Of a stretch of DNA of 45,403 bases, positions 1 through 45,403 are shown piece after piece. A model generated the notes under the pieces. That model was not told where the DNA came from and ran no database searches. It saw only the letters and a list, made by a program, of their open reading frames with translations. Both the position numbers and the translations under genes were made by a program. Numbering within the stretch: the first letter of the stretch is position 1; each line of letters opens with the position of its first letter. The stretch spans positions 1 through 45,403 of the forward strand of contig JAFXIE010000046.1 of the NCBI GenBank assembly GCA_017533425.1, given 5' to 3'. This stretch comes from Clostridia bacterium (GTDB lineage: Bacteria; Bacillota; Clostridia; Oscillospirales; QAMX01).

Positions 1-504
1 CTGGACGAGGCCACCGATCCCTGGGGCATCAAGGTCAACCGTGTGGAGCTGAAAAACATCCTCCCTCCCAGAGAGATCCAGGATGCCATGGAAAAGCAGA
101 TGAAGGCCGAGCGCGAACGCCGTGAGGCCATCCTCATCGCCGAGGGTGAGAAGCGCAGCGCCATTCTCCGCGCCGAAGGCCAGAAGGAATCCAAGATCCT
201 TGCCGCCGAGGCCGACAAGCAGGCCGCCATTCTCCAGGCGGAGGCAGTTAAAGAGGCCACCATCCGCGAGGCAGAGGGCCGCGCCGAGGCAATCTTTACC
301 GTCCAGAAGGCCACAGCCGAGGGCTACAAGCTCTTAAACGAGGCAAATCCCTCCGACCGGGTTCTCACCCTTAAGAGCTTTGAGGCCTTTGAGAAGGCCG
401 CCGACGGAAAGGCCACCAAGATCATCATTCCCTCGGAAATTCAGTCCCTTGGCGGACTTGCCGCCGCTCTGAAGGAAACCATTTCCGAAAAAGATCCCGA
501 GTAA
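1..504 (+). CDS. SPFH/stomatin-like protein, C-terminal part (5' end outside window)
   Basis: The reading frame is open from base 1, so the gene begins upstream of the window; the GTG at 43 is internal. The visible 167 residues are the tail of an SPFH (band 7/stomatin/prohibitin) membrane-scaffold protein. First comes the end of the SPFH domain ([13 protein letters not shown]), then a long Ala/Glu/Lys/Arg-rich coiled coil of about 70 residues with repeated AEG and AEA steps ([16 protein letters not shown] and similar), then a short globular tail ending [21 protein letters not shown]-stop. Family members are anchored in the membrane by an N-terminal helix, oligomerise through the coiled coil and are often linked to an NfeD-like partner; neither can be seen here. 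A strong hairpin terminator follows eight bases after the stop. Family assignment is firm; the exact role is not. Confidence 0.9.
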
Positions 505-511
505 GGACACC

Positions 512-547
512 GCGGGGCAGAAAAGTTACCTCTGCCCCGCTTTTTTT
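512..547 (+). terminator. Rho-independent terminator after the SPFH gene
   Basis: A perfect 10-bp stem (512-521 with 531-540, GCGGGGCAGA/TCTGCCCCGC) with a 9-base loop is followed directly by seven T. It separates the SPFH gene from the infC promoter 13 bases further on. Confidence 0.92.
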
Positions 548-559
548 GTGAAAAAGGTA

Positions 560-588
560 TTGACAGGCGAAGGTTTTGGTGGTATAAT
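560..588 (+). promoter_or_regulatory. Consensus sigma-A promoter of the infC operon
   Basis: TTGACA (560-565), a 17-base spacer and TATAAT (583-588) match the sigma-A consensus at every position. Transcription would start near 595, giving an untranslated leader of about 155 nucleotides before infC. A perfect promoter fits a highly expressed operon that is then throttled by an RNA attenuator. Confidence 0.92.
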
Positions 589-594
589 ACTTGC

Positions 595-749
595 CGTTAC
601 ATGGAAGTAGGACTTACAGCCTGTCCTCACCACTCCCGCCACGACGCGGGAAGGTTAATACGGAAGCCGCAGATCCTCGGATTTCGGCGCTGTATGTTGA
701 GCACGGGCAAAGGTCCGTGCGTTTTTTATTTTGACGGAGGTGTTTTCCT
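595..749 (+). ncRNA. L20-type ribosomal protein leader of infC-rpmI-rplT
   Basis: The region between the promoter and infC has no credible ORF but several hairpins, for example CCCGC/GCGGG near 635-651 and a GC-rich arm around 662-690. It ends in a short GC stem with a T run. In Firmicutes the operon of this gene order is preceded by an L20-binding leader that terminates transcription when free L20 is in excess. The position, operon and terminal attenuator match that class. I did not align it to a covariance model, so the exact boundaries are approximate. Confidence 0.75.
701..727 (+). terminator. Attenuator hairpin in the infC leader
   Basis: GCACGG (701-706) pairs with CCGTGC (715-720), followed by G and six T. 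It lies only 15 bases upstream of the infC ribosome binding site (GGAGG, 736-740). Placed inside the leader, it is the likely on/off switch of the L20-controlled attenuation. Confidence 0.8.
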
Positions 750-1268
750 ATCAGCAAACTCGAACATCAGATCAACGGTGAAATCCGCGACAGCGAAGTC
801 CGTTTGATCGCAGCCGACGGTTCCCAGTTTGGCGTTGTGGCCATCGCCCGCGCCCGTGAGCTGGCCGATGAAGCCGGTCTTGATCTCGTGAAGATCGCGC
901 CCACCGCGCAGCCCCCCGTTTGCAAGATCATGGATTACGGTAAATTCCGCTTTGAGCAGCAGAAGCGCGAAAAGGAAGCCAAAAAGAACCAGAAGGTCGT
1001 TGAGATCAAGCAGGTTCAGCTCTCCCTCGGCATCGCCGAGCACGATCTGGCTGTCAAGCAGAAGCGCACCGTTGGCTTCCTCCAGGAAGGCAACAAGGTC
1101 AAGGTAGTCGTCCGCTTCCGCGGCCGTGAGATGGCTCACACCGACATGGGACTGGATGTGCTCAATGACTTTGCCGCAAGATGCGAAGACTGTGCTGTTA
1201 TCGAAAAGGCAGCAAAGCTCGAGGGCCGCAACATGTCCATGTTCCTCGCGCCGAAGTCCGCCAAGTAA
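750..1268 (+). CDS. infC: Translation initiation factor IF-3, ATC start codon
   Basis: IF3 binds the 30S subunit, keeps it apart from 50S and checks the start codon-initiator tRNA pairing. The 172-residue protein has the usual N-terminal domain (HQINGEIRDSEVRLI), the linker helix rich in Lys/Glu around residues 70-85 and the C-terminal domain ending EGRNMSMFLAPKSAK. No ATG, GTG or TTG lies between the in-frame stop TGA at 732 and residue 19 (TTG at 804). Starting at that TTG would remove conserved N-terminal sequence. The ATC at 750 sits 9 bases after GGAGG (736-740) and gives the full protein. A near-cognate start is a known trait of infC, because IF3 discriminates against it and so represses its own synthesis. 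It is followed 39 bases later by rpmI. Confidence 0.95.
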   Translation: MSKLEHQINGEIRDSEVRLIAADGSQFGVVAIARARELADEAGLDLVKIAPTAQPPVCKIMDYGKFRFEQQKREKEAKKNQKVVEIKQVQLSLGIAEHDLAVKQKRTVGFLQEGNKVKVVVRFRGREMAHTDMGLDVLNDFAARCEDCAVIEKAAKLEGRNMSMFLAPKSAK

Positions 1269-1307
1269 ATCTTCCCCACTGTAAATCAATTAAAGGAGTA
1301 TAGAACA

Positions 1308-1505
1308 ATGCCCAAGATGAAAACTCACAGCGCTTCTGCCAAGCGGTTCATCATCACCAAGTCCGGCCGCATCAAGCGCGCACACGCCTACAAGAATCAC
1401 ATCCTCAACAAGAAGAGCACCAAGCGTAAGAGAAACCTCCGGCAGACCGTTATGACCGACGAGACCAATCTCATCGCCGTCAAGCGCATGCTGCCCTACG
1501 CGTAA
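1308..1505 (+). CDS. rpmI: 50S ribosomal protein L35
   Basis: This 65-residue, strongly basic protein starts [14 protein letters not shown] and contains [15 protein letters not shown], the hallmark of L35, at the usual family length. It is a structural protein of the large ribosomal subunit. The ATG at 1308 follows AAAGGAG at about 1291-1297. It lies between infC (39-base gap) and rplT (31-base gap), the standard order, so it should be transcribed from the promoter at 560-588 and share the L20-leader control. Confidence 0.98.
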
Positions 1506-1536
1506 TTGCTTAAGAAGAATTAGGAGGTAAATAATC

Positions 1537-1890
1537 ATGGCAAGAATCAAAGCCGCAATGATGACCCGCAAGAGAAGAAAGAAGATCCTCAAGCTCGCGA
1601 AGGGCTACTGGGGTTCCAAGTCCAAGCACTTTAAGATGGCCAACCAGGCTGTCATGAAGTCCCTGACCTATGCTTATGTCGGCCGCAAGCTCCGCAAACG
1701 CAATTTCCGCAGCCTGTGGATCACCCGCATCTCCGCTGCTGCCAAGCTCAACGGCATGAACTATTCCACCTTCATCAACGGTCTGAAGAAGGCCGGCATC
1801 GCCCTGGACCGCAAGATCCTCGCCGATATGGCTGTCAACGACGCCGCCGGTTTCGCTTCCCTCGTTGAGAAGGCAAAGGCCGCTCTCTAA
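1537..1890 (+). CDS. rplT: 50S ribosomal protein L20
   Basis: The 117-residue protein begins [20 protein letters not shown] and carries the long basic N-terminal helix followed by the globular C-terminal half ([26 protein letters not shown]), as in L20. It is needed for early assembly of the 50S subunit and, in Firmicutes, is the protein that binds the operon leader to trigger attenuation. A strong GGAGG precedes the ATG at 1537. As last gene of the operon it is followed by a terminator at 1909-1948. Confidence 0.98.
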
Positions 1891-1908
1891 GATTCACTGG
1901 TTAAAAGC

Positions 1909-1948
1909 AGCGCATACTTATCATTTCTCAAGTATGCGCTACTTTTTT
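1909..1948 (+). terminator. Terminator of the infC-rpmI-rplT operon
   Basis: An 11-bp perfect stem AGCGCATACTT (1909-1919) / AAGTATGCGCT (1930-1940) is followed by AC and six T. Confidence 0.9.
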
Positions 1949-1979
1949 CAAACATTCACCACGAAAGGAATTCATAATC

Positions 1980-2138
1980 ATGGTATATGTCTGTGACGTC
2001 TGTGGCTGGACCTATGATGAGGATCTCGGCGACGAGGAGTGCGGCATCGAGGCCGGCACCCGTTGGGAAGATATCCCCGAGGATTTCGAGTGCCCCGTCT
2101 GCTCTGTCGGTAAGGAAGAGTTCTCTCCCGAAGAGTAA
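1980..2138 (+). CDS. Rubredoxin (52 residues)
   Basis: Rubredoxins are small cytoplasmic one-iron electron carriers, common in anaerobes as donors to oxygen- and peroxide-reducing enzymes. The protein starts MVYVCDVCGWTYDED and has the two cysteine pairs Cys5/Cys8 (CDVCG) and Cys38/Cys41 (CPVCS) that bind Fe, with the aromatic core residues Tyr3, Trp10, Tyr12 and Trp29 (the usual Phe/Trp). Length is typical. The second knuckle reads CPVCS where most rubredoxins have CPxCG. AAAGGA at 1964-1969 gives the start. Only about 30 bases separate the ATG from the rplT terminator and no promoter is visible in that gap, so it may depend on read-through. Confidence 0.93.
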   Translation: MVYVCDVCGWTYDEDLGDEECGIEAGTRWEDIPEDFECPVCSVGKEEFSPEE

Positions 2139-2151
2139 GCCAATGTATGCA

Positions 2152-2186
2152 AAGCGACCTGTCCAGTCGGACAGGTCGCTTTTTTT
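2152..2186 (+). terminator. Terminator after rubredoxin
   Basis: A perfect 13-bp stem (2152-2164 with 2169-2181, core GCGACCTGTCC) and 4-base loop run into a stretch of seven or eight T. The T run overlaps the stop codon of the convergent DUF5662 gene (2185). Confidence 0.92.
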
Positions 2187-2715
2187 ACTTATGCGCTTTT
2201 AAGTGCCGCCGCAGTGCCGCAAAGAATTCGCGCTCGCCCTTCTCGGCGAGCAATGTAAGGAACTTCTCAATATCCCGCATGGTGTCGGGATGGGCCTCCA
2301 CATGTCCCTTCTCGCGCTCCCAGTACTCCAGGGCGCTGCGATCGGTGTAATTTTTGCCCTGGTAGACCTTGCTTGCAGACACGCGGTCACACATCATCTC
2401 CGCAAAATAGACCGGCGGCATGGGAACCGGACAATATTTGCCCTTCTCGGGCATAAAATCCGTCCAATACTCGAAATGGTGGCGGTTCCGGCCTTTATGA
2501 TGCATCCAGGCCTCCGAAAAGCCCTTGACCTCGCGTTCCCGGGCGTTGGGGCTTCGGGTACCCTGATAGTGGCGGGCTCCTTCAAGGAATTCCGTCGGGC
2601 TGTACTTGGAAAGATCATGCATCAGCCCCCGCCAGGGAATGCCGGCGCGGAAGCAGTTATACATGGTTTTATGCCGGTGTCTGGTGATGGTCAGAAAATG
2701 GCGCCAGATATGCAT
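2185..2715 (-). CDS. DUF5662 family protein
   Basis: This 176-residue soluble protein has no signal peptide. It carries histidine-rich conserved blocks: HIWRHFLTITRHRHKTM at the start, then GLMHDLSKYSPTEF, WMHHKGRNRHHFEYW and a C-terminal EREFFAALRRHLK. These are the features of the DUF5662 family, widespread in Firmicutes and of unknown biochemistry; the HD-like spacing of His and Asp (MHDLSKYS) suggests a metal-binding helical protein, which is inference. Some databases call relatives catalase, for which I see no support. It lies 30 bases downstream of ddh on the same strand and may be cotranscribed with it. Confidence 0.8.
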   Translation of the reverse strand: MHIWRHFLTITRHRHKTMYNCFRAGIPWRGLMHDLSKYSPTEFLEGARHYQGTRSPNAREREVKGFSEAWMHHKGRNRHHFEYWTDFMPEKGKYCPVPMPPVYFAEMMCDRVSASKVYQGKNYTDRSALEYWEREKGHVEAHPDTMRDIEKFLTLLAEKGEREFFAALRRHLKAHK

Positions 2716-2745
2716 AGGTATACCAGCCTCCGCAAAAGAATTGAA

Positions 2746-3732
2746 TTACAGCAGGGATGCGCGAAGCTCCTCCGGGGATAAGGGGCTCAAATCCGCCGGG
2801 GCGATATCAAACATAGTTTTTCCGCCCGTCTCACCACGCAAAGAGAGCTTGTGGACTGCGCGGGCAACGGCAGCAATGACACCGGCGGTGAACTCCGGGT
2901 TGGAATCAAGCTTCAGGCTGTACTCGATGAGATGACGATGCTCGCCCTCCCAGCCGGATTTGCCGGAGCGGATGACAAAGCCGCCGTGGGGAATGCCGGA
3001 ATGGTCGCGGCGCAGCTCCTCCAGGGAGATGAAATGCACCGTGGTATCATAATCGGCAAAATAATTGGGCATGGTGACGATCTCGCGCTCGATGCGGTCA
3101 AGGTCTGCCCCATCCTCCGCCACAACAAAGCACTCACGCAGGTGCTTTTCCCGGGTGGAAAGGTCAGGCTCCTCCCCTGCGCGCACACGCGCCAGGGCAT
3201 CCTCCACGGGAATGGTGTACTGGCGGGCATCCACAACGCCTTCTATGCGGCGGATGGCATCAGAATGCCCCTGGCTGACGCCCTTGCCCCAGAAGGTATA
3301 ATCCTTACCCGCAGGCAGAATCGCGCCGGCATACAGACGCGCAAGAGAGAACATTCCGGGATCCCAGCCGCAGGAAATGACTGCCACATGGCCGCCCTCC
3401 CGTGCCGCCGCATCCACGCTGGCGAAATGCTCCGGGATCTTTGCATGGGTGTCAAAGGAATCCACCACATTGAAATGGCGGGCATATTCCGGCGTCTGCC
3501 GGGGAAGATCGGTGGCGCTGCCGCCGCAGAGAATGAGAACATCGATCTCATCCTTATATTTAAGCACATCCTCCGCCGAATAGACGGGCACACCGGGGGT
3601 TAAAATGCGGACAGAGGCCGGATCTCTGCGGGAAAAGACACAAGAAAGCTCCAGATCCTCATTATAACGAATGGCACATTCGATGCCGCGGCCAAGATTG
3701 CCGTAGCCCATGATGCCAATACGAACAGACAT
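2746..3732 (-). CDS. ddh: meso-Diaminopimelate D-dehydrogenase
   Basis: The enzyme reductively aminates L-2-amino-6-oxopimelate (tetrahydrodipicolinate) with NADPH and ammonia in one step to meso-DAP, for lysine and peptidoglycan. The 328-residue protein has the N-terminal Rossmann motif GIMGYGNLGRG (residues about 6-16), the CGWDPGMFSL block and the active-site stretch WGKGVSQGHSDAIRRI (about 168-183), all typical of Ddh, at the normal length of about 326 residues. AAGGAG precedes the ATG at 3732. The presence of Ddh points to the dehydrogenase branch of lysine synthesis. It has its own promoter at 3766-3794 and is followed by the DUF5662 gene. Confidence 0.96.
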   Translation of the reverse strand: MSVRIGIMGYGNLGRGIECAIRYNEDLELSCVFSRRDPASVRILTPGVPVYSAEDVLKYKDEIDVLILCGGSATDLPRQTPEYARHFNVVDSFDTHAKIPEHFASVDAAAREGGHVAVISCGWDPGMFSLARLYAGAILPAGKDYTFWGKGVSQGHSDAIRRIEGVVDARQYTIPVEDALARVRAGEEPDLSTREKHLRECFVVAEDGADLDRIEREIVTMPNYFADYDTTVHFISLEELRRDHSGIPHGGFVIRSGKSGWEGEHRHLIEYSLKLDSNPEFTAGVIAAVARAVHKLSLRGETGGKTMFDIAPADLSPLSPEELRASLL

Positions 3733-3765
3733 AAAAACTCACTCCTTAGCTTCGATTGCACATTT

Positions 3766-3794
3766 ATTATACCACGCGGATTCCTGCGGCACAA
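3766..3794 (-). promoter_or_regulatory. Promoter of ddh
   Basis: Read on the minus strand: TTGTGC (3794-3789), 17-base spacer, TATAAT (3771-3766). The -10 is perfect and the -35 is moderate. The start site would be about 25-30 bases ahead of the ddh ATG. Confidence 0.7.
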
Positions 3795-3821
3795 CACTTT
3801 TTTTGCCGGGAAGGCCCGCAC

Positions 3822-3850
3822 TTGACAGCATCACAATCATTTAGTAAACT
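3822..3850 (+). promoter_or_regulatory. Promoter of the chromate-transporter pair
   Basis: TTGACA (3822-3827), 17-base spacer, TAAACT (3845-3850). It diverges from the ddh promoter, the two -35 elements being about 28 bases apart. Confidence 0.72.
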
Positions 3851-3887
3851 ATACGGAGATAAAAAATGCGAAGGGAGCCTGTGAATT

Positions 3888-4445
3888 TTGCTCTGGAAAC
3901 TCTTTTTAACCTTCTTTAAGATCGGCGCCTTCACCTTTGGCGGCGGCTATGCCATGATCTCTCAGATCCGTGAGGTCGTGGTGGAGAAAAACGGCTGGAT
4001 CTCCGATGATGAGCTCACGGAGATCATCACCGTCGCAGAATCCACTCCCGGTCCCATCGCCATCAACATGGCCACCTATGTGGGCTACAAAAAGAAGGGT
4101 GTTCTCGGCAGCGCCTGTGCAACCCTCGGCGTTGTTCTCCCCTCCTTTTTGATCATTCTTGCCATTTCCTATTTTCTCGAGGCCTTCATGGCCAACAAAT
4201 ATGTGGCCTACGCCTTCACCGGCATCCGCGTGGCCGTTGCCTTCCTCATTATGCGCGCTGCCGCCGGTATGTTTAAGAAGATGAAGAAAAAGCCTCTGCC
4301 CTGCATTCTTTTTGGGCTCGTCTTTGCCGCAATGATCGCCATGGAGCTCTTTGCTGTCTCCGCAAGCCCTGTCTTCTTTATCCTTGGCGGCGGCGCGGTC
4401 GGCATCATCGCCTATGCCGCCCTGCCCGGAAAGGAGGAGCGCTGA
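3888..4445 (+). CDS. Chromate transporter (CHR family), first half-size subunit
   Basis: This 185-residue membrane protein is a single CHR domain. It has the amphipathic start FKIGAFTFGGGYAMI, the signature AESTPGPIAINMATYVGYK (about residues 47-65) and then several hydrophobic helices. Short CHR proteins come as adjacent pairs that act together as one transporter; the family is named for chromate efflux, but the native substrate in gut Clostridia is uncertain. The TTG at 3888 is the only usual start codon after the in-frame stop at 3882 and has AAGGGAG (3871-3877) ten bases upstream. The stop overlaps the ribosome binding region of the second subunit, whose ATG is one base on. Confidence 0.9.
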   Translation: MLWKLFLTFFKIGAFTFGGGYAMISQIREVVVEKNGWISDDELTEIITVAESTPGPIAINMATYVGYKKKGVLGSACATLGVVLPSFLIILAISYFLEAFMANKYVAYAFTGIRVAVAFLIMRAAAGMFKKMKKKPLPCILFGLVFAAMIAMELFAVSASPVFFILGGGAVGIIAYAALPGKEER

Positions 4446-4446
4446 T

Positions 4447-5040
4447 ATGGCATTTATTCTGAAGCTTCTCTACATCTTCTGGGAATTCTTCCAGATCGGG
4501 CTTTTCACCTTCGGCGGCGGCTTTGCCATGATCCCTCTGGTCAAGGAAACGGTGCTTTCCAACAACTGGCTGACCGAGGCCGATTTCTACAGCTTTATCG
4601 GTGTCTGTGAGTCCACCCCCGGCCCCATCGCCATTAACATGGCCACCTATGTCGGCGCATCCCAGGCCGGTCCCCTCGGCTCGGTGTTTGCAACCCTCGG
4701 CGTTGTGCTTCCCTCCTTCATCATCATTCTGCTCATTGCGGCGCTGCTCAAGGGACTGACGGAGACCAAATGGTTCAAGGGCTTTCTTTCCGGCGCCCAG
4801 CCAGTCATTACGGCGCTGCTTCTTTCCACCGGACTTGTGATGCTTGCCAAAGCCCTCGGATATGGCGGAAATTTTGCCTTCACGCCAAATTATGAGGGTC
4901 TGGTGATCTTCGCCCTGCTGCTGGCAATTGTCGGCGCAGCGAAGAAGTTTTTCAAAAAGAAGCTCTCCTCCATCCAGCTGATCCTCATCTCCGCCGTGCT
5001 TGGCATCGCGGTGTGCATGATCGGCGAAGTTCTCAAATAG
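4447..5040 (+). CDS. Chromate transporter (CHR family), second half-size subunit
   Basis: The 197-residue protein is a paralogue of its upstream neighbour: FFQIGLFTFGGGFAMIPL at the start and CESTPGPIAINMATYVGAS in the middle, followed by further hydrophobic helices. Its closeness to the first gene (one base between stop and ATG) and the paired nature of short CHR proteins argue for a heteromeric inner-membrane transporter. The ATG at 4447 is preceded by AAAGGAGGA (about 4430-4438); an open frame extends upstream to 4351 but overlaps the first gene and lacks family similarity. A hairpin at 5057-5093 follows. Confidence 0.9.
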   Translation: MAFILKLLYIFWEFFQIGLFTFGGGFAMIPLVKETVLSNNWLTEADFYSFIGVCESTPGPIAINMATYVGASQAGPLGSVFATLGVVLPSFIIILLIAALLKGLTETKWFKGFLSGAQPVITALLLSTGLVMLAKALGYGGNFAFTPNYEGLVIFALLLAIVGAAKKFFKKKLSSIQLILISAVLGIAVCMIGEVLK

Positions 5041-5046
5041 AGCTTC

Positions 5047-5093
5047 AAAAAAAGCAACAGGCAGCACAGCCATTTCGACGCTGTGCTGCCTGT
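5047..5093 (-). terminator. Terminator between convergent genes
   Basis: A 14-bp perfect stem (5057-5070 with 5080-5093, core AGGCAGCACAGC) lies between the chromate-transporter stop (5040) and the ECF stop (5098). Seven A at 5047-5053 give a T run on the minus strand, so it mainly ends the B12-controlled operon. On the plus strand only a weak T run (GATTTTAT) follows. Confidence 0.85.
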
Positions 5094-5097
5094 GATT

Positions 5098-5634
5098 TTA
5101 TACGGATGATCCCATGAGCTGCCGGTAGAGTCTGTTCATAAGATTCGTCAGGGGCAGAATGAGCAATCCGCCTACAAGGTTTCCGATCCCGTGGGTAATG
5201 TCATAGCCGATGCCCGAGGCGATCCAGGCCAGGGGGCTGACCCCCAGCAAGGTTGCTGTCAGAGGAGCTCCGAGGACTCCGAACAGAAGCCCGTGCACGC
5301 CGGAGACCGCCGGATAGACCACAGCCTTCAGCGCCGTCGGCATCTTTTTGGGCAGAATCATCACCGCGGCCCAAAGGAGGGCCCACGCATAAAGATAGGG
5401 TGCCCAGTAGGGCGAAAAGCCAAAATACAGCCCATCCAGAAACACAAAAATATAGATGGGGATCAGCGCCTTCCAGCGGAAGGTCAGCGTGAAGACAACG
5501 ATCAGAGTGCCGATGAGATGTATATTCGGAAGCACTGCCATCAGCACCACGGAAACAAACATGATCACGCCAAGCATCGGGAAGAGCACCAACTCCCGAA
5601 GAAGCAGCCGCTTGCTGCCGGCACTATTTTTCAT
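5098..5634 (-). CDS. ECF transporter S component, probably cobalamin-linked
   Basis: The 178-residue, very hydrophobic protein has about five or six membrane segments (starting VLFPMLGVIMFVSVVLMAV) and aromatic loops (FGFSPYWAPYLYAWALLW), like substrate-binding S components of energy-coupling factor vitamin transporters. These use a shared EcfA/A'/T module encoded elsewhere. The ATG at 5634 lies 11 bases inside the end of the upstream lipoprotein gene, so translation is probably coupled; no clear ribosome binding site precedes it. The longer frame reaching to 5676 would only add residues inside the upstream gene. The cobalamin riboswitch ahead of the operon suggests that the cargo is B12 or a corrinoid precursor; this is inference. 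Confidence 0.75.
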   Translation of the reverse strand: MKNSAGSKRLLLRELVLFPMLGVIMFVSVVLMAVLPNIHLIGTLIVVFTLTFRWKALIPIYIFVFLDGLYFGFSPYWAPYLYAWALLWAAVMILPKKMPTALKAVVYPAVSGVHGLLFGVLGAPLTATLLGVSPLAWIASGIGYDITHGIGNLVGGLLILPLTNLMNRLYRQLMGSSV

Positions 5635-6055
5635 ACACAAAGCGATATGTCGCCGCGGAATCAATGGGGGTCGCATCCGCGCCGGTCAGCGCGTATTGCC
5701 CGTCGATATAAAATGCCCAGTAAGCCTTATCCAGGGTATAATCCGCCCGGATGCCGTTGACCTTTTTGATGTAGATTCCATGCTCGCTATCGTCCCCTTC
5801 GATGAGCTTATGCTCCAGAAGCGCCTCACCGACGGTCTCTTTATCGGTATGCACCGTAAAGGTGACCGACTGATCCTCAAGCACGACCTCCACCTTTACG
5901 GTTTTCGCGCCGCTGCCGAATTCTGCATCCTTGCTGTAGGCAGCACTTTCCCACAGGCCATCGTCAATCCCCTTCTCCGCACAGGCGGTAAGGCAAAGAA
6001 GCAGGGATAGCGCAAGTACAAGAGACATCGCCGAGATTACAATTCTTTTCATCAT
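5624..6055 (-). CDS. DUF4430 (transcobalamin-like) lipoprotein
   Basis: The start codons ATG-ATG-ATG at 6058, 6055 and 6052 follow AGGAAG; the second has the best spacing. The 143-residue product begins with a lipoprotein signal (MKRIVISAMSLVLALSLLL, lipobox LTAC), so it is anchored to the outer face of the membrane. The rest is a DUF4430 domain: VKVEVVLEDQSVTFTVHTDK, VGEALLEHKLI, GIYIKKVNGI, YWAFYIDGQYALTGA. It resembles the C-terminal domain of intrinsic factor and transcobalamin. With the B12 riboswitch upstream and an ECF S component overlapping downstream, a role as extracellular corrinoid-binding protein is likely. An open frame continues upstream to 6166 but runs through the riboswitch and is not coding. 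Confidence 0.85.
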   Translation of the reverse strand: MMKRIVISAMSLVLALSLLLCLTACAEKGIDDGLWESAAYSKDAEFGSGAKTVKVEVVLEDQSVTFTVHTDKETVGEALLEHKLIEGDDSEHGIYIKKVNGIRADYTLDKAYWAFYIDGQYALTGADATPIDSAATYRFVYEK

Positions 6056-6083
6056 CATTTCTTCCTTTCTGATTTCAAAAGGA

Positions 6084-6114
6084 TAAAGCAAAAGCACCCT
6101 CCATGGAGGGTGCT
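6084..6114 (-). terminator. Expression-platform terminator of the cobalamin riboswitch
   Basis: A perfect palindromic stem AGCACCCTCC/GGAGGGTGCT (6093-6114), read on the minus strand, is followed by TTTTGCTTT. It lies between the riboswitch core and the lipoprotein start, as expected for transcriptional control by B12. Confidence 0.85.
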
Positions 6115-6119
6115 CAAAA

Positions 6120-6340
6120 TATGCACAGCAGACGAAAGGGGAACATACCCCCCTCTTAGAATGCACATCTCCCCCATTTGCCCAAGGAAACTTCTACGCA
6201 TCGCAGACCGATGAGCATTCCGACTTGACCTGACTTCCTGCAGGAGTTACGGTAATGGCTGTTGCCGCGGACTTTCACCGCGATTTCCTCATCCCCGGAC
6301 GGGGAATTTCCCGCCCGACAACGCAAAAATAGATTTGTGA
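6120..6340 (-). ncRNA. Cobalamin riboswitch
   Basis: The minus strand of this 300-base non-coding stretch contains GCGGTGAAAGTCCGC (about 6283-6269), GCCATTACCGTAACTCC (about 6258-6242), GTCAGGTCAAGTCGGAATGC (about 6233-6214) and, further on, paired G-rich and C-rich segments. This order (GGTGAAAnTCC, then an A-rich L5-like segment, then the CAGGnC/AGTCGGAATGC end) is that of cobalamin riboswitches. It begins after a promoter at 6371-6399 and ends in a hairpin terminator at 6084-6114 ahead of the DUF4430 lipoprotein. High cobalamin is therefore expected to switch the operon off. Boundaries are approximate. Confidence 0.85.
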
Positions 6341-6370
6341 TGATCTGCGTTTATTCTTTTGTACGGTTAA

Positions 6371-6399
6371 AATATACCACATCCGGCGGGAAAAATCAA
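6371..6399 (-). promoter_or_regulatory. Promoter of the B12-controlled operon
   Basis: Minus strand: TTGATT (6399-6394), 17-base spacer, TATATT (6376-6371). It overlaps the last codon of the MATE gene and lies about 35 bases before the riboswitch core. Confidence 0.65.
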
Positions 6400-7781
6400 C
6401 CCTCCAGCTTTGCGGGATCGATGCGCTTGAGCCATTTTCCGCTGTGCAGGCGGAAAATGCACCAGATGCTCTTGATGACCTGGTCAATTTTCAGGAAGGT
6501 GTAGATCCAGAAGGCCGGCCAGTGAAAAACAAGCCCGGCAAGATAACCCAGGGGGATGGATGCAACCCACAGGAAGAGAATGTCTCCGGCCATGAGAAAG
6601 CGCGTATCTCCGCCGGCGCGCAGAACGCCCTTGGTCAGAATGGAGGCCAGGGACTGGAAGATGACGATGATGAGAATGGCATTCATCAGCTCATCGGCAA
6701 TGGCTCTTGCCTCGTCAGAGACCTTATAGTAGTTGATGATGGGATCCTTCAGCACAAAGATCACCAGCGCGGCAAAGATTCCGATGATGATGCCGAGGAA
6801 GATGAAGGTGTAGCCCTGGCGCTGGGCTTTTTTATAGTCCCCGCGTCCCATGGTGTGACCGGTGATGATGCCGCTGGCATTGGAAATGCCCTGGGTCAGG
6901 ACGCTGGAGAGCTGCTGGACGACCACCGTGACGGAATTTGCCGCCACAAAGGCCTGTCCGATGTGCCCCATAACCATGGCAACGGCGTTATTTCCCAGAG
7001 CCAGAAGCCCATCGGAAATGAGCACCGGGATGCTGACGCGCACATATTCCCGCAAAAGATCTCTGGCTCGGCCAAAGAAATCGCGGATGCGATAGCCAAT
7101 GCGCCGATCCACCACAATGAAATAGCCGCAGATGAAGACGAGCTCAAAAATACGGGCAATCAGGGTTCCCAGGGCGGCGCCTTCGATTTCCATGCGGGGC
7201 GCGCCGAGCTTCCCGAAGATAAAGACCCAGTTTGCAAACACATTGACAAAAAATGCGATGATGGAGCATACGAGAGGGATGCGAACCTGCCCCACCGTGC
7301 GCAGCACAATGGTGCAGGTCAGGGTAAGGCCTGTGCAGAGATAGGTGGGGATCATCCAGCGCAGGTAGAGAACTCCGTACCGGATGATTTCGGCCTCATC
7401 GGAATAAATTCGCATGATCAGCCCCGGAGCAAGCACCGTCGCCAGGGTAAAGACGGCGACAAAGCACAGGCAGATGCGCAGCATCAGGGTGATGCTCTTC
7501 TTCAGGCTGGGGATTTCCTTCATGCCCCAGAAGCGGCTGGTCAGCACAGATGCGCCCATGCCGATGCCCATGCAGAAGATCATAAAGAGGTTGATAAACT
7601 GTCCCGCAAGGGAGGATGCGGAAAGCTGGGCATCTCCCATGGAGGAAAGCATGACCGTATCCGCAAGGTTGATGCCGACGGTGATGAGAGACTGCAGGGA
7701 AACGGGAACGGCAATACGTACCATGGTTTTATAGAGCTCCCGGTCTCCGAGATAATCCCGCAGGCGAAATGTATCCGACAT
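6396..7781 (-). CDS. MATE family multidrug/cation antiporter
   Basis: The 461-residue protein has about twelve hydrophobic segments in two related halves, with MATE hallmarks in each: PVSLQSLITVGINLADTVMLSSMGD near the start followed by SRFWGMKE, and PVLISDGLLALGNNAVAMVMGHIG in the second half followed by GHTMGRGD. MATE proteins export drugs or metabolites in exchange for Na+ or H+. The ATG at 7781 is chosen; an in-frame TTG six bases upstream has a better spaced AAAGG and cannot be excluded. A -10 element TATAAT at 7827-7822 (minus) lies about 40 bases upstream with only a poor -35. Confidence 0.92.
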   Translation of the reverse strand: MSDTFRLRDYLGDRELYKTMVRIAVPVSLQSLITVGINLADTVMLSSMGDAQLSASSLAGQFINLFMIFCMGIGMGASVLTSRFWGMKEIPSLKKSITLMLRICLCFVAVFTLATVLAPGLIMRIYSDEAEIIRYGVLYLRWMIPTYLCTGLTLTCTIVLRTVGQVRIPLVCSIIAFFVNVFANWVFIFGKLGAPRMEIEGAALGTLIARIFELVFICGYFIVVDRRIGYRIRDFFGRARDLLREYVRVSIPVLISDGLLALGNNAVAMVMGHIGQAFVAANSVTVVVQQLSSVLTQGISNASGIITGHTMGRGDYKKAQRQGYTFIFLGIIIGIFAALVIFVLKDPIINYYKVSDEARAIADELMNAILIIVIFQSLASILTKGVLRAGGDTRFLMAGDILFLWVASIPLGYLAGLVFHWPAFWIYTFLKIDQVIKSIWCIFRLHSGKWLKRIDPAKLEG

Positions 7782-7821
7782 AGCCAAACAAGACCTTTCA
7801 ATTAAAATCGCAATTGCAGAT

Positions 7822-7827
7822 ATTATA
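7822..7827 (-). promoter_or_regulatory. Possible -10 element of the MATE gene
   Basis: TATAAT on the minus strand about 40 bases ahead of the MATE start. The 17-base-distant -35 (TCTTTT) is poor, so the assignment rests on the -10 alone. Confidence 0.4.
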
Positions 7828-7840
7828 GCAAATGTTGCCG

Positions 7841-7879
7841 TAAAAAGAAAGACACTCCGGGGAAAAAGCCCCGGAGTGT
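7841..7879 (-). terminator. Terminator of the GGDEF/EAL gene
   Basis: An 11-bp stem ACACTCCGGGG (7852-7862) / CCCCGGAGTGT (7869-7879), followed on the minus strand by CTTTCTTTTT. It lies 18 bases after the stop at 7897. Confidence 0.88.
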
Positions 7880-7896
7880 TGATGATTTCTATGTTG

Positions 7897-10020
7897 TTAT
7901 CGTTGATCGCACAGAAGCTTTGTCAATCCGTCAAGATCCAGCGGGCGGCTGAAGAGATAGCCCTGGCCGACATCGATGCCCATATCGCGCAGCATATCGC
8001 GCTGGGTAGCATTTTCAATGCCCTCGGCCACCAGATGCACGCCGCCAAGCTCCCGCATCATACGCACGGTATTTTTAAGCACCGTGCGGGTGCGGGCGCT
8101 GCTCTCGATATCCGCCACCAGAGAGCGGTCAAACTTGATCTCATCAAAGGTAGCCACAGAAAGCAGGGAGAGATTGGAATGCTCCCGGCCGAAATCATCC
8201 ATGGAAAAGCGGAAGCCGGCGCCGCGCATTTCCTGCATCAGCGTCTCCAGCACATCCATGCCGATTTCAGAAACATTCTCCGTCACCTCCAGGGTGAGAA
8301 GCTCGGCAGGAACGTCATATTGACGACAAAGGTCAGTCAGCGTTTGAACAAAATCGGGCAACAGCAGGGTGCCTCGGCAGAAATTGACCGATATCGGCAG
8401 CCGGATTCCCCGGGCGGCAAATTTTGAGACGGTACACAGCGCTTCCCGCAGGGCAAAGAGATCCAGATGAATAACCGCGCCCATGGCCTCATACCGGGGC
8501 AGGAAGCGGGCAGGGGGAAGCACCGTACCATCGGCATCGATCCTGCGGATGAGCGCCTCGGCACCGGCAAATTCTCCGGAAGAAAGATGGAATTTCGGCT
8601 GATACCAGAGGGTAAAGCGGCCGTTTTCAATCTCACGCAGCACATCCACCGCCGCCGCTACGGCACGTCTTCCCTCCTGCAGGGCCATGTAGTAGCTATA
8701 CTGCTTGACGGAGTTCATGCGCTCGTCGGCACGGGACAGCAGCGCATCGATATCAATGCCGTCATCCCCCCAGGAATAGCCGAGGGAAACGCGGAAATCC
8801 CTCTCCGCCGCGAAGGCTGCCTGCAGCTCGGCAAGTTTAGCAAAAAAGGTTTCATTGTCCATATCCGGGCAGGGCGCGATGAAAAGATCTCCGCCCAGGC
8901 GGTAAATGGGCACACCGAGAACATCCCGCAGAATGTGGGCGGTGCGGATAATGACCTCATCGCCCCGGGTATAGCCAAAGCGCTTATTGATATCATCCAG
9001 GCCGTCGATATCCGCCTTGATGAAGCCGAGGCTGCGGAAATGGGTCAGATAGCGGCGCTGCAGCTCCTCAATATAGGAATTTCGATTGAATACGCCGGTC
9101 AGGCGATCGACATAGGAAAGATCGTGAAGCTTTGCCAGCAGACGCTTACGTTCGATCTCAGCACCAAAGAAGTCCGCGGCAGCCCGGAGAATGCGATCCC
9201 GGGTTTCGAGATTGAGGCGAGGATTGTCCAGTACGATAAAACCAAAGAGATCACGGTCATGCAGCTCGCTGCCGCCGTACAAGGGCACCGCCGCCACAGA
9301 ATCCAGACCAGACACATCAAAAAAGCGCTGAAGCCCCGCACTGACGGGAGTCGCTTCCGCCCGGTCAAAGAAAAATTCTCTCTCCTGCCGTAGAATTGCG
9401 TACATCTCCCGGGTTGCCGCAGGGAGCAGCTCCCCCGTTACGCCGGAATTGATATTTTCAAACCCGGGGCGAAGCCAGGCAAAGGTGGTCAGATAGCTTC
9501 CGTTGACGGAATCGTATTCGATAATAAGCGCCCGGTCGGAGCAGTAAAAATCGCCAAGCACTTCAAGAAAATGCTCCGCGGCCAGGGCAATGTCATCTCC
9601 CATGGTCAGCACCCGCGCCAGCTCCAGCAGCACGGAATCCACCGGAATCTGGTTGTTCAGCCGGCGATAATCATCAGAGACCATGCGCACGACCTCAACC
9701 CGGCAGCGGCGGCCTTCAATCTCGCGCAGATAGATTTCCTGCACCGTCCATTTCTTCAGCATCGGGTTGTAGCGGGTCTGGTAAAAGGTGCGGTCGGGGG
9801 TCAGCTGCAGGTTATTGCACCAGCTGCAGGGAATCTGGCTATCTGCCAATACATCGTGGCAGATTTTTCCTCGGTATTCCTCGGGCGAGGTAAGGCCGTA
9901 GAGCTGCATTGCTGCATCAGACATGTGCAGAAGCTCATGGGAATCAATATCCACAATATAGGCGTGTGTACCGGCGGTATTGACAAGAAGGTGCTCATAA
10001 CCGTTGAAATCCACAACCAT
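7897..10020 (-). CDS. PAS-GAF-GGDEF-EAL cyclic-di-GMP signalling protein
   Basis: The 707-residue cytoplasmic protein has four parts: a PAS-like sensor (about 1-115) with a CxxC pair (Cys65, Cys68), a GAF-like domain (about 130-300), a GGDEF domain (about 310-440) and an EAL domain (about 450-705). The GGDEF signature is GGDLF at residues 376-380, so cyclase activity is doubtful. The EAL domain keeps EALIR (Glu488), VNFCRG, LEVTEN, DDF (Asp608-Asp609), IKFDRS and VAEGIEN, so it is probably a working c-di-GMP phosphodiesterase, although the loop after DDF reads GREHS rather than GxGxS. The ATG at 10020 has GAGG only three bases away; the GTG two codons later is better spaced. It has its own promoter and terminator, so it is a single-gene unit. 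Confidence 0.93.
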   Translation of the reverse strand: MVVDFNGYEHLLVNTAGTHAYIVDIDSHELLHMSDAAMQLYGLTSPEEYRGKICHDVLADSQIPCSWCNNLQLTPDRTFYQTRYNPMLKKWTVQEIYLREIEGRRCRVEVVRMVSDDYRRLNNQIPVDSVLLELARVLTMGDDIALAAEHFLEVLGDFYCSDRALIIEYDSVNGSYLTTFAWLRPGFENINSGVTGELLPAATREMYAILRQEREFFFDRAEATPVSAGLQRFFDVSGLDSVAAVPLYGGSELHDRDLFGFIVLDNPRLNLETRDRILRAAADFFGAEIERKRLLAKLHDLSYVDRLTGVFNRNSYIEELQRRYLTHFRSLGFIKADIDGLDDINKRFGYTRGDEVIIRTAHILRDVLGVPIYRLGGDLFIAPCPDMDNETFFAKLAELQAAFAAERDFRVSLGYSWGDDGIDIDALLSRADERMNSVKQYSYYMALQEGRRAVAAAVDVLREIENGRFTLWYQPKFHLSSGEFAGAEALIRRIDADGTVLPPARFLPRYEAMGAVIHLDLFALREALCTVSKFAARGIRLPISVNFCRGTLLLPDFVQTLTDLCRQYDVPAELLTLEVTENVSEIGMDVLETLMQEMRGAGFRFSMDDFGREHSNLSLLSVATFDEIKFDRSLVADIESSARTRTVLKNTVRMMRELGGVHLVAEGIENATQRDMLRDMGIDVGQGYLFSRPLDLDGLTKLLCDQR

Positions 10021-10064
10021 TTACCTCAATTCGACTGAATATATAAGAGGAAATACTTATGTAC

Positions 10065-10093
10065 ATTATAACACACAGCGGGGCGCTTGGCAA
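10065..10093 (-). promoter_or_regulatory. Promoter of the GGDEF/EAL gene
   Basis: Minus strand: TTGCCA (10093-10088), 17-base spacer, TATAAT (10070-10065). Confidence 0.72.
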
Positions 10094-10142
10094 TCCCAAT
10101 TCGCGCCGCAGGAATTGCCCGCGGCAATTTGCAGGTATTTTC

Positions 10143-10171
10143 TTGAATTTTGAAAGCGGTTATGTTATAAT
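10143..10171 (+). promoter_or_regulatory. Promoter of tRNA-Leu
   Basis: TTGAAT (10143-10148), 17-base spacer, TATAAT (10166-10171), ending 14 bases before the mature tRNA 5' end. Confidence 0.78.
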
Positions 10172-10185
10172 ACATTGACGAACCT

Positions 10186-10269
10186 GCCGGTGTGTCGGAA
10201 TTGGTAGACGACCGCGACTCAAAATCGTGTGCCTCTGGCGTGTGGGTTCGAGTCCCACCACCGGCACCA
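10186..10269 (+). tRNA. tRNA-Leu, anticodon CAA
   Basis: The acceptor arm GCCGGTG pairs with CACCGGC and is followed by discriminator A and an encoded CCA (10267-10269). The D loop reads GAATTGGTAGACG. The anticodon stem CGCGA/TCGTG (with one G-U pair) encloses the loop CTCAAAA with anticodon CAA at 10220-10222, reading UUG leucine codons. A long variable arm (GCC/GGC) is present, as in class II tRNAs, and the T arm is GTGGGTTCGAGTCCCAC. The gene is a single unit with a promoter upstream and a hairpin terminator immediately downstream. Part of its 3' end is repeated 195 bases further on. Confidence 0.97.
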
Positions 10270-10278
10270 AATAAAAAA

Positions 10279-10300
10279 ACACCCCTCGGGGTGTTTTTTT
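10279..10300 (+). terminator. tRNA-Leu terminator (first copy of a repeated hairpin)
   Basis: ACACCCC (10279-10285) pairs with GGGGTGT (10288-10294), flanked by A and T runs that make it usable from both sides. It belongs to the 50-base segment 10268-10317 that is repeated at 10641-10691. Confidence 0.88.
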
Positions 10301-10360
10301 ATTTGGTTACGTTGATGACCCGGTGAGAGCCCTGCAAATTGCCTGCAATTTGCGCAATAC

Positions 10361-10445
10361 GAGCGCCGAGCGCTCGTTTGAGCAATAAGAGCACAGGGGC
10401 GCTCGTTTAAGCAATAAGAGCGCCGAGCGCTCGTTTGCGGTCGAG
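10361..10445. repeat. Tandem 28-29-base palindromic repeats
   Basis: Units begin at 10361, 10389 and 10418. The first two end in GCAATAA and the third diverges after TCGTTTG. Units 1 and 3 contain GAGCGCCGAGCGCTCG, which can fold on itself. There are no unique spacers, so this is not a CRISPR array. Confidence 0.8.
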
Positions 10446-10692
10446 CATCCCACCACCGGCACTACTTTTTCACTATTAACTCTTCACTTTTCACTCTTCT
10501 CTCGAAGCTTGTCGATTAGGTAATAAGTAATAGTGAATAGTGAAGAAGTAAAGGTATCCGCATTGCGGTTGATTTGAATTTCTGTAAGAGTTCGATTTCA
10601 TACGCAAAATGCCCCAAATATCTTTTTCAAAGCCCATAAACAAATAAAAAAAACTCCCTTCTGGGTGTTTTTTTATTTGTTTACGTTGATGC

Positions 10693-10838
10693 CTACTTTT
10701 CAAGCCGTGCGAGGTGCTCCACAAGAGCCTCCCAGCCGCCGTTCCGGCAAGACCCATGACATAGGCCTTTGCGAAGGCATCCTGATCCATCGGAAGCAGC
10801 GTGCCGTCAAGATCAAAGAGAATTGTTGTGATGGGCAT
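10693..10838 (-). pseudogene. HAD-family phosphatase remnant with a large internal deletion
   Basis: A good ribosome binding site (AAAGGA, 7 bases before the ATG at 10838) is followed by an intact HAD N-terminus, MPITTILFDLDGTLLPMDQD, with the catalytic DxDGT motif. This continues for about 27-30 codons (AFAKAYVMGL). The sequence then jumps, in another frame, to what looks like a HAD C-terminus, GGWEALVEHLARLEK and a TAG stop at 10693. HAD hydrolases of this type have about 200-260 residues, so roughly the middle 600 bases are missing and the two ends are out of frame. In the ATG frame, translation would run on through the repeats to 10491 with no family similarity. The remnant lies between gltS and the tRNA-side scar, and the same event may have created both. 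Confidence 0.8.
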
Positions 10839-10862
10839 AAATATATCCTTTCGCGAAAGAAG

Positions 10863-10892
10863 CGTGCCGCCCGCCGGGGTGGCAGACGGCAC
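10863..10892 (-). terminator. Possible hairpin terminator after gltS
   Basis: GTGCCGTCTGCC (10892-10881, minus strand) can pair with GGCGGGCGGCAC (10875-10864) using two G-U pairs. Only a broken T stretch (CTTCTTTCGC) follows, so termination would be weak. Confidence 0.4.
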
Positions 10893-10900
10893 AGACGGGC

Positions 10901-12289
10901 TTATTTTTTGCCTTTCCGTCCAAAGAGCTTTGATCGGAAGAGGAAGACATTCAGCACCGCAAAGAAGGCGGCGAGAATGATGAGCACAAGTCCCGGACGG
11001 GTGGGCGCCATGGTCGCAAGGAACATGATGGGGAAGCCGAGAACAATGGCCGGGAAGTTCTGATAGACCATATTGTCGGCCGCCGGCGTCTCAAAGCGGC
11101 TGTCCAGCTCGCGCAGGAGGATGATGCCGGTGCTGGCAGTGCCGGTGAGCATACCGTACATCATCATAAATTGCTCCTGCTTGTAGGCCTTAAAGAGGGT
11201 TTTCGCAACAAAATACTCATACAGATAGGTGGAAACCAGGCCGACGACGCCGAGGATGAGGATGACGCCCCAATACTTCTCCAGAATGCCGAGTCGGATG
11301 GCGGCAATGCCCGCCACGACCATAACATCAAAGCAGAAGTTGGAAACTCGCGTCATCAGGAAGTCGTTGGTATATTTCCGCTTGGCGATCCCGCTTTTTT
11401 CCAGCATCCGGATGATGAGCTTGACGAGGGTCGCCGCGAGGACGCCGATGAGGAAGTTGAAGCCGTAGATGACCGAGCGCATGCCCGGCAGCAGCTTGCC
11501 AAGAAGGAAAAGCAGCAGATAGGTGGCAAGATTGGTCACCACCACCAGCGCGATCTGAACGGTCAGCTTATCCATACCGCCCTGCAGAGGGATCTCGTTG
11601 TCCGACTGAACCTCCTCAATGCGGAGAGGCGCCTCATCATCGGCGGAGGCGGGGGTGATATTCTTCCTGCGTTTGAGGATCTGCAGGTGAATGACGCCGC
11701 CGATGCTTGCCGAAAGGAAGCCCAGCGCCGCAACCGTCAGGCCGAAGGTCTTACCGCCGACAAAGCCGAAATCGGTCTCAAATATATTGCCGTAATTCAG
11801 AGCCTGCCCGGTTCCCTGTCCATAACCAAAGGGCAGCAGCACGCCGGCGGCGGAGAAAAAGCCGGGGATGACCAGCGCCGCAATCATGGTTATGCCAAGG
11901 CCAAGGACACCCTGCATAAGATATGTGGAAACGGTGGTGACGCCGGTGTTCAGAATCTCAACCGTGCGCTCCCGCGTCAGCTTTCCCTTGCCGGATTTGA
12001 AGGTAGATGCAATGAAGCCGAGAGCCAGGGTATGGTAGGTGATGACCTCCAGCATATTGTAGCCATTTCCGGCGAAAAACTGCGTTTCAAACATGGGCAC
12101 ATCGGCAAAAACATCATAAATTCCGGCAATGATGAGCAGTATCACGCCGCCGAGCACCGAAGTTGGGATGAGAGAATTGCGCAAAAACGGAATCAGGCGC
12201 TTCAGCGCATTGGCGCCAAGAAGGCTGAGCAGCAGAACAGCCGCCAGATTGAGCGCGCCCCAAACATTAGAGTCCCAAAAATTGGCCAT
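10901..12289 (-). CDS. gltS: Sodium:glutamate symporter
   Basis: The 462-residue inner-membrane protein has two inverted halves of hydrophobic helices around a polar central loop (about residues 220-245). GltS-like blocks include SLIPTSVLGGVILL, the pore segment GYGQGTGQALNYG, and in the second half YGMLTGTASTGIILLRELD. The family takes up glutamate with Na+. It may be a more distant GltS-family member with another anion as substrate. ATG 12289 is chosen because AAAGG lies 8-9 bases upstream; a GTG three codons earlier has no room for a binding site. The start lies inside the last 23 bases of the upstream acyltransferase gene, so the two are cotranscribed and probably coupled. Confidence 0.88.
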   Translation of the reverse strand: MANFWDSNVWGALNLAAVLLLSLLGANALKRLIPFLRNSLIPTSVLGGVILLIIAGIYDVFADVPMFETQFFAGNGYNMLEVITYHTLALGFIASTFKSGKGKLTRERTVEILNTGVTTVSTYLMQGVLGLGITMIAALVIPGFFSAAGVLLPFGYGQGTGQALNYGNIFETDFGFVGGKTFGLTVAALGFLSASIGGVIHLQILKRRKNITPASADDEAPLRIEEVQSDNEIPLQGGMDKLTVQIALVVVTNLATYLLLFLLGKLLPGMRSVIYGFNFLIGVLAATLVKLIIRMLEKSGIAKRKYTNDFLMTRVSNFCFDVMVVAGIAAIRLGILEKYWGVILILGVVGLVSTYLYEYFVAKTLFKAYKQEQFMMMYGMLTGTASTGIILLRELDSRFETPAADNMVYQNFPAIVLGFPIMFLATMAPTRPGLVLIILAAFFAVLNVFLFRSKLFGRKGKK

Positions 12290-13478
12290 CGGATTCACCC
12301 TTTCGGATATTTTTTGTGCGATTGTAGATGTGAACGTATTTCAGCGCGTTGAAGCGCTTGTCGCCGTGCAGCTGGAAGATCTGCTTTCCGAGATAGATGT
12401 TAAGCTTATTCCTGCCAAGCACCGTGAAGGCCGAGCAATCCGCAAAGGAAAATACGTGCTCCGTCTCCTTCCCCGCATCCAACACGACACGGTCGCCGTA
12501 GAGATCCACCGTGGCCCACTTTAAGAGTCTGACCTTCTTTTCACTGGGGATGACCTCGGAGAATTCCGCGCCATCGCTGAAGATGGGACGCTCGGTATAG
12601 ACCAGGGGATCAAAGGCGTTGATATAGTCCTTCTGCCAGTCGTACCACTCGGAAACGGTGCGGAAGGGAAACTCCGGCAGGGTCGCGGAGAGGGTGAGAT
12701 CCTCGCCGTAGGTGACAACATTGCCGCAGCTGGTGCAGGCAAGACGCGCCTCCCGGCTGACATGCTTTGACAGCCCGCAGCGGGGACAGATATAGATGGC
12801 GCGCTCGAGAAATTCAGCCCGTCGGCGGTGGGTAAAGCAGGGATCTCCCTTGGTATCATCCACAAAAAGGCCCTCACGGATGGCCGCAAAGAGGGCTGCA
12901 TCGTCCATCGCGGCATATTCCTCCGGCTGGATGATGCGGGCAATGCGGGTAAAGACCTTGCCCCTGCGGATGCAGTCGCTCCAGCGGGGCTCGGCGCCGT
13001 AGCCGCCTTCAATGCGGTAGAGCACGATGGGCAGCCCCAGCCGCCGGGCAAGACCGGCGATGGAGGGGTTCATATATTCTGTCTTGCCGCTGTAGGTGCG
13101 GTTGCCCTCCGGGGCAATGCAGAGGGTACCGCCCTCCCGCACCACCTGCAGGCAGTTGCGGATGGCGCCGATATCCATCGTCTGCTTCTTGATGGGAATG
13201 GGCGCCACCAGCCAGCGGATCAGGCCGGATATCCATCCATTGGAGAAAATATCCTCGCTGGCGAGGTAATAAACCGGATCGCGGAAGGACATGCCCACAA
13301 AAAACTGATCAAAGGGGGTCTGGTGATTTAAAAGAATGAGGAACTGCCTTCCTTTACTATCCGGGCATTTTTCAATGCGGATGCCGTAGCGGATACGGCT
13401 GTAGGGATAGAGAACGAGATAGGCAAGATTTCGCACAATTCTGTGGCGAAAGCGAAGCCACCCCTTCTTCTTTTGCAT
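12267..13478 (-). CDS. PlsC-like 1-acylglycerol-3-phosphate acyltransferase with zinc ribbon
   Basis: The N-terminal half (about 1-215) is a PlsC-type acyltransferase, with an NHQTPFD motif (His52, Asp57, the HX4D catalytic pair) and an APEGNRTYSG motif (Glu124, Gly125) for phosphate binding. It would acylate lysophosphatidate or a related lipid at the membrane. The second half is unusual: CPRCG and CTSCG (Cys231, 234, 248, 251) form a zinc ribbon, followed by about 150 residues ending in a predicted beta-rich domain (EHVFSFADCSAFTVLGRNKL). The start at 13478 follows GGGAGG by 8 bases; a GTG three codons upstream overlaps that site. Its stop lies inside gltS. Confidence 0.88.
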   Translation of the reverse strand: MQKKKGWLRFRHRIVRNLAYLVLYPYSRIRYGIRIEKCPDSKGRQFLILLNHQTPFDQFFVGMSFRDPVYYLASEDIFSNGWISGLIRWLVAPIPIKKQTMDIGAIRNCLQVVREGGTLCIAPEGNRTYSGKTEYMNPSIAGLARRLGLPIVLYRIEGGYGAEPRWSDCIRRGKVFTRIARIIQPEEYAAMDDAALFAAIREGLFVDDTKGDPCFTHRRRAEFLERAIYICPRCGLSKHVSREARLACTSCGNVVTYGEDLTLSATLPEFPFRTVSEWYDWQKDYINAFDPLVYTERPIFSDGAEFSEVIPSEKKVRLLKWATVDLYGDRVVLDAGKETEHVFSFADCSAFTVLGRNKLNIYLGKQIFQLHGDKRFNALKYVHIYNRTKNIRKGESDGQFLGL

Positions 13479-13511
13479 CCTCAGCACCTCCCCGATTGTA
13501 ATCTAACCTAC

Positions 13512-13517
13512 ATTATA
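13512..13517 (-). promoter_or_regulatory. Probable -10 element of the acyltransferase-gltS operon
   Basis: TATAAT on the minus strand about 35 bases ahead of the start. The -35 (TAGCGT at 17 bases) is poor. Confidence 0.45.
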
Positions 13518-13588
13518 GCAGATTTGCGCGCAATACGCTATAATAATTCATACACTAAAGCATATTTTTCTGCATTGCCCGAAAGCTG

Positions 13589-13617
13589 TTGCAATAGACG
13601 GCATTTTGTGGTATTGT
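13589..13617 (+). promoter_or_regulatory. Promoter of the esterase/isomerase/GH36 operon
   Basis: TTGCAA (13589-13594), 17-base spacer, TATTGT (13612-13617). It is followed about 20 bases on by AAGGAGG and the ATG at 13655. Confidence 0.55.
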
Positions 13618-13654
13618 TATGATGTAGAAATTCTATGCAAGGAGGCACATCGCC

Positions 13655-15391
13655 ATGCCGAACTTCCCTCCTCTTTCCGATATCCGCATGACCGACTGTC
13701 ACGATACCAACACGCAGTATTCGCCCCCGCATTTTGCAACCTCGGCAGAGGTTGACCGCCGGCGGGAGGAGCTGCGCTTCAATCTGCGCATGGCCGCCGG
13801 TCTCTGGCCGGAGCCTGCCCGCACACCCCTCAATGCAAAATATGAGCTGGTGGGTGAGTTTGAGGGCTACACCCTCAAAAAGGTCATGTTTGAGAGCCGT
13901 CCCGGCTTTTGGTCCACGGGAAATCTGTATCTTCCCCGGCCGCTGCAGGGTCCCTGCCCGGCGATTCTGAACTTTGTCGGCCATTGGGAGGATCAGCGAC
14001 TTCACCGCGGCGAGGACGGCGACTTTCCTCAGCAGATCGCAAACTTTGCCCGCATGGGCTTTGTCTGCCTTGTGACGGATATGATCGGCAAGGTGGACAG
14101 CCGCCAGCTCTCCCACGAGTACGGTGCCCGTCCCGAGGAGGAGGCCTGGCTTTCCAACGGTCTTGGCGTTCAGCTTTGGAACAATATCCGCGCCATCGAT
14201 CTGCTCTGCGAAATGCCGGAGGTCGATTCCTCCCGCATTGGCGCCACCGGCGCCTCCGGCGGCGGCTCACAGACCCTCTTTGCCAGCTTGATGGACGATC
14301 GCATCCGCGCGGCTGCCCCCATCAACATGATCTCCCTTTCCATGCAGGGCGGCTGCCGGTGCGAGAACGCACCGGGACTTCGCCGGCATACAAATAACCT
14401 GGAAATGTGTGCCATGATCGCCCCGCGTCCCCTCTTCCTTGCCGGATCCACTGGGGACTGGACGGTCAACCAGGAAACCCTGGAGGCTCCCGCCCTGGAG
14501 GAGATTTATTCCCTCTACGGCGCCCGTGATGCCTTCCGCCATTTTTACCAGGACGCAAACCACCAGTACAACGCAAAGACCCGCCACGAGGTATACCAGT
14601 TCTTTGCAAAGCACCTGCAGGGACGGGACATCGTCTGGCAGGAGGAGCCCATCGAGACGGGCGATCTGCAGGATTTCACCTGGTTCCGCGGAGACAGCTG
14701 CGCGCCGGGCTTCCGGAGTGATTCCGAGTATCTCGCAGCGGATGCCGAGACCCGCACTGCGGCGGTGGCCGCGCTTTCTGCGGAGGATAAAAAGCGCATG
14801 CTCGGCTGGATGGTTGATGTCTGCGAGGAGGATCCCTTCTCCCTGGCCGAGGGTGAGGATACGGAGGGCTTCTCTATCGAATACGGCAAGCTTTCCGATA
14901 CCCGCGGCGCCGAGGTTCGCTACGCAAAGTACCTTCCGAGGGATTTTGATGGCCGCAGCGCCTTCCTCTTCATCGGCGGTGAGGACGGCTATGAACCCGT
15001 TTTGGAATGCCTTGAGGACGGCTGCGCCGTCATCCGCGCAAATCTCTTTATGACGGACGGCGACGGCGAGCCTGCCAGCCGCAAGGCCATGTACCGCAGC
15101 TGTTTCCATGCAAGCGAGGATGCCTGCCGCGTGCAGGATGTATGGATGCTCTGCCGCCACATTCTCTCAACCTGCGAAAGCCTGGATATCTGCGCCACCG
15201 ATGCCGCAGCCCGGGCGGTGGCCGTCGCCCTTCCCCTGCTGCCCGCCGGTGTTACGGCACATCTCGATGCCGCAGCGCTGAAGGATGCGGCTGGTATGAA
15301 CATCCCCGGCCTTTCCCTTCTCGGCGGTGTGATGGGCTGCGCAAAGCTTGCCATGCAGGAGGGCAAGATGGTCCATTTTCTCAATTTCTAA
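13655..15391 (+). CDS. Alpha/beta-hydrolase, acetyl-xylan-esterase-like
   Basis: The 578-residue protein lacks a signal peptide, so it is cytoplasmic. The first 320 residues form an alpha/beta-hydrolase: FNLRMAAGLWPEP at the start, GNLYLPRP, the oxyanion-region stretch LNFVGHWEDQR, the nucleophile elbow GASGGGSQT (Ser201), an Asp-containing turn near AGSTGDWTVN, and the catalytic His in NHQYN (His303). This layout is that of the large deacetylase/acetyl-xylan-esterase-like group; the natural ester is unknown. The C-terminal 250 residues resemble a second, degenerate hydrolase-like domain without catalytic Ser. AAGGAGG lies about 10 bases before the ATG. The next gene starts 18 bases on, and the set ends in GH36, so a role in sugar-ester removal is likely. 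Confidence 0.82.
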   Translation: MPNFPPLSDIRMTDCHDTNTQYSPPHFATSAEVDRRREELRFNLRMAAGLWPEPARTPLNAKYELVGEFEGYTLKKVMFESRPGFWSTGNLYLPRPLQGPCPAILNFVGHWEDQRLHRGEDGDFPQQIANFARMGFVCLVTDMIGKVDSRQLSHEYGARPEEEAWLSNGLGVQLWNNIRAIDLLCEMPEVDSSRIGATGASGGGSQTLFASLMDDRIRAAAPINMISLSMQGGCRCENAPGLRRHTNNLEMCAMIAPRPLFLAGSTGDWTVNQETLEAPALEEIYSLYGARDAFRHFYQDANHQYNAKTRHEVYQFFAKHLQGRDIVWQEEPIETGDLQDFTWFRGDSCAPGFRSDSEYLAADAETRTAAVAALSAEDKKRMLGWMVDVCEEDPFSLAEGEDTEGFSIEYGKLSDTRGAEVRYAKYLPRDFDGRSAFLFIGGEDGYEPVLECLEDGCAVIRANLFMTDGDGEPASRKAMYRSCFHASEDACRVQDVWMLCRHILSTCESLDICATDAAARAVAVALPLLPAGVTAHLDAAALKDAAGMNIPGLSLLGGVMGCAKLAMQEGKMVHFLNF

Positions 15392-15409
15392 CAGACCCGG
15401 AGGTACTTT

Positions 15410-16219
15410 ATGAAAAATTGTCTTGCCGCATGGCACTATAAGCACCGCACCTACTGCGAAAACGCAGAATTCTTTGCCGCAAACGGCTTTGAAGCCGTTT
15501 CCATGCTGGGACTTCACATGAAGCGCGTTCTGCAGGATCCCGCCCAGTCGGAGGAAATGGCCTGCATTATCAAAAAGCATGGGATTCCCCTCACCATTCA
15601 CTATAAGCTGCCAAATAGCCATTCCGCAGAGGATGTCGACCACTTTCACGAGGTCATCACCCGCTTTGGAGACTGGCAGAAGACCCACGGTCTCATCCAC
15701 ATTCTCTCCTTTGACGTTCCCAATGCCGTGCGCGAGAATCTCGCGCAGTATGTGGATTTCGTGCTGGAAACCGTCCCCGACTGCAAGGTCGGACTTGAGG
15801 ATTACTGCCTGACGGAGGGCGAGCGAGCCGATGTGGAACGCTTCAAGGCAGAGCCGCGCTTTGGCCATCTCATCGATCTCGGCCATGTGCACCTCTACCT
15901 GACCAAGGAGGCCGATGCCCGGGGCTGCGTTCCGGTGTATGAGGACTATCTTGCCTATATGCAGCGGCTGGAGTTTCCCGTTTGGGAAATTCACCTGCAC
16001 AACAACGACGGCGTTCACGATCAGCACCAGTTTCTCACCTGCGGTACCCTCTCCATCCCCAATATGGCGCGGCTTGTCACCGAAATCGGCTTTGACGGCG
16101 TGCTGACCATTGAATCCGCCCCCGGCTACACCTTTGAATGCTTCGGCGAGGATGCCGACCGCGGCATTTTCAACGACTACGAATACTGGAAAAAGTGCCT
16201 TTTCACGGCAAAAAGATAA
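15410..16219 (+). CDS. Sugar phosphate isomerase/epimerase-like TIM-barrel protein
   Basis: The 269-residue soluble protein follows the AP endonuclease 2 / xylose-isomerase-like barrel pattern. It has strand ends carrying likely metal ligands: LTIHYKLP (His), KVGLEDYC (Glu/Asp), HLIDLGHVHLY (Asp, His), EIHLHNNDG (His) and LTIESAPG (Glu). Family members isomerise or epimerise sugars or inositols with a divalent metal. The exact substrate cannot be read from sequence. CGGAGG precedes the ATG. It sits between the esterase and the alpha-galactosidase genes with gaps of 18 bases, so it is almost certainly part of the same carbohydrate operon. A second member of this fold is encoded at 40698-41507. 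Confidence 0.85.
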   Translation: MKNCLAAWHYKHRTYCENAEFFAANGFEAVSMLGLHMKRVLQDPAQSEEMACIIKKHGIPLTIHYKLPNSHSAEDVDHFHEVITRFGDWQKTHGLIHILSFDVPNAVRENLAQYVDFVLETVPDCKVGLEDYCLTEGERADVERFKAEPRFGHLIDLGHVHLYLTKEADARGCVPVYEDYLAYMQRLEFPVWEIHLHNNDGVHDQHQFLTCGTLSIPNMARLVTEIGFDGVLTIESAPGYTFECFGEDADRGIFNDYEYWKKCLFTAKR

Positions 16220-16237
16220 AATTCAGGAGTTTTAACC

Positions 16238-18421
16238 ATGTCCATCACCTTTCATCCCGAGCACAACACCATCAAGCTTGACAGCAGCCGTTTTTCCTAC
16301 ATTCTCAAGATCTATGAGCAGAACTACATTCTGAATATCTACTACGGCGCCCCCATTCCCGATGCCTACATTCCCAAGCGGGAGCAGCGGTATCCCAACG
16401 CCTCCTTCTCCCCCTCCGATCCCATCATCGGCGAGATCGGCCACCGCTTCCGTCCCGACACCACCCCGCTGGAGTATTCCGGCAGCGGCGCCGGCGACTT
16501 CCGCGAGCCCTGCCTTGCCCTGCGCAACGCAAACGGCGATACGGTGACCGACCTTCGATATGACGGCCACAAAATCTATGCCGGAAAGCCGGAAATTCCC
16601 GGACAGCCCTCCACCTATGCAAACACCCCCGACGAGGCCGAGACCCTGGAGCTCTATGCCAAGGATCCCACCACCGGCCTTCGCGTCATTCTCTATTACA
16701 CCGTCTTTGATGCCGCCGGTGTCATGACCCGCCGCGTCCGGGTGGAAAACCCCACCGACAAGGCCTGCGATATCGAGCGGGTTTTCTCCATGTGCGTGGA
16801 TCTGCCCACCATGGACTACGATATGATCTCCCTGTGGGGTCGTCACAACCACGAGCGCTATACCCAGCGCGTGCCGCTGCACCACGGCCTGCAGGGAGTG
16901 GAGAGCCGCCGCGGCGTTTCCGGCCACACCTACAACCCCTTTATGGCGCTGGCCGCCCACGGCGCCGATGAGAATCAGGGCTGGGTTTACGGCTTCAACC
17001 TCGTCTATTCCGGCAACTTCTCTGCCCACGCGGAGTGCGATTTCAACGGCTGCACCCGCGTCACCATGGGCATCAACCCCGTGGATTTCGGCTGGCATCT
17101 CGATCCCGGCGAATTTTTTGATGCGCCCGAGGTCGTCATGGTCTTTACCGACGGCGGCATCGGCGAAATGAGCCGCGTTTTCCACCGCTTCTATAACGAA
17201 AACCTCATCCGCGGCCGCTGGAAGAGGGAAAAGCGCCCCCTGCTCATCAACAGCTGGGAAGCCGCCTATTTTGATTTCAATTCCGACAAGCTGGTTGCCT
17301 TTGCGCATGAGGCAAAGAAGCTCGGCATCGAGATGCTTGTCATGGACGACGGCTGGTTTGGCGTTCGCAATCGGGACAACTGCTCCCTTGGCGACTGGTA
17401 TGTCAATGAGGATAAGCTGCCCGGCGGCCTGACTCCCCTCATCGAGCGCGTCAATGCCGAGGGTCTGAAATTCGGCATCTGGTTTGAGCCGGAGATGATC
17501 TCCCCCGATTCCGACCTCTTCCGTGCCCATCCCGACTGGCATGTGCATGTGGAGGGTCGTCCCTCCATGCCCGCCCGCTTCCAGTATGTGCTGGATGTTT
17601 CCCGGGAGGATGTGCGCGAAAATATCTGGCAGCAGCTCTACGCGATCCTGGCAAACAACAAGATCGACTACGTCAAATGGGACTTCAACCGCAATCTCTC
17701 AGAGGCCGGCTCTGCCCTGCTGCCGCCCGAGCGCAAGAAGGAGTTCTTCCACCGCTTCATCCTCGGCACCTACGATCTGATGGATCGCCTGGTCAAGACC
17801 TTCCCCGACATTCTCTTTGAAAACTGCTCCGGCGGCGGCGGACGCTTTGATCCCGCCATGCTCGCCTACTCTCCCCAGATCTGGGCCAGCGACAACACCG
17901 ACCCCATCGAGCGCCTGGATATCCAGTTCGGCACCTCCATGTGCTATCCCGCCTCCACCATGGGCGCCCACGTTTCCGCGAACCGCCGCGCAGGCTACGT
18001 CACCAAGGGCAATGTCGCCATGTGGGGCACCTTCGGCTATGAGCTCGACCCCGTGAAGCTCACCGATGAGGAGCGCGAGATCATCCGCGGTCAGGTGGCG
18101 GACTATCACAGATACTACGACCTCATCCACTACGGCGATCTCTACCGCCTCATCTCCCCGGCAGAAAATGAGCGCCGCGCCGCCTGGATGTTCGTCTCCC
18201 CCGACAAATCCGAGGCCCTCTTCACCCTCGTCACCACCCGCAGCGTCTTCCGCCTGCCCCTCATCATCAAGTTCCGCGGTCTGGATGCCAAGGCCATGTA
18301 CCGTATCCAGGAGACCGACGAGATCCTCTCCGGCGCCGCCCTCATGAACGCCGGATACTGGTTCATCGACGTCCCCATGGCCGATAAGGAAAGCTATACG
18401 CTGCATCTTGAGCGGGTATAA
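16238..18421 (+). CDS. Alpha-galactosidase, GH36
   Basis: The enzyme cleaves terminal alpha-1,6-galactose from raffinose-type oligosaccharides and galactomannans. The 727-residue protein has the long N-terminal beta-sandwich (about 1-320), the catalytic barrel with MDDGWFG, KWDFNR (Asp482, nucleophile) and ASDNTD (Asp552, acid/base), plus LFENCSGGGGRFD, then a C-terminal beta domain. Spacing and positions match bacterial tetrameric GH36 enzymes of the Geobacillus AgaA type. There is no signal peptide, so it acts on imported oligosaccharides; no sugar transporter is encoded in this window. CAGGAG precedes the ATG. It is last in the esterase-isomerase-GH36 operon. Confidence 0.97.
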   Translation: MSITFHPEHNTIKLDSSRFSYILKIYEQNYILNIYYGAPIPDAYIPKREQRYPNASFSPSDPIIGEIGHRFRPDTTPLEYSGSGAGDFREPCLALRNANGDTVTDLRYDGHKIYAGKPEIPGQPSTYANTPDEAETLELYAKDPTTGLRVILYYTVFDAAGVMTRRVRVENPTDKACDIERVFSMCVDLPTMDYDMISLWGRHNHERYTQRVPLHHGLQGVESRRGVSGHTYNPFMALAAHGADENQGWVYGFNLVYSGNFSAHAECDFNGCTRVTMGINPVDFGWHLDPGEFFDAPEVVMVFTDGGIGEMSRVFHRFYNENLIRGRWKREKRPLLINSWEAAYFDFNSDKLVAFAHEAKKLGIEMLVMDDGWFGVRNRDNCSLGDWYVNEDKLPGGLTPLIERVNAEGLKFGIWFEPEMISPDSDLFRAHPDWHVHVEGRPSMPARFQYVLDVSREDVRENIWQQLYAILANNKIDYVKWDFNRNLSEAGSALLPPERKKEFFHRFILGTYDLMDRLVKTFPDILFENCSGGGGRFDPAMLAYSPQIWASDNTDPIERLDIQFGTSMCYPASTMGAHVSANRRAGYVTKGNVAMWGTFGYELDPVKLTDEEREIIRGQVADYHRYYDLIHYGDLYRLISPAENERRAAWMFVSPDKSEALFTLVTTRSVFRLPLIIKFRGLDAKAMYRIQETDEILSGAALMNAGYWFIDVPMADKESYTLHLERV

Positions 18422-18496
18422 ACCGCAAAAAGAATAAAAGCCTGCAACGACGTGTAAAATTGGCGGAGAAATCGCAAAATCTTTCACCAATACATG

Positions 18497-18544
18497 GTAG
18501 GGGCGAACTGTGTTCGCCCGCGGGAGACCGCAGGTCTCCCCTAC
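18497..18544. repeat. Short interspersed palindromic repeat (double hairpin)
   Basis: GTAGGGG ... CCCCTAC ends enclose two consecutive hairpins: GGGCGAAC-tgt-GTTCGCCC and GGGAGACC-gca-GGTCTCCC. The form is that of REP/MITE-like elements spread in intergenic regions of many gut Clostridia. Only one copy occurs in this window. The rest of the 217-base gap holds a terminator and nothing else I recognise. Confidence 0.7.
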
Positions 18545-18576
18545 GGATAAAAATGCTCCGCTGTAAACAAATAAGT

Positions 18577-18622
18577 AACCCCGACAGATTCTTAAAGGTC
18601 TGTCGGGGTTTGTGTTATTTTG
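18577..18622. terminator. Terminator between GH36 and the Nudix gene
   Basis: AACCCCGACAGA (18577-18588) pairs with TCTGTCGGGGTT (18599-18610). A broken T stretch follows on the plus strand (TGTGTTATTTTG) and ACTTATTTG on the minus strand, so it can serve both convergent genes. Confidence 0.75.
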
Positions 18623-18638
18623 CTTGATAAAATTGATT

Positions 18639-19073
18639 TTATTCAATTTCTTTTCGTCGCAGATATTCATCAATCAATAACGGCTGAATCAAAGGATATG
18701 TCCATTCTGTAGGAAGGTCATCAAACAAAAAAACACTTTCCATTTCGCTGTGAAGTTCGTTTTCAAATGTTTGAATGTTCGCAAAAAATAGCATGCCGTA
18801 AGTTTCTTCGCCTGTCTGATTTACTCTATTCTTTCCAATCACAGAGTAAACACAAACAGGGACAATCTCAAAATGTTGTGCTCCGGTTTCTTCAGATAGT
18901 TCTCGTTTTGCAGTTTCGATTATTGACTCATTGGGTTCTCTATGCCCTCCGGGTATTTCATAGGTGTTTCTTTCTTTGTGTTTGCAAAATACCCACTTCC
19001 CATTATGCTTTGAAATGATTACTGCAAATTTTAACAATTCATCAGATACAGATTCATAGAAATTGACTTTCAT
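18639..19073 (-). CDS. Nudix hydrolase, AT-rich
   Basis: The 144-residue protein has a complete Nudix box, GGHREPNESIIETAKRELSEETGA (shown in two parts: GGHREPNESIIE and TAKRELSEETGA), which binds Mg2+ and hydrolyses a nucleoside diphosphate linked to X. The N-terminal strand pair KFAVIISKHNGKWVFCKHK fits the fold. Substrate is unknown. Codons are clearly AT-rich (many AAA, TTT, ATT), unlike the GC-rich genes on both sides, which suggests recent acquisition. It is the last gene of a minus-strand run after the MBL hydrolase (25-base gap). Confidence 0.9.
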   Translation of the reverse strand: MKVNFYESVSDELLKFAVIISKHNGKWVFCKHKERNTYEIPGGHREPNESIIETAKRELSEETGAQHFEIVPVCVYSVIGKNRVNQTGEETYGMLFFANIQTFENELHSEMESVFLFDDLPTEWTYPLIQPLLIDEYLRRKEIE

Positions 19074-19098
19074 ATATCTTGCCTTTTATTTTTTGTTA

Positions 19099-19926
19099 TT
19101 AAATTTCCGTCACAAGGCCGTCGTAGGTGACCTCAAAGCCTGCGGCGCGTGCCTGGGGCTCCAGATCTTCCCAGAGGACGTCCTTTCCGTTGTGGGAGAA
19201 GTGGTTGACAAAGCAGCGGGTCTCATCATCCACAAGGCCCATGCGCTGCAGACGCTCACGGCAGCGGATATTGCGGCCAAGGCACATATGGCTTGCATAA
19301 TCAAGGTCATCCTCCGTGCCGCCGGTGCAGTCAAAGGAGATCATATCGATATGAAGCTTAAGGCCAGCGAGATAATCCCAGGTCTCATCGGGGAAAATGC
19401 CGCTGTCATGGGCATAGAGAAGGCACTTTCCGTCCTTTTCGATCAGATAAACATAGGGATTCTCGGTGCCGTGGGTAGCCTTCAGCGCCGTCACCGAAAA
19501 ACCGGCAATGGAATTGGGCTGAAAGGGTTTGACTTCGCGAAACTCACCGCGAATGCGGGGATTTGCAAAAATACTTTCCGTAAGGCTACCCACATCGCAG
19601 CTGCCCCAAATCCGGAAGTTTGGCACACCCTCCGGCGTTACAGCAAAGGGGCGGCGCAGATTTCCCAGCTCGGTGGGGTAAAAATGATCCTCGTGGACGT
19701 GGGTTACTATGGCATCGCGAACTTTTGAGAGATCTACACCATATGTCAGACAATGGTGATAGGTATCGGGGCCGAAATCAATAAGCAGACAATCGTCAAT
19801 CAACGTCTGACAGCGCGAACGAACATCCCTGCCGCCGATTCTGCGAACCTTTCGGCACACATCACAGGCACAAAAAACCGCAGGGATACCCTCCGCAGCC
19901 GCAGTACCGAGAAACTGGATTCTCAT
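19099..19926 (-). CDS. MBL-fold metallohydrolase, PhnP-like
   Basis: The 275-residue protein shows the metallo-beta-lactamase motif THVHEDHFYPTE (HxHxDH), a further His in LKATHGTENP, Asp in YAHDSGIFPD and a late His in NHFSHNG. Near the N-terminus it has CACDVC, comparable to the cysteines of the extra zinc site in PhnP-type cyclic phosphodiesterases. No other phn genes are present, so the substrate may be different. GGGAGG lies about 9 bases before the ATG. It starts 18 bases after the asnA stop and is probably cotranscribed with it. Confidence 0.87.
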   Translation of the reverse strand: MRIQFLGTAAAEGIPAVFCACDVCRKVRRIGGRDVRSRCQTLIDDCLLIDFGPDTYHHCLTYGVDLSKVRDAIVTHVHEDHFYPTELGNLRRPFAVTPEGVPNFRIWGSCDVGSLTESIFANPRIRGEFREVKPFQPNSIAGFSVTALKATHGTENPYVYLIEKDGKCLLYAHDSGIFPDETWDYLAGLKLHIDMISFDCTGGTEDDLDYASHMCLGRNIRCRERLQRMGLVDDETRCFVNHFSHNGKDVLWEDLEPQARAAGFEVTYDGLVTEI

Positions 19927-19944
19927 TTTTGGTAACCTCCCACC

Positions 19945-20952
19945 TCAAAGTAAGGTAACGCCGTGCTCGGCATAGAGTGAAATGGCCTCCTCCGGCCAGA
20001 TAGAGCTCTGCACCTCGCCAATGTGGGCGCGGCCAAGCAGCAGCATACAAAGCCGGCTCTGTCCAATGCCGCCGCCCATGGTCAGGGGCAGCTCACCGGC
20101 AAGCAGCGCCTTGTGGAAGGGAAGCTCCGCCCGGCTCTCGCAGCCGGAGGCCGCCAGCTGGCACCGCAGGGAGGCCTCATCCACGCGGATACCCATGGAA
20201 GAGATCTCAATGCGTCCATCCAGAGGCTTGTGGTAATACACAAGGTCGCCGTTGAGCTTCCAGTCGTCATAATCGGGGGCGCGGCCATCGTGGGGCTTGC
20301 CGCCGCGCAGGGGCCAGCCGATGCCGATGAAGAAGGCGGCGCCATGCTCCCGCACAAAGGCAAGCTCGCGCTCCTCCTGGGAGAGGCCGGGATATAGATC
20401 CTCCAGCTCCTGGGTGCCGATAAAGGCGACATCGCCCGGAAGCTCGGTATCGATCTCCGGGAAGAGGCGCTTGAGCACCCCAAGGGTACGCACCAGGGCA
20501 ATATGGATGCCCCGGACGGCCTCCCGAAGGGTCTCCTCCGTGCGTGCATCGCGGGAAATGATCTTTTCCCAGTCCCACTGATCCACATAGACGGAATGAA
20601 GGTTATCGGTGGTCTCGTCGCGGCGGATGGCATTCATATCGGTGTAGAGACCGTGTCCCATGGGGAATTTGTACTTACCGAGGGCAAAGCGCTTCCATTT
20701 CGCCAGAGAATGCACGATCTGGATCTCCCGGTCGGGGCACTCGCCCAGATCAAAGGAAACCGGACGTTCCTTTCCGCTGAGATCGTCATTGAGCCCGGAG
20801 GTACGATCCACAAAGAGAGGTGCCGAAACGCGGGTCAGTCCCAGGGCACCGGCAAGCTCGTTCTCAAAGGTATCCTTTGCCACCTTGATGGCCTTCTGGG
20901 TGGTAAAGATATCCATGTTGGGCTTATAGTTTTCAGGGTAGATATGCGGCAT
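19945..20952 (-). CDS. asnA: Aspartate-ammonia ligase (asparagine synthetase A)
   Basis: AsnA makes asparagine from aspartate, ammonia and ATP in the cytoplasm. The 335-residue protein, the usual length, has the class II synthetase-like fold: FVDRTSGLNDDLSG, QIVHSLAKWKR, YTDMNAIRRDE, YVDQWDWEK, SMGIRVDE and the motif-3-like GGGIGQSRLCMLLL near the end. GGAAG precedes the ATG by about 12 bases. It lies between a GNAT gene (24-base gap) and the MBL hydrolase gene. No T-box or other leader is visible upstream. Confidence 0.97.
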   Translation of the reverse strand: MPHIYPENYKPNMDIFTTQKAIKVAKDTFENELAGALGLTRVSAPLFVDRTSGLNDDLSGKERPVSFDLGECPDREIQIVHSLAKWKRFALGKYKFPMGHGLYTDMNAIRRDETTDNLHSVYVDQWDWEKIISRDARTEETLREAVRGIHIALVRTLGVLKRLFPEIDTELPGDVAFIGTQELEDLYPGLSQEERELAFVREHGAAFFIGIGWPLRGGKPHDGRAPDYDDWKLNGDLVYYHKPLDGRIEISSMGIRVDEASLRCQLAASGCESRAELPFHKALLAGELPLTMGGGIGQSRLCMLLLGRAHIGEVQSSIWPEEAISLYAEHGVTLL

Positions 20953-20976
20953 AGATCGGAGTCACTTCCTTATAAG

Positions 20977-21450
20977 TCAGAGCAAAAGCTCCATATGTCT
21001 TGACTGGGTCTTCATGCCCAGGCTTTCATAAAATGCGATGGCGGAGGCGTTGAATTCGTATACATTGAGAAGCACCTCATCGGCGCCGAGCTCTTTTGCA
21101 TAGGCAATGACATGCTCCATCAGCCGGGTTCCGAGATGGCGGCCGCGGGCGGCCGCATCCACGCAGAAATCATCCACATACACCGTCAGCCGCCGCCGCA
21201 GTACGGAGTTTTCCTCCTGTCGGCGAAGCTGCAGATAGGCCGTTGCGAGGAGCTTCTCCCCTTCCCGCAGGCAGAAAACGGGCTGATCGGGGTCGGAAAG
21301 CAGCTGCGCGAGGGATTCTGCGCTGTGTTTGCAGGCACCGGGCTTAAATTTATCCGGCCGGCCTTGGGCATGGACGCCGCCCACCTGCCTTAGAATGCGG
21401 AGCATTTCGGGAATATCCGAAAGGCCAGCACGGTCGATGGTCACGCTCAC
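20977..21450 (-). CDS. GNAT family N-acetyltransferase
   Basis: The protein of about 157 residues has the GNAT layout: ITDRAGLSDIPEML-like first strand and helix (here TIDRAGLSDIPEML), YVDDFCVDAAARGRHLGTRL with the acetyl-CoA pyrophosphate-binding R-x-x-G-x-G/L-like loop, and LNVYEFNASAIAFYESLGM at the end. The acceptor is unknown. The GTG at 21450 is taken as start because GAGG lies 9 bases upstream and the family normally begins just before this first strand. The frame stays open to 21582 inside the GH94 gene, without similarity. The upstream GH94 stop is at 21455, four bases away. Confidence 0.88.
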   Translation of the reverse strand: MSVTIDRAGLSDIPEMLRILRQVGGVHAQGRPDKFKPGACKHSAESLAQLLSDPDQPVFCLREGEKLLATAYLQLRRQEENSVLRRRLTVYVDDFCVDAAARGRHLGTRLMEHVIAYAKELGADEVLLNVYEFNASAIAFYESLGMKTQSRHMELLL

Positions 21451-21454
21451 CCGA

Positions 21455-23596
21455 TTACGCCTCGATTTCATATTCCCGCAGCTCGCCGCGATATTTGCGG
21501 GAGGCGGAGATCTTCTTCCAGCCCTTGGGGAAATGGGGTTCCACCACAACACCAGACTCGGAGGTGTGGCGGATGCCGGCAATGTACTCCACCATCATCC
21601 AAAGGAACCAGGCCACAGAGCCGGTGCCGTAGGAAAGGCTGGAACGGCCGAAATTCTCACCCGGCAGGCTGAAATAGAAGTTCGGGATGAAGGTCGGAGA
21701 CTGGAGGTTGCGCTCGGTGGGGTTCTTGGGGTTGATGGGCAGCACATCATAGAGGGTCTCAAAGGCTGCATCGGCATCGCCGCGGGCAATGTCCGAGGCG
21801 GCCTTGAACATAGTTCCGTGGCAGTAGGCACAGCCGTTTTCGGCGGTGCCGGGGTTCTTTGCGCTGATTCGGCCCCAAATGGCATTGTATTCGCGGAATT
21901 CCGGCGCAAAGAGAAGATATCCGGAATCAATATGCAGCGCATCAAAGCTCTTGACGATGCTTTCCAGCCGCTCGCCGCGGGCAATGCCCGCAAGAATGGC
22001 AAAGGACTGGGCATTGAGGAATTCCTTGGCCTCGGGATCATTATGGGATCCGTAGGGACGGCCGTCATCATCAATGCCGGCAAGATACCAGGCGCCGTCC
22101 CAGGCGCTGCGGTTCATGGCCTCGTCCAGGCGGTCGGCACTGGCGGCGAGCTCCTCATCCGGATGGACGGAAATGAGCTTGCGGATGGCATAGCAAAGGG
22201 CGGCGGTATTCCAGACGGACTCTCCTTTACCCTTGCGGCCGGGGCCGTTGAGGGGATCGGTCCAGTCGCCGTCGAGCATGAGGCACATGCCGTGCTCGCC
22301 GGTCTTTGCGCCCATGTAGCGGGCAGCCTTGCGCAGGTGCTCCAGCACCGTTTCCTTTTCATCGCAGTCGCCGTAGCCGACGAGGGTGTTGTAATACTCC
22401 GGTCTTCCGGACATTTCGATGATATTGACAAAGCAAAGGATAAGCCAGATGGGGCCGTCGGAATGCTCAATGAGGCAGAGCTTCTGGGGAGCGGAGCCGT
22501 CGGTCATGACCCAGCCCTTGATGTAACCGTCGTAGTGCTGGCCACGCATGACGTTGCAGACCACGCGGAATGCATCATCGGGATCGACCAGTGCATAGCC
22601 CATGGCATCCTGCAGCTGGTTGCGGATGGGGCAATAGGTGCCGGCACGGTTAAACTTTCCGAGGAAGAGAGCCTGCTTTTTCAGCCAAACGTTGAGCATG
22701 GCATTGAGATCATCATCGGGGGTGTCGATCCAGAAGCTCTCCAGGCGCTCTTCCCACACGGCACGGGCGGCATCCAGCTGGGCATCCACATTCAGATACT
22801 CCGCCTTCAGGGCAGGAAGCTCCGCAATGGATTTTGCAACACCTGCGAGGATATTGACGGCGGCACTGTCCTCAGCCCCAAGCTCAAAGACAAAATGCAG
22901 GGCGCCGCAGGTCATGCCCTCTTCGCTGACGCCGCAGGCCAGGCGGCCTTCGCGCACCGGAGCAGGAATGACATAGGGATTGTCCGCCCCGAAGAAGCGC
23001 TGGTTGTTGGTTTCATAGCTCTCCGGACGGATGTCGGAGGTGACATAGCAGATGTCCTTCTTTGCCAGGGCATTTTCATACTCTGCATAGTAAACATAAT
23101 AGGGGAAGCCGGCGCGATAGGCAGTGCCGGTGGCCTCGTCCCAGCGGGCGCACTGACCCATGGTGCCCGCCTTGGTCAGCCCAAAGCAGGTGAAAACCTC
23201 GGCGCGCATGGGCGCACCGGAGGTGTTCTCCACCGTGACCGTCCAGATCTCGGCCTCGCCCTTTGCGGGAACAAAGACGCGCACGCAAACGCTGAAGCCG
23301 TCAAACTCCTCGCGCACGGAGCTTTCCGCCATCTCATGGCGGCATTCGTAGCTCTTTCCGGCGCCAACCAGCAGGCGGTAGGCCTCGCCATTGACACGGA
23401 CAAAGAGATCCCGGTTCTCGGTGATATATTCCTTGGTGTTAAAGGTCTTGGACAGGGTGACACCTGCGCCCTGAAGACGCTGGGTGGCATCCAGCATATA
23501 TCCGTCATTGAACAAAAGATTCTTCCAGGGGGTGGGGGTATTGGGGGTGCGGATGGAAAGCACGCGGCCTCCCTCTTCAAAGGACCAGAATCTCAT
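21455..23596 (-). CDS. GH94-family glycoside phosphorylase-like protein
   Basis: The 713-residue cytoplasmic protein follows the cellobiose/chitobiose phosphorylase architecture: an N-terminal beta-sandwich (about 1-270), a linker helix and an alpha/alpha-barrel with GTYCPIRNQLQDAMGY (about residue 320), IEHSDGPIWL, the catalytic DGDWTD block (Asp444, Asp447) and GKGESVWNTA, then GTAENGCAYCHGTMFK and a beta tail. GH94 enzymes split beta-glycosides with phosphate to a sugar 1-phosphate. The usual motif is DWND; here it is DWTD, and the protein is about 100 residues shorter than cellobiose phosphorylase, so the substrate is open. AGGAGG precedes the ATG. It heads the minus-strand run GH94-GNAT-asnA. 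Confidence 0.9.
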   Translation of the reverse strand: MRFWSFEEGGRVLSIRTPNTPTPWKNLLFNDGYMLDATQRLQGAGVTLSKTFNTKEYITENRDLFVRVNGEAYRLLVGAGKSYECRHEMAESSVREEFDGFSVCVRVFVPAKGEAEIWTVTVENTSGAPMRAEVFTCFGLTKAGTMGQCARWDEATGTAYRAGFPYYVYYAEYENALAKKDICYVTSDIRPESYETNNQRFFGADNPYVIPAPVREGRLACGVSEEGMTCGALHFVFELGAEDSAAVNILAGVAKSIAELPALKAEYLNVDAQLDAARAVWEERLESFWIDTPDDDLNAMLNVWLKKQALFLGKFNRAGTYCPIRNQLQDAMGYALVDPDDAFRVVCNVMRGQHYDGYIKGWVMTDGSAPQKLCLIEHSDGPIWLILCFVNIIEMSGRPEYYNTLVGYGDCDEKETVLEHLRKAARYMGAKTGEHGMCLMLDGDWTDPLNGPGRKGKGESVWNTAALCYAIRKLISVHPDEELAASADRLDEAMNRSAWDGAWYLAGIDDDGRPYGSHNDPEAKEFLNAQSFAILAGIARGERLESIVKSFDALHIDSGYLLFAPEFREYNAIWGRISAKNPGTAENGCAYCHGTMFKAASDIARGDADAAFETLYDVLPINPKNPTERNLQSPTFIPNFYFSLPGENFGRSSLSYGTGSVAWFLWMMVEYIAGIRHTSESGVVVEPHFPKGWKKISASRKYRGELREYEIEA

Positions 23597-23629
23597 AATG
23601 CCTCCTAAAAGATTAAATTCTTACCCGTT

Positions 23630-23635
23630 ATTATA
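23630..23635 (-). promoter_or_regulatory. Probable -10 element of the GH94 gene
   Basis: TATAAT on the minus strand about 35 bases ahead of the ATG in an AT-rich stretch. No good -35 is seen. Confidence 0.45.
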
Positions 23636-23734
23636 ACATATCTTTATTTGAAATTAAAGAGGTGGGGGCATACATCGTATAAATTTCTCCCAGGCTGCGC
23701 AAAATACAGCCACAAACGGAAAGGAGAATGAACC

Positions 23735-24187
23735 ATGACCCTCACCCAAAAGGAATATGAGCTTCTCAAGGATCTCAAGGATCAGGAAAACCTCTGCGCC
23801 GAGAAATACACCCGCGCCGCAGAAGCCGCCGTGGACGGCCAGCTCAAAGGCCTCTTTACCCACCTTGCCGACAACGAGCGGCAGCATCTTGCCACCCTCT
23901 GCGAGATCGAATGCTGCACGCCCCCTGCCCCTGACTGCACGGAAAAGCCTCTTCCCTCCTTCACCCAGACCTACACCGGCGCAAATTCTCCCGACAAGGC
24001 GGGAGATGCCTTTCTCTGCACGGATATGCTCACCGCAGAGAAGCACGCCTCCTCCCTCTACGACACCTGTATCTTTGAATTTGCCGATGAAGGGGTCCGG
24101 AAAGCCCTCAACCACATCCAGAAGGAAGAGCAGAACCACGGAAAAATGGTCTACGACTATATGCACGCAAACCATATGTACGGATAA
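23735..24187 (+). CDS. CotF-like spore coat protein, ferritin fold
   Basis: The 150-residue, mostly helical protein starts MTLTQKEYELLKDLKDQE and contains two helix pairs with EKYTRAAEAA, ADNERQHLATL, MLTAEKHASSLYDTC and IQKEEQNHGKMVYDY. This is the pattern of the CotF/coat-protein family, which shares the ferritin-like four-helix bundle. In Bacillus CotF is a spore coat component, so the gene hints at a sporulating ancestry, though relatives also occur in non-sporulating Clostridia. It is a single gene on the plus strand with GGAGAA before the ATG and its own terminator. No sigma-E/K-type promoter could be assigned. Confidence 0.85.
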   Translation: MTLTQKEYELLKDLKDQENLCAEKYTRAAEAAVDGQLKGLFTHLADNERQHLATLCEIECCTPPAPDCTEKPLPSFTQTYTGANSPDKAGDAFLCTDMLTAEKHASSLYDTCIFEFADEGVRKALNHIQKEEQNHGKMVYDYMHANHMYG

Positions 24188-24195
24188 TTTGAAAG

Positions 24196-24231
24196 GCGGC
24201 AGAGATCCCGATGATCTCTGCCGCTTTTTTT
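24196..24231 (+). terminator. Terminator of the coat-protein gene
   Basis: A 12-bp stem GCGGCAGAGATC (24196-24207) / GATCTCTGCCGC (24213-24224) is followed by seven T. The T run touches the stop codon of the convergent pilT gene. Confidence 0.92.
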
Positions 24232-25288
24232 ACTTCAGTCTCCGCTGGAGTGCCTCCGGCCGCAGGGCATACTGCAGGGCGGTCTCCCGCGAGATGCGCC
24301 CCTCCCGGAAAAGCTCCAGAATGGCATCGTCCATGGCCACCATTTCCGCATCCCCCGCCGCAGAAACCAGCGCATCCAGCTGATGCACCCGGGATTCGCG
24401 GATGAGATTGCGCACCGCAGGGGTCGCATGGAGAATTTCAAACACAGGCACCAACGCACCGTCCTGCGTGGGAATGAGCTGCTGGGAAATGACGGAATTG
24501 AACACCATGGCCAGCTGCACACGGATCTGCTGCTGTCCCACCGGGGGGAAGCAATCGATGATGCGATCCACGGTGTTTGCCGCGCCGAGGGTGTGCAGGG
24601 TGGAGAAAACGAGATGCCCCGTCTCCGCGGCCGTCATGGCGGTGGAGATGGTTTCGTGGTCGCGCATCTCCCCCAGCAGAATGACATCCGGCGACTGGCG
24701 GAGGCTTGCCCGCAGTGCGGTGACATAATCCTTTGTATCGATCTGGATTTCCCGCTGGGAGATGATGCACCGGTCATGCCGGTGGAGATACTCCACGGGA
24801 TCCTCCAGAGTGATGATATGCCCATCCCGGGTGTGGTTGATGCGGTCAATGATGCAGGCAAGGGTGGTGGATTTTCCGCTGCCGGCGCTGCCGGTGATGA
24901 GGGTCAGACCCTTGTGCTGACCGGCCACGGCCATGACCCTTTCGGGGATGCCCAGCATCCGATAATCGGGAATGCCAAAGGAGATGATGCGGATAACGGC
25001 GGCAAGGGATCCCCGCTGCTTATAGGCGCTGACGCGCAGGCGCACCTTGCCGGGAACGGAGATGCAGAAATCGTCATCCCCGGAGGAAACCAGGCGTTCC
25101 ATATCCCGCCCGGCAATGCCGTAGGCCTCGGCGATGATGCGCTCCGACTGATCGGGCATGATGGCAGACTCGGAAATACAGCTGAGATTCCGGCCTGCCT
25201 TGCAGCTCACCGCCTTGCCGGGAACGACAAAGATATCCGAGGCGGAACGCGCCAGGGCAGTATCCAAGATTTGCAGAAAGGACAGCAT
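24230..25288 (-). CDS. pilT: PilT-type twitching/retraction ATPase
   Basis: The hexameric ATPase depolymerises type IV pili from the cytoplasmic side of the membrane. The 352-residue protein has the N-terminal PAS-like domain (SASDIFVVPG), Walker A GSAGSGKST, the Asp box TLEDPVEYLH, Walker B DVILLGEMRD and the His box TGHLVFSTLHTLGA with NTVDRIIDCFP, as in PilT/PilU. Walker A differs slightly from the common GPTGSGKST. The ATG at 25288 has GAGAGG close by. It is the last gene of the pilus operon, nine bases after the previous stop. No assembly ATPase (PilB) is encoded in the window. Confidence 0.94.
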   Translation of the reverse strand: MLSFLQILDTALARSASDIFVVPGKAVSCKAGRNLSCISESAIMPDQSERIIAEAYGIAGRDMERLVSSGDDDFCISVPGKVRLRVSAYKQRGSLAAVIRIISFGIPDYRMLGIPERVMAVAGQHKGLTLITGSAGSGKSTTLACIIDRINHTRDGHIITLEDPVEYLHRHDRCIISQREIQIDTKDYVTALRASLRQSPDVILLGEMRDHETISTAMTAAETGHLVFSTLHTLGAANTVDRIIDCFPPVGQQQIRVQLAMVFNSVISQQLIPTQDGALVPVFEILHATPAVRNLIRESRVHQLDALVSAAGDAEMVAMDDAILELFREGRISRETALQYALRPEALQRRLK

Positions 25289-25297
25289 ATACACCTC

Positions 25298-25717
25298 TCA
25301 ATTCCCGCCGGTCCACACGGAAATGGCATCCGACGGATTCCAGCGTTGGGTATTTTCGACACGCCAGGAGAGAATTTCCATCTCCCCATCAAAGCGAAGG
25401 GTCACGGCAAGCACCTGGCGGTCATCCAGGGGCACCCCATAGGATACGAGGTTTTCCCGCACCGTGCACGCATATTCTTCTGCACAGGACTCCAGCCGCT
25501 GCTCTGAATAGGCAGCCTCCAGCGCCCGGGCAATGTGCGCCGCCTCGGCATCCGCAAGATAAAAGGCAGCTTTTGCATCACATACGGTTACAGCTCTCGA
25601 AAGCTCTGCACGCGCCTTGGTCAGGGAAGTGACCGAAAAGATCGCCATCACCACCAGAGCAAAGGAAACCCCCAAAGAAACAAGGCCGACAGGGCCAAAA
25701 AAGCGTCGGTTATTCAC
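25298..25717 (-). CDS. Membrane-anchored pilus-operon protein, unknown
   Basis: This 139-residue protein is not recognised. It has a positively charged start (MNNRRFFGP), one hydrophobic helix (VGLVSLGVSFALVVMAIFSV) and an extracellular part of about 105 residues that begins helical (LADAEAAHIARALEAAY), with Cys44, Cys78 and Cys84 in the exported part. The form (short cationic N-terminus, one helix, mixed tail) is that of pilin-like or minor-pilin-adjacent proteins, but there is no clear prepilin cleavage site. Its start overlaps the upstream pilin-like gene by four bases, so coupling is expected; pilT follows. Confidence 0.75.
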   Translation of the reverse strand: MNNRRFFGPVGLVSLGVSFALVVMAIFSVTSLTKARAELSRAVTVCDAKAAFYLADAEAAHIARALEAAYSEQRLESCAEEYACTVRENLVSYGVPLDDRQVLAVTLRFDGEMEILSWRVENTQRWNPSDAISVWTGGN

Positions 25718-26073
25718 AATGCACCTCCCACGCGGAAGGAAAGGATGCAGGCATCCGCTTCAAATGCCTGCACCTGCATTTCACCGCCTGAAAAGCTGAA
25801 GCGCAGCGTAAAATCGGAGGTTTCATAGCAAAGCTCCCCGTCGACAGAGGGAATGTTCAGGCGCTTTGCAACAGAATCCGGATCCCCGGTGGCGCGGAAG
25901 GTCTCCGCCGCCATGACGGCGGCCTCCATGGCCGCATTGCGCACGCGGGCATCATCCCTGGCCTTAGCCGCCGCGCCGAAGGCCCGCAGGCAAACCGCCG
26001 CACCAAGGGAGAAGACCAGCAGCATGGCCGCAATTTCCAGGATCAGAAGTCCTGCACCCCGGCGATTATCCAT
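25714..26073 (-). CDS. Type IV pilin-like protein
   Basis: The 119-residue protein starts MDNRRGAGLLILEIAAMLLVF. Cleavage after the second Gly (RRGAG/LLILE) would leave Glu at position +5, exactly as in class III signal peptides processed by prepilin peptidase. A hydrophobic helix follows, then a small exported domain (RNAAMEAAVMAAETF, LRFSFSGGEMQVQAF). It is therefore probably a minor pilin; the family was not identified. The ATG at 26073 follows GGGAGG and overlaps the upstream gene by eight bases. The frame is open further upstream, but that part lies in the neighbouring gene. Confidence 0.72.
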   Translation of the reverse strand: MDNRRGAGLLILEIAAMLLVFSLGAAVCLRAFGAAAKARDDARVRNAAMEAAVMAAETFRATGDPDSVAKRLNIPSVDGELCYETSDFTLRFSFSGGEMQVQAFEADACILSFRVGGAL

Positions 26074-26551
26074 GGTGTACCTCCCCGGCACAGCGCAGCG
26101 CCACCGAAAGGGTGGTGACATCCGCGCCGCTTTGCAATACGCAGGAGATGCCGCCGGCATCCAGCGAAGGGGTAAAGGCATCCAGCAGGACAATGGCCTC
26201 CCCGGCTGACGGGGAGAGCTTAGCACCGGCGGGGGCATACAGCTCGGTCAGATAGCCCGCATGGGCATACAGGCAGGTGACAAATTCCTCTCCCTCCACG
26301 CGTTCCCGGAGGATGAGGGCCGGAATTCCGCCGATTTCGCCGACCGCAATGCCGTCCCGCATATCTGCACGCTGCAGCCGGGCGGTGATATAGGCCGCCG
26401 CCGTGCGTCGGGCAAAGCCTTCATCGAGATCGGCCTGCATATCTCGGCTTGCCTGCGCGCCGCCAACCATGACACCGGCAAGACAGATGCCAAAGGCGAC
26501 AAGCAGCAGCACCGCGGCGGTATAGGTAAGGATTTTATGCGCCTTTTGCAT
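26066..26551 (-). CDS. Pilus-operon membrane protein, possibly DUF4860
   Basis: The 161-residue protein has one N-terminal membrane helix (ILTYTAAVLLLVAFGICLAGVM, shown in part) after MQKAHK and an exported domain with TAAAYITARLQRADMRDGI, GGIPALILRERVEGEEFVTC and CVLQSGADVTTLSVALRC. Its shape and setting resemble DUF4860 proteins, which are found in clostridial pilus clusters; this match is from memory of the family and is tentative. GGAGG lies 8 bases before the ATG at 26551. The gene lies between the 108-residue protein (stop at 26556) and the pilin-like gene. Confidence 0.7.
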   Translation of the reverse strand: MQKAHKILTYTAAVLLLVAFGICLAGVMVGGAQASRDMQADLDEGFARRTAAAYITARLQRADMRDGIAVGEIGGIPALILRERVEGEEFVTCLYAHAGYLTELYAPAGAKLSPSAGEAIVLLDAFTPSLDAGGISCVLQSGADVTTLSVALRCAGEVHHG

Positions 26552-26555
26552 CCTT

Positions 26556-26882
26556 CTACCTCCGCACCACCGTGATATCCGGCATGATATTCTCCGCAAA
26601 AGCGGAATAATGAACGAAATATTTTTCCTCATCCACCGAAAGTGCGTAGTGCTCCCTGAGATAGGCAAAGCTTTCCGGGAAGCGCCCCTCCAGACAATAG
26701 CAGGTCACACAGGCGCGGCGGATGGCATCCTCCGCCAGGCGGAGGCTCTCCGCATCCGAGGTCTCCTTCACCTGGCGCATGGCTCGCGCAAAGAGAAGGA
26801 TGCAGCAGCACACCACCGCCCCGCAGAGCAGGGCGGCAACGACGGATATTACGCTTTTTTTCTCGCGTTTCAACATACTCAA
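26556..26882 (-). CDS. Small membrane protein of the pilus operon
   Basis: This 108-residue protein has an N-terminal helix (VISVVAALLCGAVVCCCILLF, shown here in full only as VISVVAALLCGAVVCCC) after a basic start, then LAEDAIRRACVTCYCLEGRFPESFAYLREHY and DEEKYFVHYSAFAENIMPDITV. The segment CYCLEGRFPESFAYL is characteristic of a protein conserved in type IV pilus clusters of Clostridia, of unknown function. Its start overlaps the end of the GspF/PilC gene by four bases (ATGA-type junction). Confidence 0.75.
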   Translation of the reverse strand: MSMLKREKKSVISVVAALLCGAVVCCCILLFARAMRQVKETSDAESLRLAEDAIRRACVTCYCLEGRFPESFAYLREHYALSVDEEKYFVHYSAFAENIMPDITVVRR

Positions 26883-27892
26883 AGCACCGAAAGAATGCCA
26901 AGCAGGGGCAGCATGACCCCCAAAAGAAGCAGGCCGACACCTGCGCTGAGAAGCAGCACCGCCACAGGCTCAATGACGGAAATGCGCCGGTTCAGGGTCT
27001 CCTCCACCAAGGCTGTATAGCGCTCGGAGAGGGTATCCATAACCGCCTCCATATCCCCGGCGGCCACGCACACGGAGAGATACCGAAGATCCATGCCGCG
27101 GAAAAGACCGGTTTCAGCGAGAATTTCCTGCAGGCTGTCGCCGGCCTCTGCCCGATCCGCCGCATGGCGGATGCGCCGGGCAAGTTCCCCTTCCGCAAGG
27201 TCTGCGGCAAAGGCAAGTCCCCGGGCGGCATCCATTCCCGCCGAGGAGGCCATGGAAAGGGCAGCGCAAAGATCCGCCGCCGCCTGCAGGCGGGCAACCT
27301 TGCCCGGTCTGCGGCCGGAATTTTTGCGGACAAGCAGAAGGGTCAGAAGCACCACCACAGCAATTCCGGCAAGGCCTGCCGGAAGGATCCAGCCAAGCTC
27401 CCGCAGAGCTTCTCCCGCAAGAAAAATTTTCTCCGCAAAGCCCGGCATCGTGGCACCGAGCTGGGAATAGACCCCGTGGAATACGGGAAGCACCTGCCCC
27501 GCCACCACATAAAGCACCGCAAGCAGCACCGCCGCAAGGCAGACCGGGTAAATAACCGCGCTGCGCACGGCCCGCGCCACTCTGGCTCGCATATGCCAGA
27601 AGGCAGCCAGCCGCCGCAGGGTTTTCGCCCCGTGGCCGGTGGCCTCGCCGACAGAAAGCATGCGGGTCATATACGCAGGGATTGCACCGCCGGCAGAGAG
27701 GCAGTCCGTAAGGCTTCTGCCCTCCTCCGCAGCCCCTTCCATCCGGGCAAAAAGTGCCTTCAGTGCGGGATTTTTCTCTCCCTCCCCCAGGGCTGCAAAG
27801 ACTTCGCCCGCAGGGATACCGACATCCACCGCCTCTGCAAGGGTCTCGCAGAGGGAAGCCAGCATATTCACATCCGGACGAAAGCTTCGCAT
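26879..27892 (-). CDS. Type II secretion/type IV pilus platform protein F (PilC/GspF)
   Basis: The 337-residue inner-membrane protein has the two repeated GspF domains. The first has LASLCETLAEAVDVGIPAGEVFAAL, SLTDCLSAGGAIPAYMTRMLSVGEATG, and a hydrophobic segment VRSAVIYPVCLAAVLLAVLYVV. The second has LCAALSMASSAGMDAARGL and SLQEILAETGLFRGMDLRYLSVCVAAGDM, closed by IEPVAVLLLSAGVGLLLLGVM. (Each is quoted only in part in the literature of the family.) It forms the membrane base that couples the ATPase to pilin assembly. The start at 27892 is preceded by GGAG; the open frame to 28108 runs into the transglutaminase gene and is not coding. The gap to that gene is 13 bases. Confidence 0.9.
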   Translation of the reverse strand: MRSFRPDVNMLASLCETLAEAVDVGIPAGEVFAALGEGEKNPALKALFARMEGAAEEGRSLTDCLSAGGAIPAYMTRMLSVGEATGHGAKTLRRLAAFWHMRARVARAVRSAVIYPVCLAAVLLAVLYVVAGQVLPVFHGVYSQLGATMPGFAEKIFLAGEALRELGWILPAGLAGIAVVVLLTLLLVRKNSGRRPGKVARLQAAADLCAALSMASSAGMDAARGLAFAADLAEGELARRIRHAADRAEAGDSLQEILAETGLFRGMDLRYLSVCVAAGDMEAVMDTLSERYTALVEETLNRRISVIEPVAVLLLSAGVGLLLLGVMLPLLGILSVL

Positions 27893-27905
27893 ACGTATTT
27901 CTCCG

Positions 27906-29027
27906 TCAATAGATATATTTTGCCTGATAATTCGATGTTTTTGCGATGTAGGCCATGATTTCCGCGCTGGAATTTGCGGTGGATGCAAAGGTGGGATCCA
28001 TGAGCTTCCAATCGCTTCCGTTGAAGAAGATGGTACCCTCGATCCAGCCGCTTTCCGCGGTATAGGTGCTGATCCAGGCATGGTATTCCGCGCCGGTATA
28101 GCCGACAACCAGCTTGGTGGGGATGCCGTAGGCGCGCAGCATAGCCGTCATCAGGGCGGCATAATCAAAGCAGATGCCCTTTTTCTCTGCAAAAACCTTG
28201 TCAATATCGGGAATATAGCCGCTTTTGACACTGGCGGCCTTAGCATAATCATACTGCGTATTGGTTACAACATAGTTATAAATGGCGGCAATTCGCTCCA
28301 AATCCTTCATTTCCTCCCGCAGAATGGTGGAGGCAAAGGCGATTGCGGCGCTGTCTTTGCTGTAATTGACATACTGATTCGGATGAAGGAAGGGAGCATT
28401 CGCATCCGTAAGGGAAACCGCCAGGGTCTCGGCGGCGAGGGTCGCGTACTTATTGCCTGTCACGGCGCAGTAGACCGCAACCTTATAGCTTCCGCTGCCG
28501 TCGGAGAACTGGAAAACCTCATAGCTGTCCGCGCCGTTGAGATTGTAGGTGTAGGCAATGCCGCTGGGGCCGGTGATGATGACCTTCAGGCGGCGGGTGG
28601 ACTTTGCGCGGATCATGACATAGCCATCCTTGGTATTGGAGGCATCGATGGTCACCGGCTCGGTGTCCGTTCCGGCGGAAATGACCTTTGTGCCGGAGGC
28701 CACCGGCTTGAAAACATGGGAAACCGCAGGGGTTCCGCCGACAACGCCCTGCAGGGTATCCGGCTTCTTTGTGGGAGTGGCCGTTGGTGCTGCCGTCACC
28801 GTCGGCGAGGGGGTTGGCATCACCGTGGGCGAGGGGACTGCCATAACGGAAGGCGACGGCTGCTGTGTGGCGATCGGGGACTCCGTCGGAGGGGCGGTGG
28901 GTGCCGCCGTCACGGTCGGCGAGGGTTGCGCCGGCACATCGGAGGCCGGGGGCTGAACATCGCCGCAGGCAGAAAACATAAGCGCAAGAAGCATGATAAA
29001 AATCAGACAAACCATCGGCCTGCGCAT
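27906..29027 (-). CDS. Transglutaminase-domain lipoprotein heading the pilus operon
   Basis: The 373-residue protein has a lipoprotein signal (MRRPMVCLIFIMLLALMF, lipobox FSAC with Cys21), a Pro/Thr-rich linker with repeated PSPTVTAAPT-like units (about 24-90), a beta-sandwich-like middle part (about 105-190) and a C-terminal transglutaminase-like domain with the triad Cys286 (KGICFDYAAL), His316 (EYHAWI) and Asp344 (LMDPTF). It is thus an outer-face enzyme, a protease or cross-linking/peptidase type, with substrate unknown. GGGAGG precedes the ATG at 29027. The gene lies 13 bases ahead of the pilus platform gene in the same direction, which makes a function in pilus or surface-protein processing possible. 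Confidence 0.85.
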   Translation of the reverse strand: MRRPMVCLIFIMLLALMFSACGDVQPPASDVPAQPSPTVTAAPTAPPTESPIATQQPSPSVMAVPSPTVMPTPSPTVTAAPTATPTKKPDTLQGVVGGTPAVSHVFKPVASGTKVISAGTDTEPVTIDASNTKDGYVMIRAKSTRRLKVIITGPSGIAYTYNLNGADSYEVFQFSDGSGSYKVAVYCAVTGNKYATLAAETLAVSLTDANAPFLHPNQYVNYSKDSAAIAFASTILREEMKDLERIAAIYNYVVTNTQYDYAKAASVKSGYIPDIDKVFAEKKGICFDYAALMTAMLRAYGIPTKLVVGYTGAEYHAWISTYTAESGWIEGTIFFNGSDWKLMDPTFASTANSSAEIMAYIAKTSNYQAKYIY

Positions 29028-29055
29028 GAAACACCGCCTCCCTTCTATGGGTTTC

Positions 29056-29061
29056 ATTATA
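29056..29061 (-). promoter_or_regulatory. Probable -10 element of the transglutaminase-pilus operon
   Basis: TATAAT on the minus strand about 30 bases before the start at 29027. The sequence 16-17 bases upstream (TTCAAA) is a weak -35. It lies just after the terminator of the upstream operon. Confidence 0.55.
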
Positions 29062-29095
29062 CCATGTTTTTCCGACTTTGAACAGATATGCAGAT

Positions 29096-29130
29096 AAAAA
29101 ACAGGCATTCCGCTGACGGAATGCCTGTTT
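29096..29130 (-). terminator. Terminator of the hisS-aspS-ABC operon
   Basis: A 14-bp perfect stem (29099-29112 with 29117-29130, core CAGGCATTCCG) with a 4-base loop; on the minus strand it is followed by six T. It lies eight bases after the DUF4340 stop. Confidence 0.92.
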
Positions 29131-29137
29131 AGATCAT

Positions 29138-30547
29138 TTAGAAGATATCGGCGATGCTTTCGCCCTTCTCCACCATGTCGATGAGCTTCAGCAGGTGGTT
29201 GACTGCCGTCACGCTGACATAGCTGTTGCAGGTGCCGTTGACCGTGGCCGCATACTGGCGGGAATTGATGCGGGAAAGGGTCAGCACATTCTTTGTTCCG
29301 TCGCGCATGGTGAAGGTGACGGAATACTGCACCTCATCGGGAACCTTGCCTGTGTAGCTTCCCACCGCGTAGAAGGAGAGCATACCTGCGTAGAGGGAGC
29401 GTGCATCGTCCACCTGCAGAGCCTTGCCCTGGAAGGTGGCCTCAAAGTGGCCGTTGCCCTCTTCATCGGTCTGGTCATCCACGGTAAAGACATAGTTTTT
29501 GCCGTTGCAGAAGATATCCGCCCTGGAGACCTCCTTGATGCTGTACATAAAGAGGCCGGTTTCCAGAATGTCCTCTCCGCGGACATCGAGGAAGGTGAAG
29601 TCGCCGGAAACGGCGAGCACCATGGGGATGCCTTCCTTCATGACAAAGATAAAGTCCTCGTCCATATAGCCGATCAGCAGGGTGGTTTTCTCCCCGTCTG
29701 TGAGCCCGACGGTAACGCGGATGGGATTTTTCAGTCCGTAGGCGGCGAGATCCTGGGGGAAATCCTCCACAACGCCGACAACGGAAAGATTCATGATCTT
29801 ATCGAGAATGCGGTTGGTCACATTGTAGTTATCCGCAGCGCCCGACTTGGGAGCAGTCTCGATAAAGACACTGCCGTCGGATTCGGGGTTTCTCTCAAAG
29901 GCCAGGCGATAGCCGTCCGGCAGGAGCATCTCATAGGAGGCCACGTTGTCATAGGTGCCTTCGTTCATGGCCGGGAGAATGTTGGTGTCGCGGTAATAGC
30001 TCGCCGGGCTGGAGAGGGTCTCCTTGATGGATGCGCTGGTGGTATAGACGCAATCCAGCGTATCGACATAGACATAGCACAGGGTGCCGTCCAGCGGATA
30101 GGCATCGCCAAAGATAATGGTGTCCTTCTCCGCTTGATTTGTCCGGGTGACGACAACCGTGGGGCGCTTATCGGAAATGCCGTACTTTGAAAGATCCGCA
30201 GGGTTCTTTTCGATGACTTCCTGGCCGCCGAGGCCGGCAATCATATCTACCGTCATGATGAAGAAGCTCTGCTTGGACTCAAAGGTATCGTCGCCCTCGA
30301 TGGAATAGAAGACATTGCCCGCCTTAAAGCCCTTTTTGAAGGCAAAGGGATCGCCAACTGCGGTATTTTTGAACTCCACGCGCTCAATAAAGGCGGAGTC
30401 ATACTCAAAAATATCCACAAGCTCGGTAACGCTGGTGGGATCCTCCGGCTCATTCTCCGGCAGAAGCAGCCAGACGGTAAGCACGGCGGCCAGCAGCACG
30501 GCGAGTACGACGGCGGCAATGATGATGGTCTTTTTCTGCTTATTCAT
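29138..30547 (-). CDS. DUF4340 domain protein, partner of the Gld-like ABC system
   Basis: The 469-residue protein has one N-terminal membrane helix (IIIAAVVLAVLLAAVLTVWL) after MNKQKKT and a large exported beta-rich part with two related repeats (for example VVEDFPQDLAAYGLKNPIRVTV and EKNPADLSKYGISDKRPTVVV, both quoted in part). This repeated YGL-type block is the signature of DUF4340, regularly encoded beside GldG-like ABC proteins. Function is unknown; an extracytoplasmic subunit is likely. Its ATG shares one base with the stop of the GldG-like gene (TAATG), so translation is coupled. It is the last gene of the operon. Confidence 0.88.
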   Translation of the reverse strand: MNKQKKTIIIAAVVLAVLLAAVLTVWLLLPENEPEDPTSVTELVDIFEYDSAFIERVEFKNTAVGDPFAFKKGFKAGNVFYSIEGDDTFESKQSFFIMTVDMIAGLGGQEVIEKNPADLSKYGISDKRPTVVVTRTNQAEKDTIIFGDAYPLDGTLCYVYVDTLDCVYTTSASIKETLSSPASYYRDTNILPAMNEGTYDNVASYEMLLPDGYRLAFERNPESDGSVFIETAPKSGAADNYNVTNRILDKIMNLSVVGVVEDFPQDLAAYGLKNPIRVTVGLTDGEKTTLLIGYMDEDFIFVMKEGIPMVLAVSGDFTFLDVRGEDILETGLFMYSIKEVSRADIFCNGKNYVFTVDDQTDEEGNGHFEATFQGKALQVDDARSLYAGMLSFYAVGSYTGKVPDEVQYSVTFTMRDGTKNVLTLSRINSRQYAATVNGTCNSYVSVTAVNHLLKLIDMVEKGESIADIF

Positions 30548-32043
30548 TACTTATTCTTCCTCCGGAACCAGACGAGAACGCCCATAATGAGCAGAGCCGC
30601 GGGGATGATGCAGAGGATGCTGAGTACAAAGGTCTTCTCCCAGTTGAGCAGAACGATCTGCGGGGTTGCAAACTCATTGGCCTCGTAGATGGAGAGGTCG
30701 GGGGTCTCAAAGAGCTCGTTGAGGATGGCGGTGAAGAACTCCTGATTGGTATACTTGGAGGAGTTGAAGAACTCATCCTGCAGGCAGAAGGCGGAGCCGA
30801 GAACCAGCATACGGCTGGTGCGCAACTCAAAGGTTCCGGTCTCCACCGTGGAGTACTCGGAGAGGCAGGCAATGTTGAAGGGGCCGGCGAAATCCGAATC
30901 CTCCTTGACTACCACAGACTGGGTCACATCGGCATTGGCCTTGGCAAAGGAGCTGTCGGAGGAGGTCAGAATGGCGCGGGAGGCAAAACCGGTGGGACGG
31001 CCTTCATTGAGCTTCAGCTGCAGAGAAAGGGGCATGATGATATTATTTGCATAGGGAACGTTTTCAAACATCGGCTCGGTCTCACTGAGAATGCCGGAGA
31101 TATTTGCCGCGCCGAGGGATACCTTGGTATCAAAGATGGTGTTCTCGGTGATATCCACGCCGTAGTCGGAGATAAAGCGGCGCAGCTCAGGCAGCTCACC
31201 GTTGGCGGGAGAAAGGGCCACGAACATATCCACGCCGTCGCCGGCAAGATACTGCTCAAGCTTTGCGATCTCCGCCTCGGTGTAGTCAAGCTTCGGCGCA
31301 ACCAGCACCACAAGATCGGTCTCCTCCGGAATATCCGCCGAGGAGAGGTTGACCGACAGGTTTTCAAAGTTGTTGAGCTCCAGGAAGGTGGCAAAGGCGT
31401 TGAGATTGTCCGCCTCGCCGTGGCCGGAGATAAAGACAGCGGTCTTGCGCTCCGCCTCATCCAGGAAGAGAATGCCGGAGGCGATGCTGCGCTCCACCTG
31501 CAGGCCGATGGGGCTCATGCCCTGCTCATAGCTCTCATCAAAGGAATAGAACCAGTAATAGAGCTGATGGAGGGGAATGGTGCGGTAGCTGTTCTTTTCA
31601 TTTGCGACGATGATGGTATAGGGAGAGATCTCACCGATACCCTCAAAGCGGTTGAGGAACTGGGGATTTGTGCCGACGTCAACATACTCCACCTTGACCA
31701 TGCCGTCGGAAAGGACGGGATACTTATTGAGCACCTCGACGATCTCATTTCCGTAGGTGGTCATGGGAATGCTGTCGGCGCTGTACATCATATGGTTGCG
31801 CATTTCCGCCTCGGTGGCGACCACATAGATGGTGATCTCCTCCTCCAGCCCGGAAAGCAGCTTTTCGGTTGCCTCGGTAATGGCATAGCGGCCATCGCGG
31901 GTCATATCGACCTCAAGACCCAGGCGCTCGGTCAGCAGGGTAACACCGATATTGACCACAAGAATGGCCACAATAACGACAATGGACAGCAGCACGGCCA
32001 TGGAGCCGTATTTGAACCTGCGTCCGAAATTGATCTTGTTCAT
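30547..32043 (-). CDS. GldG-like ABC-associated protein
   Basis: The 498-residue protein has an N-terminal helix (MAVLLSIVVIVAILVVNIGV), a long exported domain and a C-terminal helix (FVLSILCIIPAALLIMGVLV) with a basic end (WFRRKNK). The exported part shows the pattern of the GldG/ABC_transp_aux family: VDMTRDGRYAITEATEKLLSGL, VKVEYVDVGTNP, AVFISGHGEADNL, and LVVLVAPKLDYTEAEIAKLEQYL. In gliding Bacteroidetes GldG works with GldA and GldF; in Clostridia the role is unknown. The start lies 57 bases after the permease stop with only a weak AAAGG nearby. The stop overlaps the start of the DUF4340 gene by one base. Confidence 0.88.
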   Translation of the reverse strand: MNKINFGRRFKYGSMAVLLSIVVIVAILVVNIGVTLLTERLGLEVDMTRDGRYAITEATEKLLSGLEEEITIYVVATEAEMRNHMMYSADSIPMTTYGNEIVEVLNKYPVLSDGMVKVEYVDVGTNPQFLNRFEGIGEISPYTIIVANEKNSYRTIPLHQLYYWFYSFDESYEQGMSPIGLQVERSIASGILFLDEAERKTAVFISGHGEADNLNAFATFLELNNFENLSVNLSSADIPEETDLVVLVAPKLDYTEAEIAKLEQYLAGDGVDMFVALSPANGELPELRRFISDYGVDITENTIFDTKVSLGAANISGILSETEPMFENVPYANNIIMPLSLQLKLNEGRPTGFASRAILTSSDSSFAKANADVTQSVVVKEDSDFAGPFNIACLSEYSTVETGTFELRTSRMLVLGSAFCLQDEFFNSSKYTNQEFFTAILNELFETPDLSIYEANEFATPQIVLLNWEKTFVLSILCIIPAALLIMGVLVWFRRKNK

Positions 32044-32100
32044 CTTCTGTCTTCAGCCTTTCTGGATGAATTGTATGGTTATTCGTCCGATTCCCGGGGA

Positions 32101-32805
32101 TCAAGCATATCTCTTCTTTTCCAGCATCCGGCCGGTGAGGAAGAGGAAGATGGCCGCGATGCTGATGTAGAAGAGGAAGTCCGAGAAGTTGAAAATGCCG
32201 AGACGAACATTGTCAAAGCGGGAATAGAAGGCCAGCCACTTGCCGACCGCAACGGTGAAGGGAGTGTCGTAGGAGCCAACCGCGATATCCACCACCAGCA
32301 GACCGATGAACACAGCCCAGGACAGAATGCCGGAGATGAAGTTGGATTCGGTCATGGAGGAGATAAATATGCCGATGGCAAGGAAGGCCGCCGCAAAGAA
32401 GAAGGTGGAAAGGTAGTTTCCGAGGGTCGTCCAGAAGACAAAGCCGCCGACACTGGCAAGCACCACCGGGATAAGCAGGGTTCCGCACAGAGCCAGGGCA
32501 ATGACCGCCAGGGCGGCAAAGAACTTGCCAAGTACGATGGACATGACGCTGACCGGCGCCGTCAGCAGCAGCTGATCGGTCTTCTTGTTGTACTCATTGC
32601 TGATGAGGTTCATGGTCAGGAGGGGAATAATGAGGGCAATGAGCATCTGCGCAAAGAGGAAGAGGGTGGACATATCCGCCGTCTCACCGGAGATATTGAC
32701 CAGATAGAACACACCGTAGAAAACGAGGATGGTGATGGCGATAAAGACATAGCCCACGGGAGAGCGGAAGAAGGAGGCAAATTCTCTTTTAAAAATGGCT
32801 TTCAT
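32101..32805 (-). CDS. ABC-2 type permease (GldF-like)
   Basis: The 234-residue inner-membrane protein begins MKAIFKREFASFFRSPVGYVF, the usual opening of ABC-2 permeases, and has six hydrophobic helices, with LLTMNLISNEYNKKTDQLLLT between helices two and three. It would form the channel of the ABC system with the ATPase encoded directly upstream and the GldG-like protein downstream. The substrate is unknown. The ATG shares one base with the ATPase stop codon (TAATG). Confidence 0.9.
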   Translation of the reverse strand: MKAIFKREFASFFRSPVGYVFIAITILVFYGVFYLVNISGETADMSTLFLFAQMLIALIIPLLTMNLISNEYNKKTDQLLLTAPVSVMSIVLGKFFAALAVIALALCGTLLIPVVLASVGGFVFWTTLGNYLSTFFFAAAFLAIGIFISSMTESNFISGILSWAVFIGLLVVDIAVGSYDTPFTVAVGKWLAFYSRFDNVRLGIFNFSDFLFYISIAAIFLFLTGRMLEKKRYA

Positions 32806-33791
32806 TACTGCTTGTCCTCCTTATTTTTCCGGGCGCGCTTGCCGCCCTTGGCAGGTACGTCCTCTTCAACAGTGAGCTTGACGAAGATATCCTCCAGGGA
32901 GGCGCCGGCATCGCGCATTTCGAGAATGGCGCTGCCCAGCTGCTCCAGCTTGCGGAAGAGGGGCTGGCGGATATCGATGCCGGGCGCAGAGGTCAGCTGA
33001 TAGTCGCAGGAGCCGGACTCCTTCTCGCCGAGGATCTCCACATTTTTCATGCCGTCGATGGTGCGCAGCGCAGGGGCAACGACCTTGACATCGCCGGTGA
33101 TGCGGACATTCAGGCGGCGGACGCCGTCCACCCGGGCGCCAAGATCGGCAGCTCTGCCGTCGGCAACGATTTTACCGTTGTTGATGACGAGCACGCGCTC
33201 GCAGATGGCCTGCACCTCGGGCAGGATATGGGTGGAAAGGATAACCGTGCGCTCACGGCCGAGGTTTTTGATGACGTTGCGGATCTCGATGATCTGAATG
33301 GGGTCAAGACCGACGGTGGGCTCGTCAAGAATGAGCACCTCCGGGTCGCCGACCAGCGCCTGCGCCAGGCCGACGCGCTGCTTGTAGCCCTTGGAGAGGT
33401 TGCGGATGAGGCGATCGGCCACATGGGTAATGCCCACCAGCTCGCAGATCTCATCCAGATGCGCCTTGCGGGGCAGCTGCACCTTTTTCAGGTCAAAGAC
33501 GAAATTCAGAAATTCGCGGACGGTCATATCCATATACAGCGGGGGCTGCTCGGGAAGATAACCGATGTTTTTCTTTGCCGCAATGGGATCCTCCAGAATA
33601 TCCACATCGCCGATGAGGGCGGTGCCGGAGGTGGCGGAGAGATAGCCGGTGATCATATTCATGGTGGTGGACTTGCCGGCGCCGTTGGGGCCGAGAAAGC
33701 CTACGATCTCCCCCTTTTCAATGCGGAAGGAGATGCCGTTGACGGCGTGCTTGTTGCCGTAGTGCTTTACCAGGTCGCGTACTTCGATCAT
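32805..33791 (-). CDS. ABC transporter ATP-binding protein (GldA-like)
   Basis: The 328-residue ATPase has Walker A GPNGAGKST (about residues 37-45), the Q loop YLPEQPP, the ABC signature LSKGYKQRVGLAQAL, Walker B VLILDEPTVGLDP and the H loop STHIL, followed by a C-terminal accessory region of about 100 residues (RRLNVRITGDVK, DIFVKLTVEEDV) and a Lys-rich tail. It belongs to the ABC-2 exporter ATPases next to GldA. AGGAGG precedes the ATG, which is two bases after the aspS stop, so transcription with aspS is clear. Confidence 0.94.
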   Translation of the reverse strand: MIEVRDLVKHYGNKHAVNGISFRIEKGEIVGFLGPNGAGKSTTMNMITGYLSATSGTALIGDVDILEDPIAAKKNIGYLPEQPPLYMDMTVREFLNFVFDLKKVQLPRKAHLDEICELVGITHVADRLIRNLSKGYKQRVGLAQALVGDPEVLILDEPTVGLDPIQIIEIRNVIKNLGRERTVILSTHILPEVQAICERVLVINNGKIVADGRAADLGARVDGVRRLNVRITGDVKVVAPALRTIDGMKNVEILGEKESGSCDYQLTSAPGIDIRQPLFRKLEQLGSAILEMRDAGASLEDIFVKLTVEEDVPAKGGKRARKNKEDKQ

Positions 33792-33793
33792 CT

Positions 33794-35602
33794 TTATGCT
33801 TCCTCCTTTTCGGGAAGATCCAGCTTGATGCAGAGCTCACGCAGCTGCTTTTCCTCCAGCTCGGAGGGGGAATTCATCATGGGCTCGGAAGCATTCTGTA
33901 CCTTGGGGAAGGCGATGCCGTCCTTGATGTTGTCGCGGCCGGCCAGAAGCATCACAATGCGGTCCAGACCATAGGCAAGGCCGCCGTGGGGAGGTGCGCC
34001 GTAGCTGAAGGCCTCGATAAGGTGGCCGAAATTCTCCTGCGCCTTCTCATCGGTAAAGCCGAGGGCGCGGAACATACGGGTCTGTAGCTCGGAGGAATGG
34101 ATACGGATGGATCCGCCGCCCAGCTCATAGCCGTTCAGAACGATATCGTAGGCCTTGGCGCGAACGACACCGGGATCGGTCTCCAGCAGGTGCTCGTCCT
34201 CATCCATGGGAGAGGTGAAGGGATGGTGCATGGCGGTGTAGCGGCCTTCCTCCTCATCATACTCAAGCAGGGGGAATTCCACAACCCACAGGGGCTTGAA
34301 TACGGTGGGATCGCACAGGCCGAGACGACGGGCACACTCGCAGCGCAGGGCGCCGAGGGCATCGAATACCACCTGATTTTTGGCGTCCGCCACGATGAAG
34401 ATGCAGTCGCCCTTTTCGGCACCCATGCGGTCGATGATGGCCTGCATTTCCTCCGGGGTTACAAACTTGCCGAAGGAGGAGGCGATCTCATCGCCCATAC
34501 GCACCCAGGCAAGACCGCCGGCGCGGTAGGTGCGGACAAATTCGGTGAGCTTATCGATCTCCTTGCGGGAGAAGGTATCGTAGCCGCCCTTGACATTGAT
34601 GGCGCGGACAGAGCCGCCGGCAGCGAGCGCCGAGGCAAAGACGCGGAACTGGCAGTTGCCCAGCACCTCGCCGAGGTTCTGAAGCTCCATGCCGAAGCGG
34701 ATGTCGGGCTTGTCGGAGCCGTAGCGCTCCATGGCGTCCTTCCAGGTCAGGCGGGGCAGCGGAAGCTGCAGCTCCTGGCCGAGGATTTCCTTAAAGAGGC
34801 GGGCAAGGAAGCCCTCATTCACGGCGATGACATCATCCACATCCACAAAGGAAAGCTCCATGTCGATCTGGGTGAATTCCGGCTGGCGGTCGGCGCGCAG
34901 GTCCTCATCGCGCATGCACTTGGTGATCTGAATGTAGCGGTCAAAGCCGGCCAGCATCAAAAGCTGCTTGTACTGCTGGGGAGACTGGGGCAGCGCGTAG
35001 AACTTGCCGGGATGGACACGGCTGGGAACCACATAGTCGCGGGCACCCTCGGGGGTGGACTTGGTGAGGATGGGGGTTTCGATCTCGCAGAAGCCGTTTT
35101 CGGCAAAATAAGAGCGGGTGATCTGGGTCACCTTGTGGCGCAGGCGCAGAATGCGCTGCATATCGGGGCGGCGAAGGTCGAGATAGCGATACTTCAGGCG
35201 CAGCATCTCGTTGACCTGGCTGTCCTCCACGATCTCAAAGGGAGTCGTCTTTGCCTGGGCAAAGACCTTCATCTCCGTGGCGAGGATCTCAATCTCACCG
35301 GTGGGCAGATCGGGATTGATGGCGCCCTCTCCGCGGCTGCGCACCACGCCGCGGACGGCAATGGTATACTCCGTGCGCAGGGCAAAGGCCTTCTCAAAGA
35401 GCTCCGGATACTGGGACTGATCAAAGGTGCACTGCAGAATGCCGGTATAATCGCGCAGATCCACAAAGATCAGGCCGCCGAGGTTGCGGGTGCGACCCAC
35501 CCAGCCCATCACGGTCACTTCCTTGCCGATATCCTGCGCAGAAAGGGCGGTGCAGAGATGGGATCTCTTCCAGCCCCCGAGAACTTCATTTCCGATCTTC
35601 AT
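33794..35602 (-). CDS. aspS: Aspartate-tRNA ligase
   Basis: AspRS charges tRNA-Asp (and possibly tRNA-Asn in species relying on the amidotransferase route). The 602-residue protein is of the bacterial type: an OB-fold anticodon-binding domain (about 1-105, VTVMGWVGRTRNLGGLIFVDLRD), the class II core with motif 2 (FRDEDLRADRQPEFTQ-like, here MRDEDLRADRQPEFTQIDME), the bacterial GAD insertion (about 285-420) and motif 3 (GLAYGLDRIVMLL). AAGGAGAG precedes the ATG. It lies 43 bases after hisS, a common Firmicute order, and is followed after two bases by the ABC ATPase. Confidence 0.98.
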   Translation of the reverse strand: MKIGNEVLGGWKRSHLCTALSAQDIGKEVTVMGWVGRTRNLGGLIFVDLRDYTGILQCTFDQSQYPELFEKAFALRTEYTIAVRGVVRSRGEGAINPDLPTGEIEILATEMKVFAQAKTTPFEIVEDSQVNEMLRLKYRYLDLRRPDMQRILRLRHKVTQITRSYFAENGFCEIETPILTKSTPEGARDYVVPSRVHPGKFYALPQSPQQYKQLLMLAGFDRYIQITKCMRDEDLRADRQPEFTQIDMELSFVDVDDVIAVNEGFLARLFKEILGQELQLPLPRLTWKDAMERYGSDKPDIRFGMELQNLGEVLGNCQFRVFASALAAGGSVRAINVKGGYDTFSRKEIDKLTEFVRTYRAGGLAWVRMGDEIASSFGKFVTPEEMQAIIDRMGAEKGDCIFIVADAKNQVVFDALGALRCECARRLGLCDPTVFKPLWVVEFPLLEYDEEEGRYTAMHHPFTSPMDEDEHLLETDPGVVRAKAYDIVLNGYELGGGSIRIHSSELQTRMFRALGFTDEKAQENFGHLIEAFSYGAPPHGGLAYGLDRIVMLLAGRDNIKDGIAFPKVQNASEPMMNSPSELEEKQLRELCIKLDLPEKEEA

Positions 35603-35644
35603 AAAACCGATCTCTCCTTATATTCAAGAATGAGGTATTGATTA

Positions 35645-36910
35645 CTATTTGTTCAGCGCCGCTGCGATGGCTTCCGCATCCAGGGCGCAGGCGGTCTTTT
35701 CGCCGGTGCGCATATCCTTGATCTCGATCTCGCCGGCATCCAGCTCATTTCCGCCGACGACGGCCACCGCCGCCGCGCCGGACTTGTCGGCATATTTCAT
35801 CTGCGCCTTCAGGGATCTTGCGCAGGTATCCCGCTCGCAGGAAATGCCCGCACGGCGCAGCGCATGGACCAGCACCTGCACGCGCTCATCCGCCGCCGGA
35901 TCGGCGCAGGCGATAAACAGCCGGGTGGGCTCCGCCTCCGGGAAGGGAATGCCGAGGCTGTCCATCACCATCATCAGGCGCTCAATGCCGCTGCCAAAGC
36001 CAAGGCCGGGCATATCCGGACCGCCGATCTCGCGGACAAGACCGTCATACCGGCCGCCGCCGCAGACGGTGCCCTGGGCGCCGATATTTTCCGAAACAAA
36101 TTCAAAAACCGTCTTGGTGTAATAATCCAGACCGCGGACGATGTTGGGATCGATCTCAAAGTCGATGCCCATGGCAGTGAGATACTTCTGCACGGCGGCA
36201 AAATGCTCCCGGCATTCCTCGCACAGGTAATCCACGCAGTGGGGAGCCCCGGCGGCGATGGATTTGCAGATGTCGGACTTGCAGTCCAGCACACGCATGG
36301 GGTTTTTCTCCAGCCGGGAAAGGCAGGTGCAGCAAAGCTCATCCTTGCGCTCGGAAAGATAGTCCTTCAGCGCCGCATGGTACTCCTTGCGGCAGACGGG
36401 GCAGCCGATGGAGTTGATGTGCACACGGATATTGTGGATGCCGAGCCTGGAAAGGAAGGTATCCGCAAGGCCGATGACCTCCGCATCCTGCACGGGGCTC
36501 CTGGAGCCGAAGACCTCGACGCCAAACTGATGATGCTCCCGCAGGCGGCCGGCCTGGGGCTTTTCATAGCGGAAGTTGGGGGCGATGTAGAAGCACTTGA
36601 AGGGCAGCGTACCGCCGGCAAGGCCATGCTCGATAAAGCTGCGGGCGACGGAGGCTGTTCCCTCCGGCCGCAGGGTGATGGAACGTCCGCCCTTGTCCTC
36701 AAAGGTGTACATCTCCTTCTGCACCACGTCGGTGGTATCCCCTACGCCCCGCAGAAAGAGCTCGGTATGCTCAATGGTGGGGAAACGGATTTCGCGGAAG
36801 CCGAAATCCGCCGCGCAGTCGCGCAGCACCTTTTCAATATATTGCCATTTGACGGCCTCCGAGGGTAAAACATCGTGGGTTCCCTTCGGAGCCTGAATCA
36901 TAACTGCCAT
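35645..36910 (-). CDS. hisS: Histidine-tRNA ligase
   Basis: HisRS charges tRNA-His. The 421-residue protein has KGTHDVLPSEAVKWQYIE at the start, motif 1 FPTIEHTELFLRG, motif 2 LRPEGTASVARSF with FRYEKPQAGRLREHHQFGVE, the histidine motifs GLDYYTKTVFEF and GGGRYDGLVREIGG, GFGSGIERLMMV as motif 3, and a C-terminal anticodon-binding domain. The ATG at 36910 is chosen because AGAGGAGAG lies about 10 bases upstream; a second ATG is three codons on, and the frame extends to 36967 without similarity. A four-Cys insertion-like stretch (CPVCRKEY, CCTCLSRL, CKSDIC, CEECRE) in the middle, seen in some clostridial HisRS, is notable. It is the first gene of the operon. Confidence 0.97.
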   Translation of the reverse strand: MAVMIQAPKGTHDVLPSEAVKWQYIEKVLRDCAADFGFREIRFPTIEHTELFLRGVGDTTDVVQKEMYTFEDKGGRSITLRPEGTASVARSFIEHGLAGGTLPFKCFYIAPNFRYEKPQAGRLREHHQFGVEVFGSRSPVQDAEVIGLADTFLSRLGIHNIRVHINSIGCPVCRKEYHAALKDYLSERKDELCCTCLSRLEKNPMRVLDCKSDICKSIAAGAPHCVDYLCEECREHFAAVQKYLTAMGIDFEIDPNIVRGLDYYTKTVFEFVSENIGAQGTVCGGGRYDGLVREIGGPDMPGLGFGSGIERLMMVMDSLGIPFPEAEPTRLFIACADPAADERVQVLVHALRRAGISCERDTCARSLKAQMKYADKSGAAAVAVVGGNELDAGEIEIKDMRTGEKTACALDAEAIAAALNK

Positions 36911-36974
36911 GAAGAAACGCTCTCCTCTTCCCGGACGGCGCATGGGCACACGTCCGCACAATAACACTCATAAC

Positions 36975-37003
36975 ATTATACGATTTTCCTTACATATTGT
37001 CAA
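36975..37003 (-). promoter_or_regulatory. Consensus promoter of the hisS-aspS-ABC operon
   Basis: Minus strand: TTGACA (37003-36998), 17-base spacer, TATAAT (36980-36975), a perfect sigma-A match. The leader to hisS is about 58 bases, with a small CGGACG/CGTCCG hairpin near 36934-36957, too short for a T-box. Confidence 0.92.
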
Positions 37004-37073
37004 GGACAGGCTGATCTATAATTTGTAAACAATGATACAATCCATGAATTTTTTCATCCTTTTCCTTCCCCGC

Positions 37074-37102
37074 TTGCACTTCGGCAAAAGGTGGTGTATA
37101 AT
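37074..37102 (+). promoter_or_regulatory. Promoter of the Gfo/Idh/MocA gene
   Basis: TTGCAC (37074-37079), 17-base spacer, TATAAT (37097-37102). It diverges from the hisS promoter. Confidence 0.75.
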
Positions 37103-37153
37103 GAGGGCAGCGGATACCCGACTCTATGAAAAAAGGAAGGTTCAAATCGTCCT

Positions 37154-38320
37154 ATGGATCTCGTAAGAATCGGAATCATCGGTATCGGCAACATGGGCTC
37201 CAACCACATGAACAATATCGAGGAAAAGCAGAACATCCCCGGCGCAAAGGTCACCGCGGTCTGCGATCTTCGGCAGGAGCGTCTTTCCATCGCCCGCGAA
37301 AAGTACGGCGATGCCATGACCTATTTTACCGATGCAGATGAAATGATGAAGAGCGGCCTCATCGATGCCGTTATCATCGCCACCCCCCATTACGCACACC
37401 CCGTATACGCCCTGAAGGCTCTCAAGGCCGGCCTGCATGTGCTCTGCGAAAAGCCCGCCGGCGTGGATGCAAAGTCCGTCGCCGAGGTCAATGCCTATGC
37501 CGAGTCCTGCGGCCTGGTTTACGGCGTTATGTTCAACCAGCGCACCAATCCCCTCTATCAGAAGCTGCGGGAAATGGTTCAGTCCGGTGAGCTCGGCGCC
37601 ATCAAGCGCGTCAACTGGATCATCACCGACTGGTACCGCTCCCAGAGCTACTACGATTCCGGCGGATGGCGCGCCACCTGGTCCGGCGAGGGCGGCGGCG
37701 TTCTCATGAACCAGGATCCCCATCAGCTCGACCTGATGCAGTGGATCTTCGGCATGCCCAAGCGCGTTCGCGCCTTCATGTATTACGGCAAGTTCCACAA
37801 CATCGAGGTTGAGGACGATGTGACCGCATATCTCGAGTATGAAAACGGCGCCACCGGCCTCTTTGTCACCGGCACCGGCGAAGCCCCCGGCACCAATCGC
37901 CTGGAGGTTTCCTGCGATATGGGTAAGATCGTTGTGGAAGGCGGCGAGATCAAGTTCTGGAAGAACGAGATGAACGAGCGCGAATTCAACGCCACCTGGA
38001 CCAAGGGCTTTGGTGCCCCCAAGAACGAGCTGACCAAGCCCGAGGTCGTGGGCGAAAACCTGCAGCACACCGGCATTCTCCGCAACTGGACCAATGCCAT
38101 CCTCAACGGCACGCCCCTCATGGCCCCCGGTGTTGAGGGCATCAACGGCGTTCGCCTGGCCAATGCCTTCTATGTTTCCGCATGGACCGATTCCTGGGTG
38201 GATATGCCCGCCGATGAGGAGCTTTATCTGAAGCTGCTTGGCGAGCGCAAAGCCGCCAGCACCGGCAAGACCGTTGAGGAAAAGACCCTCGACGTGGACG
38301 GAACCTACGGCAGCAAATAA
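37154..38320 (+). CDS. Gfo/Idh/MocA family oxidoreductase
   Basis: The 388-residue protein has an N-terminal NAD(P)-binding Rossmann fold (GIIGIGNMGSNH, residues about 7-18; VIIATPHYAH) and the family signature CEKPAG (about 97-102), then the C-terminal beta-sheet domain with GGWRATWSGEGGGVLMNQDPHQLDLMQWIFG (quoted in two parts: GGWRATWSGEGGG and LMNQDPHQLDLMQWIFG), where the His serves as a likely catalytic residue. Such enzymes oxidise or reduce sugars, inositols or sugar derivatives; the substrate is unknown. GGAAGG lies 13 bases before the ATG, a rather long spacing. The gene stands alone, with its own promoter and terminator, opposite to hisS. Confidence 0.92.
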   Translation: MDLVRIGIIGIGNMGSNHMNNIEEKQNIPGAKVTAVCDLRQERLSIAREKYGDAMTYFTDADEMMKSGLIDAVIIATPHYAHPVYALKALKAGLHVLCEKPAGVDAKSVAEVNAYAESCGLVYGVMFNQRTNPLYQKLREMVQSGELGAIKRVNWIITDWYRSQSYYDSGGWRATWSGEGGGVLMNQDPHQLDLMQWIFGMPKRVRAFMYYGKFHNIEVEDDVTAYLEYENGATGLFVTGTGEAPGTNRLEVSCDMGKIVVEGGEIKFWKNEMNEREFNATWTKGFGAPKNELTKPEVVGENLQHTGILRNWTNAILNGTPLMAPGVEGINGVRLANAFYVSAWTDSWVDMPADEELYLKLLGERKAASTGKTVEEKTLDVDGTYGSK

Positions 38321-38340
38321 TATAACCTTTTTCACATGCG

Positions 38341-38376
38341 AAAGGACAGAGATCGATCTCTGTCCTTTCTTTTTTA
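38341..38376 (+). terminator. Terminator of the Gfo/Idh/MocA gene
   Basis: A perfect self-complementary stem AAAGGACAGAGATC / GATCTCTGTCCTTT (38341-38368) is followed by C and seven T. The T run includes the stop codon of the convergent lipoprotein gene. Confidence 0.9.
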
Positions 38377-39114
38377 CGCCTCTGCCCCAAGCTCCGGAAA
38401 GTCTCTGTACCCATCCGGGAATCTGACCGTTACCGGCTGCTGCGGATCTCGGATGAGAAGGGTCACATCCGCCGCGGCGGAAAACTGCCTGCCGCCGGCA
38501 TTGCCCGTCAGGGTAAAGGAGAGATTTCCCGCCCGGACATATCCCGCCTCCACGGCAAATTCAATTTCCGCATTTCCGAAGGAAAGGTCGGAAATCTCAT
38601 TTCCCGCAAAGCCTGCAGCAAGCTCGGCAAAGCTTCCGTAGAGGCTCTGAAACTGCGCATCCGTCGGCCGAATGCGGATGAGGGTATCCTCCTCGCGGAC
38701 GATGACCTCCGCCTTCTCCCAGAGATCATTCTGCGCGGGAATCAAGAGCTCCGGCAGGGCGGAGAGCATATCCGAATCCGTATCCTTTACGCGGTATTTC
38801 TCATCCCCGACAACGGTGTAGGTCCACTCACCCTCCCGGTAGATCTCCATGCGCAGTTCCTCCGCCTCCAGCAGACCTGCCATGCGCAGATCCTCTCCCT
38901 GCAGCCCCTCGGCACTGAAATCCAGCGCCACCGGCACCGAGATCGACGTCTCCCCATCCTCAAAATCCAGCCGCAGCTGCATTCTGCCCGAGAGGGCATC
39001 CAGCGCCGCCATATTTTTTGAGGCATCCAGCATAATTTTCTCCGGCGTCATGGCTGCCGTGCAGCCGCAGAGAAGCAATGCCGCCGCAAGCAGAATGAAA
39101 AGCATTCGTTTCAT
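38374..39114 (-). CDS. Lipoprotein, DUF6612/LppX-like
   Basis: The 246-residue protein has a lipoprotein signal (MKRMLFILLAAALLLCGC, lipobox LCGC with the modified Cys at 18). The exported part starts MTPEKIMLDASKNMAALDAL and continues as beta strands with DLRMAGLLEAEELRMEIYREGEWTYTVVGDEKYRV (quoted here as AGLLEAEELRMEIYREGEW and TYTVVGDEKYRV). Helix-then-antiparallel-sheet lipoproteins of this kind resemble LolA/LppX-fold proteins and DUF6612. No enzymatic motif is seen; a role in binding lipid or envelope sensing is speculation. It has no obvious promoter and lies downstream of the terminator of the neighbouring minus-strand operon. Confidence 0.75.
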   Translation of the reverse strand: MKRMLFILLAAALLLCGCTAAMTPEKIMLDASKNMAALDALSGRMQLRLDFEDGETSISVPVALDFSAEGLQGEDLRMAGLLEAEELRMEIYREGEWTYTVVGDEKYRVKDTDSDMLSALPELLIPAQNDLWEKAEVIVREEDTLIRIRPTDAQFQSLYGSFAELAAGFAGNEISDLSFGNAEIEFAVEAGYVRAGNLSFTLTGNAGGRQFSAAADVTLLIRDPQQPVTVRFPDGYRDFPELGAEA

Positions 39115-39160
39115 AAAAAAATCACCTCTTCCCCATTATTCCCGGAAAAGAGGTGATTTT
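39113..39160 (-). terminator. Terminator of the DUF3267-isomerase-DUF3863-like operon
   Basis: AAAATCACCTCTT (39118-39130) pairs with AAGAGGTGATTTT (39148-39160); on the minus strand a T run (39120-39114) follows. It lies about 20 bases after the stop at 39182 and overlaps the start of the lipoprotein gene. Confidence 0.88.
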
Positions 39161-39181
39161 TCTATGCAAATTTTTGAAAAG

Positions 39182-40693
39182 TTACAGTCGGGTCGGGCGG
39201 AGAATGCAGCTCTCCCCCACCGGGGTGATGATAAATTCCCCTGCATCGCCGTCGGCGACGGCGGCATTTTCGATGCGCAGAGCGTAGGCAAAGCCGCGAT
39301 GGTTATAATAGAGAGTGTTATCCTCCCGGCGGATCTCGGTATCGGGCTTTCCGGGGCGGAAGATCAGGCGGGGCGCGCAAACGCACACAGCGTCCTCGCA
39401 GAAGTTCACCCACTTATCTCCCCAGCGCACCGTAAGCTCGCCCTCACCGCGCTTTTCGGCAGAAAACTCGCTTCCCTCGGTATCCAGAATGATGCCGCAG
39501 GTGCGGTCGGTTTTATCCGTCCAGTTCTGGGTGTTCATGAGGGGCAGATTGTCATACACCGCATCAAATGTGGTGCAGACATCCTCAAGATAGCGCTCGG
39601 CATAGCGCTCATCAAAGAGGAAGAAGGCGCGAATGCTCACGCGGTCTTCATGGCGGATGATATTTGCCATGTAATTCTCGCAGTCATAATAGACCGACTG
39701 GACGTCCTCGCCATCCCAGTTATCCAGCGCAACAACCGCGGTGGCCGGCGTCTTGGTGCCGTACATTTTCTTGAAGGCCTCGCCGGTTTTGCTCATTTTT
39801 TCAATGCGGACATCTTTGAGTTCGGCCAGCTCCTCAAACTGCATCCGCAGACCGGGCATGAATTTCTTCCAGCCGAAGCTGTTTTCCTGGCCGAGCTGGG
39901 CATAGGAGAATCCGAGATCCTCATTTTCAAAATAGGTGCGGAAGAACCACCGCACGGCATCGCGGTCCTTTCCGGTATGCCAGATGGGCTCCAGCGTGCA
40001 GGGGGTCACCCTGTTTCGCTCAAAGCTCTGCATGTACTTCTTGTTCTCATAATTATGCACCGGGCAGGGGCCGAGCAGGCGGAGCATGGGCACGTTCACG
40101 CGCTCCTCCGCCGTCTGGGCGGGGGAAAACATATTCTTTCGTGCGGGAAAATAGCCCTGGTTAAAATAGCCGCCGATGAGGGTATAGGCGTCGGTGTTGA
40201 CCTGATCGCGGCAGTTTGCAAAGGCGGAAATGTCATAATGATCGGCAAGGTAGGCAATGGTATGGGAATCCATCAGCCAGCTCGCCACCGTTTTGGGATA
40301 GTATCCGAAAACCTCTTTGAATTTTCTCATGGCCTCGTCGATGAGAAGCTCCCGCTCCCGCGGGGTGTAGGCCATGGAAAAGCCGGGGTTGATATGCCAG
40401 TCCCACTGATACCCAAGCTCGCTGCGGTACGGCAGCCCCACGGCATCGCACAGGGGCTTTACGATCTCATACCACAGACCGAGCTCGGTCTTCTCCGTGG
40501 CCTTTTCCGCAAAGAGCTTCTGATAGCGCTCGGAAATGACGGCATCATACTGCAGGAGAAAGGTGTTTTCATAGCCGTATTCATTGCAGAGATCCAGTTC
40601 CATCTCCGTAGACTCAAATTGATACTCTACGCTGTCGCAATCCATTCGCTCGTCGATATAGCGGACAAAATTCATGATGTTGATGCATTTCAT
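39182..40693 (-). CDS. Large soluble protein, possibly DUF3863/DUF3864-like, sugar-related
   Basis: The 503-residue protein has no signal peptide. It starts with MNFVRYIDERM and ELDLCNEYGYENTFLLQYDAV, which resembles DUF3863 proteins of Bacteroides and Firmicutes; this is a tentative recognition. Further blocks, ELGYQWDWHINPGFSMAYTP, ASWLMDSHTIAYLADHYDI and GGYFNQGYFPARKNMFSP, recall the NodB-like/beta-alpha barrel of family 57- or 38-type glycosidases, with conserved Asp, Trp and His. The last third is a beta-rich domain (EGELTVRWGDKWVNF, TLYYNHRGFAYALRI). AAAGGAG lies 9 bases before the ATG, only four bases after the stop of the upstream isomerase-like gene, so they act together, probably on a sugar. 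Confidence 0.65.
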   Translation of the reverse strand: MKCINIMNFVRYIDERMDCDSVEYQFESTEMELDLCNEYGYENTFLLQYDAVISERYQKLFAEKATEKTELGLWYEIVKPLCDAVGLPYRSELGYQWDWHINPGFSMAYTPRERELLIDEAMRKFKEVFGYYPKTVASWLMDSHTIAYLADHYDISAFANCRDQVNTDAYTLIGGYFNQGYFPARKNMFSPAQTAEERVNVPMLRLLGPCPVHNYENKKYMQSFERNRVTPCTLEPIWHTGKDRDAVRWFFRTYFENEDLGFSYAQLGQENSFGWKKFMPGLRMQFEELAELKDVRIEKMSKTGEAFKKMYGTKTPATAVVALDNWDGEDVQSVYYDCENYMANIIRHEDRVSIRAFFLFDERYAERYLEDVCTTFDAVYDNLPLMNTQNWTDKTDRTCGIILDTEGSEFSAEKRGEGELTVRWGDKWVNFCEDAVCVCAPRLIFRPGKPDTEIRREDNTLYYNHRGFAYALRIENAAVADGDAGEFIITPVGESCILRPTRL

Positions 40694-40697
40694 GGTT

Positions 40698-41507
40698 TTA
40701 ATCTCCTTTATGTCTCAGCATATCCCGCAGCCGGCTTACGGCAGCGAAGGCACGCCGCAGGTATTCCTCGCAGCCCATCCCGGCATAATAATCCGGCCGG
40801 GGGCCGGAAAGCTCCAGCGTCAGCGGGCCGCAATATTCATTCTCCGCAAGGTGGCGAACGCGGGCAGAAAAATCAATGCCGCCATCAAAGGGAATGAGAT
40901 GAATATCCCCGTTATGCACGCAGAAGTTGTCGTGGATGTGGGTGTAGACCGCCTTTTTGCCAAACATCGGCATATAGGCAAAGCCGGGACCAAGGGCGGA
41001 TTCATGCCCCATATCCCAGCAGAAGCGCACATTTGGCACATCCGCATAGGTTTCAAACATATATGCGAGGTTTGCAAGCTTTCTCTGGTTCTCCAGGGCA
41101 AGGGTCACACCGAGCTTCACCGCGCAATTCACCAGCCGGTCATACCGCGCCCGGCCGATATCGGTGATGGGGGGCGCCGCATCGCCGGAGCTCATATGCA
41201 TGACCACAACGGGAATGCCGTGGTCAGCGGCATCCTTGAGGGTATCGCAGAATTCCGCAAGCACCGCATCGCCCTTTTCTCCCGGAAGCCACATCTCGTT
41301 TACCGGGGCATAGGGCGCATGCAGCGAGGAGTAGGTCAGCCCGTGCTTTGCGGCAAGGCTTGCAAAAAGCGCCGTCTCTTCCCTGTCCCGGCGGACGGAA
41401 AAGAAGCCGTCAAAGCCGATTTCCGCAATCAACCGGCAGAATTCTTCCCGGGTCAGGCCGTATTTTGTTTCATAATCCCAGTAGTAGTTGGTTCCCAGCG
41501 GATTCAT
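40698..41507 (-). CDS. Sugar phosphate isomerase/epimerase-like protein (second copy)
   Basis: The 269-residue TIM-barrel protein has the xylose-isomerase-like pattern of metal-binding strand ends: YSSLHAPYAP (His), VVVMHMSSGD (His), VTLALENQRK (Glu), RFCWDMGHES (Asp, His), YTHIHDNF (His) and LTLELSG (Glu). The substrate is unknown. The start at 41507 is preceded by AAGGA, eight bases away, which overlaps the stop of the DUF3267 gene; ATG 41516 lies inside that Shine-Dalgarno region. It has only weak likeness to the protein at 15410-16219. The next gene begins four bases after its stop. Confidence 0.87.
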   Translation of the reverse strand: MNPLGTNYYWDYETKYGLTREEFCRLIAEIGFDGFFSVRRDREETALFASLAAKHGLTYSSLHAPYAPVNEMWLPGEKGDAVLAEFCDTLKDAADHGIPVVVMHMSSGDAAPPITDIGRARYDRLVNCAVKLGVTLALENQRKLANLAYMFETYADVPNVRFCWDMGHESALGPGFAYMPMFGKKAVYTHIHDNFCVHNGDIHLIPFDGGIDFSARVRHLAENEYCGPLTLELSGPRPDYYAGMGCEEYLRRAFAAVSRLRDMLRHKGD

Positions 41508-41512
41508 TTCTT

Positions 41513-42100
41513 TCATCCTTCCCGCACTTTGGCATAAACGCGCATGCCTGTGCCGTGGTCGCGCACCAGTATATCCCCGGGCAGGCGCAGGAATCGGAGA
41601 GTGACATAAAAATCGCCCGCGGCGCCGGAAATATTGATGATCTGCAGGATCCAGACAATCCAGAACCATTCCACCGGCACAAGGGGGTTGACAAGGGCGA
41701 TCACCGACCCCAGAAGGACAACCGGCGCCAGCGCGATGAAAATATAGGGCACCTTGGGGTAATAGTCGTCGCTGCCGGCAAAGGCATACATGCCCGTGAA
41801 GCCGTAACGAATCTTCTTCGTGCCGCAGAGCTTCATGGCAATGCCATGGGTAAGCTCATGGAGCACCATATATAGAACCATCAGCACAAGAAGAGCCGCA
41901 AACCGCAGCCCGTAGGCCAGCAGCCCCTGCTCCATGGAAAACATGCTGCCGATGGGGACGACAAAATGCATCGGCACCGCCATCAGGACACCAATAAGCA
42001 CCGCCAGCAGATTGACAAAGAGCATCAGCTTCTTATCCTTCTGCAGATCCACACACAGGATTTCGCCATAGCCTTCGGGTAGGTTATTGTATACTCGCAT
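41513..42100 (-). CDS. DUF3267 putative zincin peptidase
   Basis: The 195-residue membrane protein contains HELTH (HExxH) in the third hydrophobic segment (VLYMVLHELTHGIAMKL), the zinc-binding motif of site-2-protease-like DUF3267 enzymes, and a further Asp/Asn-containing segment (NISGAAGDFYVTLRFLRLP) near the end. Four or five membrane helices surround it. It might be an intramembrane protease, but family members are not well characterised. ATG 42100 follows GGAGAAG by about eight bases; seven further codons upstream to 42121 are unlikely. It is the first gene of the three-gene operon with its own promoter. Confidence 0.85.
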   Translation of the reverse strand: MRVYNNLPEGYGEILCVDLQKDKKLMLFVNLLAVLIGVLMAVPMHFVVPIGSMFSMEQGLLAYGLRFAALLVLMVLYMVLHELTHGIAMKLCGTKKIRYGFTGMYAFAGSDDYYPKVPYIFIALAPVVLLGSVIALVNPLVPVEWFWIVWILQIINISGAAGDFYVTLRFLRLPGDILVRDHGTGMRVYAKVREG

Positions 42101-42135
42101 TTTGGTTTCTTCTCCACACATAGAGATTTTAAACT

Positions 42136-42164
42136 ATTATACTACAGAAACAGAGCCTGCGCAA
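42136..42164 (-). promoter_or_regulatory. Promoter of the DUF3267 operon
   Basis: Minus strand: TTGCGC (42164-42159), 17-base spacer, TATAAT (42141-42136). The -35 lies inside the hairpin at 42153-42173. Confidence 0.72.
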
Positions 42165-42173
42165 GGCAGGCTC
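42153..42173 (-). terminator. Weak terminator of the M20 operon, overlapping the next promoter
   Basis: GAGCCTGC (42153-42160) pairs with GCAGGCTC (42166-42173), 5-base loop; TGTTTCT follows on the minus strand. It lies 18 bases after the M20 peptidase stop. Confidence 0.55.
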
Positions 42174-42190
42174 CGAATACCCATCTAATA

Positions 42191-43627
42191 TTACAGCGAG
42201 CGCATCAGACGGATAAAGAACTCCACCGAGCGATGCAGACAGTCAATGCGGATTCGCTCATTGTTTCCGTGGATGGTTGCGCGCTCCTCTGCGGTGAGGT
42301 CCATAGCGGAAAAGCGGTAAACCCGGTTGCAGATGCGATCGTAATGGCGGCTGTCGGAGCACTGCACCATGAGGTAGGGGGAAACGAGGCAGCCCTGCCA
42401 GGTGGCAGAAACTGCGGCCTCCACCTTTCGGTAGGCATCGCACTCCGTCTCGGAAATCCGGCTGGGATTCATGCCGTCAATCGCAGAAACCTCGACTGTG
42501 GAATCCTTCAGGCAATCGTTGAGATAGGAAAGGGCAGAATCCGTCGTATCGCAGGGGTTCAGCCGCAGATTTGCCACCATTTCCGCCTTCGGCGGTATGA
42601 CATTCGGCGCATTGGATCCCTTCATCTGGGTGAAGGCAACCGTAGTGCGCATCAGCGCGTTGAGCTCGCCGCCGCTCATGCGGCAGATGATATCCAGCAC
42701 CGGCGCAAAGAGCCAGAGGTTTGCAAAAATCATCCGATACACAAAGGTGGAATGCCGGCCGAGGGTATCAAAGAGCTTTTCCACCGGTGGGGTAACATGG
42801 AAGGCAAAGGGCTTATTCAAAATGCGCAGGCAGGCGCGGGACAGGCGCTCCACCGGGGAACCGGGGCGAGGTGCTGATGCATGGCCGCCGCCGGAGGCCA
42901 CCGTAAATTTTGCGTTGATCATGCCCTTTTCGGCAATGCCGATCAGTCCGCAGGGAGCCGAAACGCCGGGGAACACATTTTCCACCACGGCGCCGCCTTC
43001 ATCCAGCACCAGATCCGGGGTGATCTTCTCCTGCTCAAACCACTCCACAATGCGCAGCGCGCCGGGACCGTTGATCTCCTCCCCGCCGGAGAAGGCAAAA
43101 TAGACATCCTTTTCCGGCTGGAAACCCGAGGCAATCAGGGCATCCGCCGCGGAGAGAATGCCGTTCATGGTCACCTTGGTATCGAGCGTTCCGCGTCCCC
43201 AGAGTACGCCGTCCTCGATCTGCGCTTCAAAGGCGGGCTTATCCCAGCTCTCCGCATCCACCGGCACGACATCGTAATGAGCCATCAGGACGGAAGGATT
43301 GCCTTCTTCCCTGCCCTTCCAGCGAAGGAGCAGCGCCCTGTCGGGAAGCTTTCCTGCCGCACAGGCAGAAAAAACATTGGGATAGAGTTTCGGCAGGATG
43401 GACAGAAGCTTTTCGAACTCCGCATCGTCCTCTTCTTCCTTATTCCGGCTGGAGACCGTTCTGCAGCGCACCAGCGCCTGCAGGCATTTTACCGCACGCT
43501 CGCGGTCAAATTCTACCGGCTCGGCGGGGATTTCCTCCCGCTCCTCCGGCTTGAAGCGCAGGGTACGCACAACAACCACAGCAGCAAGGGCCAAGAGAGC
43601 CGCAAGCAGCAAAAGTAAGATCCACAT
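42191..43627 (-). CDS. M20 family metallopeptidase with N-terminal membrane anchor
   Basis: The 478-residue protein begins with a hydrophobic helix (MWILLLLLAALLALAAVVVV) and then the M20/carboxypeptidase-S fold with its two-metal ligands: MAHYDVVPVD (His), GRGTLDTK (Asp), SGGEEINGPG (catalytic Glu and ligand Glu), LVLDEGGAV (Asp) and the late His in CSDSRHYDRICN. Its closest known type is PM20D1/CPS-1-like peptidases or N-acyl amino acid hydrolases. Substrate is unknown. The ATG at 43627 lies three bases after the stop of the upstream membrane protein gene, with only a weak AAAGG, so coupling is likely. It is the last gene of the operon with two membrane proteins. Confidence 0.9.
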   Translation of the reverse strand: MWILLLLLAALLALAAVVVVRTLRFKPEEREEIPAEPVEFDRERAVKCLQALVRCRTVSSRNKEEEDDAEFEKLLSILPKLYPNVFSACAAGKLPDRALLLRWKGREEGNPSVLMAHYDVVPVDAESWDKPAFEAQIEDGVLWGRGTLDTKVTMNGILSAADALIASGFQPEKDVYFAFSGGEEINGPGALRIVEWFEQEKITPDLVLDEGGAVVENVFPGVSAPCGLIGIAEKGMINAKFTVASGGGHASAPRPGSPVERLSRACLRILNKPFAFHVTPPVEKLFDTLGRHSTFVYRMIFANLWLFAPVLDIICRMSGGELNALMRTTVAFTQMKGSNAPNVIPPKAEMVANLRLNPCDTTDSALSYLNDCLKDSTVEVSAIDGMNPSRISETECDAYRKVEAAVSATWQGCLVSPYLMVQCSDSRHYDRICNRVYRFSAMDLTAEERATIHGNNERIRIDCLHRSVEFFIRLMRSL

Positions 43628-43630
43628 CGT

Positions 43631-44302
43631 TTACAGCCAGCCTTTCTTATACATGATCCGCGCCACCGCCACCGTAAACACAACGCCGACGGGCACCATA
43701 ATTCCGACCGTTCCCGCATTGAGGGCAGGAACCGTAACAAAGAGCGCCAGCATGAGGATAATGGGCGCGATGGAGAGCTTTGCATTCTTGGAGATGAATA
43801 CCACCGCGAGACCTCCAAAGAGAGCCGGGAGGATCATATCAAAGGCGGGTTTCAGCACGGGAGATTCCAGAACCGGGGTCAGAGGAACAATACAAACGAC
43901 GCCGACGATGATGATCAGGGTCGTTACAATGCTGGAGACGGCGATGGCAATGGTAGAGATGACCTCCCCCTCCTCCGAGCTTGCCTTGACCTTGGCGCGC
44001 TCCATGGCGTCAATGGCGCAGGGCAGCTTCAGATTGGAGATATTTCCCGTAATGAAGGAAAGATAGGTTCCGCCGGCGCCGAGCATGGGAACATAGGTAA
44101 AGATCTCAACAAGTCCCACCGCCCAGTACATGGGCGCCGTGGCAATGATACCCTTTGCCAGAACCTTCAGATCGGGCGAGGTGCCGAAGATCAGCATCAC
44201 CAGGGCAGGAAAAAGCAGGATAACGCCGCCAACAACAATGCCCCAGATGCGGCCGTCGCGATGGACGCTGTCCATATACGATAGATTTCTGTTCGCTTTC
44301 AT
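43631..44302 (-). CDS. Multi-spanning membrane protein, partner of DUF5058
   Basis: The 223-residue protein is not recognised by family name. It has six to seven hydrophobic segments (for example IWGIVVGGVILLFPALVMLI and VVTTLIIIVGVVCIVPL) and a conserved-looking loop YVPMLGAGGTYLSFITGNISNLKLP with a Gly-rich turn and an Asn-Ile-Ser-Asn stretch (quoted as PMLGAGGTYLSFITGN). The Gly/Asn-rich loop between helices is what one would expect in a transporter. AGGAGG is seven bases before the ATG at 44302. The upstream gene stops 13 bases earlier; the two together with M20 form one operon. Confidence 0.75.
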   Translation of the reverse strand: MKANRNLSYMDSVHRDGRIWGIVVGGVILLFPALVMLIFGTSPDLKVLAKGIIATAPMYWAVGLVEIFTYVPMLGAGGTYLSFITGNISNLKLPCAIDAMERAKVKASSEEGEVISTIAIAVSSIVTTLIIIVGVVCIVPLTPVLESPVLKPAFDMILPALFGGLAVVFISKNAKLSIAPIILMLALFVTVPALNAGTVGIMVPVGVVFTVAVARIMYKKGWL

Positions 44303-44315
44303 GCGCACCCCTCCT

Positions 44316-45050
44316 TTAACCCAAAAGATTGGTAAAGGGAATGGCCGAGGCCATACCGATCACCAGGCTGAGGGGCAGGGCGTAATCCTCCAGCCAGCGA
44401 ATGCGGAATTTTTTGGCAGAAAGGCCGCAGACGGCCATCACCAGGGCGGATACGACCATCACGCAGACGGGGATGAGACCGCGGGTCTCCCCCTTTGCCA
44501 CGAGGCCGACATCGCAGAAGACATATCCGAGGAAGGCGGAGATCATGCCGAGGAACATGGCGTTGTTGAAGATCTCTCCCCACTTTTTGTCCTTCATGCC
44601 CATCTTGAGCATACCGGTCTGAATGCGCTTTGTCAGGAAGGGAACGAGAATCAGACCGGCGGCAATGCCAATGGTCATAACCCAGAGAACGGTGACGAAA
44701 ACGGAAGGATCTGTGATGGTTTCGCTGCCGGAGAGGCCGGCGGCGGTCAGCGCATTCTGCGCGGCAACATTTTCATAGGTGATCGATCCGATGACCGACA
44801 GCCGCAGCCATGGCAGCGCAATGCCGAGGGACTTTGAGAGCACCACCACACCCACAAGAATGGAGACGGCTGGCGCAACCGTGAAAAGAGCCGCCGAAGA
44901 AACCGTCGCCTTGACCGTCGCAGAAGAAATGCCCAGCTCCTTTGCCCGGCGGCAGGCCTTCAGCAGGAAATAAACCGACTGCGCCAGCACCACAGCAATA
45001 ATTGCTCCGACAATCACAAAGAGTATCGGATGATTTACACTGAATTTCAA
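44316..45050 (-). CDS. DUF5058 family membrane protein
   Basis: The 244-residue protein, TTG start at 45050 with AGGAGG nine bases upstream, has six or more helices: FVIVGAIIAVVLAQSVYFLL, AALFTVAPAVSILVGVVVLS, VFVTVLWVMTIGIAAGLIL, MISAFLGYVFCDVGLV, LIPVCVMVVSALVMAVCGL and ALPLSLVIGMASAIPF. The loop between helices one and two (KACRRAKELGISSATVKAT) and the sequence VAPAVSILVGVVVLSKSLG are typical of DUF5058. Function is unknown. The frame is open to 45110 but the region upstream contains the promoter. Next to an M20 peptidase, transport of a peptide-like or acyl-amino-acid substrate is a fair guess. Confidence 0.82.
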   Translation of the reverse strand: MKFSVNHPILFVIVGAIIAVVLAQSVYFLLKACRRAKELGISSATVKATVSSAALFTVAPAVSILVGVVVLSKSLGIALPWLRLSVIGSITYENVAAQNALTAAGLSGSETITDPSVFVTVLWVMTIGIAAGLILVPFLTKRIQTGMLKMGMKDKKWGEIFNNAMFLGMISAFLGYVFCDVGLVAKGETRGLIPVCVMVVSALVMAVCGLSAKKFRIRWLEDYALPLSLVIGMASAIPFTNLLG

Positions 45051-45081
45051 AAGATTGCTCCTCCTGTATTTTCTTATGTTA

Positions 45082-45110
45082 ATTATATAATCGAGAGACC
45101 CGATTGTCAA
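45082..45110 (-). promoter_or_regulatory. Consensus promoter of the DUF5058-M20 operon
   Basis: Minus strand: TTGACA (45110-45105), 17-base spacer, TATAAT (45087-45082), a perfect sigma-A match about 30 bases ahead of the TTG start. Confidence 0.92.
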
Positions 45111-45121
45111 ACCCCGTTAAG

Positions 45122-45153
45122 AAAAAAAATCCCCCTTACGCAAAGGGGGATTT
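45122..45153 (-). terminator. Terminator of the phosphatase-like gene
   Basis: AAATCCCCCTT (45127-45137) pairs with AAGGGGGATTT (45143-45153); on the minus strand a run of eight T (45129-45122) overlaps the end of the stem. Confidence 0.9.
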
Positions 45154-45160
45154 CGCATAC

Positions 45161-45403
45161 TTACTTTTCAAGGTAAATTGCCTGAATAGATTCAATTTCT
45201 GCCGCAGTAATTCCCAGGGAAAGCAAATAGTTTTCCACCTTTTCCTGCATGCTATCTCCCGGCAGGAGACGCAACTCCGCGATCAGTGCATTGATATCGT
45301 CATTTTTCAGCCATTCATGATAGAGGGCGGACAGACGGTATTCCGCGAGCAAATCCTCCTCACGCATCCCAAGCAGTGCACCCAGCAGATATACATATGT
45401 ACC
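45161..45403 (-). CDS. Tyrosine-protein phosphatase-like protein, C-terminal end (5' part outside window)
   Basis: The frame continues past the apparent ATG at 45367 to the window edge and reads GTYVYLLGALLGMREEDLLAEYRLS, here split as GTYVYLLGALLG and MREEDLLAEYRLS. This matches the segment just after the P-loop (..DRTGT..) of Y-phosphatase-3-type enzymes, where a helix with LLG-LLG is followed by EEDI..DY.LS. The remaining 55 residues (LRLLPGDSMQEKVENYLLSLGITAAEIESIQ) form the usual C-terminal helices. The catalytic Cys would lie a few codons outside the window. About 80 residues are visible. The terminator at 45122-45153 follows the stop. Confidence 0.78.
   Translation of the reverse strand, partial: GTYVYLLGALLGMREEDLLAEYRLSALYHEWLKNDDINALIAELRLLPGDSMQEKVENYLLSLGITAAEIESIQAIYLEK

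Follow-up and report, generated by a model that had tools for sequence, protein, structure and literature searches.

A class-II cobalamin riboswitch heads a probable cobamide uptake operon of the cbrS–cbrT kind in a Clostridia bacterium

The identification of B12 transport systems in gut bacteria has been described as an unsolved problem (PMC6593275). Burroughs et al. (2007; PMC1796856) gave the beta-grasp superfamily its name, reported that genes for transcobalamin-like proteins generally occur together with CbiO/CbiQ-like genes in hosts that usually lack key enzymes of B12 synthesis, and proposed that such proteins scavenge B12. The closest described system is the nrdJ–cbrS–cbrT–pduO cluster of Lactobacillus delbrueckii (Santos et al. 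2018; PMC5997447), for which CbrT-type B12 transport with a shared energy-coupling factor (ECF) module has been shown: CbrT is reported to bind cobalamin with a Kd of ~9 nM and cobinamide with a Kd of 36 nM and to transport both with ATP, and ECF-CbrT transports B12 in proteoliposomes. CbrT shows B12 binding and transport in the absence of CbrS, so the L. delbrueckii system does not strictly depend on the lipoprotein. In Lactobacillus intestinalis, the gene order is nrdJ, DUF4430, S component and cob(I) adenosyltransferase; given that the DUF4430 gene occupies the place of cbrS, we infer that cbrS of L. delbrueckii is a DUF4430 gene. The annotation ‘Additional lipoprotein component of putative cobalamin ECF transporter’ is quoted in a further study (PMC9963975), which also mentions a DUF4430 protein beside rtpR and does not say that both entries refer to a single gene. 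No experiment on the function of the lipoprotein came up in the literature searched, which lay largely outside subscription journals.

We analysed a 45,403-nt stretch of DNA from a Clostridia bacterium (the window; contig JAFXIE010000046.1), which contains a related operon on the minus strand within positions 5098–6399. A promoter-like site, a riboswitch, a terminator hairpin, a lipoprotein gene and an S-component gene follow one another in the order described in an earlier note on this DNA; every part named there is present, the promoter being the weak one. This promoter-like site (TTGATT, 17 nt, TATATT; 6399–6371(−)) was found by consensus scan with 9/12 matches, and 1.2 sites this good are expected by chance. 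Downstream lie the core of a class-II cobalamin riboswitch aptamer (6205–6301(−)) and, between the aptamer and the start codon, an intrinsic terminator (6082–6115(−)) that consists of a hairpin at 6115–6092 (GAGCACCCTCCATGGAGGGTGC) and a T-rich tail. The first gene (5624–6052(−)) encodes a CbrS-like DUF4430 lipoprotein of 142 amino acids and the second (5098–5634(−)) a CbrT-family ECF S component of 178 amino acids; the two share 11 bases (5624–5634), exactly the overlap given in that note. We consider it probable (roughly 85%) that the operon is a riboswitch-controlled cobamide uptake unit of the cbrS–cbrT kind. The flanking genes, two for chromate transporters (3888–5040(+)) and one for a MATE transporter (7787–6396(−)), belong to families unrelated to the operon. 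A GGDEF-EAL protein is encoded at 7897–10020(−) and a tRNA at 10186–10266(+); both are near the operon, and no link to it was seen.

The S component was assigned through its relatives. As a single sequence it matched no Pfam or NCBIfam transporter model and no PDB entry. A profile of eight relatives had 6FNP_A as its only PDB match (E 3.7e-20), which is CbrT of L. delbrueckii. The same profile matched CbrT-like proteins of Lactobacillus and Enterococcus (E 1e-15 to 1e-24), to which the S component is ~18–24% identical, and weakly matched the S components encoded in dedicated B12 ECF operons. The structural model (pLDDT 92) has an S-component fold of about six membrane helices, with the S components FolT, BioY, PanT and RibU as best structural matches (Foldseek probability 0.63–1.00, TM 0.40–0.65, weak E-values). 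Profile and fold agree with the original reading of this protein as an ECF S component. Such a protein might import a B12 precursor (cobinamide, or alpha-ribazole as in CblT) instead of a complete cobamide, given that cobalamin riboswitches have been reported on cblT genes too (PMC9600662) and that CbrT also transports cobinamide (PMC5997447). We regard import of a precursor as very unlikely: the profile that detects CbrT-like proteins so strongly did not pick up CblT of plasmid pMF1298-5 even with filters disabled and E-values as high as 100 allowed, and CobS, which is needed to complete a precursor, was not found in the genome (86% complete). The identification as CblT, the alpha-ribazole S component, was rejected on the basis of the profile result.

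The lipoprotein matched PF14478 (DUF4430) with E 8.6e-8 and 33 bits, above the cut-off of 23.8, and consists of a signal peptide with the lipobox LTAC (residues 1–24) and a transcobalamin-type beta domain (about residues 47–142). Its AlphaFold model (pLDDT 90) resembles 3u7z, a protein of R. gnavus (Z 15.3), and transcobalamin, intrinsic factor and haptocorrin (Z 10.9–12.1 over 93–97 residues); the structural matches include 5np4, the isolated human beta domain with bound cyanocobalamin. The next unrelated fold scored Z 6.0, so the relation to transcobalamin holds, and with it the kinship to transcobalamin and intrinsic factor that had been suggested earlier. In transcobalamin, two domains contact B12, and the beta domain is one of them (PMC1796856); the lipoprotein lacks the second, the alpha domain, by which the opposite face of B12 is held.

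We further surveyed the pair in 80 relatives from species genomes, the best-scoring 80 of at least 566 related stretches and therefore a sample of near relatives, not a census. The lipoprotein gene lies directly upstream of the S-component gene in 74 of the 80; one of the remaining six (L065) is cut by a contig end, and five (L039, L061, L077, L083 and L091) have an S component without an adjacent lipoprotein. A lipobox was recognized by pattern in 68 of the 74 adjacent lipoproteins, and inspection of the other six showed a cysteine at the expected place. In one genus of the window's own family (L014–L016), the DUF4430 protein carries a membrane anchor at its N terminus and no lipobox cysteine. 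Given the linkage and the nearly universal lipobox, the lipoprotein seems to be co-selected with CbrT. This bears on the role of the lipoprotein, which might only be accessory, storing or protecting extracellular cobamide or binding another partner, while CbrT captures the imported cobamide alone. We consider a purely accessory role plausible, if less than likely: CbrT of L. delbrueckii alone binds B12, ECF-CbrT transports it in proteoliposomes (PMC5997447) and some relatives lack the adjacent lipoprotein, but the constancy of the lipobox-bearing neighbour (74/80) and its beta-domain fold, shared with a domain by which transcobalamin contacts B12 (PMC1796856), argue for a more direct part. Hand-over of cobamide from the lipoprotein to CbrT is our tentative reading, to which we give not quite an even chance.

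A cobalamin-riboswitch core was present upstream of 62 of the 72 relatives that have at least 300 upstream bases, against 0.006 expected per region. RF00174 scored above its cut-off in relatives L013–L016, and Rfam confirmed this family in all 16 of the core-bearing class-I loci scanned. Riboswitches for other ligands in front of relatives, which the earlier note had put forward as a test of its reading, were not seen; class-I or class-II cobalamin riboswitches occur instead. The pair is widespread in Clostridia and Lactobacillales, and in the latter its neighbours are nrdJ and the adenosyltransferase gene. A riboswitch or pair that serves another ligand, for example a metal, would suit the title of 3u7z, ‘putative metal binding protein’; the riboswitch cores of the relatives, the neighbouring nrdJ and adenosyltransferase genes in Lactobacillales and the CbrT-like S component all speak against it, and we consider it highly improbable. 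No relative was found in the viral contigs searched. A conjugative plasmid of Enterococcus faecalis, pNBZ135-cfr-102K (L102), carries a B12 module that encodes a CbrT-like S component and a DUF4430 protein together with an adenosyltransferase and a B12-dependent ribonucleotide reductase. The earlier suggestion that the arrangement would be unusual is not supported: the pair is common in Clostridia and Lactobacillales, and was predicted in the literature (PMC1796856). The cbrS–cbrT type of arrangement is already known.

The riboswitch itself belongs to class II. A permissive cmscan matched RF01689 (AdoCbl-II) at 6205–6301(−) with 34.0 bits (E 2.4e-6), which does not reach the gathering score of 36.5. 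The riboswitch was therefore missed by the whole-window scan at curated Rfam thresholds, in which the sole match was a tRNA. RF00174 (class I) had no match anywhere in the window's own genome, and this identity was dropped in favour of RF01689. The cobalamin riboswitch that had been proposed is thus present as a B12 switch, but its family is RF01689 (class II) and not RF00174. We then derived a further model from an alignment of 36 sequences, among them that of the window; it places the riboswitch together with its 3′ hairpin (CUUGGGCAAAUGGGG) at 6152–6310(−) as the single copy in its genome (E 3.0e-34, a score that is not independent because the sequence is part of the training set of the model). 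Across the alignment, the core is near-constant (GCAACAGCCAUUACCGU and GUCGGAAUGC), the 3′ hairpin is conserved (CUUGGGCAAAU) and helices P3, P5 and P6 are maintained with compensatory changes, which occur at 8 of the 21 consensus pairs. By analogy with solved cobalamin riboswitches, the 3′ hairpin is a candidate for the L13 kissing-loop arm. Relatives with the same core exceeded the RF01689 cut-off at 4 of 17 loci (38.7–44.8 bits), and the sub-group is mostly missed at the Rfam cut-off. The J6/3 motif GAAUGC presumably resembles that of the env8 class-IIa riboswitch, which we treat as a lead only; the env8 riboswitch prefers methyl- and aquocobalamin.

In the 30 genomes searched with the model from 36 sequences, 28 copies were found in 26 genomes, and in the single-copy genomes the copy is, by position, that of the cbrS–cbrT locus itself. 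One genome (G041) has three class-II copies (L120, L132 and L133), each preceding a DUF4430 lipoprotein gene; two of the three sit in near-identical surroundings.

The two riboswitch classes differ in their expression platforms. Among loci L019–L098, we compared 36 class-II and 25 class-I loci and found an intrinsic terminator between aptamer and start codon in 32 of the former and 1 of the latter (p = 8e-12, with loci counted as independent and kinship ignored), against a background of 3.6% of shuffles. This contrast suggests that class-II loci are controlled by transcription termination and class-I loci by another mode, perhaps translational. At the leader in the window, the ligand would be expected to trigger termination, as is the general behaviour of riboswitches on uptake genes. 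Together with the riboswitch sub-group itself, this platform difference adds a modest new observation. With 28 genomes searched per riboswitch class, a cobalamin adenosyltransferase was detected in one genome of class II and in six of class I, a difference that is not significant in these 56 genomes (p = 0.10, kinship ignored); most of the 56 pair-bearing genomes searched had no detected adenosyltransferase.

To place the operon in its genomic setting, we examined the genome from which the window derives (1.9 Mb), which is only 86% complete, so that absences from it are weak evidence. It encodes MetH and, next to a methyltransferase-like gene, a second corrinoid protein, as well as one EcfT (PF02361, E 3.8e-46) that adjoins two ABC ATPase genes (ecfA). 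The second ECF ATPase gene (EcfA′; L018, G000:C151, ~4756–5640(−)) looks frameshifted near its start, which may reflect an assembly error or a real defect. Neither PduO-type nor CobA-type adenosyltransferases nor CobS were found in this 86% complete genome. The observation that no btuFCD lies near the operon held, and extends to the whole genome, in which, at 86% completeness, a FecCD-type permease (BtuC; PF01032) was not found; a BtuFCD reading was rejected on this ground. The set of genes is consistent with an organism that uses cobamide, obtains it by import and requires its methyl form.

Within the same family, 14 of 21 genomes have one DUF4430 match each, eight of which are cbrS–cbrT loci. 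In the stretches read, five of the six others have an EcfT- and an ATPase-type gene as neighbours; at the sixth (L139), a partly resolved stretch shows the start of an ATPase-like frame. Four loci (L148–L151, in genomes G003, G009, G018 and G012) are dedicated operons that encode EcfT, a fused ATPase and a protein with an alpha/alpha toroid and a DUF4430 domain, the full transcobalamin-like architecture. RF00174 lies upstream in three of these four, and two of the operons headed by RF00174 carry an S component. With cbrS–cbrT loci and dedicated toroid operons in one family, transcobalamin-like proteins so serve two kinds of B12-regulated ECF operon there.

We propose the following model for the operon. 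At low intracellular cobamide, the class-II riboswitch would let transcription through the terminator, and repression by the ligand would be relieved; read-through would yield the products of two coupled genes, a surface lipoprotein and a CbrT-like S component. The latter would bind cobamide in the membrane and be energised by a shared EcfA–EcfA′–EcfT module encoded elsewhere in the genome, with the single module found as the probable partner. The lipoprotein would most likely catch cobamide outside the membrane and concentrate it at CbrT or pass it on. That it is a true extracellular binding protein of an ECF transporter and docks on CbrT, so that B12 would be captured in two steps in parallel to animal transcobalamin, under a class-II sub-group that fits cells without adenosyltransferase, is a possibility that we put slightly below the balance point. 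If true, capture and hand-over by the lipoprotein would provide an ECF transporter with an external binding protein, and the pair offers a concrete case in which to ask whether such a transporter can use one. Under cobalamin riboswitches, the lipoprotein–CbrT pair forms a standard unit across many of the uncultured Clostridia, of which many come from herbivore gut samples.

Compared with known systems, the operon is closest to ECF-CbrT of L. delbrueckii: the S component belongs to the same family by profile (E 3.7e-20), is likewise solitary and would likewise share an ECF module, and the DUF4430 gene directly upstream has its counterpart in L. intestinalis, a close relative of L. delbrueckii. 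Unlike in the nrdJ–cbrS–cbrT–pduO cluster, the pair stands alone behind a class-II riboswitch, with neither nrdJ nor an adenosyltransferase gene adjacent. Its riboswitch shares core sequence and helices with RF01689 (E 2.4e-6), but in the sub-group J6/3 is constant (GUCGGAAUGC), the 3′ hairpin is conserved and the score usually falls below the Rfam cut-off. With BtuFCD, the unit would have in common the combination of an outside binding protein and a membrane B12 importer, although the membrane and binding proteins are unrelated. The role proposed here for the lipoprotein, partner of a cobalamin ECF transporter, is the same as in the annotation quoted in PMC9963975, which is an annotation alone. 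The lipoprotein also falls in the same beta-grasp clade as the SLBB proteins of Burroughs et al. (PMC1796856), which are surface-exposed and predicted to scavenge B12 together with ECF genes. Those operons have dedicated CbiO/CbiQ and often an alpha/alpha toroid, whereas the operon in the window has a single small domain and a lone S component; the dedicated form is present in sister genomes of the same family.
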